A stretch of DNA of 64,000 bases from Alphaproteobacteria bacterium (GTDB lineage: Bacteria; Pseudomonadota; Alphaproteobacteria; Rhizobiales; GCA-2746425), in assembly GCA_024743215.1 (NCBI GenBank), contig JANSWZ010000006.1, positions 62,001-126,000 on the forward strand. The letters are read 5' to 3'. The position numbers and the translations under genes are program-made. The notes under the pieces were generated by a model, which had not been told where the DNA came from, did not search any database, and worked only from the letters and a program-made list of their open reading frames with translations. Of the stretch, positions 1-64,000 are shown piece after piece (the stretch's first letter is position 1; every line of letters starts with the position of its first letter).

Positions 1-2
1 AT

Positions 3-410
3 TATATTGGCGTGATCCCTTCTATGGGAGCGCGGTTTACTGCAGATGAAAATGCATTGACGACATTTGCTTCCGAGTTGAACAAAATCGGCCTCGCTTT
101 CGTTGATCCATCGAACTCCGCTCGCAGCATTGCTGACAAGATTGTACGCCGTGCCTCGACAAACGAGTTGGGACATCTGCCATTTCTCAAGGTGGATGTT
201 GTGCTTGACGGAGAGGCAACACGTGCTTCCATCGAACAGCATCTCATTCAACTTGAGGAATTGTCCAACACCAAGGGCCTTGCTGTAGGCTATGCCCAAC
301 TGCGCCCATCCACAGTGGCAATCCTGACGGATTGGATGCAATTGCTGGAACAACGCGGTGTTACGCTGATCCCCTTGAGCACCGCAATCAATCTATCCAT
401 ACCCAAATAA
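3..410 (+). CDS. Divergent polysaccharide deacetylase family protein, C-terminal part (5' end outside window)
   Basis: The reading frame is open to the left edge, so only the C-terminal ~136 residues are present; the GTG at 12 is internal. Just after the edge comes a short stretch ending in GVIPSMGARFT, which matches the conserved 'NHMGARFT' segment of the YibQ/DUF610 divergent polysaccharide deacetylases, and the rest has the alternating strand/helix pattern of a NodB-like barrel (FLKVDVVLD, VGYAQLRPSTVAIL). Members of this family are usually exported and are thought to act on cell-envelope polysaccharide, but no enzyme activity is generally established. In Hyphomicrobiales the gene commonly lies just upstream of rppH and the atp operon, as here, which supports the call. 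Confidence 0.8.
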   Translation, partial: YIGVIPSMGARFTADENALTTFASELNKIGLAFVDPSNSARSIADKIVRRASTNELGHLPFLKVDVVLDGEATRASIEQHLIQLEELSNTKGLAVGYAQLRPSTVAILTDWMQLLEQRGVTLIPLSTAINLSIPK

Positions 411-446
411 GATTGCCGTAGAAAGCAGATATTGCCTCGCTTCCGG

Positions 447-480
447 TCAGGGGTTACTGCTGATCAGGGGTTACTGCTGA
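447..480 (+). repeat. Perfect 17-bp tandem duplication
   Basis: Two identical adjacent copies of TCAGGGGTTACTGCTGA fill 447-463 and 464-480, in the spacer between the deacetylase stop codon and the start at 505. Seen directly. It probably arose by slippage or a recent duplication. Each copy carries a TGA, so it is unlikely to be coding in the plus frame that contains that triplet. Confidence 0.95.
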
Positions 481-504
481 AAGACGTCGACAGAGGATAT
501 ACTC

Positions 505-1113
505 ATGACATTGGTAACCGACATTCACGAGTTGGAGCAACTGTATGGCGTGCCGTCAGAAGCCTCACTGATCAAGGTCTCAGACCAGATCACCAAAAAC
601 TACCAGTTGCTGATCGAAGCATCACCCTTCATGGTGTTGGCAACAAGTGGTCCGGAAGGGATGGACTGTTCCCCGCGCGGTGATGCAAGACAGGTCGTTT
701 TCATCCAGGATCAAAAAACGTTGTTGCTGCCTGACCGCAGGGGGAACAACAGAATGGATTCCTTGCGCAACATTGTGCGCAATCCCGAAATCGCTCTGTT
801 GTTTCTCATTCCCGGCAGCAACACGACACTTCGCCTTAACGGAACAGCAGCTGTCAGCACAGCGCCGGAACTCACCAGCCAGTATAAAATGCAGGGAAAA
901 GACCCGCGCTCTGTGATCATCGTGACAATACGCGAAATTTACTTTCAGTGCGCCAGAGCTGTCATGAGGGCGGATTTGTGGAACCCTGAGAATTTCAAAC
1001 CCGCAAATACCCTGCCAAGTGCAGGCGATTTGATGCAGGAACTCAAAGATGATTTTGATGGAACCTCGTATGACAAGGAATGGCCCGCCCGTGCAAAAGA
1101 AACAATGTGGTAA
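505..1113 (+). CDS. Pyridoxamine 5'-phosphate oxidase-like FMN-binding protein
   Basis: 202 aa, the usual size for the MSMEG_1061-type FMN-binding split-barrel proteins. Residues ~35-120 give the characteristic pattern: a PFMVLATSG strand, SPRGD (phosphate-binding loop), LLLPDRRGNNRMDSLRNI and a following LLFLIPG strand; the C-terminal part (FQCARAVMRADLW) is typical of this subgroup. Related proteins bind FMN or F420 and are assumed to be oxidoreductases; the substrate is unknown, and it is not the true PdxH of B6 synthesis. It sits between the deacetylase and rppH, 6 nt upstream of the latter, so it is probably co-transcribed with rppH. The ATG at 505 starts just before the conserved fold. 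Confidence 0.82.
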   Translation: MTLVTDIHELEQLYGVPSEASLIKVSDQITKNYQLLIEASPFMVLATSGPEGMDCSPRGDARQVVFIQDQKTLLLPDRRGNNRMDSLRNIVRNPEIALLFLIPGSNTTLRLNGTAAVSTAPELTSQYKMQGKDPRSVIIVTIREIYFQCARAVMRADLWNPENFKPANTLPSAGDLMQELKDDFDGTSYDKEWPARAKETMW

Positions 1114-1119
1114 ACGCTC

Positions 1120-1659
1120 ATGAACAGCCCAGAAAACAACCTTCCCTACCGCCAGAATGTCGGCATCGCCCTGTTCAATAAGTCTGGCAAAGTATGGGTC
1201 GGTCGCAGAGCCGGAATGCCCGAAACTCTGCCCGAAGAAGATGATATGAGTTTCGCCTGGCAAATGCCTCAGGGCGGCATTGATGACGGGGAAGACCCGC
1301 TTCCCGCTGCCATGCGCGAATTGTTCGAAGAAACCGGTGTCAGCAACATAGAACTGCTGGCTGAGGCCCCGGACTGGTTTACCTATGAATTGGCACCCGA
1401 CATCATCAAGAAGGGCTGGCGCAGCAAATTTCGTGGCCAGCGGCAGAAATGGTTCGCGTTCCTGTTTACCGGCGACGAAACAGAAATCAACGTTCTGACA
1501 CCCGGCGGCGGAGCTTTTGAGGCCGAATTTTCGGACTGGCGCTGGGCCAATTTGGAGGAAACGCCGGACCTGATCGTCCCGTTCAAACGAGAAGTCTATG
1601 AACAGGTCGTAGATGCGTTCAGTGGAATCTCTGATAATCTGAAACTGGACGCTTGTTGA
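1120..1659 (+). CDS. rppH: RNA pyrophosphohydrolase (Nudix)
   Basis: 179 aa. The Nudix box GX5EX7REUXEEXGU is complete at about residues 52-74 (GGIDDGEDPLPAAMRELFEETG), preceded by the family-typical start LPYRQNVGIALFNKSGKVWVG-type sequence and followed by the LAPDIIKKGWRSKFRGQRQKW block that distinguishes RppH/IalA from other Nudix proteins. RppH removes pyrophosphate from the 5' end of transcripts in the cytosol and so starts 5'-end-dependent mRNA decay; in Bartonella the orthologue was named invasion-associated protein A. It begins 6 nt after the preceding stop and ends at a strong hairpin shared with the convergent atp operon. Confidence 0.93.
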   Translation: MNSPENNLPYRQNVGIALFNKSGKVWVGRRAGMPETLPEEDDMSFAWQMPQGGIDDGEDPLPAAMRELFEETGVSNIELLAEAPDWFTYELAPDIIKKGWRSKFRGQRQKWFAFLFTGDETEINVLTPGGGAFEAEFSDWRWANLEETPDLIVPFKREVYEQVVDAFSGISDNLKLDAC

Positions 1660-1667
1660 GACATAAA

Positions 1668-1695
1668 AAAAGCCCGGCGATTGAGCCGGGCTTTT
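1668..1695. terminator. Bidirectional intrinsic terminator between rppH and atpC
   Basis: Perfect inverted repeat AAAAGCCCGGC (1668-1678), loop GATTGA (1679-1684), GCCGGGCTTTT (1685-1695). The GC stem is flanked by an A-run on the left and a T-run on the right, so it can end transcription in both directions between the convergent rppH and atpHAGDC units. Confidence 0.93.
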
Positions 1696-1717
1696 CTGAA
1701 AATTCAGATATGTGACG

Positions 1718-2119
1718 TCAGAGCGAAAGCGACTGTTTCACATATTCAAGATCGGACAAACGCAAACTGGCGATGTCTTTGGCATCGCCTTCAGCTGCAT
1801 CAACTTCTGCCTGAGCATTCTTCAATCGTGCCGCCAGCGTTTCGCTGTCCAGCTCACTGGCCAACATGGCGACTTCTGCCAAGAGGCTCAGACCATTATC
1901 ATTGATGTCAGCGAACCCGCCATCAACGAAAATTGTATCTTCGCCGCCCTCGGCGCGTTTGACCAGAACCAGACCTGGCTTGACGGTTGTCATGGTCGGA
2001 GCGTGATCCTTCATGACGGTCATTTGACCGTCAGATGCCGGAATTACAACTTCAACCACGTCTTCCGACAACACCAGACGTTCTGGTGATACCAGTTCAA
2101 ACGGAAAGGATTCGGCCAT
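1718..2119 (-). CDS. atpC: F1Fo ATP synthase subunit epsilon
   Basis: 133 aa; last gene of the F1 operon. The N-terminal beta-sandwich is recognisable (FELVSPERLVLSEDVVEVVIPASDGQMTV split over residues ~5-35, then GLVLV and IFVDGGFADI), followed by a helical tail with coiled character (ASELDSETLAARLKNAQAEV). Epsilon forms part of the central stalk and inhibits ATP hydrolysis. It lies 36 nt downstream of atpD on the same strand and ends at the bidirectional terminator. Confidence 0.95.
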   Translation of the reverse strand: MAESFPFELVSPERLVLSEDVVEVVIPASDGQMTVMKDHAPTMTTVKPGLVLVKRAEGGEDTIFVDGGFADINDNGLSLLAEVAMLASELDSETLAARLKNAQAEVDAAEGDAKDIASLRLSDLEYVKQSLSL

Positions 2120-2155
2120 TGGACTGCCTCTTTCAATACTGCGACTGCCTGCCTG

Positions 2156-4488
<2,333 letters not shown>

Positions 4489-4533
4489 GTTTGTCTACTT
4501 CTTCCTGAATGAGCCAGCGCTACCGTCACCAAT

Positions 4534-4560
4534 GCGTTTTGCAGTCTGTCTGCAAAACGC
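4534..4560 (-). other. Perfect 10-bp hairpin in the atpA-atpG spacer
   Basis: GCGTTTTGCA (4534-4543), 7-nt loop, TGCAAAACGC (4551-4560); no T-run follows on the transcribed strand, so it is more likely an mRNA processing or stability element than a terminator. Inverted repeat seen directly; role inferred. Confidence 0.7.
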
Positions 4561-4594
4561 CAATCAGCGGGACAGCCCCGTCCAACAACCAGCC

Positions 4595-6124
4595 TTACGC
4601 GAAATTCTTCGCGTAAGCATCGATGATTGATGTCAGCTTTGTCTTGATATCATCCGTCAGAGCTTTTTCTGTCCGGATTGCATCCAGCAATTCTGCATTT
4701 TCGTTGCGCAGAAGTGTCAGGAGACCATCTTCGAAAGGCCGAACTTCATTGACGTTGATCTTGTCCAGATAACCGTTCACACCAGCAAAAATAACTGCAA
4801 CCTGTTCTTCCGTTTTAAGCGGAGAGAATTGTGGTTGTTTCAGCAATTCCACCAATCGCGCACCGCGGTTGAGGAGCTGTTGAGTGGACGCATCAAGATC
4901 AGATCCGAACTGAGCAAACGCTGCCATCTCACGATACTGGGCCAATTCACCCTTAATCGTACCGGCAACCTGCTTCATGGCTTTGATCTGAGCTGCTGAT
5001 CCCACACGAGACACAGACAGACCCACATTCACAGCCGGGCGAATACCCTGGAAGAACAGATCAGTCTCAAGAAAGATCTGCCCATCTGTAATGGAAATCA
5101 CGTTTGTCGGAATATAAGCCGACACGTCATTCGCCTGGGTTTCAATAACCGGAAGCGCAGTCAGTGAGCCGGAACCATTGTCTTCATTCAGCTTCGCTGA
5201 GCGCTCAAGAAGGCGAGAGTGAAGGTAGAAAACATCGCCAGGATAGGCTTCACGCCCTGGTGGGCGGCGCAGAAGCAATGACATCTGGCGATAAGCAACA
5301 GCCTGTTTAGACAGATCATCATAGCCGATAAGTGCGTGCATACCATTGTCGCGGAAATACTCACCCATCGCACAACCGGCAAATGGCGCCAGGAACTGCA
5401 AAGGTGCAGGGTCAGAGGCCGTCGCTGCAACAATAATGGAATATTCAAGCGCGCCGCGCTCTTCCAGAACTTTCACGAATTGGGCAACTGTCGAACGTTT
5501 CTGGCCAACGGCCACATAAACGCAATACAGTTTTTCGTTCTCATCGCCGCTTTCATGCAGCGATTTCTGATTGAGGATGGTATCCAGCAGAATAGCTGTC
5601 TTGCCGGTCTGACGGTCACCAATCACCAATTCACGCTGACCACGACCAACCGGGATCATCGCATCAATTGCCTTGAGACCGGTCGACATCGGCTCATGAA
5701 CCGATTTGCGCGGAATAATACCGGGTGCCTTGACGTCTACCAAGCGGCGCTCACTGCTCTCGATCGGGCCTTTGCCATCCAGCGGATTGCCAAGCGGATC
5801 AACAACGCGACCAAGCAGACCTTTGCCCACAGGCACGTCCACGATTGCGCCGGTACGCTTAACCGTATCGCCTTCTTTAATGTCACGATCAGACCCGAAG
5901 ATCACGATACCGACATTGTCAGTTTCAAGGTTCAGCGCCATGCCACGGATGTTACCGGGGAATTCCACCATTTCACCGGCCTGGACATTGTCCAACCCGT
6001 AAACGCGAGCGATACCATCACCCACAGACAGAACCTGGCCGACTTCAGAAACTTCAGCTTCAGCGCCGAAATTCTTGATCTGCTCCTTGAGGATTGCGGA
6101 AATCTCCGCGGCCCGAATGTCCAT
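4595..6124 (-). CDS. atpA: F1Fo ATP synthase subunit alpha
   Basis: 509 aa, normal length. Non-catalytic nucleotide-binding subunit of F1. Walker A GDRQTGKT near residue 170, the RELVIG strand before it, and the alpha/beta signature region [17 protein letters not shown] are intact; the N-terminus [16 protein letters not shown] is the alphaproteobacterial type. The start overlaps the atpH stop by one base (TGATG at 6122-6126), indicating translational coupling of the two. Confidence 0.98.
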
Positions 6125-6714
6125 CAGCCAACCTCTTTCAATGCAATTTTAAGGGAATTAAGTTTGGTACGCAGAGACGTGTCGATCATTTTGGAACCAA
6201 CTTTTACGGTCAGCCCTCCCAAAATCGATGGGTCCACGCGCACATTCAGTGCGACGTCCTTGCCAAGACTTTTCTTCAAAGCCTTTTTCAGATCGTCAAG
6301 ATGAGTTTTATCCAGTGTCTGGGCAGCAACAACGTCTGCTGAGACTTCGCCACGATGGGCCGCAGCCATTCCATGAAACGCGGAGATCATGCCGGGTACA
6401 GCAAACAGTCGGCGATTTTTGGCAGCTATCTTGATCAGGTTTGCGGCGGATCCTGAAAACCCTGCCTTGTCAAAAACCTGCCCCAGAGCTGCCAATTGTT
6501 CGTCAGCTGAAAACACCGGGCTTTTGACCAGTCGCTTCAAATCGTCGCTACTTGCCAGCATTTTCGAAAAATCGCTCAGGTCCGCCTCAATCTTATCGAG
6601 GGACTTTTCCTCAAGACCGAGTTCAAACAGCGCAGTCGCATAGCGGTTCGCAACACCCGACGAAACGGTGGTTGCTTGCGCACCAGAATTTTCTTGAGAA
6701 ACAGTCTCAGTCAC
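6124..6714 (-). CDS. atpH: F1Fo ATP synthase subunit delta
   Basis: 196 aa. First gene of the F1 operon; delta (OSCP) joins the peripheral stalk to the F1 head. Conserved features are [15 protein letters not shown] near residue 22, the [17 protein letters not shown] segment in the middle and the C-terminal [19 protein letters not shown] signature. There is a Ser/Thr/Gln-rich N-terminal extension of ~20 residues, common in Rhizobiales. The Fo genes are not in this window, as expected for alphaproteobacteria, where they lie elsewhere. Confidence 0.95.
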
Positions 6715-6911
6715 CTTTGCCCCGTCTCCTTCGGATCAACAATCTTTCCTACCACCCGCCAAAACGAGTTTCCGGCATTTAATTCTGTTTAAATTCAACA
6801 CCTTGGATTTAGGTGCCGCAGTCTTCACAAAACTATAACCGGTGAAATCGCGCTTGACCTATCATATGGTTTGGCGCGGTGCAATATGGCTGTTACGCGT
6901 TTTGTCCATCA
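6715..6911. other. Spacer upstream of atpH; probable atp promoter region
   Basis: About 200 nt between the atpH start and the end of the next minus-strand gene. It is likely to hold the atp operon promoter, but I see no convincing -35/-10 pair on the minus strand and no gene. Confidence 0.4.
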
Positions 6912-7268
6912 TTACACAGCCAAAGCGGCCGGAAGTGCCGCCAGACCAAGGCCCAGTTCAAACAGAATGGAGCCAAAATTGAACTTTGTGCGCCCGTTAT
7001 CCAGCACAATGGAAACACCGCGACCAAACCCTGTGAACAGCCATCCCAGCGCCAGCGCCCAATAAGCTGCAGATGATGGAGCAAAAAGGCACAGCAGACC
7101 TACGCCCAGATAGAAACCTGCAAGCGTGCCGCGCCCTTCAGCCAAAGCCTCCGGCCGCTCGGCCTTCGTCTGGAGATGGATCAGCCCGAGCGAGTAGCGT
7201 GGTGCAATCAGGCAGATAAGGCCAAAGCCCACGGTAATAATGGCAGACAAAGTGGCAAGATAAATCAT
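6912..7268 (-). CDS. Small four-helix membrane protein, DUF4345-like
   Basis: 118 aa with about four hydrophobic segments: near the N-terminus (LATLSAIITVGFGLICLI), residues ~45-65 (GTLAGFYLGVGLLCLFAP), ~68-85 (AYWALALGWLFTGFGRG) and the C-terminus (LGLGLAALPAALAV). The pattern resembles the DUF4345 / 'AGROH133_08824' family found next to priA in Hyphomicrobiales; function unknown. I chose the ATG at 7268 because an AAGG lies 12 nt upstream and hydrophobic sequence begins at once; the open frame continues upstream to 7334. Confidence 0.65.
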   Translation of the reverse strand: MIYLATLSAIITVGFGLICLIAPRYSLGLIHLQTKAERPEALAEGRGTLAGFYLGVGLLCLFAPSSAAYWALALGWLFTGFGRGVSIVLDNGRTKFNFGSILFELGLGLAALPAALAV

Positions 7269-7357
7269 GAAATGCGCCTTATTGTTCTTTCGTCTTACGC
7301 AGGCGTCTGCAATTCGGTTTTGTCCCAATAACACCCGATAGGCTTACACAATCAGCG

Positions 7358-9583
7358 TCAGAAAAAACTCACAGGATCTATATCCACCGACACGCGCACA
7401 CTGCCGCGAGCCTTTGGGGCCGCGTTCAACCATTCACGGAGATAGCGCGATAAATCAAAATTTCGCGGCGCCCGTGCCAACAGGCGAAACCGGTGCCGCC
7501 CTCGTACAAGGGCCATGGGCGCTTCAGCTGGACCCAATACGCGCACACCTTCAGCCCTGGGCGACGCTCGCGACAGGGCCGCCGCATGCGTCGCGGCGGC
7601 GGCCTTGTCTTCGCCAGACACAATAAGCCCGGCCAAACGGCCAAAAGGCGGCAAGCCCCCGGCCTTTCTCTCAGCCAGTTCGCGTTCATAAAACAAATGC
7701 GGCTCGCCTTTGACCAACGCATCAATCACCGGATGGTCAGGTTGGTAGGATTGAATGAGCCCCGCACTCTTGCCACCCGACCGGCCTGCCCGGCCGGTTA
7801 CTTGGGCCAACAACTGAAAACAGCGTTCCGCAGCACGTGGATCGCCCTGCCCCAAAGCCAGGTCAGCATCCAGTACCCCCACCAGCCGCATCAACGGAAA
7901 ATGGTGACCCTTGGCAACAAGCTGAGTGCCGACCACGATGTCCACATCACCTTTGGCAACAGATTCCAGCTCCAGCTTCATGCGCCGCACACCGCCCATC
8001 ATATCCGATGACAGCATCAAGGTGCGCGCGTCAGGAAACAACGCCTCAACCTCTTCTGCAATTCGCTCAACACCCGGGCCGCAAGGCACCAGACTGTCCG
8101 TGCTGTTGCATTCCGGACAGGCATCCGGCTTTTTCTGTGTATGGCCGCAATGATGGCAGGAAAGCGTTCCACGAAAACGATGTTCCACCAACCAGGCAGA
8201 ACAACTCTCGCACTGAAAGCGATGGCCGCATGTCCGGCACAGGGTCAATGGTGCATAGCCGCGCCGATTCAAAAACAGCAGGCTTTGCTGCCCTGCAGCC
8301 AGCGTGTCACGCAAAGCGGCAACCAGCTCTGGCGCGAGCCAATGGCCACGCTCCGGCCCGTCTACACGCATATCTATGGTCGATAAATCGGGCAGTTCGG
8401 CGGCTGCGTAGCGCTCGTTCAATTTGATATGCTGATAACGACCTGACTGTGCATTGTTAAGCGTTTCCACCGATGGCGTGGCCGACGACAGGATGACAGG
8501 AAATCCCGCCCGGTGCGCACGTACCACCGCCATGTCGCGGGCGTGATAGATTGCACCTTCTTCCTGTTTATAAGCCGGCTCATGTTCTTCATCGACAACA
8601 ATCAGGCCAAGCTCACGAAACGGCAGAAACAATCCGGACCGCGCTCCGGCGACGGCACGCAACGTGCCATCTGCAACACCGCGCCAGACCTGTGCACGCT
8701 GTTTGGGCGACACATCGGAATGCCACTCCGCCGGACGCGCGCCAAACCGATCTGTAAACCGGTCGAGAAAACTGGTCGTGAGAGAAATTTCCGGAAGCAG
8801 CAACAGCACCTGCTTGCCACGGTCCAGCACCCGGGCCACGGCTTCAAAATACACCTCGGTTTTCCCGGACCCGGTGATTCCCTCCAACAGAGAAGGCCGA
8901 AACCCGCCTTCATCGACCGATGTAACCAATTGGTCAGCAGCCTGCTGTTGGGTTTCACTGAGTTCCGGCACGCCATAGGCTGTATCCGGCGCCAGCAATG
9001 TATGTTGGGGGGGCAGTAGAACCCTTTCCACTGCGCCGAGTTTTTCCAGGCCCATGACAACGCTGGTGCCAACACCAGCCGCTTCTGCCAGCCCCTTTTT
9101 GGTCCACGCAAACCCTTCCTGGAGTTGATCCAGGACACGCTGACGCGCTGGCGTCAGCCGCTCTGGAACAATCGAGCCTAGTCGAAATCCCGGGATTGGC
9201 TTTGGTGGCTCCAATGCTGCAGGCGAACGCAGAACCATGCGCAGCACCATGCCCAATGGGGCCAGTGTGTAGGTCGATAACCAGGCAATAAAATCCAGCA
9301 GATCATCCTGCAATGGCGCTACATCATGAACGGAAAGAACCGATTTCAATCTGGTTGAGGGCACATCAGCCTGCTCAGAACTGGCCGGCCAGACAACGCC
9401 GGTAACTTCACGCGGCCCCAACGGCACCACAACCAGAGCCCCTGGTCGCACGTTCATGCCTTCCGGCACCTTGTAGCTGTAAGGCCGATCCACAGCCACT
9501 GGCACCAGAACGTCAACGACGGCTTGACTGCTGCCAGAAAGGCCCAGTTGTTGCTGTTCTTGTTGGCGCATTTTGTTGTTCAT
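7358..9583 (-). CDS. priA: Primosomal protein N' (replication restart helicase PriA)
   Basis: 741 aa. Recognises stalled forks and reloads the replicative helicase. N-terminal DNA-binding domain (VDVLVPVAVDRPYSYKVPEG), Walker A ITGSGKTEV near residue 238, Walker B IVVDEEHE, and the zinc-binding insertion with paired cysteines (CRTCGHRFQCESC and CHHCGHTQKKPDACPEC) are all present, then helicase motifs V/VI (GTQLVAKGHHFP, QVTGRAGRSGG). Full length. A Gln-rich start (RQQEQQQLG) precedes the fold, so a slightly later start cannot be excluded. Confidence 0.97.
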   Translation of the reverse strand: MNNKMRQQEQQQLGLSGSSQAVVDVLVPVAVDRPYSYKVPEGMNVRPGALVVVPLGPREVTGVVWPASSEQADVPSTRLKSVLSVHDVAPLQDDLLDFIAWLSTYTLAPLGMVLRMVLRSPAALEPPKPIPGFRLGSIVPERLTPARQRVLDQLQEGFAWTKKGLAEAAGVGTSVVMGLEKLGAVERVLLPPQHTLLAPDTAYGVPELSETQQQAADQLVTSVDEGGFRPSLLEGITGSGKTEVYFEAVARVLDRGKQVLLLLPEISLTTSFLDRFTDRFGARPAEWHSDVSPKQRAQVWRGVADGTLRAVAGARSGLFLPFRELGLIVVDEEHEPAYKQEEGAIYHARDMAVVRAHRAGFPVILSSATPSVETLNNAQSGRYQHIKLNERYAAAELPDLSTIDMRVDGPERGHWLAPELVAALRDTLAAGQQSLLFLNRRGYAPLTLCRTCGHRFQCESCSAWLVEHRFRGTLSCHHCGHTQKKPDACPECNSTDSLVPCGPGVERIAEEVEALFPDARTLMLSSDMMGGVRRMKLELESVAKGDVDIVVGTQLVAKGHHFPLMRLVGVLDADLALGQGDPRAAERCFQLLAQVTGRAGRSGGKSAGLIQSYQPDHPVIDALVKGEPHLFYERELAERKAGGLPPFGRLAGLIVSGEDKAAAATHAAALSRASPRAEGVRVLGPAEAPMALVRGRHRFRLLARAPRNFDLSRYLREWLNAAPKARGSVRVSVDIDPVSFF

Positions 9584-9722
9584 ATATTTGTCTTAACCGA
9601 TTCGAGCCTCACCTGACGCCAAAGCGGGATAATTTCAACAAAACTTTCGTGGCGTCTGTCCGCAGAATGTGCGATTGAACGGCAAGCAATGAATACATTT
9701 GTAAGAAGATGAGGATGACCCC

Positions 9723-10376
9723 ATGAAGTTTTTTGTCGACACGGCAGATATCACAGAGATTGCCGAGATGAATGATACCGGTCTGCTGGATGGGGTCACC
9801 ACAAACCCATCCCTGATCATGAAATCCGGTCGTGATATCATGGAAGTGACCAAGGAAATCTGCGATCTGGTCGAAGGACCTGTATCGGCAGAGGTCACTG
9901 CAACAGAATATGCTGAAATGATGAAGGAAGCAGCGGTTCTGGCAAAAATCGCAGATAATATCTGCATCAAATTGCCATTGACCATGGACGGATTGAAAGC
10001 CTGCAAGGCGCTTACGTCAGATGGTCACAAAACCAATGTCACCCTGTGTTTCTCGGCCAATCAGGCGCTTCTGGCCGCCAAGGCTGGAGCAACCTTCGTG
10101 TCTCCTTTCATCGGTCGTCTGGATGATATGGCCGTCGATGGCATGGATCTGATTGCCGATATCCGCATTATCTATGACAATTATGATTTCCAGACAGAAA
10201 TTCTGGCAGCGTCCATTCGTACCGTTGATCATGTCAAACAGGCAGCCCTTATTGGCGCTGATGTTGTCACGGCACCACCTGCAACGCTGAAAGCGCTGGT
10301 CAAACACCCACTGACCGATAAGGGCCTTGCTGCCTTTTTGGCCGATTGGGCAAAAACCGGTCAGTCAATCACCTGA
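9723..10376 (+). CDS. fsa: Transaldolase-like fructose-6-phosphate aldolase
   Basis: 217 aa, the size of the short TalC/Fsa group. [13 protein letters not shown] at the start, GVTTNPSLI, the Schiff-base lysine in NICIKLPLT (near residue 86), [29 protein letters not shown] split in two conserved blocks, and the C-terminal [15 protein letters not shown] are all typical. It is cytosolic and acts in the non-oxidative pentose phosphate/aldol interconversion of sugar phosphates; whether it is a transaldolase or a fructose-6-phosphate aldolase cannot be told from sequence. GATGAGGATGACCCC before the ATG gives a plausible ribosome site. Confidence 0.93.
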
Positions 10377-10391
10377 TTGTTCAAAGATTTC

Positions 10392-10420
10392 CAGGCGGCG
10401 GCCCCATGGGCAGCCGCCTG
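10392..10420. terminator. GC-rich hairpin between convergent fsa and yggS
   Basis: CAGGCGGC (10392-10399), 13-nt loop, GCCGCCTG (10413-10420). No clear T-run follows on either strand, so termination would be weak; the position between convergent genes supports the role. Confidence 0.45.
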
Positions 10421-10448
10421 TTACAGACGTTTGCTGCAAGGCAACTGA

Positions 10449-11150
10449 CTATGGGGTTGCACGCGACCCAAGGATTGCACTGCCGACGCGCACATGCGTC
10501 GCACCCAACATGATCGCCGTGTCGTAATCGCTGCTCATACCCATCGACAAATTGGCAAGGCCAGCTTCTTCGGCCAACTGACGCAGCAAGGCAAAATGCG
10601 GAGCTGCAACCTGATCTGCAGGCGGAATGCACATAAGTCCGTCCACCCTCAGTCCAATCTCATCCCGACAGGTTTTGACGAAATCCACCGCATCCGCCAC
10701 TGAAACGCCAGCCTTTTGCGGCTCATCCCCTGTATTCACCTGAACGTAGTATCGGCGCTCAAGGCCAAGCTTCTCCTCAGCCTTTTTCAAGGCACGGGCA
10801 ATTTTTGGGCGATCCACCGTTTCAATGACATCAAACAAGGCCACGGCATCTTCCGCCTTGTTGGATTGCAAAGGCCCGATCAGATGCAGTTCGATATCCG
10901 GGTAACGCTCCTTCAACAAAGGCCACTTTCCCTGAGCTTCCTGCACCCGGTTTTCACCAAAAAGGCGTTGACCCTCGGCAAATAATGGCCCCAACGCCTC
11001 CGCCGCGAACGTTTTGGTAACAGTCACCAGATGCACGGAGCCAGCATCGCGCTCGTAGCGCAGCACCGCTTCAGCAATATCGTCGCGCACAGCAGCAAGT
11101 CGGTCGATCGTGTGGTTTGAATTTGGAGTTGGAGAGGGGGTCCACGCCAT
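10449..11150 (-). CDS. PLP-homeostasis protein, YggS/PLPBP family
   Basis: 233 aa from the ATG at 11150. Single-domain alanine-racemase-like barrel that binds pyridoxal phosphate and buffers it. VHLVTVTKTFAAEAL carries the PLP lysine near residue 44; LFGENRVQEAQGKW, LHLIGPLQSNKAEDAV, YVQVNTGDEPQKAGV and the C-terminal LSMGMSSDYDTAIMLGATHVRVGSA-type segment are all conserved. The frame is open up to 11216, but the extra 22 residues are not family-like, so the later ATG is preferred. Divergently arranged to leuS. Confidence 0.92.
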   Translation of the reverse strand: MAWTPSPTPNSNHTIDRLAAVRDDIAEAVLRYERDAGSVHLVTVTKTFAAEALGPLFAEGQRLFGENRVQEAQGKWPLLKERYPDIELHLIGPLQSNKAEDAVALFDVIETVDRPKIARALKKAEEKLGLERRYYVQVNTGDEPQKAGVSVADAVDFVKTCRDEIGLRVDGLMCIPPADQVAAPHFALLRQLAEEAGLANLSMGMSSDYDTAIMLGATHVRVGSAILGSRATP

Positions 11151-11275
11151 GAATCGGTCCTGTATAGTGATGAAAACTCTGTTCGATCTCTTATTGCAGT
11201 TGACCGGCGCTGTCATTTCTGGTGTTTGTCTCGCCGAGATTTCAAAGCAAATTCCAAAATTTTGAGCGCAGAAAC

Positions 11276-13867
11276 ATGGCCGCCGCGAAAGTGCAGACAG
11301 AACGTTACAATCCGCAGATCACCGAACCGAACTGGCAGAAAGTCTGGACGGAACGCGATCTGTTCACGACTGACAATAATGATCCGCGCGAAAAATACTA
11401 TGTGCTTGAAATGTTTCCCTATCCGTCAGGCCGAATTCACGTAGGCCATGTGCGCAATTATGCCATGGGTGACGTGGTTGCGCGGTTCAAACGCGCCAAG
11501 GGTTTCAATGTATTGCACCCCATGGGATGGGATGCGTTTGGCATGCCAGCCGAAAATGCAGCCATGAAGAATAAGGTCCATCCGAAAGGCTGGACCTATG
11601 ACAATATCGCCGCCATGCGCAGCCAGCTTAAATCCATGGGTCTGTCGCTGGATTGGCAGCGCGAATTCGCCACATGCGATGTGGCCTATTATCATCAGCA
11701 GCAAAAATTGTTCCTTGATTTTCTGAAGGAAGGCATTGCCTACCGCAAGAAATCAAAAGTGAACTGGGATCCGGTCGATCAAACCGTTCTGGCCAATGAG
11801 CAAGTCATTGACGGCAAGGGCTGGCGCTCTGGCGCTGATGTGGAACAACGCGAGTTGACACAGTGGTTTTTCAAGATCTCTGATTATTCAGATGATCTTC
11901 TGAACGGTCTTGAAGGTCTTGACCGCTGGCCGGACAAAGTTCGCCTGATGCAGAAAAACTGGATCGGCAAGTCAGAAGGCATGAGTGTTCGCTTTGCATT
12001 TGAAGACACCGATCATGATCCGCTGGAAATCTTTACGACCCGACAGGACACCTTGTTTGGTGCCAGCTTCATGGCCCTGTCACCGGACCATCCGCTGACA
12101 CAGCAACTGGCTGCCGACAATGCGGGCCTGGCCGCTTTTGTTGCAGAATGCCGCAAACATGGCACCAGCGTCGTGGCTGTTGAGACGGCGGAGAAGCAAG
12201 GCTTTGACACGGGCCTGCGCGTCAAACATCCGCTGCAGGACCGCACGCTCCCGGTCTATGTCGCCAATTTTGTTCTGATGGATTACGGCACTGGCGCCAT
12301 TTTCGGCTGTCCGGCACATGATCAGCGCGATCTGGATTTTGCCAACAAATATAAATTGTCGGTCACGCCTGTTGTGCTGCCGACAGATGCCGATGCGGCA
12401 GATTTTTCAATTGCCACCGAAGCCTATACCGGCCCCGGCAAAATCTTCAATTCAGATTTCCTCGATGGGATGACGATTGAAGATGCAAAGCAAACAATTG
12501 CCGAACGGTTGGAATCCACGCAATTGAACGGCGAACCGCAAGGGACAAGGCAGATTAATTACCGGTTGCGCGACTGGGGCATCTCGCGTCAGCGTTACTG
12601 GGGCTGCCCAATTCCCATCATCCATTGCGATGATTGCGGCCCATTGCCGGTTCCCGAAGAACAATTGCCGGTCGAATTGCCTGACGACATCGATTTTGAC
12701 ACGCCTGGCAATCCGCTCGACCGCCATGTCACCTGGAAACAGACGACCTGCCCAAATTGCAGCAAGTCGGCCACACGCGAAACCGATACGATGGATACTT
12801 TCGTCGATTCATCATGGTATTTCGCCCGTTTCACCGCGCCCAAGAGTGACAATCCGACCGAACCAAAGGCCGCCGATTCGTGGTTGCCGGTCAACCAGTA
12901 TATTGGCGGCGTGGAGCATGCGATCCTGCATCTTCTTTACTCACGCTTCTTCGCACGCGCCATGTCGCAATGCGGTCACATGTCCATCGATGAGCCCTTT
13001 GAAGGCCTCTTTACCCAGGGCATGGTCGTCCATGAAGCCTATCATGACGGTCAGGAACGTACATGGTATTCACCGATCGAATTGAGGTTTGAAGGCGAGG
13101 GCGCAGACCGCAAGGCTTTCCTGATTGAAAACGGTCAGGAAGTGACCATCGGCAAAATCGAAAAAATGTCGAAGTCAAAGCGCAACACAGTTGACCCTGA
13201 TGACATCATCAAAACCTATGGCGCTGACACAGCCCGCTGGTTTGTGCTGTCCGATTCCCCGCCCGAGCGCGATGTCATCTGGACAGATGCCGGCGTCGAA
13301 GGAGCACACCGGTTTGTTCAACGGGTCTGGCGTCTGGTGCAGGAAGTGGCTGCGCTGGAAGACAGCAAGTCACCCCATGATCATGCTCTGACGGCCGCGG
13401 CCCACAAGGCGCTGCATTCAATCGAAGCTGACATTGAGGGTTTGCGGTTCAACCGCGCCGTCGCACAGATTTACGAATTGACCAATGCTGTCTCTGCGCA
13501 ATTGTCAAAAAACAACAATGCTGATAGTGGCGCTGTGCGCAATGCATTCGAAATGCTGCTCCATGCAATGGCCCCAATGATGCCGCATCTTGCGGAAGAA
13601 TGCTGGACGCATCTGGGACATTCGGATTTGATCGCAAGCCGCCCCTGGCCTAAGGTGGATGAGGCGCTGCTGTCGGAAGACACGATCATTCTGCCGATCC
13701 AGATCAACGGCAAGCGGCGTGCGGAAATCAGCGTTTCCAAAGAAGCTTCCAAACAGGAAGTCGAAGAGGCTGTGCTGGCCATGCCTGCTGTACAAAAAGC
13801 ATTGGACGGGGCAACCCCGAAAAAGCTGATCGTTGTGCCTGGCCGCATAGTGAATGTGGTAGTTTGA
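11276..13867 (+). CDS. leuS: Leucyl-tRNA synthetase
   Basis: 863 aa from the ATG at 11276 (a GTG at 11222 would add 18 untypical residues). Class I aminoacyl-tRNA synthetase: the HIGH motif appears as HVGH in [20 protein letters not shown] is present as [11 protein letters not shown] near residue 628, and [16 protein letters not shown] and the connective editing domain ([14 protein letters not shown], threonine-rich) are intact. It attaches leucine to tRNA-Leu and proofreads. First gene of leuS-lptE-holA, a conserved alphaproteobacterial order. Confidence 0.98.
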
Positions 13868-13919
13868 TTAACCAAATAGTGACATGTTGCGGCAGTTTAT
13901 CGTGAGCGAGAGCAGACAG

Positions 13920-14450
13920 ATGCAGTGGATTTTGCGAATTCTTAAAACACCGGCGCTGGCCGTAATTCTGTTGGGCCTGCTAACCGCAGCCTGCAATGTC
14001 CGCCCTGTGTACGGACCAAATGGCAGCTATGGCATCGATAAGGTGTCGAATGAACTGGCAGCCATTGGCATTGATTCGGCCAAGGGTCGGGTGTCGCAGG
14101 AACTGCGCAACCGTTTGATTTTCAACTTCAATCACGGACGATCTGTTGCGGAAAAGCGCTATCAGATGAGCTACACGCTGGCTGAGTCTGATGATGCCAT
14201 TGCCATCGAAGAGGCCAGTGGTGCGCCTGCATCCTACCGTCTGACAGTAATTGTTCAATATCGTGTCATGGACCCTGTGGCCAACACACTGGTAACAGCC
14301 GGAACCGAGCGTGCCAGCGCTTCCTATGACCGGTCAACACAGAGTTTTGCCAATATTCGTGCCCGCCGGGACGCGGAAAATCGTGCTGCAAAATCCGCCG
14401 CCGATGAGATCACCGCGCGCATATCCACTTTCTTCGCCACCCGGCAGTAA
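13920..14450 (+). CDS. lptE: LPS-assembly lipoprotein LptE
   Basis: 176 aa from the ATG at 13920, which follows a purine-rich GAGCGAGAG. The N-terminus is a lipoprotein signal (ILRILKTPALAVILLGL then lipobox LTAAC, Cys at residue 25) followed at once by NVRPVYG, the family hallmark. The body (SKGRVSQELRNRLIFNFN, SYTLAESDDAI, and a C-terminal AENRAAKSAADEITARI helix) fits LptE, the outer-membrane plug of the LptD translocon for lipopolysaccharide. An ATG at 13884 would give a 12-residue longer, less typical signal. Lies between leuS and holA, the usual place. Confidence 0.9.
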   Translation: MQWILRILKTPALAVILLGLLTAACNVRPVYGPNGSYGIDKVSNELAAIGIDSAKGRVSQELRNRLIFNFNHGRSVAEKRYQMSYTLAESDDAIAIEEASGAPASYRLTVIVQYRVMDPVANTLVTAGTERASASYDRSTQSFANIRARRDAENRAAKSAADEITARISTFFATRQ

Positions 14451-14452
14451 AC

Positions 14453-15493
14453 ATGGCGGTTCTGCAAAGAGGCGCCCTTAACTCCTTTCTCAAAGAGCCA
14501 ACTGGTCGATATCGCGTTGTCGTGGTTTTCGGTCCCGACCGCGGCCTGGTATCAGAGCGCGCCACAAGCGTTCTGTCTGGCTTGCAGCAATCTGCAGGGT
14601 CCGGTTCTGATGATCCCTTTGGCCTGACCCGCATTGCTGCCGAAGACCTTAACAGTGATCCTGACCGGCTGGCCAATGAAGCCTATACAATCTCACTGTT
14701 TGGCGGCGCTCGTTTTATTCATGTCAGAGCGCATGGTGCGCGGAATTTGCCGGATCAGGTCTCGCCACTTTTGAAGAACCCGCCGGAAGATGCCTTTATC
14801 GTCATTGAAGCGGGCGATCTGAAAAAGGGCACCGCCTTTCGCAAGCTTGTCGAGAAAAGCGACGAAGCCGTCGCCATCCCCTGCTATGCCGATGACAATG
14901 CCAGCCTCAATGAAGTGGTCAATGAAGAAATTGCCGCCTTTGGCCTCAGCATCACAAAGGATGCAAGACTGCGCCTCTTGAGCCAACTGGGCGGCGACCG
15001 ATTGGCCAGCCGGGGCGAAATTGAAAAACTCTGCCTGTTTGCCGCTGAAAAAGGCACCATTGACGAAGAAGATGTCATTGCCCTGTCCGGTGACAGTTCG
15101 GTTCTGTCTGCAGATGCACTCAGCGACGCGGCAGCGCTTGGCCAAATGCCGGCACTGATGGATGCGTTGGCACGCATGGATGCAGGCAGCCTCAGTCCGT
15201 CGGCAGCAGGTCCCCAGATTCTGCGTAATTTTCAAGTCTTGCATAAAGCCCGCATCATGGTCGAACAGGGTGTTCCTGCCAATCAGGTGGTAGACCGAAT
15301 GACGCCCCCGATTTTCTTCAAACGCAAGGATGCAGTCAAAAAACAACTCGCCTTATGGTCGGTTGCGCGACTGGATCGGGCATTGGGTCTGCTGTCAGAT
15401 GCCGTTCTGAAAAGTCGCCAGCAACAAGGGCTGGCAACCGCTCATCTTGGCGATGCCCTGATTCGCATTGCCGGGAACGCAAGACGCCGATAA
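14453..15493 (+). CDS. holA: DNA polymerase III subunit delta
   Basis: 346 aa, starting 3 nt after the lptE stop. Clamp-loader delta subunit, which opens the beta ring. The YRVVVVFGPDRGLVSERA start replaces the usual nucleotide-binding-like strand, and FGGARFIHVRAHGARNL, FIVIEAGDLKKGTAFRKL and the C-terminal helical domain (AHLGDALIRIAGNARRR) match the family. Conserved third gene of the leuS-lptE-holA unit. An AT-rich hairpin follows its stop. Confidence 0.93.
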   Translation: MAVLQRGALNSFLKEPTGRYRVVVVFGPDRGLVSERATSVLSGLQQSAGSGSDDPFGLTRIAAEDLNSDPDRLANEAYTISLFGGARFIHVRAHGARNLPDQVSPLLKNPPEDAFIVIEAGDLKKGTAFRKLVEKSDEAVAIPCYADDNASLNEVVNEEIAAFGLSITKDARLRLLSQLGGDRLASRGEIEKLCLFAAEKGTIDEEDVIALSGDSSVLSADALSDAAALGQMPALMDALARMDAGSLSPSAAGPQILRNFQVLHKARIMVEQGVPANQVVDRMTPPIFFKRKDAVKKQLALWSVARLDRALGLLSDAVLKSRQQQGLATAHLGDALIRIAGNARRR

Positions 15494-15503
15494 AACCCCG
15501 GTC

Positions 15504-15530
15504 CCTGGAATAATACACCATTTTATTCCA
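15504..15530 (+). terminator. Hairpin downstream of holA
   Basis: CTGGAATAA (15504-15512), 9-nt loop, TTATTCCAG (15522-15530), a perfect 9-bp stem 11 nt after the holA stop. The following AAATTTGG is not a good T-run, so termination is plausible but not certain. Confidence 0.55.
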
Positions 15531-15613
15531 GAAATTTGGTCCTGGCTGCTTCGCAATGTGCCGTTTTCTGACATACTTTTCAGCAATTGTGTTTGATGGG
15601 ATGATCTGCGCCT

Positions 15614-17389
15614 ATGACCTTTGAGCAAATGTTCCTGTTTGGCCTCTTCTTTGCTGTGTTTGCCATGCTGATCTGGGGCAAATATCGCTATGACCTGGTG
15701 GCTTTCTCCGCATTGGTGATAGCGCTCATTGTCGGCGTCGTGCCCTATAAGGACGCGTTTTCAGGGTTTGGGCACCCAGCCACAATCATCATAGCGCTGG
15801 TTTTGGTGGTGTCGCGCGGTCTCATCAATTCAGGCGCCATTGACGTTATCACAAGGCAGCTTCTGGCAACCGAACGCCCGGTTGCACAGCATATTGGTAT
15901 TCTGGGTGTTGTTGGTGGTGTTCTGTCGGCCTTCATCAACAATGTCGCGGCCCTTGCCATATTGATGCCCGTTGATATGCAGGCCGCGGGCAAGGCCAAA
16001 CGCATTGTCGGCATTACTCTGATGCCCCTTGCGTTTGCAACCATTCTGGGTGGCATGATCACGCTCATCGGCACACCGCCAAATATTATCATTGCCGCCT
16101 ATCGGGAGACCGCAACAGGCACGCCATTTTCCATGTTTGATTTTGCCCCGGTCGGCATTGCCTGCACCATTGCTGGCATAAGTTTCATTGCTCTCGTCGG
16201 CTGGCGTTTGATCCCCATCGACACATCGAAATCTGCAGATTCTTCCAGATTCAGTTCGCTGGACAATTATATTGCTGAACTCGTTGTCGGCGAAGACAGC
16301 CCGGTCCTTGGCCAGATGGTGCGTGATCTTGATGGTCAGTCAGACGAGTTCGACGTGGTGGTTGTCGGCCTTGTCCGGAACGGTCGCAGACTGCCGGGCC
16401 GGGCCCGCACAAATGAAATCCGCAAGGGCGATATTCTGGTGGTTGAGGCCCCTCCCGGCCCCATAGACAAATTCCGTTCTGCCCTCAAACTGTCCTTTAT
16501 CGGCGAAGACCGCCATGCAAAAATCGCCTCTGAAGGCATGGCTCTGATGGAAGTGGTGGTGCCCGATGACAGCCGCATCATTGGCCGCTCGGCCATGGAT
16601 GTACGGTTACTCTACCGCCAGAGCACCACGCTTCTGGGCGTTTCACGCAAAGGCAAACGCTTTGTCGAGCGCGTGCGGCACTTGCCCATAGAGCCTGGAG
16701 ACGTATTGCTGTTGCTTGGCGCCTCGGAACACCTTCCAAGTGTCGCTAACTGGCTGGGCGTCCTGCCCTTGCGCGAACGCGGCCTCAACGTCACCCAACA
16801 CAAGCAGGCAGGTCTGGCGGTGGGTTTGTTTGGCGTGGCGATAGTGCTGGCATCGCTTGGTGTGCTGCAGCTGGCTGTCGCACTGGCCGCCGTAGTCGTT
16901 CTTTATGTCATATTGAAAATCGTGCCCATTTCCACCCTATATGAGCAGATTGAATGGCCTGTCATCGTACTGCTGGGGTCTATGATACCGCTCGGATCGG
17001 CCCTTGAAACCGCTGGCGGCACAGACCTGATCGCCAATGGCATTGTCTCGCTGACAGCACCCTACCCCATTGCCATTGTTCTGACCGTTCTGATGGTCGT
17101 GACAATGACCCTGTCTGACCTATTGAACAACACAGCGACCGCAGTGATTGCAGCCCCCATTGCCGTCAATATTGCCAACACGCTTGATGTCAGTCCTGAC
17201 CCGTTCCTGATGGCCGTTGCGGTTGCCGCATCCTGTGCGTTCCTGACCCCCATCGGCCACAAGAACAACACCTTGATCATGGGCCCCGGCGGCTATCGCT
17301 TTGGTGATTATTGGCGCATGGGCCTGCCACTGGAAATCATTGTCATTGTGGTTTCAGTGCCCACGATCCTGCTGGTCTGGCCGCTGTAA
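15614..17389 (+). CDS. SLC13/DASS family permease with two TrkA-C (RCK_C) domains
   Basis: 591 aa integral membrane protein. Residues ~1-190 and ~395-591 are hydrophobic and carry DASS-like motifs (INNVAALAILMPVDMQAAGK, and TLIGTPPNII with the conserved GTPPN; the second half has SDLLNNTATAVIAAPIAVNIA and LTPIGHKNNTLIMGPG). Between them, ~200-390, are two cytosolic TrkA-C-type modules (VVVGLVRNGRRLPG..., TTLLGVSRKGKRF...). Such proteins are sodium-coupled anion transporters, often for sulfate or organic acids; the actual substrate cannot be told here. Single-gene unit as far as seen. Confidence 0.9.
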   Translation: MTFEQMFLFGLFFAVFAMLIWGKYRYDLVAFSALVIALIVGVVPYKDAFSGFGHPATIIIALVLVVSRGLINSGAIDVITRQLLATERPVAQHIGILGVVGGVLSAFINNVAALAILMPVDMQAAGKAKRIVGITLMPLAFATILGGMITLIGTPPNIIIAAYRETATGTPFSMFDFAPVGIACTIAGISFIALVGWRLIPIDTSKSADSSRFSSLDNYIAELVVGEDSPVLGQMVRDLDGQSDEFDVVVVGLVRNGRRLPGRARTNEIRKGDILVVEAPPGPIDKFRSALKLSFIGEDRHAKIASEGMALMEVVVPDDSRIIGRSAMDVRLLYRQSTTLLGVSRKGKRFVERVRHLPIEPGDVLLLLGASEHLPSVANWLGVLPLRERGLNVTQHKQAGLAVGLFGVAIVLASLGVLQLAVALAAVVVLYVILKIVPISTLYEQIEWPVIVLLGSMIPLGSALETAGGTDLIANGIVSLTAPYPIAIVLTVLMVVTMTLSDLLNNTATAVIAAPIAVNIANTLDVSPDPFLMAVAVAASCAFLTPIGHKNNTLIMGPGGYRFGDYWRMGLPLEIIVIVVSVPTILLVWPL

Positions 17390-18099
17390 GATGCCCAGGA
17401 AAGCACAAAACACGTAGTTTCAATTCCAATATGCTTTGCCTGTTTGTTGATTTTTCAATCACAGGTCGCCCGGGCAATATCTTAGCTTTCCAGACCATCA
17501 TCTGGACAAATATTGCAATCGCAGCGGCAGGCAATTTCTGAAAAAAAGCCGGGTATTGCCCCAAACACAAAAGGAAACACGATTAGTAGAATGCAGGCCG
17601 GGCAAGGCCTGCACAATCTTGATGCTTTGTGTCCCATGGAACCGATTGGATGCGCCTGAAGAATTTCATCAACATGGCTCCGGTCCATGGCCTGCAAAGT
17701 CAACATTCGCCGATTGCAATAATTTTGGTGTCATTGTGGGCGTGTTTTGTCGTGAATTCAGCAATTGGTGTTCCCGCAACTAGAGCGTAACGGGACAAGT
17801 GGATTGAGTTCTACAGAAGACCCCGAAAACCTTCATGACTGGACTTACTGGCGGTTTCACCACAATGCCAGAACCATGCTGCCAGGCCGCTCCAAATTCG
17901 CACAAATAACTTTGTTTTCTCGACAACAACTAAGTTTTGTCCAAGATCGGGAGCAGCGGCGTGTTTTTCGGAATATGTGTGTGCGTCAAACATGGGGTGC
18001 CTCGTTTTTCGGTTTGGTTTGTGATCTAACGATAGGCGGGGACCCAGAAACTTGCTTGAACAGACGCTTGCCAAACGCTTCCCAAACGCTTGAATCTTC
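17390..18099. other. 710-nt spacer without a recognisable gene
   Basis: No coding region I can support on either strand. The only structure is a small hairpin GCAGGCC-N6-GGCCTGC at 17593-17612. It lies between the permease and the TPR regulator and presumably carries the promoter of the latter. Confidence 0.5.
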
Positions 18100-19665
18100 T
18101 TGCCATGGGACAAAATACGCTTGATTTTTGAATTCACAGACTTCCGAATTGACACAGACCATCAGGAATTGTTGCGCCAGGGACAAGCTGTTCCGGTTCA
18201 GCCACAGGTTTTTGACCTGTTGGTATTTCTGATTGAAAATCGAGATCGGGTGGTCAGCAAGGACGAAGTCATTGAATCTGTCTGGGATGGTCGTGCGATT
18301 TCTGATGGCACATTGAATGCAAGGCTGAATGCTGCGCGGCGTGCAGTTGGAGATACAGGCGAAGCCCAAATCATTATCAAGACAATGCCACGCAAGGGAT
18401 TTCGCTTTGTCGCAGAAGCTACATCAACTGATGGAGCAGCGATATTGGCCGATCCGGTTCCAGAATCTACAACCGATAATGGTCCATCTCTGACAGTCCT
18501 GCCTTTCGTCAATCTCAGTTCTGATACCGAAAATGAATTTCTGGCCGATGGGCTCACTGAAGATGTTGTGACCGCACTTTCCAAATTACGTGGCTTCTTT
18601 GTCACAGATCGCAGCACAACATTTGCATTGAAAGCCGAGAAAAACGACACCCAACAAATAGCTGCGGAAATGGGCGTTCGTTATATTCTTCAGGGAAGCA
18701 TCCGCTCTGCTGGATCTCGCATAAGGGTAACGGCGCAACTGACAGATACAAGAACCCGCTCCCAATTGTGGAGCGAGCGCTATGACCGCGACGTAACCGA
18801 TATTTTTGCCATTCAGGATGAGTTGACTGAAAGCCTGGTCGGACATTTATCGCCCGAACTTTATGCAGCCGAACATGCAAGGTTGAAACGACGGCACCCC
18901 AAGAGCCTCGATGCCTGGGAATGCTTCGTAAAGGCAATGCACTATTATGGGCAACAATCCCAGGATGGCAGTAAAACCGCGATTGACCTGCTTGAGCAGG
19001 CCATTTCCCTCGATCCCGATTACTCACAGGCATTGGGCCTTTACGCAACTATTCTGGCATGGCGAACCATCCAGCATTGGGAACCGGTCGACCCGACACT
19101 AAAAAACGCACGCATTGCTGCCGACAAAGCATTGCTGGCAGATACGAATGACCCGTGGGCATCCATTGGACGCGGTTACGTATCGATTGTCTCGCGCGAA
19201 GGGGATGCGGCCATTATGAATTATGGCCACGCCGTCGATCTAAGCCCCAACCTTGCCTATGCCCGTGCGCTGTTAGGCGTTGCAAATGCCTATGCCGGAA
19301 ATGCCGATCTGGCACGCACCCATATTACCAAGGCCATTGCCCTTAGCCCCCGCGACACTTTCATCGATAAGTTTCACCTCTACCTCTCTATTGCAGAGTT
19401 TCAGGCTGGTAATTATTCGGCGGCAGCCAATGCAGCGCAACATGCCATTCAATTGAAACCGGGGCATGCAAGCTCTCATCTCTTTCGAACTGCATCATTT
19501 GCGATGGCCAATGAGCCAGAGATGGCAGATGCGGCTCTAAACGAGTTTTTGGCACTTGTTCCAAATGCACAGGCATTAGAGATTCAACGAACCGTGTTGT
19601 ATTATCAGCCGGAAGATCGCCAGCGATTTGCAGATGCGATGCGCCGGGCTGGCCTGCCGGAATAG
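18100..19665 (+). CDS. CadC-type winged-helix regulator with TolB_N-like and TPR domains, no membrane segment
   Basis: 521 aa. Residues ~8-105 are an OmpR/PhoB-type winged helix (FEFTDFRIDTDHQELL..., VSKDEVIESVWDGRAISDGTLNARL, ending IIKTMPRKGFRF). Residues ~130-250 resemble the FlgO/TolB_N module often found in such proteins (LTVLPFVNLSSDTENEFLADG, GVRYILQGSIRSAGSRIRVTAQL). The rest is TPR-like helical repeats (LDPDYSQALGLYA, LSPNLAYARALLGVANAY, LKPGHASSHLFRTA). No transmembrane helix, so a soluble one-component regulator is likely. The start is unsure: ATG at 18100, or TTG at 18121, which would begin at the family-typical IFEF. Confidence 0.85.
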   Translation: MPWDKIRLIFEFTDFRIDTDHQELLRQGQAVPVQPQVFDLLVFLIENRDRVVSKDEVIESVWDGRAISDGTLNARLNAARRAVGDTGEAQIIIKTMPRKGFRFVAEATSTDGAAILADPVPESTTDNGPSLTVLPFVNLSSDTENEFLADGLTEDVVTALSKLRGFFVTDRSTTFALKAEKNDTQQIAAEMGVRYILQGSIRSAGSRIRVTAQLTDTRTRSQLWSERYDRDVTDIFAIQDELTESLVGHLSPELYAAEHARLKRRHPKSLDAWECFVKAMHYYGQQSQDGSKTAIDLLEQAISLDPDYSQALGLYATILAWRTIQHWEPVDPTLKNARIAADKALLADTNDPWASIGRGYVSIVSREGDAAIMNYGHAVDLSPNLAYARALLGVANAYAGNADLARTHITKAIALSPRDTFIDKFHLYLSIAEFQAGNYSAAANAAQHAIQLKPGHASSHLFRTASFAMANEPEMADAALNEFLALVPNAQALEIQRTVLYYQPEDRQRFADAMRRAGLPE

Positions 19666-19783
19666 GCTGGTTCACAAACCCCGCTCCAACAGGCCCCACA
19701 CTTGCCCATGCCAGCGCCGCCGCTTTCCAAATACGACAATGGTCAGATTTGGAAACGCAGCGCAAAACAGGAACGTAAGGGAT

Positions 19784-20416
19784 CTATGCCGGTCTTCGGG
19801 CGACGATGAACACCGCCGCGCCTTCGCTGGGACTCCAGACATGTTCAACTTCAAAACCGTGGGCATGCAAACCATCCGTCAGCATGTCAGGCGTCAAAGG
19901 GAGAATTTTTGGCAATACGCCAATAGCTCCCAATGGCGGCAATACGTACCGGATAAGACCGCCCATTTCGGCAATACACACAGTGGAGGAAAAGAAAAAT
20001 CCGCCGGGTTTCAGCTGTTGGTACACACGGATCAGCGTCGCGTCCAAATCAGCAACAAGATGCAAAATCGATAATCCCAATACCGCATCATAGCCTTCAC
20101 CACCTTCAGGAAGAGGCCAATCCTCGAAGGAGGATGTTTCAAATCGAACATTAGAGACAGCTTGTGCTTCGGCTTTTTCACGCGCAATGGCAGTCATTTC
20201 CGATGAAAAATCTATCGCGTCAATGTGGGACACACGCGGTGCATGTATGAGAGCAGTGGTCCCGGTGCCGCTCCCGAATTCCAGCAAACGGTCCTGTGGT
20301 TTCAAATAGCTGGCGGTCATGTCGAGCTTGTACTGATAGGACTCATTGTCCTTCACAGGGCTGCGGGCGTATCCACGCGCCATGAAATTCCAAAAACGGG
20401 TCGGGTGAAAAATCAT
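19784..20416 (-). CDS. Class I SAM-dependent methyltransferase
   Basis: 210 aa. Motif I LLEFGSGTGTTALIHA near residue 44, acidic loop DAIDFSSEM, and the post-II/III strand YDAVLGLSILHLV with LKPGGFFF are typical of Methyltransf_11/25 proteins. The substrate is unknown; quinone-type and small-molecule methyltransferases both look like this. The N-terminal WNFMARGYARSPVKDNESYQYKL segment is shared with a group of uncharacterised alphaproteobacterial enzymes. Monocistronic; next to the TPR regulator in convergent orientation. Confidence 0.85.
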   Translation of the reverse strand: MIFHPTRFWNFMARGYARSPVKDNESYQYKLDMTASYLKPQDRLLEFGSGTGTTALIHAPRVSHIDAIDFSSEMTAIAREKAEAQAVSNVRFETSSFEDWPLPEGGEGYDAVLGLSILHLVADLDATLIRVYQQLKPGGFFFSSTVCIAEMGGLIRYVLPPLGAIGVLPKILPLTPDMLTDGLHAHGFEVEHVWSPSEGAAVFIVARRPA

Positions 20417-20503
20417 GACATGCTCCTGTTTGAGATAATGATGGGCAATTGTGGGACAAATCGCTCAGAAACTGAGCCGTCCCAATGACAGGAAATCCAA
20501 GCC

Positions 20504-20722
20504 TTAACTGGCATCCTCAATGTCAAAGACTGCTTCCAACGGCTTATCGAAGACCCGGGAAATCAGGATCGCAAGCTCCAGGGTTGGAGAATATTTGGCG
20601 TTCTCAATGGCCACGATTGTTTGTCGGGTCACACCAACCCGTTCGGCCAAATCCTTCTGCGTCATTTCATCCGCATCAAATCTAAGGCGTCTGATCCTGT
20701 TTGTGATTTTCAGCTTTCCCAT
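20504..20722 (-). CDS. Small XRE-family HTH regulator
   Basis: 72 aa. A single Cro/CI-type helix-turn-helix (DEMTQKDLAERVGVTRQTIVAIE at ~17-40) with the common YSPTLELAILISRVFDKPLEAVF continuation. It starts 3 nt after the stop of the membrane-protein gene upstream, so the two form an operon. Such tiny XRE/membrane-protein pairs are widespread; the regulator probably acts on its own operon, but that is inference. Confidence 0.88.
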   Translation of the reverse strand: MGKLKITNRIRRLRFDADEMTQKDLAERVGVTRQTIVAIENAKYSPTLELAILISRVFDKPLEAVFDIEDAS

Positions 20723-20725
20723 AGG

Positions 20726-21175
20726 TCAATAGCCCCGCCGGTAGCTGATAAATTTCACAAGATCGGCAGACATCGAGCCAAGCGCCATTGAGAAGTAAAT
20801 GATGTTGAAAGCCTTCAGTGCTGACCAGTCAAACGCCAGCGCGATAATTGCCAGCAGGAAGCCAGCGCCTGAAAAGAGCACCACGGCCACGATGCCCCGG
20901 CGGTCAAACAGTTTGTCGCGCTCATCAACCAGAAAACTTGGCTTCTCGGTGCGGGTAACAATAGCGTACCCAATGTTGAACAGAATAGTGCCGATGATTG
21001 TGCCGCCAATCGCTATTGGAATTATCCAAATGACCATTTTCGCCCAGACATTCACGGCATCAGCGCCGTCGAACTGGCCTGCAGCATTCATTTCCACAAG
21101 CCGGAATATCACATATGCGGTCGTGATCAGACCGACGATGATCGACACAACATTGTTGCGATCCTGATAGGTCAT
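20726..21175 (-). CDS. Four-helix membrane protein paired with XRE regulator (DUF2178-like)
   Basis: 149 aa from the ATG at 21175, preceded by GGAGAA with 6-nt spacing; an ATG at 21193 would add six residues and lacks a good ribosome site. About four hydrophobic segments: ~8-25, ~45-68, ~98-117 and ~124-140, with a charged loop RTEKPSFLVDERDKLFDRRG between the second and third. The layout resembles DUF2178-type proteins encoded next to small XRE genes; no function is established. Co-transcribed with the HTH gene. Confidence 0.7.
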   Translation of the reverse strand: MTYQDRNNVVSIIVGLITTAYVIFRLVEMNAAGQFDGADAVNVWAKMVIWIIPIAIGGTIIGTILFNIGYAIVTRTEKPSFLVDERDKLFDRRGIVAVVLFSGAGFLLAIIALAFDWSALKAFNIIYFSMALGSMSADLVKFISYRRGY

Positions 21176-21348
21176 GGGCGTTTCTCCATTCAATTGACAA
21201 TGTGCAGTTAGCTGTCAACTTTCTCAGACTCCATGTATGATTTATAATACACAGAGTCAAATATTTTATACACATAAACTCAAATCATGAAGTTGCACAA
21301 TGGGTGCAGGGAACTGTTGTCATGTTCAGAAATGAAAGGCGGCTGCCA

Positions 21349-21385
21349 TATCGCGGCTATTGTCGTTGAGACAAAAGCCGCGATA
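21349..21385 (-). terminator. Long hairpin downstream of the MATE gene
   Basis: TATCGCGGCT (21349-21358) pairs with AGCCGCGATA (21376-21385), and the stem continues through one A/A mismatch with TTGTC/GACAA to a GTTGA loop, giving 15 paired bases. It lies ~85 nt past the MATE stop codon on the minus strand. No T-run, so a Rho-assisted or 3'-end protecting role is possible. Confidence 0.55.
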
Positions 21386-21469
21386 AAAGTGCCGTGTCAG
21401 CAGTGATTCATAGCCCGGCCAATGTGCATGGAAGATTACAATAGCAGTGGTTTCAAACAGACGGGCATT

Positions 21470-22852
21470 CTAGGCCCGATGCTCCAGCAGCCCCAATCTT
21501 TGCCCATGCCGGCGCTGACGATTGCGCAATACGGCAATCGTCAGCATCAGCACGCATATCTCGGCAACAATGCCAGCATACCAGATGCCGGGTTCCCCGA
21601 ACCAGAACGGCAGAGCAAAGGTGAGCGGCAGCGCGAACAGATAGGTGCGTGACAGACCCAGCAGAGCCGCATGGCCCGCCTCGCCAATAGCCTGAAAGTA
21701 AGTGCCAATCATCATCAACGGCCCGAAGACAAACATCAGCATCACCGCATAAGGCAGTATTCTGGCGATTTCTCTGTTGATCTCAACATCATCAACGAAC
21801 ACAAAACCAATATGAAACCGCGTAGCCAGGAATGTGAGTTCCACCAGCACGCAATAGGTGAATGCAAGCACCAAGGCCAGTTTCAATGTGGTATTGGAGC
21901 GGGCCCATGATTTTGCGCCGAAATTATTCCCCACAATGGTTTGAAACGCCATACTCAGCCCAAGCAGTGGCAGAAAGGCAAATGTCATCAAACGGGTGAT
22001 GATACCAAACGCCCCGGCAGTCGCTTCATAGGAATTGCCGGCCCAGAGCTGAAGACAATAAAGCGTCAGACCAGCAGAAAGTGAAATTCCCAGATAGCCA
22101 AGACTGGAAGGCGCACCGAGCGCCAGAAGTTCGCCAAAATAATGCCAGCGGCGCGGCAGGACCACTCTGTCTTCAGACCGACCGGTTTTTTGGCGATACA
22201 TCAGAACGGCCATCATGGAACAAATTTGTGCAGCCACCGTGCCATAGGCCGAACCAGCCACACCCCAACCGAACCTGGCAATGAAGATGTAATCAAACAC
22301 AATGTTCAAAATGGCAGATGTGAGGGTGATTGCGGCCATGGCCGGCAACAGGCCTTCGCAGCGAAGCGCATCAATATTGATGGCAAGCACGAATACCAAT
22401 GGCGCGCAGAAAATTAGGATCGAGATATAAGTGTAGCCCATACCGGCAAGTTCCGTGGAACCATTCGAGGCCCAAAGGGTGAGGCGGTCACCGCCCAACA
22501 GGAAAATCCCGATCAATACCCCGCATACAAGAAGCGACAACACCAGTGCCTGGCCAAAGAGTTCTTTGGCCGCGACCTGCTCGTCTGCGCCCAGAAGCCG
22601 TGCAAAAATGCTTGAAAAACCATTCGATATCCAGGTCGAAAGCGCAATCAGCAGCATGTATAGCGGAAACATAAGCGTCACTGCGGTCAAGGCATCGGCG
22701 CCAACATAGACTCCCAAAAAATAGGCGTCGACCAGCGTAAAAAGCCCGTTCACGCCCATGACCACAATGATGGGCGTTGCTGTTTTTGCAAACAGAAAGG
22801 GTAACGAACCTTTCAAATAAATGTTGGAATCATTGCCGGAAGGAAGACTCAT
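21470..22852 (-). CDS. MATE family multidrug/metabolite exporter
   Basis: 460 aa from the ATG at 22852, which has GAGG 6 nt upstream; an ATG 12 nt earlier is possible. Twelve hydrophobic segments in two halves. TATPIIVVMGVNGLFTLVDAYFLG at the start and the second-half repeat GAPSSLGYLGISLSAGLTLYCL with AFGIITRLMTFAFLPLLGLSMAFQTIVGNNFGA segments are typical of MatE proteins (NorM/DinF superfamily). It would export cationic or amphipathic compounds in exchange for H+ or Na+. No linked regulator; the LysR gene at 23076 reads in the same direction but is separated by ~220 nt. Confidence 0.92.
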   Translation of the reverse strand: MSLPSGNDSNIYLKGSLPFLFAKTATPIIVVMGVNGLFTLVDAYFLGVYVGADALTAVTLMFPLYMLLIALSTWISNGFSSIFARLLGADEQVAAKELFGQALVLSLLVCGVLIGIFLLGGDRLTLWASNGSTELAGMGYTYISILIFCAPLVFVLAINIDALRCEGLLPAMAAITLTSAILNIVFDYIFIARFGWGVAGSAYGTVAAQICSMMAVLMYRQKTGRSEDRVVLPRRWHYFGELLALGAPSSLGYLGISLSAGLTLYCLQLWAGNSYEATAGAFGIITRLMTFAFLPLLGLSMAFQTIVGNNFGAKSWARSNTTLKLALVLAFTYCVLVELTFLATRFHIGFVFVDDVEINREIARILPYAVMLMFVFGPLMMIGTYFQAIGEAGHAALLGLSRTYLFALPLTFALPFWFGEPGIWYAGIVAEICVLMLTIAVLRNRQRRHGQRLGLLEHRA

Positions 22853-23075
22853 CTCAAACCTCATTCAGTGTTTGGATGCGGTCAAATGATGGTGCTCGCA
22901 TTGCCATCAAACCGCACCAACTGAAGCCAGTGGATAAGAAGACGGATGAGAAATTGGAAGCATTCGCCAAGGACAAACCCGCGAGCGGCAGGGCACTTCA
23001 CCCTGCTCGCTTCCTAAGTGCCATTTGGAATATTGTCAACAACACCGGCCGACGTCTCAACTCAGCGGCTTGGAG

Positions 23076-23951
23076 TCAATCACACGCCTTTTTCATTTCC
23101 TCGGCAAAGAGGCGCATGCGGCGGTTAAGCCTCCGATCTTCGGCGTGGATCAGATAAATCCCCCATTCCGGCACCGTCAGGCCAAATGAAACAGGAACAA
23201 GCTCTCCACTGGCAATTGCGTCTAATGCTATGAAATCCGGGAACCGCCCGATTCCAAGGCCTTTGCGTGTGGCGTCGACCAGAAACACACCGCTGTTCGA
23301 GTTCAGGAACGGTTGAAATTCAAATGTCTGCCGCTTGCCATTGCTGGTCACAAAATCCCAGATTGCCCGACGAGCCGAGCCAAAATACAACAATCTATGT
23401 TGACGCAGTTCGTCGAGTGAGCCGGGCGTTGAGTGTGCCTCAAGATAGTCCGGACTGGCCAGAAGCTGATGTTGCACGGTACCAATTTGCACCGCAGGTT
23501 CATCAACCTTTGGCGTGATGCGAATGGCAAAATCATAATTCTCTCGGGCCAGATCAACAGCCCGATCATCAAAATCGACGGTGAGCTGTATTTCAGGATG
23601 GCGCTCGGTAAAATCAATAAGGGTCGAATTCAGAAACGATATCCCAAAATCACGGGGAACGGAGACTGACATGGGTCCGGAAATACTGGCAGAGGCATTG
23701 ACGAAATCATCTTCGATTTCATTCACATCTCCCACCACACGTATGGCACGTTGAAACAGCTCGCGCCCGGTTTCGGTAACGGCCCACACGCCCGGCGAAC
23801 GATCAATCAAACGGGTGCCATAACGCTCTTCCAGCAGGTTAAGCCGACGGCTCACGGCTGATTTGGCGATGCGCAGCTTGTCACCCGCTTTGGAAATACT
23901 GCCGCTTTCCACAACAAGCACGAATAGACGCAAATCTTCAATCTGACCCAA
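23076..23951 (-). CDS. LysR-type transcriptional regulator
   Basis: 291 aa. N-terminal HTH (LFVLVVESGSISKAGDKLRIAKSAVSRRL) and a periplasmic-binding-like effector domain (ISGPMSVSVPRDFGISFLN..., FAIRITPKVDEPAVQIG). This is the subgroup with DLR/FV-VV start, like DsdC/AaeR-type activators of detoxification genes. It is divergent from the glutathionyl-hydroquinone-reductase gene at 24087; a GATTAG-N11-CTAATC dyad between them is a candidate binding site, so it probably controls that operon. Confidence 0.9.
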   Translation of the reverse strand: MGQIEDLRLFVLVVESGSISKAGDKLRIAKSAVSRRLNLLEERYGTRLIDRSPGVWAVTETGRELFQRAIRVVGDVNEIEDDFVNASASISGPMSVSVPRDFGISFLNSTLIDFTERHPEIQLTVDFDDRAVDLARENYDFAIRITPKVDEPAVQIGTVQHQLLASPDYLEAHSTPGSLDELRQHRLLYFGSARRAIWDFVTSNGKRQTFEFQPFLNSNSGVFLVDATRKGLGIGRFPDFIALDAIASGELVPVSFGLTVPEWGIYLIHAEDRRLNRRMRLFAEEMKKACD

Positions 23952-24003
23952 TCCGTTCTCCCCTCTTGAACGACACGCTCCATTTATAGCAGTTTATTGC
24001 ACA

Positions 24004-24026
24004 GATTAGAACATCATGGCCTAATC
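24004..24026. promoter_or_regulatory. Dyad GATTAG-N11-CTAATC, candidate LysR operator
   Basis: Perfect 6-bp inverted repeat (24004-24009 and 24021-24026) with an 11-nt spacer, inside the 135-bp divergent region between the LysR gene and the plus-strand operon. The outer TGCA-like bases also mirror. LysR proteins bind T-N11-A-type dyads; that this one is bound is inference. Confidence 0.5.
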
Positions 24027-24086
24027 ATTGCACCTCCCCTGATCTCCGCTTCGGCTCTAAATAACCGGCTCAACAAGGAGTAAGGC

Positions 24087-25067
24087 ATGGGACTGTTACA
24101 AGAAGGCAAATGGGTCGATCAGTGGTATGACACCAAGTCAACCGGCGGACACTTTGTGCGTAAATCGCCGCAATTTCGCAACTGGATTACAGCTGATGGC
24201 TCGGCGGGACCAAGTGGCGAAGCGGGATTTGATGCGGAAGCAGGACGCTATCACCTCTATGTCTCACTGGCCTGCCCCTGGGCCCATCGCACATTGATCT
24301 TCCGCGCCCTCAAAGGCCTTGAAGACATGATCTCGATCTCCGTCGTCCACTGGTATATGGGCGATAAGGGATGGACTTTTAATTCGGCCGATGGGACAGA
24401 GCCCGATACGGTGAACGACGCCAACTTCATGTACCAGATTTACGTGGCGGCAAACCCGGACTACTCCGGCCGTGTGACTGTGCCTGTCGTGTGGGACAAG
24501 AAGACCAATACGATTGTCACGAATGAATCATCCGAAATCATCCGCATGTTCAACTCGGCATTTGACGGGATTGGGGCCGTGGAAGGGGACTTTTACCCCG
24601 AACCATTGCAGGCCGAGATCGACGAATTGAATGAGCGTATCTACCACACGGTGAACAATGGCGTTTACAAGGCCGGCTTTGCCTCCACACAAGAGGCGTA
24701 TGAGGAAGCCGTGGCGCCATTGTTTGAAACGCTCGATTGGCTTGATGATCGCTTGTCTACCCAGCGTTACCTCACCGGCAGCGCCATTACGGAGGCAGAT
24801 TGGCGTCTGTTCACGACGTTGGTGCGGTTTGACCCGGTCTATTACGGGCACTTCAAATGCAACATTCGCAGGATCTCCGACTACGAACACCTATCGGGCT
24901 ATATGCGCGATCTCTATCAGCAACCGGGCATAGCAGAGACAGTCAATTTTCAGCACATCAAGAACCATTATTACGCAAGTCATGAATCCATAAACCCATC
25001 ACGCATCATCCCGATGGGACCGAAGATTGACTATGCCGCACCACATGACCGCGCCCGCTTGGGGTAA
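24087..25067 (+). CDS. Glutathionyl-hydroquinone reductase-like (GST Xi/ECM4 type)
   Basis: 326 aa, the normal size of YqjG/ECM4 proteins. The thioredoxin-like active site ACPWAHRT has the catalytic Cys at 63; GYMGDKGWTF-like and NPDYSGRVTVPVVWDKKTNTIVTNESSEIIRMFN blocks and the C-terminal RFDPVYYGHFKCN, with ISDYEHLSGYMRDLYQ, are diagnostic. These enzymes reduce glutathionyl-hydroquinones in the cytosol. A strong AAGGAG precedes the ATG. First of three plus-strand genes with a second homologue two genes on. Confidence 0.93.
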   Translation: MGLLQEGKWVDQWYDTKSTGGHFVRKSPQFRNWITADGSAGPSGEAGFDAEAGRYHLYVSLACPWAHRTLIFRALKGLEDMISISVVHWYMGDKGWTFNSADGTEPDTVNDANFMYQIYVAANPDYSGRVTVPVVWDKKTNTIVTNESSEIIRMFNSAFDGIGAVEGDFYPEPLQAEIDELNERIYHTVNNGVYKAGFASTQEAYEEAVAPLFETLDWLDDRLSTQRYLTGSAITEADWRLFTTLVRFDPVYYGHFKCNIRRISDYEHLSGYMRDLYQQPGIAETVNFQHIKNHYYASHESINPSRIIPMGPKIDYAAPHDRARLG

Positions 25068-25108
25068 CAGGCGCGCGTAAAGACATCGAACTGCAGAAAG
25101 GAAGCGAT

Positions 25109-25675
25109 ATGTTAGACCAATTTGAAATCCGCACAGATGACATGCCGTCTGAAATGCGCACCTTGCTTGCAGACTACCCGCGCGACGATTGGGAAGCCCA
25201 TCCCGGCTTCAAGGAACGAACGCGGCAATGGATGGGTGCACACCAGATGTTTCGCCGCCTTGGTGGAATCATCGGCAAGGAAACGGAGCTTTATCTGGAC
25301 AAATCTCAGGCGCCAGACGAATACGCAGAGCGGCTATCCTATTATGGCGATGCTCTGGTCAGGAATCTGCACGGGCATCACCATTGGGAAGATGACAATT
25401 ACTTTCCGGAGTTGTCAGCCGCAGATTCGCGCTTTGATGCGGGCCTTGAAATTCTGGAAAAGGACCATCAAGCCCTGGACATTGTCTTGGACAGTTTCAC
25501 ACGAACGGCCAATCGCACGATCAAACTGATCCAATTGGATGAAGTCTCGGCGCGCGAGGAAGCCGGAACGCTGCACAAGACAGCTGAAACAATCGAAGCT
25601 TTCCTGCAACGACACCTGAGCGATGAAGAGGAATTGGCAGTGCCGATCATCCTGCATCATCGTCTGCGGGGATGA
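25109..25675 (+). CDS. Hemerythrin HHE-domain protein
   Basis: 188 aa four-helix protein. The metal-ligand pattern of hemerythrin-like domains is visible: H in AHQMFRRLGG (~44), HGHHHWEDDNYFPEL with the H-x-x-x-E motif (~90), LEKDHQALDIVLD (~119) and FLQRHLSDEEELAVPIIL (~170). Such proteins bind a diiron centre and may sense or scavenge O2 or NO; the precise role is unknown. It lies 41 nt after the first GST gene and 16 nt before the second, so the three form one operon. Confidence 0.87.
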   Translation: MLDQFEIRTDDMPSEMRTLLADYPRDDWEAHPGFKERTRQWMGAHQMFRRLGGIIGKETELYLDKSQAPDEYAERLSYYGDALVRNLHGHHHWEDDNYFPELSAADSRFDAGLEILEKDHQALDIVLDSFTRTANRTIKLIQLDEVSAREEAGTLHKTAETIEAFLQRHLSDEEELAVPIILHHRLRG

Positions 25676-25691
25676 TCCGGAGAATTTGTAA

Positions 25692-26735
25692 ATGACGCAA
25701 TCCAATGATAATTCGATTGAGGAATCCCAGATAGATGCCAACACGCGGCGCGCCAAAGGCGAGTTTGTGCGTGGCATCAGCGGGTTCCGCAGTGTTCTTG
25801 GCGAAGACCCGGATTTTCCAGCTGAGTCCGGCCGCTATCATCTGTTTGTCGCGTTCAACTGTCCCTGGTGCCACCGCGTCACGCTTGCCCGCAATCTTCT
25901 TAGTTTGCAGGACAGCATTACCATGGACGTGGCGTTCCCCAATCGGACTGGCGAAGACGATCCAGCAGGACCCAATCAATGGGAGTTCAATCCGGATCGC
26001 CTCGCGACATTGACCGGCACAACACTCTCAGAATGCACCGTTGAAACGGCAACAGGCCAGAATTTTCGGCGGGTCAAACAGATCTATGAGGCAGAGGGAT
26101 CAGATGAAACCTCTGTCCCGGTGCTTTACGACAAGAAGACCAAGCGTATCGTTGCAAATGAAAGTGCAGAAATCATCAGAATGCTGAATGCACAAGCTGG
26201 CGCATTAGGCAGCAATTTGACTGATGCAGACAGGCCGGACCTTTATCCGCTGGACCAAGGTTCGGCAGAGTTGCGCCAAGACATCGACCTGCTGAATGAC
26301 GAGATTTATCAAGCCATCAATAATGGCGCATACAAGGCCGGATTTTCCTCCAGCCAGGACATTTATTCCACCGCGTTTCAAACCTATTTCGACACGCTCG
26401 ACAGGCTGGAAACACGCCTTGCCTCCGACAATCGTCCATATCTGACCGGTGACAATTTCACCGAGGCCGATCTGCGATTGTTCCCGACCCTTTATCGCCA
26501 CGACCCGGTCTATTACATCCGCATGAAGCTGAACGGCGCCAAGATTCTGGACTATCCCCACCTGTGGCGCTGGCTCTGCCGGGTTTATGCATTGCCTGGC
26601 GTCGCACACAGCAATTCACTGGATCATTGTCGCCAGGGGTATTTTGGACGGTCATGGAACAACGTCATTCCGCTTGGCCCATTCCGCCCGATGACATACC
26701 CGGCGGCTTATTTGCATCCTGAGTTGGCAGGATGA
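25692..26735 (+). CDS. Second glutathionyl-hydroquinone reductase-like protein
   Basis: 347 aa, homologous to the gene at 24087 but clearly diverged. Active site NCPWCHRVTLARN has Cys at 57 and a second Cys at 60 (CPWC) where the first paralogue has CPWA, so it could work by a dithiol mechanism. VPVLYDKKTKRIVANESAEIIRMLN and RHDPVYYIRMKLNGAKILDYPHLWRWL match the family. It is the third gene of the GST-hemerythrin-GST operon. Whether the two enzymes have separate substrates is not visible. Confidence 0.9.
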   Translation: MTQSNDNSIEESQIDANTRRAKGEFVRGISGFRSVLGEDPDFPAESGRYHLFVAFNCPWCHRVTLARNLLSLQDSITMDVAFPNRTGEDDPAGPNQWEFNPDRLATLTGTTLSECTVETATGQNFRRVKQIYEAEGSDETSVPVLYDKKTKRIVANESAEIIRMLNAQAGALGSNLTDADRPDLYPLDQGSAELRQDIDLLNDEIYQAINNGAYKAGFSSSQDIYSTAFQTYFDTLDRLETRLASDNRPYLTGDNFTEADLRLFPTLYRHDPVYYIRMKLNGAKILDYPHLWRWLCRVYALPGVAHSNSLDHCRQGYFGRSWNNVIPLGPFRPMTYPAAYLHPELAG

Positions 26736-26822
26736 ATTGGGAGGAAAAAGGGTTTCAAGAATATCAAAAATCGGGTGTAAGCCCACTTTCGCCGTTGAAT
26801 CTGGAAAATTGAATGTCGGCTT

Positions 26823-27710
26823 TCAGGCTTTGAGTATCTTCTGAACATGCTCGACAAACAGGCGGGTCAGAGAGCGGCGTCCAACATTTTTCGGCCAAAC
26901 GGCTTGAATGTTAAATCTCGGCAGCTCCCAATCTTGCAAAAGATCGACTAATTCTCCCTTTGTCCGCGATTCAATCAACAGGCGCGGCAATCGGGCAATC
27001 CCACATCCACGAAACGCCAACGACAAAGCCGCATCTCCTGTATTGACCCTGATGACTGGTGCAAGATGAACGCTCACGCCGCGCATCGAACTTGCTTTGC
27101 TTTTGAAATCCAGTCTGTCAGAGCTTGACGGCACACCGATCATTCGAAAGTTTGGCAATTCATTGGGCGTAGAAGGTTCACCATATTTTTCTATGAAACT
27201 GGGCGCGGCGCAGATCACATCCTCAACACTGGTGAGCTTTTGAACCACAAGGTCACTGTCTTCCAACTCCCCCGCTCTAAGCGCCAAATCATAGCCCTCT
27301 CCGATAATATCGATGCGTTCATCGCTAAAATGCAGTTGGAGTTCAACATTGGGATAGAATTCCAAAAACTGCGCCACATCGTCCATGAAACGGCCATGTT
27401 CCAGAATGGCAGGTGCGGCGACACGCAAAAGACCCTGAGGTTCAGCCAGATCAACTTGCAAAACATCCTGTGCGCTCAAGCCCGCTTCCATCAAAGCCTT
27501 GCCATGTTCCAAGACTTCTTGCCCGGCTGCGGTCAGCTTTAATTTCCGTGTGCTGCGGTATAGCAGAGCAACATCATAACGGTCTTCAAGCTTGGAAACA
27601 TGATGGCTGACGACAGAAGGCGAAAGCCCGAGCCTCTCAGCTGCTGCGCGGAAAGACCTTGTTTCCGCAACAACGGTGAAAACAGCTAAGGGGCGTAGGA
27701 GATCAAGCAT
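26823..27710 (-). CDS. LysR-type transcriptional regulator
   Basis: 295 aa. HTH at ~10-45 (VFTVVAETRSFRAAAERLGLSPSVVSHHV) and effector domain with YDLALRAGELEDSDLVVQ. It is divergent from a decaying metallo-beta-lactamase-fold gene, the ferric-reductase-like gene and their neighbours, which are therefore its likely targets. A TTTTATA-N10-TATAAAA dyad in the divergent region is a candidate operator. Confidence 0.9.
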   Translation of the reverse strand: MLDLLRPLAVFTVVAETRSFRAAAERLGLSPSVVSHHVSKLEDRYDVALLYRSTRKLKLTAAGQEVLEHGKALMEAGLSAQDVLQVDLAEPQGLLRVAAPAILEHGRFMDDVAQFLEFYPNVELQLHFSDERIDIIGEGYDLALRAGELEDSDLVVQKLTSVEDVICAAPSFIEKYGEPSTPNELPNFRMIGVPSSSDRLDFKSKASSMRGVSVHLAPVIRVNTGDAALSLAFRGCGIARLPRLLIESRTKGELVDLLQDWELPRFNIQAVWPKNVGRRSLTRLFVEHVQKILKA

Positions 27711-27738
27711 TTATTCCATCATATTTTAGAATAATGAG

Positions 27739-27762
27739 TTTTATATATACCATATTATAAAA
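27739..27762. promoter_or_regulatory. AT-rich dyad TTTTATA-N10-TATAAAA upstream of the MBL gene
   Basis: Inverted repeat 27739-27745 / 27756-27762 in the 104-bp region between the LysR gene and the ATG at 27815. It could be the LysR operator or overlap the promoter; inference from position and symmetry. Confidence 0.45.
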
Positions 27763-27814
27763 GTCAGAAAAATTCCCTACCTTTTCATTGCCCCATGAAA
27801 AAGGAAACAGGGAT

Positions 27815-28506
27815 ATGTTGAAGCAACTTATTCTGGCAGCCACAACGACACTGTTTGCAGCCAACATTGCGTCTGCTGACGAAACACGTGCGACAGGCGC
27901 TCAGTTTCAAATTCAAGATCCCGGTCAATTCAAGGTGCACGCCTATGTTGCACCTGAGAATATGTCCGTCCCGCTGGCCAATGACTATCGTCTTTATGCA
28001 GACAGCTTGAACAAGCCGATCAACAGGCTTCTTCTGACTCATGGACAGCCGGATCACTATCTTGGCCTTATCGTATTTGAGGACGCGCCTAATCATGCGC
28101 TGCCGTCAAGCGTCAAAGAGGTTGCCGAGACTGGTGAGGCAACCCGATGCTGATCACACGTCTCCCCCAATTTGGCGTCATTTCAGTTGGTGACACGGCC
28201 ATGAACAACATTCACCTTTTCCTCGCAGGCAAGCCTGAAACCGGGGTCAACGCACTTACGGATATTGCTGCGGATGAGGCCTATGACAAAGTCCTGCCTG
28301 GTCATGGTCTTCCCGGCAATCCATCCATGTATGCAGCGAATATCAAATATCTGAACACAGCCGCTGAGATGTTGAAAACATCCAAAACCGGACCTGAGTT
28401 CAAAGAGGCTATGGTTGCCGCGTTCCCGGAACTCGGCTTGGTTGGCGCAATAGATTTTTTCCTGCCCGACCTTTTTCCAGCGAAATACGCCAGCAGATCA
28501 AAATGA
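27815..28506 (+). pseudogene. Metallo-beta-lactamase-fold protein, decayed (frameshift plus deletions)
   Basis: Two frames together resemble the intact gene at 29361. The first (27815-28153, start ATG after AGGGAT) has a signal peptide and a LYADSLNKPINRLLLTHGQPDHYLG segment parallel to LGKPIQRIYLSHSHPDHLFG of the intact copy, but the metal motif HxHxDH has become HGQPDH. The second (28147-28506) is shifted by -1 and supplies the C-terminal LPGHGLPGNPSMYAANIKYLN segment. The central region of ~50 residues is missing. So a key histidine is lost, the frame is broken and part is deleted. Translation of the second frame by the overlapping ATGCTGA is conceivable but unlikely to give an active enzyme. 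Confidence 0.75.
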
Positions 28507-28562
28507 GATTGGGTTGGAACAGCCACCCGGTTCAAACCGTCCAAGCGAGAGGACACAAGATA

Positions 28563-29162
28563 ATGGCACGCTTTCATCCATATTGGCTTTGGCTGGTTCT
28601 GGCCATTCCGGCAATCGGTTTCACTGGGGCACTTATCAATTCGCCTGACCCAAAAATCATTGGCGAATTGCTTCACCCCACAGGAGAGTTTTCAGCACGT
28701 TTCCTGATTATAGCCATGCTTGCTTCGCCGCTTGTCTTAATTTTTAAGGGCAGATCATTCCCCCGCTGGCTACAAAAAAACCGACGCTATTTTGGCGTTG
28801 CGGCTTTTGGTTACGCACTGTTCCACACCATTCTGTATCTCATCGACAAGGGAGCGATTGGCCCCATTCTCTCGGACGCCCCGAACTTTGCAATTTGGAC
28901 CGGATGGGTAGCCTTTCTCATTTTTGTGCCACTCGCGATCACGTCAAGGGATAGATTTGTGCGCAAGCTGGGTCGCCGATGGAAAACACTTCAGCGAACG
29001 ACCTACATGGCTGCAGTTTTGACATTGCTTCATTGGGCCGCACTCCACGAATGGGGCGGCGTAGGCCCAGCACTTGTTCATTTCGGGCCCCTGGCCGCAC
29101 TGGAAGCCTATCGCCTTTGGTATTGGACTTTGCGTGCCCGCCCCCCAAAACACGCCCGCTGA
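28563..29162 (+). CDS. Ferric reductase-like transmembrane heme protein (MsrQ-like)
   Basis: 199 aa from the ATG at 28563, with GAGG 10 nt upstream; the open frame extends back to 28503. About six hydrophobic segments. Histidines within membrane segments (YALFHTILYL and LLHWAALHEWG) could ligate b-type haems, and RRWKTLQRTTYMAAVLTLLHW is the signature of the MsrQ/YedZ and NOX-like superfamily. MsrQ passes electrons from the membrane to periplasmic MsrP, but no msrP is present here, so the partner is more likely one of its neighbours. Lies between the two metallo-beta-lactamase-fold genes. Confidence 0.8.
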   Translation: MARFHPYWLWLVLAIPAIGFTGALINSPDPKIIGELLHPTGEFSARFLIIAMLASPLVLIFKGRSFPRWLQKNRRYFGVAAFGYALFHTILYLIDKGAIGPILSDAPNFAIWTGWVAFLIFVPLAITSRDRFVRKLGRRWKTLQRTTYMAAVLTLLHWAALHEWGGVGPALVHFGPLAALEAYRLWYWTLRARPPKHAR

Positions 29163-29360
29163 ATATTTGTATCAAAACAGAAAACACACCACCAGAACTG
29201 CCAAAAAAAACGCCACAGATTCAGCAATTCGTGCCGAAGGCATCATGGCTTTGCGGGTGGCAACCTTCATCAAAGACGGCGCGTGACCTGCAGCAGCACA
29301 CCGAGCTGGCGAAGACACGCGAAAAATCACTTACTCGATACTCAGAAAAGGAAAACCAAA

Positions 29361-30266
29361 ATGGAAGACACACTGTTCAATCGCCGCAGCATGATAAAAG
29401 CCGCTGCAGGTCTCGGTGCAATCAGCACAGCGTTCGCAACGACAGGACAAGTAGCGCAAGCCGGGTCCCACAGTGCCACACCGAAAGAGGGTCTGATCTC
29501 GATCCACAAATTGGGACCGGTGACATTTCACACTTACACCTCGCCAGAGTATTCGGGCATGGTGAATGCGCATGTCATTGAAACGACCAACGAACTTTAT
29601 CTGATCGACACTCAGTTCGTTCAGGCGCTTGCAAGCGAGTTCAGTTCGTATGTGGACAGCCTCGGCAAGCCAATTCAGCGGATTTATCTTTCGCATTCGC
29701 ACCCCGACCACCTTTTTGGCGCGGTACAGTTTCCCGATGTAGAGTTCGTCACGTCTGACGAAGTTTTAGCCGAGGCAAACTCCGCCATGGACATCTACAA
29801 AGCCCGCAAGGATGCGCTGAAAGACACAACAGCAATTGTGTTGCCAGCAGGTGGTTTGACAATCGGAACGGAGACTTGGGACGGGATTGAGGTTCAGATT
29901 GGTCAGGTTCTCGACGCAGAAGCAGCAGCAGAACTGACGTTTCACATCCCCGAAGCTGGCCTCTATGTTGCGCAAGATCTGCTCTATGCCAATGCGCACA
30001 CATTCCCGATCAACAACAGTGAGAACTGGCTCGCGGCACTTGAGGATATGCAAAATCTGGAAGGCATTAAGGTCTTCGGTTCAGGCCACGGTCTTCCTGG
30101 TGCACCAGGTTTGATTGATGACGCCATCGCTTACCTGAACTTCCAAAATCAGGCGATTGCCGAAAACAATGATGGCGAAAGTGCTACCGCTGCCATTTTG
30201 GCAAAATATCCAGGCTATGGCGCAAAGGATGTGCTGAGTTTCCTCAGCTATCGCTATCAGAAATAG
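29361..30266 (+). CDS. Tat-exported metallo-beta-lactamase-fold hydrolase
   Basis: 301 aa from the ATG at 29361. N-terminal twin-arginine signal NRRSMIKAAAGLGAISTAFA, so export in a folded, metal-loaded state. HSHPDH (residues 112-117) is the HxHxDH metal motif, followed by later histidines (FHIPEAGLYVAQD with conserved D, GSGHGLPG). Typical secreted MBL-fold hydrolase of unknown substrate; it lacks obvious beta-lactamase subclass features. It lies in the same cluster as the ferric reductase-like and the SIP gene and is the intact version of the gene at 27815. Confidence 0.87.
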   Translation: MEDTLFNRRSMIKAAAGLGAISTAFATTGQVAQAGSHSATPKEGLISIHKLGPVTFHTYTSPEYSGMVNAHVIETTNELYLIDTQFVQALASEFSSYVDSLGKPIQRIYLSHSHPDHLFGAVQFPDVEFVTSDEVLAEANSAMDIYKARKDALKDTTAIVLPAGGLTIGTETWDGIEVQIGQVLDAEAAAELTFHIPEAGLYVAQDLLYANAHTFPINNSENWLAALEDMQNLEGIKVFGSGHGLPGAPGLIDDAIAYLNFQNQAIAENNDGESATAAILAKYPGYGAKDVLSFLSYRYQK

Positions 30267-30394
30267 CTTTTAAAGTCGCGCGGGCCAGCAACAAGCTGCA
30301 AATTGTGTTGGTCCGCGCTGACCACGTCCATTTGGGTAATCCACATTGTTGGATATCTGAAATCCCTTTTCAAGAATAATCCATGGAGAGTAAA

Positions 30395-31210
30395 ATGAGC
30401 TTAGTTGCAGGCATAAAACGTACGATCCGTGAACAATTTGGGCGACCGGGCCCACGCCTGTTGACGGTCAAGACTGCGTGGCAGCTGACTCCCAACATGA
30501 TCCGCGTTGTGTTCTCCGGTCCGGAACTGGAAGCTTTCCCGGAAGGCCGTGAAGGTGGCAATTGCAAGCTATTGCTGCCGGACCCGAATGAAACGCGGGA
30601 AGTATTTGCAAAGCGCCTTGCCGACGGCTCCTCTCTGACCAAACGCACCTATACCGTTCGCAGCTTTGATGCCGCGACTGGCGAACTTGCAATTGATTTT
30701 GTCGCTCATGGCGATGAAGGTCCTGCAAGCCGTTGGGCAAGCCGCGCGAAACCCGGCGACTTTCTCGGCTTTGCAGGACCGAGTGGTCCAAAAATCACGC
30801 ATTTTGAGGCCGACTACTACATCATCGCGGCTGATCCATCAGCCATCCCGGTAGCAGCAGCAACACTGGAAGCCATGCCACGCGATGCAAAAGGCACTGC
30901 GATTTTTGAGGTAACATCACCGGAAGACAGACAAACCTTGGATGCACCAGAAGGCATCGATATTCACTGGCTCGTTCAGCCCGATCCTCATGTGCCATCC
31001 ACCGCACAAGAGGATTTCATCCGCGCACTGGACTGGCCGGATGGTCGTGTTCAAACTTGCATTGCAGGAGAATCCAACGTCATCCGCAGCTTGCGTTCAT
31101 TCCTGCACAATGAAAAGCAACTGCCGCGCGAAGACGTCTACATATCCGGTTATTGGAAAATCGGCCTTGTGGAAGACGAGCATCAACAGATGAAACGGAA
31201 AGAAAATTGA
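30395..31210 (+). CDS. Siderophore-interacting protein, FAD-dependent reductase
   Basis: 271 aa from the ATG at 30395, preceded by GGAG with 8-nt spacing; an ATG at 30383 is possible. FAD-binding motif RTYTVRSFD (RxYTxR) at ~90, a GDEGPASRWASRAKPGDFLGFAGPSG block and the C-terminal YWKIGLVEDEH segment are the hallmarks of SIP flavoreductases (ViuB-like), which reduce ferric siderophores in the cytosol with NAD(P)H or ferredoxin. Neighbours suggest a redox module with the haem protein; no siderophore receptor is seen nearby. Confidence 0.88.
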   Translation: MSLVAGIKRTIREQFGRPGPRLLTVKTAWQLTPNMIRVVFSGPELEAFPEGREGGNCKLLLPDPNETREVFAKRLADGSSLTKRTYTVRSFDAATGELAIDFVAHGDEGPASRWASRAKPGDFLGFAGPSGPKITHFEADYYIIAADPSAIPVAAATLEAMPRDAKGTAIFEVTSPEDRQTLDAPEGIDIHWLVQPDPHVPSTAQEDFIRALDWPDGRVQTCIAGESNVIRSLRSFLHNEKQLPREDVYISGYWKIGLVEDEHQQMKRKEN

Positions 31211-31423
31211 AAGATACATTACCGTGTGAAACAGCAGACCGAAATGCAATCGAGTTTCGATTACATTGCCGTTTGAATATTTGAGGGTTACAGATTTAAC
31301 GAGACAAGATTTTGCCCGCTTTTAACTGCATCGACTTCCCTCAAATAAAGAGATTGATTTCTCAATTGAATGCAAGGACAACTCGCCAATGGCAATTTGT
31401 AATAGCCGTTCAGGGACCGGGCT

Positions 31424-31750
31424 TTAGTCAGTCCCTGGATATGTACAGATAAGACGGCCATCAGGTTCAGTCGTCCCAATTCCGTTACTTTCCGCACAAA
31501 ATTTCGTAAAACCCTCATTGCACCACTTACTGTCGACCGGCTGACATTCACCGACAGCGTCTCCGGCACCTTTTACCCGGCGTGCAAGCACTCTTTTGAA
31601 ATGACCTGGTCCTCGAATACCCACCCGCTTACCTGCTTCCATGCGAATATGGTCTCTCTTTTCGACTTTCGATGCCTCGGCGAGGCCCGCCGTTGCCGGC
31701 AACATGAGTGCGGCGACCGCTATCGTAATACCTTGAACTAAATGTTTCAT
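31424..31750 (-). CDS. Small secreted four-cysteine protein, unknown family
   Basis: 108 aa. A signal peptide (VQGITIAVAALMLPATAGLA) and mature ~80 residues, basic, with four cysteines at 69, 77, 85 and 102, suggesting two disulfides. A clean GAGAGGAACAGGAAT precedes the ATG. I recognise no family. It stands alone, between the SIP gene and a probable gene relic. Confidence 0.6.
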   Translation of the reverse strand: MKHLVQGITIAVAALMLPATAGLAEASKVEKRDHIRMEAGKRVGIRGPGHFKRVLARRVKGAGDAVGECQPVDSKWCNEGFTKFCAESNGIGTTEPDGRLICTYPGTD

Positions 31751-32171
31751 ATTCCTGTTCCTCTCTTTGATGTGGATTGCAAATGTTCGTTACGTCTCAT
31801 GAAGTCGATTGTTGATCCTCAAAGTAACGAGTGAGACCACACCCTGGGTCATACGAGCTTGATGAAATCTGAATAGGACATTCACACAGCATTCAGATTT
31901 AAAAATTCCTTGTTTTTCTATTCGCAAAATTCCGACATCAACCGCCATTAGGTGAGGCAAAATGGATACTTACGACCTCAAAGGGACAGCAGACCCATCT
32001 ACGGGTTGAGTTCAAAAGGTTTGATGCTCGCAGGTCAGACAGTTATCCAGATTGAAGACGGCAGCGTCGTTCGCGCAAACCAATCAATTGGGAAGTGTTA
32101 AAAAACGTCTGTTCAAACTGCTTCTTTTGCGGTCTTCTCACAGCAACGGGCCAAAATGTTAGGGTGCACGA
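31751..32171. other. Spacer with a possible SnoaL-like gene relic
   Basis: Around 31960-32100 a short plus-strand frame (ATG at 31962) reads into a stop after 15 codons; in a shifted frame a segment ending GLMLAGQTVIQIEDGSVVRANQSI runs to a stop at about 32100. That phrase resembles the C-terminal strand pair of SnoaL/NTF2-like proteins, so this may be a decayed gene. Evidence is weak. The rest of the spacer holds nothing I can name. Confidence 0.3.
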
Positions 32172-32798
32172 ATGACTTACGAGACCTGGATAGCCTTTGC
32201 GATCGCCAGTTCAATCGTCGTCCTCATCCCCGGACCCAACATCGTTCTGACTGTCAACTATGCGATCCGGGACGGAAAGCGATCCGGATTGGCAACCATT
32301 CCCGGCGTCGTGGCCGGAGCCTTCATTGCCATGTCTTTGTCCCTGGCCGGCGCCGGGGCGCTTTTGGAGACATCAGCCTACCTGTTTTCGCTGCTCAAGC
32401 TGGCGGGCGCGGTGTATCTCATCTGGCTGGCATATTCTCTCTGGACCGCGCCAGTAGAGGGAGCAACGGCAAATGGAAGCGCTGAAACACAACCATTGAA
32501 ATCGCTGTTTTGGCAGTCGTTCCTGGTCAGTGTTTTGAATCCGAAAGGTCCGGCTTTCTACCTGGCATTTGTTCCTCAATTCGTAACCGCAACCGGATCA
32601 ACTTTTCAGCAATTCGCAATTCTCATTGCAACCTTCCTTGTTGTGGCCACCATAAACAGCCTCTTCTGGCTATTTTTTGCAAGCACTATGCGAGAACAGT
32701 TCCGCAAACCCAAGGCGATGAAGATACTCAATCGTGTCGGTGCCAGCTGCCTGTTTGTGGCCGGAGTGATTACGGTACGAGCAACGCGAGCGACCTGA
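32172..32798 (+). CDS. LysE/RhtB family amino-acid exporter
   Basis: 208 aa, the usual length. VVLIPGPNIVLTVNYAIRDGKRSGLATIPGVVAG is the LysE signature across the first helices; KLAGAVYLIWLAYSLW and KGPAFYLAFVPQFV are conserved too. Six hydrophobic segments. It would export an amino acid or derivative (for example homoserine lactones or threonine in RhtB-type proteins); the substrate is unknown. Stands alone. Confidence 0.93.
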   Translation: MTYETWIAFAIASSIVVLIPGPNIVLTVNYAIRDGKRSGLATIPGVVAGAFIAMSLSLAGAGALLETSAYLFSLLKLAGAVYLIWLAYSLWTAPVEGATANGSAETQPLKSLFWQSFLVSVLNPKGPAFYLAFVPQFVTATGSTFQQFAILIATFLVVATINSLFWLFFASTMREQFRKPKAMKILNRVGASCLFVAGVITVRATRAT

Positions 32799-33187
32799 TC
32801 CAGCGGCCCGTTTTGTCCGCCCTTTTGCCATTCATCTGAGTTACCAACAGTGTAAAATGGCGTGCTCAACAATTGCCGAACAAAGTCCATCAGATGTCCA
32901 CTTAGAGCCCAAATCACTGCTTTTCTGCACCGCCGCGGATGTCTGCATTGCGTTTGATCTGCCGAAAATGGCTACGTTGACTATGCGCGGTGAGAAGCTC
33001 TTGACGCGCATCAATGATGAAGTTGCAAAGCAACATACATTCAACGGCAGAATGAAGTTTCGCGTCTTGGCTGGATGTTTTCATCCATTTGCGCCAGCGG
33101 AACACATCGGTGAGCCAGTGATCTGCGAGAGGGGTGACACCACCAAAGACATTGCGAAGCCCTAAAGGCTGCTGCGGGACGGACCAT
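32799..33187. other. 389-nt spacer without a supported gene
   Basis: Open frames on both strands here do not look like proteins. The stretch at ~32880-33060 resembles the degenerate intergenic sequence often seen between genes of marine Rhodobacterales, but I cannot confirm a family. It precedes the efflux operon and probably holds its promoter. Confidence 0.4.
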
Positions 33188-34435
33188 ATGACGAACAAAA
33201 GTGATGAACTTGCCAAGACTCTGGCCCTTGGCACGAAAAGGAAATGGCATTTGCGGTTGCTTGCAGCTGCGGCAATCGTGGTGGGCGGCCTTGTGGTATG
33301 GCTGTGGGTGCCAATTGGAACGTCTGCAGACAGACCAGTGTATGTGACAGAGACCGTCGGACGTAGTGACATTCAGGTCTCCGTATCTGCAACCGGAACA
33401 ATTGAGCCAACCGATATGGTCGAAGTTTCCAGCGAACTCTCGGGCACAATCACCAATGTTCACGTCGACTTCAATGACACCGTCGAAATTGGGACGGTTC
33501 TGGCGGGGCTGGATACATCACGGCTCGAAGCCGAGCTGGCGGTGCAAAACGCTTCATTGGCTTCGGCTGAGGCCCAGATTGCTATCGCCGAGGCCACGCT
33601 CAGGGAGGCGCGCGCGGACTACGAACGCGGACTTGAACTGGTACAGCGTGGTATCGAATCTGATCAGACATTCACGGCCCAGGAAGCGGAATATGAGCGC
33701 GCTCAGGCGGAACTGTTGTCAGCCATGGCTGCGCGCGATCTGGCACAGGCCAGTGTAGACTTGGTTCAAATTGATATGTCCAAATCTTGCATCTGTTCAC
33801 CGATTGAAGGCGTGGTACTAGATCGCGACGTCGAGGAAGGGCAAATCGTGGCGGCATCGCTTGAGGCACCAATCCTGTTCACAATTGCTGGGGACTTGGA
33901 GCGCATGGAGCTTCAGATTGATATCGACGAATCCGATATCGGCCGTGTGGAAGTGGGTCAACCGGTCGTGTTCACGGTCGAGGCCTATGACGATCGTGAG
34001 TTCCCCGCTGAGATATCCGAGTTGCGCTTTGCTTCCGAAACTGTCGATGGAATCGTGACCTACAAAGGTATCCTGTCACTCGACAATAGCGAAATGGCTC
34101 TGCTCCCCGGAATGACTGCAACGGCAGAGATCATTGTGGCCTCGCAGACGGATGCACTGGTCGTTCCCAACGCTGCACTGCGCTACACACCACCACAAGA
34201 GGCGGCAGCGAACGATAGCACTCGCAGTGGACTTGTTGGAATGGTGCTTCCCAGCCGCCCCAGAGAGGCTGAAGTGGTCCAAACTACGAATGACTCCGTT
34301 TGGGTGCTGCGGGATGGCCTCGCTGTCGAGGTGCCCGTCGAAACTGGTGAAACAGACGGCACTGTTACCGAGATTTTAGCCGGCGATCTGACAACCGGTG
34401 ATCAGGTGATCGAGGACCGGATTGATGTCGAATGA
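33188..34435 (+). CDS. MacA-like periplasmic adaptor (HlyD family)
   Basis: 415 aa from the ATG at 33188; an upstream frame extends to 33134. One N-terminal membrane anchor (RLLAAAAIVVGGLVVWLWV), then an RND-type adaptor: lipoyl half-motifs VEVSSELSGTITNVHVDFNDTV and SPIEGVVLDRDVEEGQIV flank a long coiled hairpin (ASLASAEAQIAIAEATLREARADYE). It would link the inner-membrane ABC transporter to an outer-membrane channel. A CIC pair before the second lipoyl half is unusual for a periplasmic protein. Overlaps the next gene by 11 nt. No TolC-type gene in the window. Confidence 0.9.
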   Translation: MTNKSDELAKTLALGTKRKWHLRLLAAAAIVVGGLVVWLWVPIGTSADRPVYVTETVGRSDIQVSVSATGTIEPTDMVEVSSELSGTITNVHVDFNDTVEIGTVLAGLDTSRLEAELAVQNASLASAEAQIAIAEATLREARADYERGLELVQRGIESDQTFTAQEAEYERAQAELLSAMAARDLAQASVDLVQIDMSKSCICSPIEGVVLDRDVEEGQIVAASLEAPILFTIAGDLERMELQIDIDESDIGRVEVGQPVVFTVEAYDDREFPAEISELRFASETVDGIVTYKGILSLDNSEMALLPGMTATAEIIVASQTDALVVPNAALRYTPPQEAAANDSTRSGLVGMVLPSRPREAEVVQTTNDSVWVLRDGLAVEVPVETGETDGTVTEILAGDLTTGDQVIEDRIDVE

Positions 34436-35141
34436 TGCGCAGCCCCCACTTATCGAGCTGCGCGACATTATACGCATCTACGGCATGGGCGAGGCTGAAG
34501 TACGCGCGTTGGACGGCGTGGATTTACAGATCGAAGCGGGTGATTTTGTCGCGATCATGGGGCCATCGGGTTCAGGCAAGTCCACCGCACTGAATGTGCT
34601 TGGCTGCCTCGACCGCCCGACGTCGGGCAACTACCGCTTCCACGGCACAGAGGTCGCAAACCTTAACCGCGATCAGCGCGCTCTGCTGCGGCGCCACTAT
34701 TTGGGTTTTGTCTTTCAGGGCTATAATCTTTTGCCAAGGATGACCGCGTTGCAAAACGTAGAATTGCCTCTGATCTACAAAGGAATAGGCCATGGAGAAC
34801 GGGTGGAGCGCGCGCTTGTCGCATTGAAAAAAGTCGGGCTGGCGGACCGTGCAAACCATGACCCGTCTGAACTGTCAGGTGGTCAACAACAGCGCGTGGC
34901 GATTGCACGCGCACTTGCCGGCGATCCTCAGGTGGTTTTGGCAGATGAGCCAACAGGCAACCTCGACACCAAGCTGTCGGTCGAAATCATGGAACTTTTG
35001 CACAATCTCAACAGAAACGACGGGCTGACCATCGTTATGGTCACGCACGAACGCGATATGGCCGAATATGCCCGCCGCCTCATCTGGATGGTAGACGGCA
35101 AGGTGGAATCCGACCGTTTGACGGCCAAAGGGGCGGCGTGA
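34425..35141 (+). CDS. MacB-type ABC transporter ATP-binding protein
   Basis: 238 aa; start ATG 34425 lies inside the end of the adaptor gene. Walker A GPSGSGKS at ~43, Q-loop, signature LSGGQQQRV, Walker B VVLADEPTGNLD and the switch His VTHERD are all present. This is the LolD/MacB/SalX subfamily of the FtsX-linked transporters. Overlaps the next start (TGATG). Confidence 0.95.
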   Translation: MSNDAQPPLIELRDIIRIYGMGEAEVRALDGVDLQIEAGDFVAIMGPSGSGKSTALNVLGCLDRPTSGNYRFHGTEVANLNRDQRALLRRHYLGFVFQGYNLLPRMTALQNVELPLIYKGIGHGERVERALVALKKVGLADRANHDPSELSGGQQQRVAIARALAGDPQVVLADEPTGNLDTKLSVEIMELLHNLNRNDGLTIVMVTHERDMAEYARRLIWMVDGKVESDRLTAKGAA

Positions 35142-36346
35142 TGCTTTGGGAAACCTTTAAACTGGCCTTTCAGGCGATCCAGCGCAATCCGATGCGGTCT
35201 TTCCTGACCGTGCTTGGCGTCGTGATCGGCGTCGCCGCTGTTATTGCCATGGTAACAATAGGCAACGGCTCAACCGCACAGGTGACGGCTGATGTGGAAA
35301 CATTTGGTGCAAATCGCCTCATATTGTCTCCAGGCCAAGGCCGAATGGGACCGGGCAGTGACGCGTCGTCGGTAAAACCCTTCACCTTGAGTGACGTCGA
35401 CAAGATCGTCGATCAACTCTCCAGCATCGAGATTGCGGTACCCACGTCCACAAGTCAGTTGGTGGCAGTCTACGGCAATGAAAACTATCAAACGAGCGTG
35501 ACCGGCACGGATTCAGGCTATCTGAGTGTCGCAGATTGGGACCTTTCGTCGGGCCGATCGTTCACTGACTCAGATGAAACCGGCAAAGCCGTCTGCATCC
35601 TTGGCGAAACCGTTGTCGAGGAATTGTTCGGCAACGCAAACCCTCTTGGCGAGGATATCCGCCTCGAAAATATCTCCTGCGAGGTCATCGGTATCCTGAA
35701 GGCAAAAGGTGCTTCAACCTTCGGCACCGATCAGGACGATCTGGTGCTTATCCCCTTCAAAACATATACGCGCCGCATAGCTGGCAGCGCTGACGTCAGC
35801 ATGATCTCGCTCTCTATGCGCGATGGAGTCTCGACGGACCGCGCCGTGAATGACGTAACCATGCTGATGCGTGAGATTCGCCGCATTGATCCCGGTGATG
35901 AGGATGATTTTACCGTCAATACGATGGAACAGCTTTCCTCAATGCTGACTGGGATCAGCGACGTGCTGACTGGTTTGCTTTCGGCGGTAGCGGCTGTATC
36001 ACTTCTTGTGGGGGGGATCGGAATCATGAACATTATGCTGGTGTCTGTCACCGAACGGACGCGGGAAATTGGGATTCGCATGGCTGTTGGGGCCCAAGCC
36101 AGCCAGGTTCTGCTGCAATTCCTTGTCGAAGCCATCGTTCTTTCGGTACTTGGTGGCGCAATTGGCATCGCCTTGGGCATGGGATTTGCAGCAGTCGGCG
36201 CAAATGTGCTGAACATCCCCTTCATCCCCGACCTTGGCATCATCGCCTTGGCTTTTGCTTTTTCTGCAGCCGTCGGGATTGTTTTTGGTTACTTCCCTGC
36301 GCGTGCGGCAGCACGTCTGGACCCCATTGAAGCTTTACGACACTAG
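35141..36346 (+). CDS. MacB-type ABC transporter permease (FtsX family)
   Basis: 401 aa; a single chain for the membrane part, here separate from the ATPase (in MacB of E. coli they are fused). First helix at ~15-40 (NPMRSFLTVLGVVIGVAAVIAMVTIG), a large MacB_PCD periplasmic domain, and three C-terminal helices (LLSAVAAVSLLVGGIGIMNIMLVSVTERTREIGIRMAVGA is the FtsX signature, followed by LVEAIVLSVLGGAIGIALG and LAFAFSAAVGIVFGYFPARAA). Efflux of macrolides, peptides or toxins is typical; substrate unknown. Confidence 0.94.
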   Translation: MLWETFKLAFQAIQRNPMRSFLTVLGVVIGVAAVIAMVTIGNGSTAQVTADVETFGANRLILSPGQGRMGPGSDASSVKPFTLSDVDKIVDQLSSIEIAVPTSTSQLVAVYGNENYQTSVTGTDSGYLSVADWDLSSGRSFTDSDETGKAVCILGETVVEELFGNANPLGEDIRLENISCEVIGILKAKGASTFGTDQDDLVLIPFKTYTRRIAGSADVSMISLSMRDGVSTDRAVNDVTMLMREIRRIDPGDEDDFTVNTMEQLSSMLTGISDVLTGLLSAVAAVSLLVGGIGIMNIMLVSVTERTREIGIRMAVGAQASQVLLQFLVEAIVLSVLGGAIGIALGMGFAAVGANVLNIPFIPDLGIIALAFAFSAAVGIVFGYFPARAAARLDPIEALRH

Positions 36347-36395
36347 GTGCATTGGCTGGTAACCTGTTAGCCATCGATACCATTGGTGAGACTCA

Positions 36396-36710
36396 TCAGC
36401 AGATGGACAACCGAACAATGCGGTCGCGAACAAATGCAGCGCCACCCTTGCGATCGTAGGCTCCACTGACAAAGTATCCAGATGTTAAAAAGAAAAACCC
36501 CAAGAAAAATGCGGCGTTAAACAGAAAGAATAGCCCCAGCAAATTGCTTGAGACAGGCTCATCAACTGGCCATTGGCCACCAGTCCGACCCTAGGGTTGT
36601 GCCACATGATGGGCCACAACAAACGAGATCAGTAAAACACGAAGCCAATGGACAAAGCACAACTTGCCCGGCCGCTGCCGTGAGTCTTGGCCGACGTTAA
36701 ATTCAGACAT
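36396..36710 (-). pseudogene. Acyltransferase-3 family relic with in-frame amber codon
   Basis: Read on the minus strand from the ATG at 36710: HWLRVLLISFVVAHHVAQP, then TAG, then GRTGGQWPVDEPVSSNLLGL and FFLGFFFLTSGYFVSGAYDRK, ending SIC at 36399. This matches the N-terminal ~100 residues of acyltransferase-3 membrane proteins (their WLRVLLI..VAHHA..QPYGPTGG region). The TAG replaces the Tyr codon of QPYG without shifting the frame, and the gene is cut off after ~100 residues next to the macB stop. So it is both nonsense-mutated and truncated. Confidence 0.75.
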
Positions 36711-36741
36711 TTCCAGGCGCCCCTGGAAGTCCAAACACCTG

Positions 36742-36990
36742 TCAGCTGATCTCATCCAATAGCCATTGTGCACGTTCCAATTGCTTTCGCGTTGTCGCGA
36801 GCTTCTGCTCAAGGCGTTTCTTCTTGGTCGCCTTCCTGGTTGTTGCGATCTGTTCAAGCAGGTTGCGTTCATTCTCCAAAAGCTTGTCTATGACCTTTAC
36901 AACATGGCTTGGTTTGATCTTTTTGGCGTTACCCGCCTCAAGCCTTCCATAGTATTTCTTCAGTTTTTCAATCGCCTTTGTCAGCGGCAT
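36742..36990 (-). CDS. Small coiled-coil protein downstream of phosphate transporters
   Basis: 82 aa from the ATG at 36990, which has AAGGA 8 nt upstream (the ATG at 36999 is too close to it). Highly charged, with a lysine-rich central region (KKIKPSHVVKVIDKLLEN then QIATTRKATKKKRLEQKLATTRKQ) predicted helical. No family recognised. It follows the Na/Pi cotransporter gene by 51 nt on the same strand and could be its partner or a nucleic-acid-binding protein; that is open. Confidence 0.6.
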   Translation of the reverse strand: MPLTKAIEKLKKYYGRLEAGNAKKIKPSHVVKVIDKLLENERNLLEQIATTRKATKKKRLEQKLATTRKQLERAQWLLDEIS

Positions 36991-37041
36991 ATCAATCATC
37001 CTTGGTCGTTGTTGGCACAATTGTTCCCTGAGGGGCGAAGA

Positions 37042-38883
37042 TCAGACGGTGTGAGCACCTTCCGTCTTGGTACTTGTCTCCGTGGCGTAAGCTTCCAACT
37101 CGTCGTCATCCATTGCGATGATCTGTTCGACCTCAGCGATGGCGCCATCCCTTTCAACATAGTAAGTGCACGCCGCTTCAATCAGCTCACGCATCGCGCC
37201 ATATGCATAATGGCTGTCATTGAGAAATGAAGTGGCGGCATCGGCACTGATTTTCCCACCCCTTATCAGCGCACCGATCCGCAAATTCGTGCTCTGGTGG
37301 TCGCTTTCAACATGGGTGCGCTCCTCCTCCAGCCACAGGCGGCTGCGGTGCTCCGGATCTGCCAATTCAAGGTTGTTGATCTCGACCAGAATGCGTGCGA
37401 TCTGCGTGCGCAGTTCATTGTAAAGATCCGACATCACATCTTGATGACGCACCGTGTAGCGGATGACATTTTTCCGCATGTGCTTGATATCCTTGATCGC
37501 TCGAACAATCCGCTCCGATACATCACGCAACTGATAGATCCGCGCTATGATATCAGGCGGCAATTCCCTGCTCGTCACCCGGGTTGTGAACTCCACGATT
37601 GCGGAATAGAGGGTTTTGACCCTTTGTTCGTAACGCGCATCCATATCAAAATCGACCGGCTTGCAGCTTGCGGAAACCAGTGCAGCAATGTCCGTGGCTT
37701 CAAACAGATCATGACGATGAATGTTCAGTCCGTGCGTGATCAGCTCGACGGCATTGTCATAAAGGTGCTTCACTTCTTTCTGCAACGCGGTTTCAATTGT
37801 ATCGGGAAATTCCTCAACAGCCTGCGAAAGGTATTTCGGGCGACTAAGGTCGATTGCCGGTTCACGAATGACGCGCTCAATGAATGTGATGAGCCGGTTC
37901 ATCAGTGGCAACATTAACGCCACACCCAGGACGTTGAAAATAGTGTGAAATACAGCCAGTTTTAATGCAAAATCGGTTTCTGCGATTCCCAACAACTGAC
38001 TGAAAAAATCGACCGCTTCACGAATCTGATTGATAAACACCAGAGCGACAAGGGCCGTTGCGCCGTTGAAAATTAGATGAGCAAGAGCCAGTCGCTTGCC
38101 TTGAAAGTTGGCTGTCAGCGAGCCGATGATGGCCGTGATCGTCGTTCCGATATTTGCCCCGATCGCCAGGGCCAGCGCATTTTCATAGGAAATCTGACCA
38201 GACGCCAGCGCTGTAATGATCAGAACCATCGTTGCATGGCTGGACTGCATCACCACCGTCGCCGCGGTGCCAACCAGAGTATAGACCATCAACCCCAGGA
38301 TGCCGGTCAGGGCGTAACGGGTAAGGTCGAAGGAGTCCTTGAAGGTTTCAAAGCCCACTTTCATGTGGTGGATGCCAAGGAACAGAAAGCCCAATCCCGC
38401 CATCACGAAACCCGCACCCTTGAGATACTTCGATTTCTGAAACACAAGAACGACGCCAATCGCCAGAAGCGGCATGGCATAGGCTGAAATTTTGACCTTC
38501 AGACCAAAGCCGGCGACCAACCAGGCACCAGTGGTGGTGCCGATATTTGCCCCAAAGATGATTCCGACACCGGCCAGCAAAGTAAGAAGGCCAGCGCTGA
38601 GGAAAGAGATTGTTATGACGGAGACGAGTGAGCTGGATTGCATAAGTGTCGTGGAAACAATTCCAAACAGCAGTGACTTGGGCACAGAACCGGTAGCGCG
38701 GGCCAATATCTGTTCCAGAAACCCGTCACCAAACAGCTTGAACCCATCTTCAAGCATCAGCATGCCAAACAGGAATATCGCGACCCCTGCTGCGATCTCC
38801 TGAAAATCTGAACTGGCCCAGAACCCGGCAATCAGAATGCCAACGATAACGGGAAGTAGAAGCCGTCTCATATGCGTTTTCAT
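37042..38883 (-). CDS. Na+/phosphate cotransporter with PhoU-like C-terminal domain
   Basis: 613 aa. N-terminal ~350 residues carry the two inverted Na/Pi repeats with the QSSS motif (TLMQSSSLVSVITISFLSAG) and its partner (VMQSSHATMVLIITALASG) and GANIGTTTGAW / GANIGTTITAI. Residues ~360-590 are PhoU-like helices (TALQKEVKHLYDNAVELI, DVSERIVRAIKDIKHM). This is the NptA/YjbB type, which moves phosphate with sodium; some members export it. It starts 7 nt after the Pit gene stop, so both are one operon. Confidence 0.93.
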   Translation of the reverse strand: MKTHMRRLLLPVIVGILIAGFWASSDFQEIAAGVAIFLFGMLMLEDGFKLFGDGFLEQILARATGSVPKSLLFGIVSTTLMQSSSLVSVITISFLSAGLLTLLAGVGIIFGANIGTTTGAWLVAGFGLKVKISAYAMPLLAIGVVLVFQKSKYLKGAGFVMAGLGFLFLGIHHMKVGFETFKDSFDLTRYALTGILGLMVYTLVGTAATVVMQSSHATMVLIITALASGQISYENALALAIGANIGTTITAIIGSLTANFQGKRLALAHLIFNGATALVALVFINQIREAVDFFSQLLGIAETDFALKLAVFHTIFNVLGVALMLPLMNRLITFIERVIREPAIDLSRPKYLSQAVEEFPDTIETALQKEVKHLYDNAVELITHGLNIHRHDLFEATDIAALVSASCKPVDFDMDARYEQRVKTLYSAIVEFTTRVTSRELPPDIIARIYQLRDVSERIVRAIKDIKHMRKNVIRYTVRHQDVMSDLYNELRTQIARILVEINNLELADPEHRSRLWLEEERTHVESDHQSTNLRIGALIRGGKISADAATSFLNDSHYAYGAMRELIEAACTYYVERDGAIAEVEQIIAMDDDELEAYATETSTKTEGAHTV

Positions 38884-38890
38884 AGGCGCT

Positions 38891-40462
38891 TCATGGCAGC
38901 ATCATGCCCCGCAAGACAAAGTAGAACATGGCCGCAAGAATGGCCGATACGGGAACTGTGATTATCCAGGCCGATACGATTTTCAGGAGCGCGGATCGTT
39001 TCACCAATTGTCGTTTGAGCGCTTTTTGCAGTTCCTTGCGTTGAGCGGCCGAAATGACCGCCTCAGGGCCCATCTTTTTCAATTCGCTGAGCAGGCGCAA
39101 TTTGTCCTCGGGCGGGGCGTTCTGAAAGTTATGCAGAACTCTTTCAGCTTCCAGGAAATCTGGTTGCCCTTGATGACTGGCAAGGACATTCTCGACAGCA
39201 AGGCCTAAACGTTGTTCGAGAAATTCGCGCAGAAACCCAACGCCAAACACTGCGCCCAACGCCACATGTGTTGAGCTGATTGGCATGCCCATCTGGCTGG
39301 CGACGATCACCGTCAAGGCTGCGGCGAGCGCAATACAAAAGGCTCGTGATCGATCGAGTTCGGTAATCTCCGAGCCAACTGTTCGGATCAATTTAGGTCC
39401 GAACAGCGCAAGACCAACCGCGATTCCGAGCGCGCCAATTCCCATGATCCAAAGTGGAATGGCCACCTTTGCTCCGCCCGCACCCTCGGTCAGAACATCG
39501 ACCACACCAGCCAGAGGACCGACCGCATTGGCTACATCATTTGCGCCATGGGCAAAGCTGAGCAACGCCGCCGACAAGATGAGCGGCAGTGTGAATAGGC
39601 GGTTCAACCCGTCCCGATCAGGCGTCAGATAGGGTGCTGCCTTGCGGATCATTGGCGCCACCACAATCCACACAAGAATTCCCACGAGCAACCCGGCCAC
39701 AAAGGCCGTTGGGAAACCAACCTTGATGATCTTGCTGATCCCTTTGAGGAATATATATGTGGTGAAGGCCCAGGCCATGATCGCGATCATTATGGGCACG
39801 ACCCGTTTGGCCGCCTCAATGGGATCATCCTTGAAGAAGACCGCCTTCTTCAGCGTGTACAAAAATCCGGCGGCTATGATGCCTCCGGTCACGGGGGAGA
39901 CCACCCAACTAAGGGCGATTTTTGTCATCGAATCCCAGTTCACGATGTCCCAGCCACCAGCGGCAATGCCTGCGCCCATTACGCCGCCGACAATCGAATG
40001 GGTGGTTGATACCGGTGCCCCAAGCCAGGTCGCAGTATTCAACCAGATCGCTGCCCCCATCAATGCCCCCATCATCACCCAGACAAAGACATTCGGATCA
40101 TTGATGTTGGCCGGGTCAATAATGCCCTTTTTCACAGTCGATACGACATCACCGCCCGCGATGATCGCGCCGCCAGCCTCGAAAATCGCCGCGATCACAA
40201 TTGCAGCGGTAAGTGAAAGCGCCAAGGACCCAACAGCAGGGCCGACATTATTGGCAACATCGTTGGCCCCGATGTTGATCGCCATATATGCGCCAATAAC
40301 CGCAGCCGCAATCAGCAGATAGGACTGTTCGACATGCGCAAATTTGCTGCCTGTGTAGACCATGACAACAACGATGAAGATGATTGCAGTGCCAAGCCGT
40401 CCCACTTCGGATCGGCTGATATTAGTCGCCTTCTCGATTTTCAGATACTCTTTCACTTGCAT
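38891..40462 (-). CDS. Inorganic phosphate transporter, Pit family
   Basis: 523 aa. Both signature repeats are present: GANDVANNVGPAVGSLAL (residues ~66) and HGANDVANAVGPLAGVVD (~305), plus GAPVSTTHSIVGGVMGAG and MPISSTHVALGAVFGVG. Twelve or so membrane segments with a hydrophilic region near the C-terminus. Low-affinity proton/metal-phosphate symporter. First gene of the operon with the Na/Pi cotransporter, implying phosphate import and flux control; no Pho box seen upstream. Confidence 0.94.
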   Translation of the reverse strand: MQVKEYLKIEKATNISRSEVGRLGTAIIFIVVVMVYTGSKFAHVEQSYLLIAAAVIGAYMAINIGANDVANNVGPAVGSLALSLTAAIVIAAIFEAGGAIIAGGDVVSTVKKGIIDPANINDPNVFVWVMMGALMGAAIWLNTATWLGAPVSTTHSIVGGVMGAGIAAGGWDIVNWDSMTKIALSWVVSPVTGGIIAAGFLYTLKKAVFFKDDPIEAAKRVVPIMIAIMAWAFTTYIFLKGISKIIKVGFPTAFVAGLLVGILVWIVVAPMIRKAAPYLTPDRDGLNRLFTLPLILSAALLSFAHGANDVANAVGPLAGVVDVLTEGAGGAKVAIPLWIMGIGALGIAVGLALFGPKLIRTVGSEITELDRSRAFCIALAAALTVIVASQMGMPISSTHVALGAVFGVGFLREFLEQRLGLAVENVLASHQGQPDFLEAERVLHNFQNAPPEDKLRLLSELKKMGPEAVISAAQRKELQKALKRQLVKRSALLKIVSAWIITVPVSAILAAMFYFVLRGMMLP

Positions 40463-40713
40463 GGCTCGCCCTCAACCGGCCAATGATCATCTGTTTATCG
40501 AGACAGCACGCCGGTCACGACAATCCGCACTGCGCGAGTATGTTCAAGATGATCAAAGGCACATTCCATCGAGAAACCTAATGCGAAGCCACGCGCGTAA
40601 CATTGCGGCAGATCAATTCTCTGCGAATGAACAGAAAGCCAGACAGAAGCCAAATCGTGCCAACAGGTCTGATCCTGCTGGCAGGTGCCATAACTGAGGT
40701 AGCGAAGGCACGG
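40463..40713. other. Spacer upstream of pit; nothing recognisable
   Basis: 250 nt between the pit start and a possible small gene. I see no recognisable Pho box, repeats or RNA; presumably the pit promoter. Confidence 0.35.
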
Positions 40714-40965
40714 CTATTGGCGCTTCAAATCCGGTCCATTTGTGGCTTCGCAGTTGGAACTGCGGGATCGAGGTCGTGCATTCCTGACGATCAGCCTCAG
40801 CAATCGCTTTGCCACAACGCCGCCCATCGAAAATGCTTCAACGACACCGTAAATCCATCTGCAACCAGCCCCGGCATGTAAATGCATGAATGCATCTTCC
40901 TGGCGTTGAGCCTCCGATTTCCTTTGTTGCGAAAACGGATGACCGCCTGTTCCCATATTATGCAT
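40714..40965 (-). CDS. Possible small basic protein divergent to LysR
   Basis: 83 aa from the ATG at 40965, which is preceded by AAAAGGAAAACCGAT, a good ribosome site. The centre (FMHLHAGAGCRWIYGVVEAFSMG) is followed by an arginine-rich tail. The layout vaguely recalls the small DUF1127-like proteins but no real match is seen. It lies divergent from the LysR gene at 41087, a common target arrangement. Could be a false frame. Confidence 0.35.
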   Translation of the reverse strand: MHNMGTGGHPFSQQRKSEAQRQEDAFMHLHAGAGCRWIYGVVEAFSMGGVVAKRLLRLIVRNARPRSRSSNCEATNGPDLKRQ

Positions 40966-41086
40966 ATCGGTTTTCCTTTTGAAATATGCTGTCCAACCAG
41001 CCAATTGGCCCTTTGGTCCTTGACCTGAAGCAGACTTAATGGCTCTTTGGGTCACTTGAAATGAAACGTTTTGAAGAGGTCATTGC

Positions 41087-41914
41087 ATGAATGAAATGAG
41101 AGTCGACTGGGACGATCTTCATCTCTTTCTTGCGGTCGCGCGAGAAGGTGGTCTGTCGCCGGCTGCGAAGGTGACTCAGCGCAGCGCTGCCACATTGGGT
41201 CGGCGTATGCTTGCGCTTGAACGGGCAATGGGGCGCGAATTGTTTGTCCGGCATGATCGCGGTTACGAAATGACCAGTGAGGCGCGCAAACTGCTCGAAG
41301 AACTGACCGAGATTGAAGCCCGGATCGTCAGACTGACAGCCAGACCCGACGCGAAGGAACGCCCGCTTGTAAAAGTGTCCGCCGGGACATGGACGACCCT
41401 GGCCCTTCTGGAAAAACTGGATGAGATCACAGGTCAACCCGCCGACATAAGACTGCGCTTCATATCTGCCGAAACCACACTCGACATGCCACGCCGCGAG
41501 GTCGTTATCGGCTTTCGGAACCGCCGCCCGACCGAGGAAAGTCTGGCAGGGCGCAATCTGTCGCGTGTCGAGTTCGCGCCCTATGCACGGACAGGTGCAC
41601 CAGAGCGTTGGATCAAGGTATTGGCCGATACGCCATCAGCGCGCTGGCTGGACAAAACAATTGGCAATGATGCGGTGTGTGAAGTCAACGCTCCGCGCAA
41701 CAGCCTCGACCTGGCCCTGGCAGGTAATGGAGTTGCCCTGTTACCGACATTCATTGGCGATGGCCAAAAGGGATTGAAACGAACCGGTGGCACCATACCC
41801 GAACTGGCCCATGATCAATGGATCGTAACGCATCAGGACGATCGTCACCTGCCTGAAGTGCGTCGTACAATTGACCGAATGTGTCGTGTGCTTGAAAAGC
41901 GCCATGGACAATAA
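41087..41914 (+). CDS. LysR-type transcriptional regulator
   Basis: 275 aa. HTH DDLHLFLAVAREGGLSPAAKVTQRSAATLGRRMLALE, then a shorter effector domain than usual (total 275 versus ~300). This resembles the subgroup with WDDL start that often controls a divergent small gene. AGAGG lies 8 nt before the ATG. Target unknown; divergent gene at 40965 is a candidate. Confidence 0.88.
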   Translation: MNEMRVDWDDLHLFLAVAREGGLSPAAKVTQRSAATLGRRMLALERAMGRELFVRHDRGYEMTSEARKLLEELTEIEARIVRLTARPDAKERPLVKVSAGTWTTLALLEKLDEITGQPADIRLRFISAETTLDMPRREVVIGFRNRRPTEESLAGRNLSRVEFAPYARTGAPERWIKVLADTPSARWLDKTIGNDAVCEVNAPRNSLDLALAGNGVALLPTFIGDGQKGLKRTGGTIPELAHDQWIVTHQDDRHLPEVRRTIDRMCRVLEKRHGQ

Positions 41915-41953
41915 AATAGCCTGTTGGGCGCGTCTGCCGAGCTTGTCCGCTAA

Positions 41954-42856
41954 TCATCCAACGTCAGCAACTTCGAGATTCTTGCGGGCGATATCCAGAA
42001 ATGTCTCACCTAACCTGGAGAGCGGCTTATGCGACGGCAGCAGGACACGATACTGATAACTTATCCCAGGCTGAAATGGTCGTGTTTCGACCAACCCCTG
42101 ATCCTGGAGACTATGTGCTGTGATATGATCAATGATGGATACGCCGGTACCTCTTGCAACCATGCGGCCTACGGCCATCGACAATTGGGTTTCAATCTGC
42201 AGTTTCCGCGTGACATTACTGGCCAGAAACACAGCATCAACCTTCTTTCGCGACAGGTAATTGGACCCTAAGGACACGAAGTTCTCACCTTCAAAATCTT
42301 CAGGTGAAATCACCGACCGCTGAAGCAGTGCATGGCCCTTTGGCAGGATTGCGACCATCGGGGCTTCGTAAAGAACCCGGGATAAAACCGCCGGGTGTTC
42401 CGTATCGATTTCGGCAAATCCCATGTCAAACTGTTGTGAAGCAACACACTGCAAAACCCGCTGTGAACTGTGGATTTGCAAACTGATGGAGATATCCGGT
42501 TTGTCTTCGCAAAACTGAGAAATCATGCGCGGCAGGAAATCAAGTGCCATGGCCGGAAGACTGGCCAGATGCAAAGATCCACGTCTGAAATTGCCGATTT
42601 CCTGAGCCGCTTCGGCAATTGTGCTCAGGCCTATAAAGGAACGGTCAACTTCCTCGAACAACGCCAGCGCCTCCGGCGTTGGATAAAGCCGCTTTTTCTC
42701 GCGCCGAAACAAAGCATAGCCGACATTGTGTTCAAGGTCAGATATCAATCGGCTGGTTGCCGGTTGAGTGACAAGCATCCGTTTGGCAGCTTCCGTCACA
42801 CTCCCCGTTTCGATCAACGCTCGAAATGCCTCAAGTTGCCGATGGTTCAACTTCAT
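41954..42856 (-). CDS. LysR-type regulator of the opine-type operon
   Basis: 300 aa. HTH LNHRQLEAFRALIETGSVTEAAKRMLVTQPATSRLISDLE and full effector domain. This subgroup (OccR/NocR-like) controls opine or amino-acid derivative catabolism in rhizobia and agrobacteria. It is divergent from the binding-protein gene at 42981, with a CATAATT-N8-AATTATG dyad in between; it is most likely the ligand-responsive activator of that operon. Confidence 0.9.
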   Translation of the reverse strand: MKLNHRQLEAFRALIETGSVTEAAKRMLVTQPATSRLISDLEHNVGYALFRREKKRLYPTPEALALFEEVDRSFIGLSTIAEAAQEIGNFRRGSLHLASLPAMALDFLPRMISQFCEDKPDISISLQIHSSQRVLQCVASQQFDMGFAEIDTEHPAVLSRVLYEAPMVAILPKGHALLQRSVISPEDFEGENFVSLGSNYLSRKKVDAVFLASNVTRKLQIETQLSMAVGRMVARGTGVSIIDHITAHSLQDQGLVETRPFQPGISYQYRVLLPSHKPLSRLGETFLDIARKNLEVADVG

Positions 42857-42911
42857 TGCTTTTCACCATTCGCAAAGAGGCCAATTCATAACATTCAAGC
42901 ATGAACTTGTC

Positions 42912-42933
42912 CATAATTAGAATTTGAATTATG
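42912..42933. promoter_or_regulatory. Dyad CATAATT-N8-AATTATG, candidate LysR operator
   Basis: Perfect 7-bp inverted repeat (42912-42918 / 42927-42933) in the 124-bp divergent region between the LysR gene and the transporter operon. Symmetry seen; regulator assignment inferred. Confidence 0.55.
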
Positions 42934-42980
42934 TTTTTAAATCTGGAAACTAACCTTTGTCCACATCAAGGGAAGATAAA

Positions 42981-44009
42981 ATGCGAAACATACTCATCAC
43001 TGCCAGCCTTTTGGCGCTCGCAAGCTCAGCGGTTCATGCGCAGGAAAAAACACTCTATCTGGCTGCCTATGGCGGTTCAACGGAAGCACTTTTCAAAGAA
43101 AAACTCATTCCCAAATGGGAACAAATGTCAGGTGCAAAGGTTGTCTATGTTCCGGGAAACTCAACTGACACGCTGGCCAAACTGCGCGCGCAGGAAGGAG
43201 CACAGGACGTTGACGTAGCCTTCATCGATGACGGTCCCATGGCCCAGGCAATCGGTTTCGGCTACTGCGATACTGTCAACGAAGACACATTCACGAACCT
43301 TTATGATGCCGCCCGCATGCCCGAAGGCAAGGCCATTGGCGTCGGTATTATCGCCACTGGTTTGGCCTACAATAAAGAAATGTTTGCCGAAAAGGGTTGG
43401 GACGCTCCGACATCATGGAATGATCTGGCAGACCCGAAATACAAGGGCATGGTTTCAGTCCCGCCCATCACCAACGGCTATGGTCTTCATGCTTTGATTG
43501 CAACGGCCATGCTCCATGGCGGCGGCATCAATGACATTGAGCCTGGCTTCAAAGCCTTCGAGGATAGCATTGGCGATAATGTTCTGGTCTATGAACCTTC
43601 ATCCGGCAAAATGTCAGAATTGTTCCAGAATGGCGAGATCGCGCTGTCGGTGTGGGGCAGCGGGCGCTTGAAAGCGTTGGCTGATTCCGGATTCCCGGGT
43701 GCCTTTGCCTATCCGGAAGAAGGCGGTGTCAAACTGCTGGTGTCAGCCTGTCCTGTTGTCGGATCCGATGTTCCGGAACTGGCGCAGGATTTCCTGAAAT
43801 TCGTGACATCTCCGGAAACGCAAAAGGAGTTTGCGACCAATTTTGGCTGGGCACCGGTCAACTCAACGGTTGCATTGACCGAGGCACAAAGCACAGCGCT
43901 GCCGATAGGTGCTGAGATCGTCGATAAGTTGATCAACATTGACTACTCGGTGGTCAACGCCGCGCGCGGCGACTGGACCAAATCATGGACCCGGCGCATT
44001 GAACGCTGA
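42981..44009 (+). CDS. ABC transporter substrate-binding protein (PotD-like)
   Basis: 342 aa from the ATG at 42981, preceded by AAGGGAAGATAAA. Signal peptide MRNILITASLLALASSAVHA. Body is a type-2 periplasmic binding protein of the polyamine/opine/thiamine group (LYLAAYGGSTEALFKEKLIP, SSGKMSELFQNGEIALSVW, FLKFVTSPETQKEFATNFGWAPVN). First gene of the operon; the context with OoxAB-type dehydrogenases suggests a secondary amine such as an opine rather than spermidine, but this is inference. Confidence 0.9.
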   Translation: MRNILITASLLALASSAVHAQEKTLYLAAYGGSTEALFKEKLIPKWEQMSGAKVVYVPGNSTDTLAKLRAQEGAQDVDVAFIDDGPMAQAIGFGYCDTVNEDTFTNLYDAARMPEGKAIGVGIIATGLAYNKEMFAEKGWDAPTSWNDLADPKYKGMVSVPPITNGYGLHALIATAMLHGGGINDIEPGFKAFEDSIGDNVLVYEPSSGKMSELFQNGEIALSVWGSGRLKALADSGFPGAFAYPEEGGVKLLVSACPVVGSDVPELAQDFLKFVTSPETQKEFATNFGWAPVNSTVALTEAQSTALPIGAEIVDKLINIDYSVVNAARGDWTKSWTRRIER

Positions 44010-44024
44010 GCCACTCAAATAATG

Positions 44025-44053
44025 GTGGCGCGCATGCAAACAATGCGCGCCAC
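44025..44053 (+). other. Perfect 11-bp hairpin between binding-protein and ATPase genes
   Basis: GTGGCGCGCAT (44025-44035), 7-nt loop, ATGCGCGCCAC (44043-44053); no T-run. Hairpins at this position often protect the 3' end of the binding-protein mRNA and so raise its level over the membrane components. Structure seen; role inferred. Confidence 0.75.
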
Positions 44054-44080
44054 ATCCCTCAATCATCTCAGGATGCCGCC

Positions 44081-45124
44081 ATGTCTTTTCTCATCTTTGA
44101 GACCCTCAACAAAAAATTCGGCGACTTCGTAGCTGTCCGCGATATGAGCCTCAGCGTCGAGCGTGGCGAATTTATCTCCCTGTTGGGTCCCTCAGGCTGT
44201 GGTAAAACCACCACACTGCAGATGGTCGCCGGCCTCTTGCCGCCAACGTCTGGCAGAATTGTGCTGGATGGAAAAGACATTACAAAAACGCCCCCCAACC
44301 AGCGCGGTCTGGGCATCGTTTTCCAAAGCTATGCGCTGTTTCCGCATATGACAGCCACAGACAATGTGGCCTTTGGCCTGGAAATGCGCGGCGTCGGCAA
44401 AGCGGAACGCACGGACCGGGCGCGCGGCGCTTTGGATCAGGTAAAGCTGGGTCAATTTGTTGATCGATATCCAAAAGACATGTCAGGCGGACAACGTCAG
44501 CGCGTCGCTTTGGCGCGGGCCCTGGTCATTGAACCGCCGGTTTTACTGCTGGACGAGCCACTGTCTAATCTGGACGCCAAGTTACGCGAAGAAATGCGGA
44601 TTGAATTGCGCCTCTTGCAACAGGATATCGGCGTGACAACCATTCTCGTCACCCATGATCAGGAAGAAGCGCTTTCAATGAGCGACCGGATTGTGGTGAT
44701 GCAGCAAGGCGATGTTGCACAGATTGCTGCACCGCTGGATCTTTATGAACGCCCCACCAACACCTTTGTATCCGATTTTGTAGGCAAGACCAATTTGATC
44801 CAGGGCCAAATCACTGGTGACAATGAGGTGAATGTCGACGGGACCCGGGTCAGTGTCGATACGCTTGCGCACACGCACGGGTCCAGCGTCACACTGTCTA
44901 TCCGTCCCGAAAAATTTCAAATGTCAGATGATCCATCCGGTCACGAAGTTCGCGTTGAAGCGGCCATCTTTCTGGGGGCCAGCTGGCTTTACCGGGTCAA
45001 AGGCAGTATGGGCGATTTGTTCGTCACCCAGCCAAATACGGGTTCGGCCGGATATGCCAAGGGCGACGTTGCCTGGCTTGGCTGGCCCGAAGGTGCGCTG
45101 ACCTTGTTCAAAGGTGCACAATGA
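44081..45124 (+). CDS. ABC transporter ATP-binding protein (PotA-like)
   Basis: 347 aa. Walker A GPSGCGKT, LSGGQRQRV-like signature as MSGGQRQRVALARAL, Walker B LLLDEPLSNLD, switch His VTHDQEEALSMSDR, then a C-terminal TOBE-type domain (SIRPEKFQM). Energises import of the operon's substrate. Overlaps the next gene by 4 nt (ATGA). Confidence 0.95.
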   Translation: MSFLIFETLNKKFGDFVAVRDMSLSVERGEFISLLGPSGCGKTTTLQMVAGLLPPTSGRIVLDGKDITKTPPNQRGLGIVFQSYALFPHMTATDNVAFGLEMRGVGKAERTDRARGALDQVKLGQFVDRYPKDMSGGQRQRVALARALVIEPPVLLLDEPLSNLDAKLREEMRIELRLLQQDIGVTTILVTHDQEEALSMSDRIVVMQQGDVAQIAAPLDLYERPTNTFVSDFVGKTNLIQGQITGDNEVNVDGTRVSVDTLAHTHGSSVTLSIRPEKFQMSDDPSGHEVRVEAAIFLGASWLYRVKGSMGDLFVTQPNTGSAGYAKGDVAWLGWPEGALTLFKGAQ

Positions 45125-45987
45125 TGGCCTCCATTCAGCCGCGCAAGGTGCCCTATTTTCTGACAGGGCCGGGCGTCATATTTTTCGCCGCGCTTCTTGG
45201 CGCACCCATGGTGATGACTTTATTGCTGAGCCTTCACTCATATGATTTCAATACGGGTATTCAGCCAGACTGGACCCTGGCAAACTATGTTGAGGTTCTG
45301 GGCGATAGTTACTTTCAGAAGATTTTCGGCCGAACCTTCGGCCTGGCACTGCTGGTAACAGTCATCTGCGTGCTCATAGGCGTGCCCGAAGCTTATGTGC
45401 TGTCCCGCTTGAGCAGCCGCTGGCGATCAGTCTTTCTGTTGGTTGTGCTTGGCCCATTGCTGATCTCCGTCGTTGTCCGCACCTTGGGCTGGGCTTTGTT
45501 TTTTGGCGGCAATGGCGTGTTGACAATGACAGCACAGGCCCTGGGATTTGGCGATGAACCCGTCAGCCTGATGTTTACATTCACAGGCATGACCATTGCT
45601 CTGGTGCATGTACTGGTGCCCTTCATGGTCATTTCGGTTTGGGCGTCCCTGCAAAAAATTGATCCCCAAAGCGAAGATGCCGGACTCAGTCTGGGCGCAT
45701 CAAAAATGACTGTGCTGCGTCGCATCACCCTTCCGCAAGCCATGCCCGGCATATTGTCTGGAAGCATCATCGTCTTCGCGTTGACCGCCAGTGCCTTTGC
45801 CACACCGGCTATCATCGGCGGCCGGCGGATGAAGGTCGTAGCGACAGCCGCTTACGACGAATATCTCAGCACACTCAATTGGCCACTTGGTGCAACGATC
45901 GCGATTCTGCTTTTGCTCGCAAATATTGGAATCATCGTCAGCTACAACAAGCTGATCGAGCGGCGCTTTGCAAAAGTTTTTGAATAG
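45121..45987 (+). CDS. ABC transporter permease (PotB-like)
   Basis: 288 aa, six membrane segments. The EAA loop is DAGLSLGASKMTVLRRITLPQAMPGI, the docking site for the ATPase. Starts inside the end of the ATPase gene, so they are coupled. Polyamine/opine type. Confidence 0.94.
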   Translation: MMASIQPRKVPYFLTGPGVIFFAALLGAPMVMTLLLSLHSYDFNTGIQPDWTLANYVEVLGDSYFQKIFGRTFGLALLVTVICVLIGVPEAYVLSRLSSRWRSVFLLVVLGPLLISVVVRTLGWALFFGGNGVLTMTAQALGFGDEPVSLMFTFTGMTIALVHVLVPFMVISVWASLQKIDPQSEDAGLSLGASKMTVLRRITLPQAMPGILSGSIIVFALTASAFATPAIIGGRRMKVVATAAYDEYLSTLNWPLGATIAILLLLANIGIIVSYNKLIERRFAKVFE

Positions 45988-45993
45988 GAGCGC

Positions 45994-46791
45994 ATGATGC
46001 AAAACCTTGGTCCTGCCGCCCGCATTTTCCATGCGCTTTTCGTGATCTTTATTCTGGCGCCACTCATCATGGTTATCGCTGTTTCCTTCACGGATAAGGG
46101 CTATCTGTCCTTGCCAACCGATGGTCTGTCACTTCGGTGGTTCAGAGCCATTTTGGACAATCCCGATTTCATTGATGCATTCTGGATGTCCGTGTGGCTG
46201 GCTGTGATTTCCGCTTCAGTCGCCGTCCTTATTTCTGTGCCCGCAGCGTTGGCAATCGCGCGCCACAAATTTCCCGGACGCGATGTGATTTCCGCTTTCC
46301 TGTTGTCACCGCTGATGATCCCCCATCTCGTATTGGGCGTCGCTTTCCTGCAATTTTACTCGACCATCGGTTTGGGTGGATCCTTCTACGGACTGGCCGC
46401 AGCCCATGTTATCCTGATCACCCCTTATGCGTTGCGATTGGCGCTCGCATCGGCCACCGGCCTGTCCACGGATGCAGAAAATGCCGCGCTCACCCTTGGT
46501 GCATCAAAGTTTACGGTGTTCCGCAGAATTACCCTGCCTCTGATATTGCCAGGTGTTGCGGGTGGATGGCTACTGTCTTTCATTACCAGCTTCGATGAAC
46601 TGACCATGAGCGTGTTCGTGGCCTCGCCCGCAACACAGACCCTTCCTGTGCGCATGTATCATCACATCACGCAGACGATCGACCCGTTGATCGCTTCCAT
46701 CTCCACAGTGCTCATCGTTCTGACCTTCTTGGTCATGCTGATACTGGACCGGTTTTACGGGCTCGACAAAATCTTTGTGGGCAAGGGATAG
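45994..46791 (+). CDS. ABC transporter permease (PotC-like)
   Basis: 265 aa, six membrane segments; EAA loop NAALTLGASKFTVFRRITLPLILPGV. SFTDKGYLSLPTDGLSLRWF before it is typical of the second permease in polyamine/opine importers. 6 nt after the previous stop. Confidence 0.94.
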   Translation: MMQNLGPAARIFHALFVIFILAPLIMVIAVSFTDKGYLSLPTDGLSLRWFRAILDNPDFIDAFWMSVWLAVISASVAVLISVPAALAIARHKFPGRDVISAFLLSPLMIPHLVLGVAFLQFYSTIGLGGSFYGLAAAHVILITPYALRLALASATGLSTDAENAALTLGASKFTVFRRITLPLILPGVAGGWLLSFITSFDELTMSVFVASPATQTLPVRMYHHITQTIDPLIASISTVLIVLTFLVMLILDRFYGLDKIFVGKG

Positions 46792-46794
46792 CCC

Positions 46795-47889
46795 ATGGCC
46801 ATTATCATTATTGGTGGCGGCGTCGTCGGCCTGTCGGTTGCCTATGGTCTTTTGAAGCAGGGCAAAGATGTCGTCGTTCTGGACGGCGCGGATGATGACT
46901 TCAGGGCCTCACGCGGTAATTTCGGGTTGGTCTGGGTTCAAGGCAAGGGTGAAAATGCACCACATTATGCAGTGTGGTCTCGTCGTTCATCGGAACTTTG
47001 GACCGACTTTGCAGATGACTTGCTGAAAGAGACGGGAGTGGATGTTTCGTTCAGCAAAATCGGTGGGGTCGACTATTTCATAGATGAAGTTGAGCTGGCG
47101 GAGCGCATTAAGTCGCTTAACTCACTTAGAGATGCACTGAATGATGATTACCCATTCGAGGTGCTTGATCATGACGAATTGAAAAAACGGGTGCCGGAAA
47201 TCGGCTCCAAGGTCGTGGGCGGAGTTTACTCGCCAATGGACGGACACGTGAACCCATTATCTTTGTTGCGCGCCCTGTCGATTGCTGTGCGCAATGCCGG
47301 TGGCACGATCATGACCGGCGTCAGAGTTGTCGACACACAGGCAAAAGATCGCGACTTCTCGGCAGTTTTGGCAGATGGCACCAGAATTGTAGGGGAGGGT
47401 CTGGTGCTGGCTGCGGGTCTTGGCGCAGTCGGGCTTGGGAAAAAACTTGGTTTCCAGGTGCCCATTCGCCCGCAACAGGGACAGGTACTGATCACGGAAA
47501 AACTCCCGTTCTTCCTGCATTATCCCTCCGGCACGCTGCGGCAGGTCAATGAAGGCGGTGTTCAGATCGGGGCATCCAAGGCGGAGATAGGATTGGATGA
47601 TGTGGAAGACATAGCGACCAGCGCTGGACTGGCCCAACATGCGATTGATGTATTCCCGCACCTTGGCAAAGCCAAACTGGTGCGCAGTTGGGCCGCGTTA
47701 CGCATCATGTCGCCTGATGGACTCCCGATCTATCAACGCTCTCCAAAGGTCTTGGGCGCAGCTTTCATGACCTGCCACAGCGGCATCACGCTGGCAGCCG
47801 CTCATGCGCGCTTGATGCCTGACTGGATATTGGAACGAAACACTGCACCCGACGTGTCACAATTCAGCGAAGGCCGGTTCCGTGTTTGA
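46795..47889 (+). CDS. FAD-dependent amine dehydrogenase, OoxB/D-amino-acid-oxidase type
   Basis: 364 aa. N-terminal dinucleotide fold IIIIGGGVVGLSVAYGLLKQGKDVVVLD, then DAO family blocks (YSPMDGHVNPLSLLRAL, LAAGLGAVGL, GQVLITEKLPF). This matches the B subunit of octopine/nopaline-type oxidases, which oxidise the secondary amine of an opine and pass electrons to the A subunit. Overlaps the next gene by 8 nt; 3 nt after the permease. Confidence 0.88.
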   Translation: MAIIIIGGGVVGLSVAYGLLKQGKDVVVLDGADDDFRASRGNFGLVWVQGKGENAPHYAVWSRRSSELWTDFADDLLKETGVDVSFSKIGGVDYFIDEVELAERIKSLNSLRDALNDDYPFEVLDHDELKKRVPEIGSKVVGGVYSPMDGHVNPLSLLRALSIAVRNAGGTIMTGVRVVDTQAKDRDFSAVLADGTRIVGEGLVLAAGLGAVGLGKKLGFQVPIRPQQGQVLITEKLPFFLHYPSGTLRQVNEGGVQIGASKAEIGLDDVEDIATSAGLAQHAIDVFPHLGKAKLVRSWAALRIMSPDGLPIYQRSPKVLGAAFMTCHSGITLAAAHARLMPDWILERNTAPDVSQFSEGRFRV

Positions 47890-48175
47890 GTCTTTTGACA
47901 AAAGCGATCCCGGTCGCACTCTGTCCTTCACATATGCTGGCAAATCCATTTCGGCAAAACCTGGCATGAGTGTCGCCGCCGCTTTGTTGACGCATGGTGT
48001 GACAGCATTTCGTGGAACGCCTGTGAGTGGGGCTGCCCGTGGCCCGTTCTGTATGATGGGCGCTTGCTATGATTGCCTCGTCCTCATCGACGGGGTCACC
48101 GTTCAGGCCTGCCTGACACCGGTGCATGAAGGCCTTGTTGTCGAGCGTGTTCCCATCACCAGTGAGGACGCATAA
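47882..48175 (+). CDS. Small 2Fe-2S ferredoxin-like subunit, OoxX type
   Basis: 97 aa with GTG start overlapping the previous gene by 8 nt. Cysteines C57, C62, C65 and C77 (GPFCMMGACYDC then VQAC) fit an opine-oxidase gamma subunit or plant-type [2Fe-2S] ferredoxin arrangement. It is the small electron-transfer subunit of the heteromeric dehydrogenase. Confidence 0.85.
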   Translation: MFESFDKSDPGRTLSFTYAGKSISAKPGMSVAAALLTHGVTAFRGTPVSGAARGPFCMMGACYDCLVLIDGVTVQACLTPVHEGLVVERVPITSEDA

Positions 48176-48177
48176 TC

Positions 48178-49578
48178 ATGCATCCAGACTTTGATATCAT
48201 CATCATTGGGGCCGGACCTGCAGGAATGTCTGCCGCCATTGAGGCCGCAAAACATGGTGCGTCCGTATGCATCCTTGATGAGCAGGCAAGCGGCGGCGGC
48301 CAGATTTACCGCAATGTCAGCAACAGCAAACAAGACCAGGTTGATATACTCGGCAAAGACTACCTGGCCGGCCGTCAATACGTGGACGGCCTGCGCCACG
48401 ACAGGATTCTGCATCGGGCTGGGGTGACAGTATGGAAAGTAGACAAAGCCGGCACTGTTGTGTTCAGCGATGCTGGCCGTGCTGAACAGATTAGAGGGCG
48501 GCACATCATTCTGGCCTCGGGCGCAATGGAACGTGCTGTGCCCCTGCCCGGCTGGACACTTCCCGGAGTCCTCACCGCAGGTGCCGCCCAAATCCTGATG
48601 AAAAGTGGCTCGATTGTCACCCGTGATGCTGTGCTGGTCGGGTCTGGCCCTCTGCTTTATTTGGTAGCAACCCAGTTGCTTGCAGCAGGCGCAGCGCCCA
48701 AAGCCTTGGTCGAAACCCAGACGCGCCGGGATTTAATCGCAGCGCTTCCTCATTTGGCGAAAGCACTGAGAGACTGGAAGCAGCTTTTCAAGGGCGTGCG
48801 CATGATCGCAGCTCTTAAGTGGGCCGGTGTCCCACGTTTTAAAGCTGCGAGCGATATTGCAATCGAAGGCGAGGAGAATGCCGAGGCGGTTCGCTTTCGC
48901 GCTGGCGGCAAGGACCATTGCATAGACACCAACATTGTTCTTCTCCATCAGGGCGTCGTCCCCAACACCCAGATCAGCCGGTCACTTGGTCTTGAGCATC
49001 ACTATGACCACACGCAGCGTTGTTTTCACCCGGTCATTGATGAGTTTGGCCAAGCCTCACACCCGATGTTTTCGATAGCAGGGGATGGAGCAGGAATAGG
49101 GGGAGCCAAAGTCGCGGCCCTTTCGGGCCGGATTTGCGCATTGAACGCGTTGGCCCGCATTAAAAAAATCAGCGGTGGTGAGCGCGACAAACGCGTTCGT
49201 CGGCTCGAAACATCAAAGCGGACGGAATTGTCCATCCGGCCATTTTTGGATACGCTGTATCCACCGCCGCAATCTGTGCTACTGCCACAAGATGAAACGA
49301 TTATTTGTCGCTGCGAAGAAGTGACCGCCGGTGACATACGCCGTTACGCGAAACTTGGCTGTAAAGGCCCAAACCAGACAAAGTCGTTTGGCCGTTCGGG
49401 TATGGGACCCTGCCAGGGGCGGTTCTGTGGTCTGACCGTGACAGAAATATTGGCTGCCGAAACAGGTGAAACACAAGATGCTGTTGGCAGTTACCGCATT
49501 CGAGCGCCGCTCAAGCCTGTAACTCTGGCAGAGCTGGCAGCGCTTGCTGAAACAAATGAGAAGGAAGCTGCAGAATGA
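48178..49578 (+). CDS. NAD(P)/FAD oxidoreductase with [2Fe-2S] domain, OoxA type
   Basis: 466 aa. FAD-binding [21 protein letters not shown] at the start, NAD-like motif [21 protein letters not shown], and C-terminal BFD-like iron-sulfur part with [13 protein letters not shown] (near 377) and PCQGRFCG (near 411). This is the A subunit of opine/amine oxidases and HcnB-like enzymes. Overlaps the RidA gene by 4 nt. Confidence 0.9.
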
Positions 49579-49916
49579 TCGAACGCATTGATACCGGACC
49601 GCGCATGAGCAAAATCGTGAAACACGATGGCGTTGCTTATTTGTGCGGGCAAGTGGGCGACGGCGACACGGTTGCAGATCAGACGCGTGATTGTCTGTCT
49701 CGCGTCGATGCCTTGCTTCACAAAGCCGGATCCTCTCGCGAACACATATTGCAGGCGACCATCTGGCTGGCAGATATGAAGGATTTCGCCGATATGAATG
49801 CGGTTTGGGACGCATGGGTTCCAGAAGGCTTTGCTCCGGCACGCGCCTGTGGCGAAGCAAAATTGGCGCGTGAAACGTTGAAAGTCGAAATCATCATCAT
49901 AGCCGCCTGCGATTAA
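49575..49916 (+). CDS. RidA-family enamine/imine deaminase
   Basis: 113 aa. YjgF/RidA fold with [33 protein letters not shown] and [25 protein letters not shown]; Arg in ARAC is the usual imine-binding residue. It hydrolyses the reactive imines that amine oxidases make, fitting the operon. Overlaps the dehydrogenase gene. Confidence 0.88.
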
Positions 49917-49983
49917 CGCCTCTGGGAGCAGAGGGCGCATGCCTTTGGATCGATTTCAGGAACATGTCAGCGAAATCTGAAGG

Positions 49984-51108
49984 CTATTTTATAGTCAATT
50001 GAAACGTGTTCATGCCGAAATCTTTGCCATTGATTCGAAGCGTCAAATGCTGTTGGCCGTCGTAATATCGTCGTGTTGTCACCGGTCTGATTGCGTGCCG
50101 CCGCGTTAGGGATCGGCGTTCACCAGCGTCCAGAGAAATAGTCGTCCATTTGAACACTTTCGGCATATGCAAGCCATTTGCCTTCTTGAAATGCACGACA
50201 TAGTCGATGTGCAGCTTCTGCGGTCGGCTGGCTGTCGACCGAATTTCCGTCGAAAAGTCGATACTGTCCCCAAGAATAATCTGCGGGTTTGTGATTGTGA
50301 TTTGGGGCTCAACAATCTCAGGACTGTGAAAGCCAAATGCCGCAAGTGCACCGGGATGCCCCTGTTTGATAAGACTTCGGCATGCATGCCTGACAAGCTT
50401 TCGGCGCGGCTCTGGCGCATCACGTAGCCATTGCAACGCCAATTTGGCAACAAGATCAGGGTGATCCTTGGCAATGTCGTTGAGATGATTGGCGACCGAG
50501 CGACGCACATATTCACTTGGGTCATCCCTGAGCGCGTATAGTATGGGAAGCGTGGCTGATGGATCGGCAATCAATCCTTTCAAGCGCATGCCCCAGGGCA
50601 AACGGGGGCGGGTTCCTTCTGAGGCAAGCCTGCGCACATGATGATTGTCATCATGAACCCAGCTAAAAATTGTTTTCAAGGCCCGCCCGGGATCTGCATC
50701 AATGAACGGTCTTACATCAAACTCGGATGTCCCGCGTTTTGTCATTTCCTTCAATAGGCCAAGGGATGCATCAAAGTCGTTCAAACCATGTTTGCCGACA
50801 ATTTCGGTCAATGGCCACATACCCCAACCGCACATCCCTTCCTGCGTGCTGGAACGGCCTGCGCTGTTTTCCTCATCGGGATGCAGCATGGCTGCAAGGA
50901 TGGCATGGCGCTTCTCCATCGACTTTGGCAGCACCTCATGAATGGCGTCTGCGAGCAGGCTGACCCGCTCTTTCAGCTCAAGATGCGGCAGGCGTTGCAG
51001 CAAGGGTGCAACAAAACCCTCCAAATCCAGAGACGGGAGATGCTTGCCAAGAGACCTGGCAAGCAAACCCACGAGTTCCGGAGAGATCTCGTTTTTGAAG
51101 GGTTCCAT
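49984..51108 (-). CDS. DNA alkylation repair protein, AlkC-like (HEAT plus Ig-like domain)
   Basis: 374 aa. Helical HEAT-repeat body (LLQRLPHLELKERVSLLADAIHEVLP, ILYALRDDPSEYVRRSVANHLNDIAKDHP, LVRHACRSLIKQGHPGALAAFGF) and a C-terminal beta domain of ~100 residues (STEIRSTASRPQKLHIDYVVHFKK...). This combination is that of AlkC, a glycosylase excising alkylated bases. It follows the small gene at 51115 on the same strand, probably co-transcribed. A TTG at 51111 could also start it. Confidence 0.85.
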   Translation of the reverse strand: MEPFKNEISPELVGLLARSLGKHLPSLDLEGFVAPLLQRLPHLELKERVSLLADAIHEVLPKSMEKRHAILAAMLHPDEENSAGRSSTQEGMCGWGMWPLTEIVGKHGLNDFDASLGLLKEMTKRGTSEFDVRPFIDADPGRALKTIFSWVHDDNHHVRRLASEGTRPRLPWGMRLKGLIADPSATLPILYALRDDPSEYVRRSVANHLNDIAKDHPDLVAKLALQWLRDAPEPRRKLVRHACRSLIKQGHPGALAAFGFHSPEIVEPQITITNPQIILGDSIDFSTEIRSTASRPQKLHIDYVVHFKKANGLHMPKVFKWTTISLDAGERRSLTRRHAIRPVTTRRYYDGQQHLTLRINGKDFGMNTFQLTIK

Positions 51109-51114
51109 CAAACA

Positions 51115-51441
51115 TCATCCAGCTGAGAATGACACAAGCAACCCGCAATGCTCGACACCTTCATTCATATGCGCCGGGTCAAAATCCATCAGCGAAAAAT
51201 ACTGGCCTACAGCTTCGGATTTTTGTGCCTTTTCAAAAATGGCGTCCGCATGCGCGCGGCTTTCCCAAAGAATGATGTCAGTGTATGTGCCATCTTCTTT
51301 ACGCACCAGATCACGGCGGACAAACCCGTCCTGCCCATCGAGAAATTGCGTCTGAAAAACCTTGGAGGCCTTGATCAACTCATGTTCGGTCTTGCCTTCT
51401 GCCAGTTTGATTGACGCCAGTTCGATAATCCGATCGCTCAT
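51115..51441 (-). CDS. Small dimeric alpha/beta-barrel-like protein
   Basis: 108 aa. The pattern IIELASIKLAEGKTEHELIKASKVFQTQFL, GFVRRDLVRKEDGTYTDIILWESRAHADAIFEKAQ suits the antibiotic-biosynthesis-monooxygenase or EthD-like ferredoxin-fold superfamily. Exact function unknown. Divergent from the WYL regulator at 51523 and upstream of alkC-like gene. Confidence 0.7.
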   Translation of the reverse strand: MSDRIIELASIKLAEGKTEHELIKASKVFQTQFLDGQDGFVRRDLVRKEDGTYTDIILWESRAHADAIFEKAQKSEAVGQYFSLMDFDPAHMNEGVEHCGLLVSFSAG

Positions 51442-51522
51442 TTGATGTCCTTTTTGTTGTGTTCAATCTAAGTTCGGATTCACTCTATTTGTAATTATGC
51501 CATATTATGTCATATTTGATTG

Positions 51523-52251
51523 ATGCATATTCTGTCTCGCCTGGAACGGCTCGATCTACTGGAATCCTGGCTCAAATCTGACGAGCCCCTTGTCCTGAAA
51601 CACGCAGCAAACGAGCTGGGTGTCAGCCTGCGCACAATCAATCGCGACATTGAAATCCTGAGAGAGCGAGGTGTTCCGGTAGAAGCTGACAGGGGCCGCG
51701 GCGGCGGCGTTCGCCTGCAAAGCACATGGGGTGTCGGTCGGGTGAATTTGACCTTTGAAGAGGTCATCGATCTGCTGATCGGCCTGGCGATAGGCGAACA
51801 CCAGCACCACGCCATTCAGATGGCAAAAGCCAACAGCATCCGGCGCAAATTGCTCGCTTCTTTCTCGCATCCCGATCAACGGCGCATAAACAGCCTGCGT
51901 GACCGGATCAGAACAGGTGCAACATCGTCCAGTGTAGTCATATCTTCCCTGGAGGCGGACGGGATACAGGTTGGAGACCAGCTCAAGCGGGCTTTCTTTT
52001 TGATGCGCGCCATAGAGATTGAATATACGGACGGTCAAGGTGCAATATCTGCAAGGACAGTTGAACCACACTACCTCGTCCACAATCCTCCGGTCTGGTA
52101 CGTCATGTGCTGGGACCGGCTGCGCAATGACATCCGAACATTCCGCTGTGACCGTATCGACAATGCCTGCGTCATCGACGAACAATTTGCGCTGCGCCCC
52201 TGGGTGGAATTTGCACGAACGATGGAAGGTAATGACACGGAGCGAATCTAA
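51523..52251 (+). CDS. HTH-WYL domain regulator (YafY-like)
   Basis: 242 aa. N-terminal DeoR-like HTH (HAANELGVSLRTINRDIEILRERGVPVEADRGRGGGVRL) and a WYL domain (RAIEIEYTDGQGAISARTVEPHYLVHNPPVWYVMCWDRLRNDIRTFRCDRI). WYL regulators often bind DNA or nucleic-acid-like ligands and control stress genes. Divergent from the small protein/alkC operon, so it probably regulates it. Confidence 0.87.
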   Translation: MHILSRLERLDLLESWLKSDEPLVLKHAANELGVSLRTINRDIEILRERGVPVEADRGRGGGVRLQSTWGVGRVNLTFEEVIDLLIGLAIGEHQHHAIQMAKANSIRRKLLASFSHPDQRRINSLRDRIRTGATSSSVVISSLEADGIQVGDQLKRAFFLMRAIEIEYTDGQGAISARTVEPHYLVHNPPVWYVMCWDRLRNDIRTFRCDRIDNACVIDEQFALRPWVEFARTMEGNDTERI

Positions 52252-52482
52252 CCCGGTCCGGGCAGCGCTGCGTAGAGATCGGAGGGAGTTGGGCTTTCAA
52301 GTTGAGGGCGCTCTGAATCACGCCAACATTTACGCCGCCAAAATGTATATGTAGTCATCGATTCAAAAAATTCAATATTAAAAAATAAAAATTTTCTTTT
52401 TACTTATATTATTGACCTGCATCAACCTTGTATTGGAAGACGCCAATATCATTACTTTATCATAAAAATAAAGGAGCGTGAT

Positions 52483-53253
52483 ATGGGTATTGTATCGGGT
52501 AAAACTGCACTGGTCACTGGTGCCGGAGCCGGTATCGGTCGTGCAACAGCGCGTAAATTCAGCACAGAGGGTGCCAAAGTTGTTGTCTCGGATATAGACA
52601 GCACAGGCGGGATAGAAACTGTTCGACTCATTCACGCAGATGGCGGCAAAGCAATCTTCATTCAGGCAGATTGCAGCAAGCCTGAAGACGTCAAAGCCCT
52701 GATCGAGGGTGTCGTCGAGGAATATGAGTCCCTTGACTGTGTCTGCAACAATGCTGGCATTGAGGGAAAAATCGCTCCTTTCGCCGAACAGACCATCGAG
52801 AATTACGACGCCGTCATGAATGTAAATGCCCGCGGTATGTTTTTATGCCTTCGGGCGGAAATCCGGGAAATGCTGACCTCCGGTGGCGGTGCCATTGTCA
52901 ATCTGGCATCGATTGCGGGCCTGATCGGGTTTCCAGGAATTGCTCCCTATACTGCATCAAAACATGCGGTGAATGGTCTGACGAAAAATGCGGCCCTTGA
53001 ATATGGCAAGGATGGCATTCGGGTAAACTCCATCTGCCCCGGCGGCATTGACACACGCATGCTGGATTCTCTTGCTGAGCAGACCAGCGACGGCCAGCAG
53101 AGCAGCCAACAGATGATGGCACCGCTTCATCCCCTTGGGCGCATTGGAACGCCAGAAGAAGTAGCTGAACTGATTGTCTGGCTGTGCTCCGATCGGGCCG
53201 CTTTCGTAACAGGTGCGAACATCCCGATCGATGGCGGCTACGTCGCTCAATAG
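52483..53253 (+). CDS. Short-chain dehydrogenase/reductase
   Basis: 256 aa. GxxxGxG motif as TGAGAGIGRATAR, NNAG, catalytic Ser/Tyr/Lys in NLASIAGLIGFPGIAPYTASKHAV (S, Y-x-x-x-K), and the C-terminal GANIPIDGGYVAQ. Classical NAD(P)-dependent SDR of the 250-residue type. It is monocistronic, with ~230 nt of AT-rich upstream sequence. Substrate unknown. Confidence 0.93.
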   Translation: MGIVSGKTALVTGAGAGIGRATARKFSTEGAKVVVSDIDSTGGIETVRLIHADGGKAIFIQADCSKPEDVKALIEGVVEEYESLDCVCNNAGIEGKIAPFAEQTIENYDAVMNVNARGMFLCLRAEIREMLTSGGGAIVNLASIAGLIGFPGIAPYTASKHAVNGLTKNAALEYGKDGIRVNSICPGGIDTRMLDSLAEQTSDGQQSSQQMMAPLHPLGRIGTPEEVAELIVWLCSDRAAFVTGANIPIDGGYVAQ

Positions 53254-53288
53254 GGAGGGCCCACCGCTCTAAAATCCGTTGCGCGCTG

Positions 53289-53687
53289 TCATCCCCAATT
53301 GTTACTCATGGCGCGCAACGCATCTGCCCGGCTGATCTGGCCCACAAGCCGACCATTTTCCATAACGGGAAACCGTCTGAAGGAACTGTCCAGAAAAACA
53401 CTGGTGGCAGCCACAATATTCATGCCGGAATCAAGCGTCTGGACATCTGTCGACATATAGGCGCTCACAGGCTTTCCCCAGTCCCTGTAGTAACTCGCGG
53501 CCAGCGCCGCTGCCAGACAGTCTTTCTTTGACAAAACCCCCACAAGCTTGCCACTGGCATCGACAACCGGCGCGCCAGAAATGTGCTTTTCCAGCAGAAT
53601 ATTCATGGCATGGTTGATCTCCATATCTGGAGACAGGGTGATCAGATCACGAGACATGTAATCGGCAACTGTTGAGGCAGAGCTCAT
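53289..53687 (-). CDS. CBS-domain protein at the end of the nqr operon
   Basis: 132 aa from the ATG at 53687, preceded by GGAGGA with 6-nt spacing. Two CBS motifs (VADYMSRDLITLSPDMEINHAMNIL..., and YMSTDVQTLDSGMNIVAATSVF... RRFPVMENGRLVGQISR). CBS pairs bind adenine nucleotides. It overlaps nqrM by 4 nt (ATGA), so it is translated with the NQR genes and may sense the cell's energy charge; inference. Confidence 0.9.
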   Translation of the reverse strand: MSSASTVADYMSRDLITLSPDMEINHAMNILLEKHISGAPVVDASGKLVGVLSKKDCLAAALAASYYRDWGKPVSAYMSTDVQTLDSGMNIVAATSVFLDSSFRRFPVMENGRLVGQISRADALRAMSNNWG

Positions 53688-53857
53688 TGCGGCTCCTCCA
53701 ATAGGCGTTTTGCGCGGCAAGCGCCGCAATCAATGTCTTTCATGCAGGCCAGACCACCACAGGACCCCTTGATCGGTTTGCGACCCGCCATCACGCCAAG
53801 AGCAAGACCACCCATCGACACCAGCAGAATGGCAAAGGCAAAAACAAGCGTTCCCAT
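53684..53857 (-). CDS. nqrM: NQR maturation protein NqrM
   Basis: 57 aa from the ATG at 53857 after GGAGATTGTT. N-terminal membrane helix (LVFAFAILLVSMGGLALGVMAG) and four cysteines C33, C38, C44, C47 in SCGGLACMKDIDCGAC, the NqrM/DUF539 pattern. It supplies iron to the NqrD/E cluster. Slightly shorter than in Vibrio. Starts 10 nt after apbE, overlaps the CBS gene. Confidence 0.92.
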   Translation of the reverse strand: MGTLVFAFAILLVSMGGLALGVMAGRKPIKGSCGGLACMKDIDCGACRAKRLLEEPQ

Positions 53858-53867
53858 AACAATCTCC

Positions 53868-54881
53868 TCAGATCTCAATGTGGGTATCAAACCCACCGGT
53901 CATCACTTCCAAAGGTGCTTCTGATCCATCCGTTACAAACAGGGCCGAAATTCCAAGGCGCTCAGCCAGGTCAATACCCGCCCTGGCCCCATGGGCGCAC
54001 AGGGCTGTGGCAAATGCATCTGCCTCCATGCCGGATACGGCCAGAACAGAAACAGAAGCCAGCGTCATATGCGCTGGCCGCCCGGACTGTGGATTGACGA
54101 TATGGCTGATACTGACCGGCGCACGAACGCCATTTACCGCATGGCCAGATGTGGCAAGAGCCCGAATTCCAGGCTTCACGACGCGCTGCACCCCCGCACC
54201 ATTTGACAGCGGATCCGCTATTCCGATCTTCCACGCACGTCCATTTGGGTGCATCCCCAGCGCCCGCACTTCACCACCAATCTCTATCAGGGCGTTTTCA
54301 ACACCTGCTTGAGACAGGCCAGCCACAATTCGGTCCAGCGCATAGCCTTTGGCAATTCCGCACAAATCCAGCGTCAGTCCCGGCACCCGTTTCCGAAGGG
54401 CACCTGGCGCAACAACAATATCATCATACCGTCCCACAGCACCCTGAATCGGCCCAAAACCGAACCGGGCCACCAAAGGGCCGACGGTCGGGTCAAACGC
54501 CCCTTGTGAAATCCTCGCAATGCGCAGCGCCTCTGTTACAACTGCACAACTCGGTCCGGACATGGGCAGCCAGTCATTGGTCTTTGCCGCATTGAAGCGA
54601 GAAAGCTCAGATGTCGAATCGTAAGGCGACATGCTGTGTGTGACGTCATCAACAATCGCATCCAACACGGATTTGGCCACACCCGCCATTTGAGCGTCAG
54701 CCGTGACCAGACGCCAGAAGCTGCCAAAGGCCCATCCTTTGGAAACATGGCCCTTGGAAACCTGAGCATTGGAATTGTGGTTTCCGGCCCATGCAGGACC
54801 AGCCAGATCAATGCCAGAGCCAGCCATGCCAAGGCCAGAGGCGGCCAGTCCAAGCACCATGTCACGTCGTGAAATCTGCAT
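53868..54881 (-). CDS. apbE: FMN transferase ApbE for NQR flavinylation
   Basis: 337 aa. Twin-arginine-like start (MQISRRDMVLGLAASG) for export, then ApbE/FAD:protein FMN transferase body: LTLDLCGIAKGYALDRIV, NALIEIGGEVRALG and ISHIVNPQSGRPA are conserved. It attaches FMN to threonine or serine residues of NqrC and, in ordinary complexes, NqrB. Lies between nqrF and nqrM. Confidence 0.93.
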   Translation of the reverse strand: MQISRRDMVLGLAASGLGMAGSGIDLAGPAWAGNHNSNAQVSKGHVSKGWAFGSFWRLVTADAQMAGVAKSVLDAIVDDVTHSMSPYDSTSELSRFNAAKTNDWLPMSGPSCAVVTEALRIARISQGAFDPTVGPLVARFGFGPIQGAVGRYDDIVVAPGALRKRVPGLTLDLCGIAKGYALDRIVAGLSQAGVENALIEIGGEVRALGMHPNGRAWKIGIADPLSNGAGVQRVVKPGIRALATSGHAVNGVRAPVSISHIVNPQSGRPAHMTLASVSVLAVSGMEADAFATALCAHGARAGIDLAERLGISALFVTDGSEAPLEVMTGGFDTHIEI

Positions 54882-54884
54882 CGC

Positions 54885-56105
54885 CTAAACTCCAAAATCG
54901 TCGTTGAAGATATGATCCCGGTCCACACCAAGCTCATCCAGCATGGCCATGACCGCCCGGATCATGAGCGGCGGTCCGCACAAATAATATTCGCAGTCTT
55001 CGGGGGTCGGGTGGTTTTGCAGATGCTGTTTGAACACAACAGAATGCACAAATCCCTTGCTCCCGGTCCAATTGTCTGACGGGGCAGGATCGGACAGGGC
55101 CACAGTCCAGTTGAAATTGGCATGCTTTGCCGCAAGGGCATCCAACTCCTGCCTGTAAAACAGCTCGGCTTCGTTTCTGGCACCGTACCAGAAACTCATG
55201 GCCCGGCCGGTGCCCACACGCTCAAGCTGCTCGTGAATGATGGCACGCAAGGGCGCCATACCAACTCCGCCGCCAATGAACACCATCTCACGCTCAGTAT
55301 CCTGCGCCCGGAATGTGCCAAACGGACCGGATACAGATACTTCTGCGCCCTCTGACAGGCCAAACAGCCAGGAGGATACAATTCCAGGGGGGGCATCACG
55401 GGCTGAGGGCGGCGGCAATGCCAGCCGTACATTCAGCACAAGCCGCCCTGCAGCCAAATCTTCCGGTCGATCAGAAACCGAATAGGCGCGCGTGACGTCA
55501 CCCTCACTATCAACGCGCAAATCCCGCATGGATTTCCATGCCTCTTCATGCGCATCGGGCACTTTCAAATCGGCATAAGCCAGCGTAAACGGGGGAGCGG
55601 TAATCTGCACAAAAGCACCGGCAACCAACTCCATCTCGGTGCCTTCCGGCAATTGCAGCACAACTTCGCGGATCAGCGGCGTGAGAGAACGCGAGGAGAC
55701 CACCTGGCAGGAGAATGTCTCCACAGACATGATATCCGCTGGCACCTGTACCCTCATGTCGCCACGCACCATGACCTGACAGGCCAGATGCATCCCGTCA
55801 TGCAATTCGGCTTTCGTAAACAGTCCGGCTTCAATGGGAGTGGTATCTGGCGCGCCTTCCTCAACTTTGATCCGGCACAGGCCACACGTCCCGGCCCCGG
55901 CGCAAGCGGAGGGCACCAGAATTTCATTTTCAAGCAGACTGGACAGCAACTTCTGGCCGGTTTTGGTCTGAAGCTCGGTTTGCTCATTCACCGTCAGAAC
56001 GGCAGCACGGACCGGCATCAATGCGGACCGAGCCAAAACAACAATGATGGCCAGCACCAATACGATGACGGTTAGGAGCAAGCTGCCAAACAGGATTTCA
56101 TTCAT
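54885..56105 (-). CDS. nqrF: NQR subunit F, NADH-oxidising
   Basis: 406 aa, normal length. One N-terminal membrane helix ([17 protein letters not shown]), ferredoxin domain with [2Fe-2S] ligands C68, C74, C77 ([10 protein letters not shown]) and C109, then FAD domain (RAYSVSDRP) and NADH site ([27 protein letters not shown]). Accepts electrons from NADH in the cytosol. Start overlaps the nqrE stop (ATGA). Confidence 0.96.
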
Positions 56106-56701
56106 AGCCCCGCCCCTGCAAAAGCGGAAAATCCGAGCGAAATAAGACCGGTGATAAGAAAGGCGTTGCCCAGTCCCCGAAGACCTGCTGGCATATCACT
56201 ATATTTCAACCGCTCACGAATGGCAGCAAATGTGACAATGGCCAAGGCCCAGCCCGCACCGCTGCCAAAACCATAAATGATCGAGTCTGTGAAACTGTAC
56301 TGCCGCTCAACCATGAACAGGCTACCACCCAGAATGGCGCAGTTCACGGTGAGCAATGGCAGGAAAATGCCAAGGGCGCGGTAGAGAGTTGGCACAAACC
56401 GATCCAGCGACATTTCCAGAATTTGCACCATCGCCGCTATCAGACCGATAAAGGCAACAAGTTTGAGAAAAGTCAGATCAATATCTGGCAAACCAATGAA
56501 GGCCCATGCCCCTTCAATCAGCAACCCGTTGTAAATCAGATTGTTGACTGGGACCGTAATCGTTTGGACCACAATGACCGCAATGCCCAACCCGAAGGCT
56601 GTTTCGATACGCTCTGACACGGCCAGAAACGTACAGATGCCCAGGAAAAAGGACAGCGCCAGATTTTCCTGAAATATCGACGCAATCAGAAGCTCGGTCA
56701 T
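56102..56701 (-). CDS. nqrE: NQR subunit E
   Basis: 199 aa with six membrane helices. The Cys residues of the NqrD/E intramembrane iron-sulfur site are intact: C23 ([11 protein letters not shown]) and C121 ([10 protein letters not shown]). Channel-forming with NqrD. Overlaps nqrD by 3 nt. Confidence 0.96.
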
Positions 56702-57351
56702 GACCGCACGCTCCGCGTTCTCAGTTCAAACTTTACGGCTTCCTTTTGCTGTGTCCAAAAGGTCCGTATCAGCCAGATCAAAAGGCCAATAATGAAAAAC
56801 GCGCTTGGGGCCAGTTGCATCAGACCAAGTGGCTCAAACCAGCCCCCTTCTGAAACCGGCGTTAACACAACGTAGTTGAGAAGCGTTCCCGCACCCAATA
56901 ATTCCCGGATTGAGCCAACAATGATGAGGATCAGACTGTAACCCAGCCCGTTTCCCAGACCATCCAGTATGGAGGGCACAACAGGATTGCGCATGGCAAA
57001 AGCTTCCGCACGGCCCAGCACAAGACAATTCGTCACAATCAATCCGACAAAAATGGAAAGCTGGCGGCTGATCTGGAACGCATAGGCCTGCAAAATCTCA
57101 TCAATCACAATGACCAGCGACGCGATGATCGTGATCTGCACAATCAGGCGAATGACCGATGGAATGTGATTCCGGATCAGGCTGATCAGGCCCGAAGCCA
57201 GACACAAGACAACCGTCAAGGCCAACGACATCGTCAAAGCAGTGGACAGCGAGGTCGTAACGGCCAGTGCAGAACAGATACCCAGAATCTGCAACGTAAT
57301 TGGATTGTTGTTAATGAGCGGCGTTGAGATGTGTTTCATCAAGGCGGCCAT
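56698..57351 (-). CDS. nqrD: NQR subunit D
   Basis: 217 aa, six helices. C26 ([11 protein letters not shown]) and C109 ([15 protein letters not shown]) are the other two cluster cysteines. Paralogue of nqrE with inverted topology. One nt after nqrC. Confidence 0.96.
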
Positions 57352-57352
57352 A

Positions 57353-58153
57353 TCAAAGTCCTTCCTGCTGCAGACGGTTCAGAAAGGGACCAAATCCATG
57401 ATCACCCAGCCAATATCGCAGCATATTCGCCACTCCATTTCCGGTGCGCGATGCGCCGGAAATTCCATCAACCTCGAAAGGCCCGGCGGCTTGTCCCCGT
57501 ACAACTGAAATAACAATTTCGCCGCTGCCATCAGCAATCTGCTTACCCTGCCATTGGGCCTGCCAATCAGCATCTTCAATGCGGGCACCAAGGCCCGCGG
57601 TTTCGCCCTGTTCGATGATCGTCAGAGCCGCAACCGTATTCAAATCAGCTTCAAGTGCCAGCATTGCCCGCAATGTGGACTGGTAACCCACACCGCTGAC
57701 TGGCAGCACAACAAGCAGAAGCTCGCCATCACTTTCCAGAAGATAAACCGGCGCATAAAGCGCACGTCTTTGAAGTCCCGCAACATCAGCCTCAGTTGGA
57801 ATGGCAACACTTTGCTCCGGGTCATTAAGAGCAGCCTGTGCGTCGTAGCTATCCGGATCTATGTCGGAAACAAACGTCCCACTTGCCAGATCAACAAGGC
57901 GCGTTTCCAACGTATCAACACCGGCTTCCTGCATGATGGAGCGCATGCTTGGCAAAGTATCCAGCATGGCTTCCATCCGCGCCTGACGCTCCGCCTCCAG
58001 ATGCGCTTCCTGCATCGGTCGCAGCATCACAGAGGCCGTCGAAATCACGATGGCACACACAAAAGCAACCAACACCGCGACGCCGTATGCCTTGACGCGA
58101 TCATCATTGTCTCGCGCCAGAAATCCGCGCCATCCTTCAATGGGGTTAAGCAA
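57353..58153 (-). CDS. nqrC: NQR subunit C, with Ser at the FMN site
   Basis: 266 aa from a TTG start at 58153, which is preceded by a perfect AGGAGG with 7-nt spacing; the ATG at 58213 would overlap nqrB by 68 nt with no such site. One N-terminal helix, then a periplasmic FMN domain. The flavin motif reads [10 protein letters not shown]; the acceptor position, normally Thr (SGAT), is Ser (codon 57449-57451, TCG). The conserved GETAGLG block is present (usually GETPGLG). Overlaps nqrB by 8 nt. Confidence 0.93.
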
Positions 58154-58967
58154 GGCTTTGCCTCCTGCGTCTTGAACTGCGCTCCGACCTGCTTTTGGCT
58201 TTCGCAAGGACAATCAGATGGTCAATCAAAGGTGCAAACACGCTGGCCGTCAGGGAGCCAAAAACAAGGCTTGCAGATGAAATGGCAGTACTCTCCGGGC
58301 TGAAAATGGAAATCAGCAGGCCTGCCAGAAGGCCATAGAGCCAGCGTCCCGAATTTGTGGATGCCGCTGAAACTGGGTCGCCGGTCAGGAACACCAGCCC
58401 AAACAGTGTCGCAATACCAAGCGAAAGCACATCCACTTCCAGATTTGAGGGCAAGGCCAGCCCAATAATCATCACAAACGCGCCAAGGATGACCCGCCAC
58501 GATACCAGGCCAGAAATCAACAAAAGCAAAGCTCCCGGCACTGTGGCCAGAGCCACGTTCTGGGTCATTGGTTCCAGTTGAACCTGAGGAAACGACAACA
58601 GCAGCAGAGACAGGCAAATGGCTGCCGGACTTAAAAACCCGAATCCCCGCCCTCCAAAGACATGTTCACCAATGACGCATCCAAGAGACAAGGTCAGAGC
58701 CAATTGCCACAATGGCAACGCAGGTGGCACCAGAACGGCAACGATCAAGGCGGTCGACATGCCATGAAAATAAAACGTCCTTTTGCGCAGAATGGCAAAA
58801 ATCAGATCCCAGAAAATGGCGGTCAGCAGCGCGACCGCCAGCAATCGAGCCTGCGCGTCGCCCCGTTCAAAAACCACGATCACAATTGGTAGCAAAAGAG
58901 CTGCAATCTGGAGGACGCTGATCCCGCCAACGCTCATCCGCGGGATAAATCCGGGGCGCAGGATCAT
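58146..58967 (-). CDS. nqrB: NQR subunit B, short form lacking the FMN-attachment segment
   Basis: 273 aa; ordinary NqrB has roughly 400. The conserved C-terminal part is complete (LTGDPVSAASTNSGRWLYGLLAG, FAPLIDHLIVLAK), and FGGRGFGFLSPAA matches the usual FGG-GxxxxNPA element. But the segment normally following, which carries the covalent FMN-Thr (SGAT-type motif) and the IPGSIGETS-type loop, is missing: LSFPQVQLEPMTQNVALATVPGALLLLI joins directly. The cytosolic N-terminal extension is absent also. Start overlaps nqrA stop (ATGA). Confidence 0.9.
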   Translation of the reverse strand: MILRPGFIPRMSVGGISVLQIAALLLPIVIVVFERGDAQARLLAVALLTAIFWDLIFAILRKRTFYFHGMSTALIVAVLVPPALPLWQLALTLSLGCVIGEHVFGGRGFGFLSPAAICLSLLLLSFPQVQLEPMTQNVALATVPGALLLLISGLVSWRVILGAFVMIIGLALPSNLEVDVLSLGIATLFGLVFLTGDPVSAASTNSGRWLYGLLAGLLISIFSPESTAISSASLVFGSLTASVFAPLIDHLIVLAKAKSRSERSSRRRRQSLA

Positions 58968-60247
58968 ACAATGTCCCCCGCCAGATCATCCAGGACGTGC
59001 CTGAGAAGCGCGCCATAATCGGCACCGCTGGTACACAATTCAGTCAGGGCCGCGACATCTTCTTCGACGAGGGCAAGACACCCCAGCCGTTCGGCAGCTT
59101 CGCTATCACCAACGCTCAATGCGCGCATCAGCGGAACAGGCAAAACATCAACGGCCAGAGCCTGTTCCAAAGCGCCTGTGGGTACAATAACACCCTGTGC
59201 GGCGGATGGTCCTGATAACCAGCGCCAGATGCCTTTGTCTGATGGCCTGTCCATGATTGTAATCTGTTGATGATAACGGCCGATATAGGCAGCATCTCTG
59301 CCCGTCAGCGCATCACCAGACAGAATTCGCGTGGTGGAACCACCGCTTTGGGATGCAAACTCTTCTCTGCAGATATCCCGTATACCACCGCCAAGGCAGG
59401 TTCTGACAAGCTTCGGTTTGATTGCACGCGGACCAGCAATGGAAATCAAACGATCCGCCAGATATTGCCCGGTTTGAAACAGATGGCCGATAGCAGCAAC
59501 ATCCTGATATCCGATTGACCAGACCTGATGGTCAAGACTGGCCGGATGCAATCGATCAATGTGTGTTCCAGACAGTCCCGCCGCCCGGGTTCCACTGAAA
59601 AATGCGCCTTTCACACGGCCTGAGAAGGTACAAAGCGTATCTTCCGGCGCCTGACAGACATAGACCGGCCCGTCAGTCAGGCGGGTTAGCAACTCGACGC
59701 CCTGCTGAAATTCAGTTTTCCGGCGTTCCAGTACAACCCAGGGAGCTGGCGCCCGAGGGGATATTTGTGTCGCGTTGACAAAGATGGCAGAAGGCTTCGC
59801 ATCCGGCGCTGGAATGCCGCCAAATGGACGCGTTTGAAAGGCTGGCCACAAGCCGCGCTTCAACAATGTCTGGCGCACGCCCTCATTGCTGGTTTCGTCA
59901 ATCGAAGCGGTTTTGGAAAGAACATCCGCAACCTCATCCGACTCGCTCTTCTCAGCTTCTATGACGAAAGCAGACAATGTGCGGCGCGGCCCATAATCAA
60001 TCGAAGCAACACGCCCGGACAAGGGCGTCGCAAAGGCAATATCCGGATATTTACGGTCCGTGAAAACAATCTGTCCGGCCGTGACCCTGTCCCCAAGAGC
60101 GACGGTCAAGGCTGGACGCAGGCCCGGGCAGTCCGCACCCAACAAAGCTGCAGTGCTGACACAGCATTCTTCGTGCACAAGATTTTCCACAGGTGCACCC
60201 TCATTGGAGAACTGCAGCCCACGTTTGATTTTGGTGTGACCCATCAT
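58964..60247 (-). CDS. nqrA: NQR subunit A
   Basis: 427 aa from the ATG at 60247, which has AAGGA 7 nt upstream; an open frame extends to 60310 but is not family-like. TKIKRGLQFSNEGAP start (NqrA: IKIKKGLDLPIxGxP), LTVALGDRVTAGQIVFTDRKYPDIAFATPLSGRVASI with the barrel-sandwich hybrid fold, and GTHIDRLHPA... are typical. Cytosolic subunit close to the quinone site. First gene of the operon. Confidence 0.95.
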   Translation of the reverse strand: MMGHTKIKRGLQFSNEGAPVENLVHEECCVSTAALLGADCPGLRPALTVALGDRVTAGQIVFTDRKYPDIAFATPLSGRVASIDYGPRRTLSAFVIEAEKSESDEVADVLSKTASIDETSNEGVRQTLLKRGLWPAFQTRPFGGIPAPDAKPSAIFVNATQISPRAPAPWVVLERRKTEFQQGVELLTRLTDGPVYVCQAPEDTLCTFSGRVKGAFFSGTRAAGLSGTHIDRLHPASLDHQVWSIGYQDVAAIGHLFQTGQYLADRLISIAGPRAIKPKLVRTCLGGGIRDICREEFASQSGGSTTRILSGDALTGRDAAYIGRYHQQITIMDRPSDKGIWRWLSGPSAAQGVIVPTGALEQALAVDVLPVPLMRALSVGDSEAAERLGCLALVEEDVAALTELCTSGADYGALLRHVLDDLAGDIV

Positions 60248-60408
60248 CAGCGATCCTTCACCGGGGAAACAGGGAACTTTGAAACGTAATCTCTGATTCC
60301 AGATCATCAATCAGGAAGGGATGGATCTCTTTGATCTCCATCAATGATTGCATATCCGTGTGTGATATTTTTCAGGGCAGATCTTCAAAAAACAATGGAG
60401 CGTAGTTC
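60248..60408. promoter_or_regulatory. Divergent control region nqr / cytochrome c
   Basis: 161 bp between the two start codons; both promoters should lie here. An imperfect dyad GATGGATC-N5-GATCTCCATC at 60320-60342 is a candidate operator. GGAG (8 nt before 60409) is the cytochrome's ribosome site. No -10/-35 pair is clear enough to name. Confidence 0.5.
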
Positions 60409-61533
60409 ATGAATAGGTTGTTGAAGGCCGCTTGTACGGTCACCGGTTCGGTTTTCCTGATGTCACTCATTGTACCCCTGAACGCGCTTTTGCCCATGAC
60501 ATCTGCCAATGCTCAGGACGCGGGCCGCTCTCCGATCGCGGACATTGTCGAGGCCTGGCGCGCGTCACCGCATGCCGACAGGTCATCTGAAGCGTTCACC
60601 CATTGGAATGAAGACGGCGAGATTCCCGGATCCTGTGCCACCTGTCACTCCAGCATTGGTGCAGAGGATTATCTGAACGGCCCCATGAGTACGCCAGGTG
60701 TCATCGACCACCCTGTACCTCTTGGCACCACAGTTGGATGTGTTGTCTGTCATCAAAACAGTGCCGAAACTCTGGCATCTGTTCCGTTTCCCTCTGGCGT
60801 TGCCGTCGATTCGCTGGGCGATGGCGCGGTTTGCGCCGTGTGCCATCAGGGCCGGGCATCCAGTGATCGGGTCAACACCGCGACACTTGATATCGAGGAC
60901 GATGCGGTTTCAGCCGACCTTGGCTTCATCAACATCCATTACGCTGCAGCTGCAGCAAGCCTTATGGGCGGCGAAGCGCGGGGTGGCTACCAATATGAGG
61001 GCAAGACCTACAAGGGCAAGTTTACCCATGTTCCCAATCTTGCAACCTGCACAGACTGCCACAATCCGCACACACTGGAAGTGGCTCAGGAAAGCTGCTC
61101 CAGCTGCCATCAGAACATCTCGCAATTCAGCGATATCAGAATGTCGCCGATCGACTTTGATGGAGATGGAGACACCACAGAAGGCATCGCAAATCCTATT
61201 GCCGCCCTGCATGAACGCCTTGATGTAGCGATCCGAGCATACGCAGCGGAAGTGGCTGGAACGGCCATTGTCTATTATTCTGGGTCATTCCCATACTTTT
61301 TCACAGACAGTGACGGCGATGGTTCGGCATCGGGTGATGAAGCCATATACCCAAACCGTTACCAGACCTGGACACCACGTCTCTTGAGAGCTGCCTACAA
61401 TTATCAGGCCATCGCCAAGGACAAGGCGATCTATACCCACAACCCACATTATGCCCTGCAATTGCTCTATGACAGCCTAGAAAACCTGTCAGAGCAGGTG
61501 GACGTAGATATGTCGGGTCTGGTGCGGCCCTGA
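60409..61533 (+). CDS. Secreted pentaheme c-type cytochrome with EF-hand-like loop
   Basis: 374 aa. Signal peptide ending at ANA~35. Five CXXCH haem-binding motifs: CATCH (76-80), CVVCH (111-115), CAVCH (142-146), CTDCH (214-218), CSSCH (230-234). After them come two Asp-rich stretches, DFDGDGDTTEG (249-259) and DSDGDGSASGDE (300-311); the second is a perfect 12-residue EF-hand loop, suggesting calcium binding. No membrane anchor or cell-surface motif. Related to polyhaem cytochromes of unclear function. Divergent from the NQR operon, so co-regulation is likely; whether it takes electrons from NQR/quinol or elsewhere is open. Confidence 0.85.
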   Translation: MNRLLKAACTVTGSVFLMSLIVPLNALLPMTSANAQDAGRSPIADIVEAWRASPHADRSSEAFTHWNEDGEIPGSCATCHSSIGAEDYLNGPMSTPGVIDHPVPLGTTVGCVVCHQNSAETLASVPFPSGVAVDSLGDGAVCAVCHQGRASSDRVNTATLDIEDDAVSADLGFINIHYAAAAASLMGGEARGGYQYEGKTYKGKFTHVPNLATCTDCHNPHTLEVAQESCSSCHQNISQFSDIRMSPIDFDGDGDTTEGIANPIAALHERLDVAIRAYAAEVAGTAIVYYSGSFPYFFTDSDGDGSASGDEAIYPNRYQTWTPRLLRAAYNYQAIAKDKAIYTHNPHYALQLLYDSLENLSEQVDVDMSGLVRP

Positions 61534-61940
61534 AACTGATACAACAAATAAACAATCCGTTTGGCCGTCAAGCAGAACGGGATTCATTCCCTCAGCCTGG
61601 AATAGGCCTCCCGCAAGTCCAATGCCTTGGTCTGAGCCGCCTCTGAAACAGAGGCGGCCAGCAGATCGGTCGCCTCAAACGGATCGGCCATCAGAGCCAA
61701 CAACATTGGCGCGCGGTATGTGCACAAAGATTGCCCCAGTCTGATTACAACAAATCCTGTCAGTGGAACCAAGACCCCGAAACGTTACAACGCACCCCGC
61801 AAGGTTTGACAGAGCTTGAGAAAGTGCACATGGATTGGCGTCAAATGAACACTTTTCTGGAAGATGCTTTGGGGCAGGAAAAGCCGTCAACAGGCATTTA
61901 AACTATGACATATTGACCTGAACCCAACCGGAAATCAGAC
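61534..61940. other. 407-nt spacer with a perfect 10-bp hairpin
   Basis: Only clear feature is GCCGCCTCTG-AAA-CAGAGGCGGC at 61636-61658, a perfect 10-bp stem with a 3-nt loop. Short open frames on both strands (for example an ADPFEATD phrase on the minus strand) do not form recognisable proteins; they could be gene relics. It lies after the cytochrome and before the beta-trefoil gene. Confidence 0.5.
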
Positions 61941-62483
61941 ATGCTCTCATTCACGAAATACCGATCTGCCTGCCTGCTTGCCCTGGCATCAATTGCCCTT
62001 TGCAACCCGGCAATGGCCGAAGCACCAGTATTGCAGACACCTGCACCCGTTATTTATCTGGCCGACAATCTCGACGAGGTGGATGCGCTGGGTTGGTGCA
62101 TCGATACCTTGGGACGGGGGTTCTCAGAGCAGCTTCAGGCCCATTCCTGCAAACCACAAGGTGGTGATGTGCAGTTTTCCTTTGATGGTGAAACCGGCCA
62201 GATCAAATCCGCCGAATTCGCTGGCAAATGCATGACACTGAGTGAACCGGAAAACGAAGCTGTACCCTTTGGACTAAAGGATTGTCTGGAAAACGATGCC
62301 AGCCAGCAATTCGCCTACGCCACTGAGACAATGCTATTCACCCTGACAAGCGACGAAACCCTGTGTGTCTCGGTTGCTGACACCAGTCGCAGCGCGGGGC
62401 CATTCATGTCACGCGATCTGACATTGACACCATGCCAGAGCACAGACGCAATATTCATGCAGTGGGTCATCAAGAGCAGTTGA
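61941..62483 (+). CDS. Secreted ricin-type beta-trefoil-like protein
   Basis: 180 aa. Signal peptide to ~26 (ACLLALASIALCNPAMA). Three similar segments, each with a Cys pair and Q-x-F/W-like ends (GWCIDTLGRGF ... SCKPQGGDVQFSF; KCMTLSEP ... DCLENDASQQFAY; LCVSVADTS ... PCQSTDAIFMQW) fit the three-fold beta-trefoil of ricin-B lectins. Likely carbohydrate- or surface-binding. No neighbour tells its role. Confidence 0.78.
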   Translation: MLSFTKYRSACLLALASIALCNPAMAEAPVLQTPAPVIYLADNLDEVDALGWCIDTLGRGFSEQLQAHSCKPQGGDVQFSFDGETGQIKSAEFAGKCMTLSEPENEAVPFGLKDCLENDASQQFAYATETMLFTLTSDETLCVSVADTSRSAGPFMSRDLTLTPCQSTDAIFMQWVIKSS

Positions 62484-62538
62484 CCTGAGGGAAAACACAC
62501 AACAATCTGGGCTAAATGTCCCAACAGGTCGTGGAATT

Positions 62539-62895
62539 GTGCTGACACCCAAACTGCGCACATTTATTTTGCAGAATAAACTGACTGTCGGCTTCTGCGC
62601 GGCATCCTTTTTGGCTTTGCTCTATTTTACTGGCAGTTTCGCGGCAGAACTCATCTACTTCAATGATCCAAGGCATCAAAATGAGGCCTTAAAACCCTGG
62701 ATGACCCCTCGATACATATCGCTGTCCTATGATTTGCCTCGGGAAACGGTAGATCAAATCTTCGGGTTTACGGAGACATCTGAAGGCCCGCGGCGCATGC
62801 GTTTTGTCGCTGAAAGGCTGGACGTCTCACTGGAAGAGTTGACGCAGATGGTTCGGGATGCGGCACAGGATTATCGTGAGCAGACAAATGACTGA
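62539..62895 (+). CDS. Small membrane-anchored protein of unknown function
   Basis: 118 aa from a GTG start with TGGAATT before it. One N-terminal helix (LTVGFCAASFLALLYFTGSFAAELIYF), then a soluble domain (YISLSYDLPRETVDQIFGFTE, RRMRFVAERLDVSLEELTQMVRDAA), which looks helix-turn-helix-like but is not a known family. Overlaps the DedA gene by 8 nt, so it is probably its partner. Confidence 0.7.
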   Translation: MLTPKLRTFILQNKLTVGFCAASFLALLYFTGSFAAELIYFNDPRHQNEALKPWMTPRYISLSYDLPRETVDQIFGFTETSEGPRRMRFVAERLDVSLEELTQMVRDAAQDYREQTND

Positions 62896-63502
62896 CTATT
62901 TTCTTGGCCTCATTCCTGACTATGGTCTGTGGATTGTCTTCGCCTGCGTCGCCATTGCCTGTCTGGGCATTCCGTTGCCTTCATCTGTCCTTGTGTTGAC
63001 GTCAGGAGGGTTTGCCGCTGCCGGTGATCTGGATGTTCTGAGTGTGCTTCTGGTAACTTTCACAGCTTTCGCTTTGGGCGATCAACTGGCGCTCAACGCG
63101 GCGCGCATTGTCGGCCCGTCCTTACTCGACAAGCTGCGATCAATTGGAAGGTTTCGTGGTCTGGTGGCGCGTGGCGAACTGCTTCTGGAGCAAAAGGGCA
63201 CGACCGCTATATTCCTCAGCCACACCATCCTGAGCCCGGTTGGCCCGTATGTGACGTATATTTGTGGTGCCAGTAAAATGAGCTGGCTCAAATTTTCCAC
63301 CACAGCCCTGATCGGCACAGCGCTCTGGACCATCACTTACACCATGTTGGGCTATCTGTTAGCGAGCCAGTTGACGACATTGACGGAAGCCGTTCGGAAC
63401 TTTCTTGGCATCGGCATTGCCTTGATATGCTTCAGCGCAAGCGCATTCGTGATCTATCGTAAATGGCTCGTCTTCAAAGCCGAACCCGGTCAACTAGTCT
63501 AA
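62888..63502 (+). CDS. DedA family membrane protein
   Basis: 204 aa from the ATG at 62888. SNARE-associated/VTT fold: CLGIPLPSSVLVLTSGGFAAAGDLD (short loop with Pro), LGDQLALNAARIVG, SHTILSPVGPYVTYICGASKM and LSTLIG-type helices. DedA proteins help lipid-carrier flipping and membrane homeostasis. Co-transcribed with the preceding gene. Confidence 0.85.
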   Translation: MTDYFLGLIPDYGLWIVFACVAIACLGIPLPSSVLVLTSGGFAAAGDLDVLSVLLVTFTAFALGDQLALNAARIVGPSLLDKLRSIGRFRGLVARGELLLEQKGTTAIFLSHTILSPVGPYVTYICGASKMSWLKFSTTALIGTALWTITYTMLGYLLASQLTTLTEAVRNFLGIGIALICFSASAFVIYRKWLVFKAEPGQLV

Positions 63503-64000
63503 CAGATGCAAGATTTCACGCGCGATGACTCCGTCTTTCAGACGTAACTCGTCGAGAACTGAATAATGATTCTTGTTCGCAACCAATAGGTGCCGCAGAT
63601 CTTTATGCGAGCCAGACAGGTGTGATGCATAATCCCGGCTTTGCCGCGTCAACTCGGGCAGTTCCAATTCACCTGCAAACAACAGAACTTTCTTGTTGTA
63701 GTCCAAATGCCTGTTAATCGGACTCAGGTCGAAGATTTCGGCATCCGACAATTTCAGCTTTTGATTCAGATAGCATTTTGAAATCGGCTCCAGATCAAAG
63801 ATACCGCTAATTGACACGAAGCCATTTACAGATGGATGCTCAGCCAGAACCGCAGACAAATGCCCACCTGCCGACCAGCCACCGATGTAAATTTTGCTGG
63901 CGTCAAACCCCAGCCTGTGATTCTCGCGCAGCAAATGCTCAATAGCGAGCGCAATTTCGGCAACAATCTCGCTCAGTGAAGCCTCAGGTGCCAGCGTATA
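63494..64000 (-). CDS. Alpha/beta hydrolase, 3' part (5' end outside window)
   Basis: 169 codons of a gene running off the right edge. YIGGWSAGGHLSAVL is the nucleophile elbow (GWSAG, Ser), LFAGELELPELTRQSRDYA contains the acidic region and NKNHYSVLDEL the catalytic His. It resembles esterase/kynurenine-formamidase-like hydrolases. Convergent with the DedA gene; the ends overlap by 9 nt. Confidence 0.85.
   Translation of the reverse strand, partial: YTLAPEASLSEIVAEIALAIEHLLRENHRLGFDASKIYIGGWSAGGHLSAVLAEHPSVNGFVSISGIFDLEPISKCYLNQKLKLSDAEIFDLSPINRHLDYNKKVLLFAGELELPELTRQSRDYASHLSGSHKDLRHLLVANKNHYSVLDELRLKDGVIAREILHLLD

Follow-up and report, generated by a model that had tools for sequence, protein, structure and literature searches.

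Introduction

Several members of the Nqr/Rnf family are proposed to deliver electrons to acceptors other than the quinone pool. In Methanosarcina acetivorans the multiheme cytochrome MmcA takes electrons from Rnf, and the flavin of RnfG has been proposed as the donor (PMC4023990, PMC11024163). RnfD of this organism carries SGTF in place of SGAT (PMC4023990). One-way export of electrons from NAD(P)H has been proposed for two-subunit Nqr/Rnf-like complexes (PMC8238504, PMC11334425). The route of the ion is disputed: Hau et al. (2023) place the Na+ path in NqrB (PMC10643135), whereas Kumar et al. (2025) place it in the RnfA/E pair, which corresponds to NqrE/D (PMC11889175).

The window analysed here, a stretch of 64,000 nucleotides from an alphaproteobacterium of the order Rhizobiales, contains an nqr operon whose nqrB gene is short. 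The original prediction held that all six NQR subunits are present, that NqrB lacks its cytosolic N-terminal extension and its FMN attachment segment, and that the complex either uses another path from NqrC to quinone or represents a new subclass. The literature searched (NqrC with multiheme cytochromes, short or FMN-less NqrB, Nqr with pentaheme cytochromes) holds no description of a system that joins a short NqrB to a multiheme cytochrome.

Results

Organization of the operon

The gene order nqrABCDEF-apbE-nqrM is complete, with nqrB between nqrA and nqrC, and is followed by a gene for a CBS-pair protein (Table 1). Each Nqr subunit matches its own Pfam or NCBIfam model, which confirms that all six are encoded in one operon, and the NqrB reading frame has the predicted length. 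Apart from the short nqrB, the 5.09-Mb genome has no PF03116 gene, which rules out an additional NqrB of canonical type.

Table 1. Coordinates of the nqr operon and adjoining features in the window.
Feature	Coordinates	Strand	Remarks
CBS-pair protein	53289..53729	-	Conserved cluster member
nqrM maturation factor	53684..53896 (ORF)	-	True start probably near 53860
apbE, FMN transferase	53868..54881	-	
nqrF	54885..56105	-	2Fe-2S Cys 68, 74, 77, 109; FAD and NADH motifs retained
nqrE	56102..56701	-	Cluster ligands C23, C121 retained
nqrD	56698..57351	-	Cluster ligands C26, C109; R68, N108, E116 retained
nqrC, periplasmic flavin subunit	57353..58213	-	Predicted FMN site DGISGAS, Ser255, codon 57449-57451
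Short nqrB	58146..58967	-	273 aa, ATG start, ten predicted TM helices, FMN-Thr loop absent
NqrB residues 129-138, short linker in place of Vibrio NqrB 219-276	58554..58583	-	
nqrA	58964..60247	-	Likely ATG at 60247; longest ORF extends to TTG at 60310
Pentaheme c-type cytochrome	60409..61533	+	5 CxxCH, N-terminal signal-like segment; divergent to nqrA; proposed electron acceptor

The CBS-pair gene directly follows nqrM in 21 of 22 short-NqrB operons; the contig of the sole exception is truncated. Of 74 canonical loci, scanned on plus-strand ORFs only, 3 have such a gene. Its product is perhaps regulatory. Beside the cytochrome gene, an ORF (61941-62483) encodes a small protein that looks secreted and has a ricin-type beta-trefoil lectin domain; a homologue was seen only in a near relative (L099).

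All of the 12 genomes tested encode complex I. The short-NqrB complex therefore need not act as their main NADH dehydrogenase, and the idea that NQR is the only NADH dehydrogenase was rejected on the same count.

Missing and retained parts of NqrB

The short NqrB aligns with Vibrio cholerae NqrB in two pieces, residues 43-128 with 133-218 and residues 139-263 with 277-411, and the PF03116 profile likewise matches in two pieces. The 58 Vibrio residues between them (219-276, which include the FMN loop with T236 and a loop in the membrane interior with E273) are exchanged for about ten, and Vibrio residues 1 to about 45 have no counterpart. Both deletions had been correctly predicted. A relocated FMN motif was also considered and rejected: none occurs in the short NqrBs, and close relatives have no [ST]GA[ST]. 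The lone match, in L024, falls in DPVTSGAT, which is the conserved DPVSA helix.

An AlphaFold2 model built with 38 homologues has a mean pLDDT of 91 and ten helices; 257 of its residues can be superposed on Vibrio NqrB (Z 26.5, rmsd 2.9 A). Because of this model and its superposition, the membrane core of NqrB is judged to be whole; what is modelled as gone is mainly loops and N-terminal helices. The shortened loops include the connections between helices 1-2 and 7-8.

The roles of individual Vibrio residues are known (PMC10643135, PMC9325719, PMC4014512), and their fate was followed in 22 aligned NqrBs of the clade described below. The FMN threonine T236 is found in none of the 22, nor in sequences from two more loci. 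E157 and F159 are likewise 0/22, and the quinone glycines survive in one (G140) and three (G141) sequences. Among the acids, D52 is 0/22 and the loop that carries E273 is missing; these two are lost almost throughout. The quinone-binding residues (N-terminal helices, G140/G141, N156 and F159), all of which lie in the N-terminal half, are thus lost. The expectation that the C-terminal quinone and membrane part would be intact therefore holds for the membrane helices, all ten of which remain, but not for the quinone site. Three riboflavin ligands persist (T162 in 19/22, G198 and D346 in 22/22), which suggests that NqrB may still hold riboflavin; N200 (7/22) and N203 (9/22) vary. At T162, D346, N200 and N203 the NqrB of the window has T, D, G and S. 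This partial retention would allow a shortened path from NqrC through riboflavin to quinone.

Cofactor sites in the other subunits

The remaining redox sites are conserved. The FMN motif of NqrC (SGA[S/T] or TGAT), the four cluster cysteines of NqrD/E and the four ferredoxin cysteines of NqrF are retained in 22 of 22 operons, and the RxYS motif of NqrF in 21 of 22. The flavin-bearing residue of NqrC is predicted to be Ser (SGAS) in the window, in two congeners and in the subclade of L024, L118 and L119; in the others it is Thr.

Of the charged and Asn positions of NqrD with a conservation of 90% or more among canonical enzymes, all but one Lys position are kept; a single sequence has His for Arg. 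Those kept include the counterparts, assigned by offset from a conserved cysteine, of RnfE R67, N107 and E115, residues that have been probed by mutation in Rnf (PMC11889175). In NqrE most conserved charged and Asn positions are kept, with some variation at 30, 120, 132 and 163.

Distribution, phylogeny and constraint

The original prediction called for relatives to be searched for the same gap, and 23 orthologous operons, from Rhizobiales and from Rhodobacterales, share it. Within Rhizobiales they include three more genomes of the same genus and members of other families; the Rhodobacterales that carry it include Boseongicola and Yoonia. Among 329 genomes surveyed in the phylum, full-length matches to the short NqrB came from Alphaproteobacteria only; the rest of the listed matches were split and lay in frames of about 320-445 aa. 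In a midpoint-rooted tree of concatenated NqrD, NqrE and NqrF, 21 short-NqrB operons form one clade with a support of 1.0, and 56 canonical operons, including alphaproteobacterial ones, fall outside it. The identical gap in 23 operons of one clade and two orders supports the assignment of these operons to a new subclass, as had been suggested.

Among three congeners, dN/dS is 0.22-0.30 for nqrA and nqrB and 0.06-0.15 for nqrC, nqrE, nqrF and the cytochrome gene. The value for nqrB indicates that the gene is maintained under purifying selection. Compared with canonical NQR, the pattern of constraint is reversed, with NqrB free and NqrC constrained. At an NqrE identity of 0.65-0.70, NqrB has a mean identity of 0.35 among clade pairs and 0.54 among canonical pairs, and NqrC one of 0.50 and 0.36, respectively. 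The inversion is seen in all five bins of NqrE identity, and is what would be expected if the working electron exit had shifted from NqrB to NqrC.

Linkage to a multiheme cytochrome

A homologue of the pentaheme cytochrome is encoded near nqr at 17 of the 21 fetched short-NqrB loci, a count that excludes the window. ORFs with at least three CxxCH motifs occur at 18 of these 21 loci versus 0 of 74 canonical loci. Two later loci, found blind by NqrB or NqrC search only, both have the pentaheme gene, which thus lies within about 6 kb of 19 of the 23 short-NqrB operons and is mostly divergent from nqrA. When the fusion described below is included, linkage to a cytochrome is found in 20/23 operons versus 0/55 canonical loci with a full upstream flank (Fisher 9e-16) or 0/13 alphaproteobacterial canonical loci (Fisher 2e-7). 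Of the 397 genomes examined in the order, a short NqrB occurs in 16, the pentaheme cytochrome in 15 and both in 13 (Fisher 7e-20, uncorrected for shared ancestry). All these Fisher values overstate independence, because linked genes share ancestry.

One genome (G358) has no pentaheme gene; its NqrC instead carries a tetraheme extension at the C-terminus (FMN_bind plus Cytochrom_c3_2, E=5e-18; ORF L120:8337-9707, minus strand). No other such fusion was found: in the family of G358, no other member matched across the cytochrome part. At the same locus, nqrD to apbE lie on the strand opposite nqrABC.

In one subclade, the three operons L024, L118 and L119 have no multiheme gene beside them, and their genomes contain no member of the pentaheme family; in two of these genomes a pattern search found no closely spaced CxxCH pair. 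The reverse also occurs, as G104 and G161 have the pentaheme gene with no NQR beside it. Orphan members of the family were seen at L143:8653-9813 and L144:8168-9523, where they adjoin oxidoreductase-like genes with no nqr within about 8 kb.

Five CxxCH motifs are invariant in the family, as are several other histidines. A model of the cytochrome of moderate confidence (pLDDT 77) gave weak fold matches only, the best to OcwA (E 0.035), and a profile search by sequence against solved structures yielded only weak, partial matches around the heme motifs. The linkage and the fusion, as features of the gene sequences, are strong hints of a partnership between the complex and the cytochrome.

Discussion

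A proposed route to the periplasm

The gene set, the residues lost and kept, the conserved cytochrome linkage, the fusion and the inverted constraint are observed; they make it probable that the encoded complex is an NQR variant working in one direction, which would take electrons from NADH in the cytoplasm and give them to a multiheme cytochrome c in the periplasm. Those electrons would enter the FAD and 2Fe-2S cluster of NqrF, pass to the 2Fe-2S cluster between NqrD and NqrE, and from there reach the covalent FMN of NqrC. NqrC would then reduce the pentaheme cytochrome encoded next door or, in one genome, its own fused tetraheme domain, and the electrons would not return through NqrB to quinone. 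The stripped NqrB would probably serve as a membrane scaffold and docking partner. From the same evidence we infer the direction of flow, the transfer from NqrC to the cytochrome and the final acceptor.

The charged residues of NqrD/E are nearly all retained; Na+ pumping through this pair is considered possible, and as a further step of the scheme its chances are about even. A more specific reading is tentative, and rather doubtful as a whole: a NADH:multiheme-cytochrome-c oxidoreductase derived from a full NQR, in which NqrB has neither flavin nor ion path, NqrD/E alone pump Na+, and electrons exit at NqrC.

The other path from NqrC to quinone that was originally suggested is not the best reading. 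One form of it, which we consider unlikely, is that the FMN of NqrC docks above the riboflavin of the stripped NqrB and that riboflavin passes electrons to quinone without an NqrB FMN; the cytochrome would then be a separate branch, or the partner of something else. The pocket residues T162, G198, A205 and D346 are mostly kept and the ten helices remain, and three operons have no cytochrome. In addition, for two-subunit Nqr/Rnf-like complexes without the NqrB Thr, an NqrC-type flavin has been modelled near a non-covalent flavin site (PMC11334425). However, N200 and N203 vary, and the quinone site has lost G140/G141, N156, F159 and its N-terminal helices. NqrB is, along with NqrA, the least constrained subunit, and the multiheme linkage and the NqrC fusion would be left unexplained. 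Transfer to a periplasmic cytochrome c is preferred because of the lost quinone-site residues, the pentaheme linkage and the fusion.

Reverse or accessory use, in which the cytochrome would feed NqrC and NAD+ would be reduced (or redox balanced) at the cost of an ion gradient, is improbable. An identical parts list would suit either direction, Rnf is reversible (PMC12174285), and complex I, present in every genome tested, offers another route for NADH oxidation; but moving electrons from the periplasmic side to NAD+ runs against the redox gradient as well as the membrane potential, as is established in bioenergetics, and the cluster has no conserved donor enzyme. Decay, that is, a degenerate nqrB in an unused complex or a gap made by an assembly or sequencing deletion, is very improbable: nqrA and nqrB do have the highest dN/dS in the operon, but 23 operons share the identical gap with open frames, which rejects an assembly deletion or frameshift, dN/dS is still 0.22-0.30, the other subunits are highly conserved, and the NqrB fold is confidently modelled with 10 helices.

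If the route from NADH to the cytochrome is correct, bacteria have a direct link between cytoplasmic NADH and periplasmic multiheme cytochromes that bypasses the quinone pool. The short-NqrB complex would also be a natural test of the dispute over the Na+ path, since D52, E157 and E273 of NqrB are gone and the charges of NqrD are nearly all kept. If the complex still pumps Na+, the pump is not NqrB.

Comparison with known systems

The short-NqrB complex shares with canonical Na+-NQR (Vibrio) the six subunits, ApbE and NqrM, the ligands of NqrF, NqrD/E and NqrC, and the NqrB fold (Z about 26). It is without the FMN-Thr of NqrB, the N-terminal quinone-site helices, G140/G141, D52, E157 and E273 of the canonical enzyme, and it alone has a linked pentaheme cytochrome or an NqrC-cytochrome fusion.

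Like the two-subunit Nqr/Rnf-like complexes, it has an NqrB/RnfD-like subunit without the flavinylated Thr. Those complexes consist only of an NqrC-like protein and a fusion of an NqrB-like protein with PF00175, whereas here NqrA, NqrD and NqrE are present and PF00175 lies in a separate NqrF.

Rnf-MmcA of M. acetivorans likewise pairs all the parts of an Rnf/NQR-type complex with a multiheme cytochrome whose gene lies in the same cluster, a pairing known here from the genes. It is archaeal and ferredoxin-driven and has the heptaheme MmcA, whereas the short-NqrB complex is bacterial, with an NADH-oxidising NqrF and a pentaheme cytochrome. The ferredoxin-oxidising RnfB and RnfC are not in the short-NqrB operon, and NqrF and NqrA take their place. 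By analogy, Rnf-MmcA is in our best reading the closest functional parallel, and the short-NqrB complex would be its NQR counterpart.
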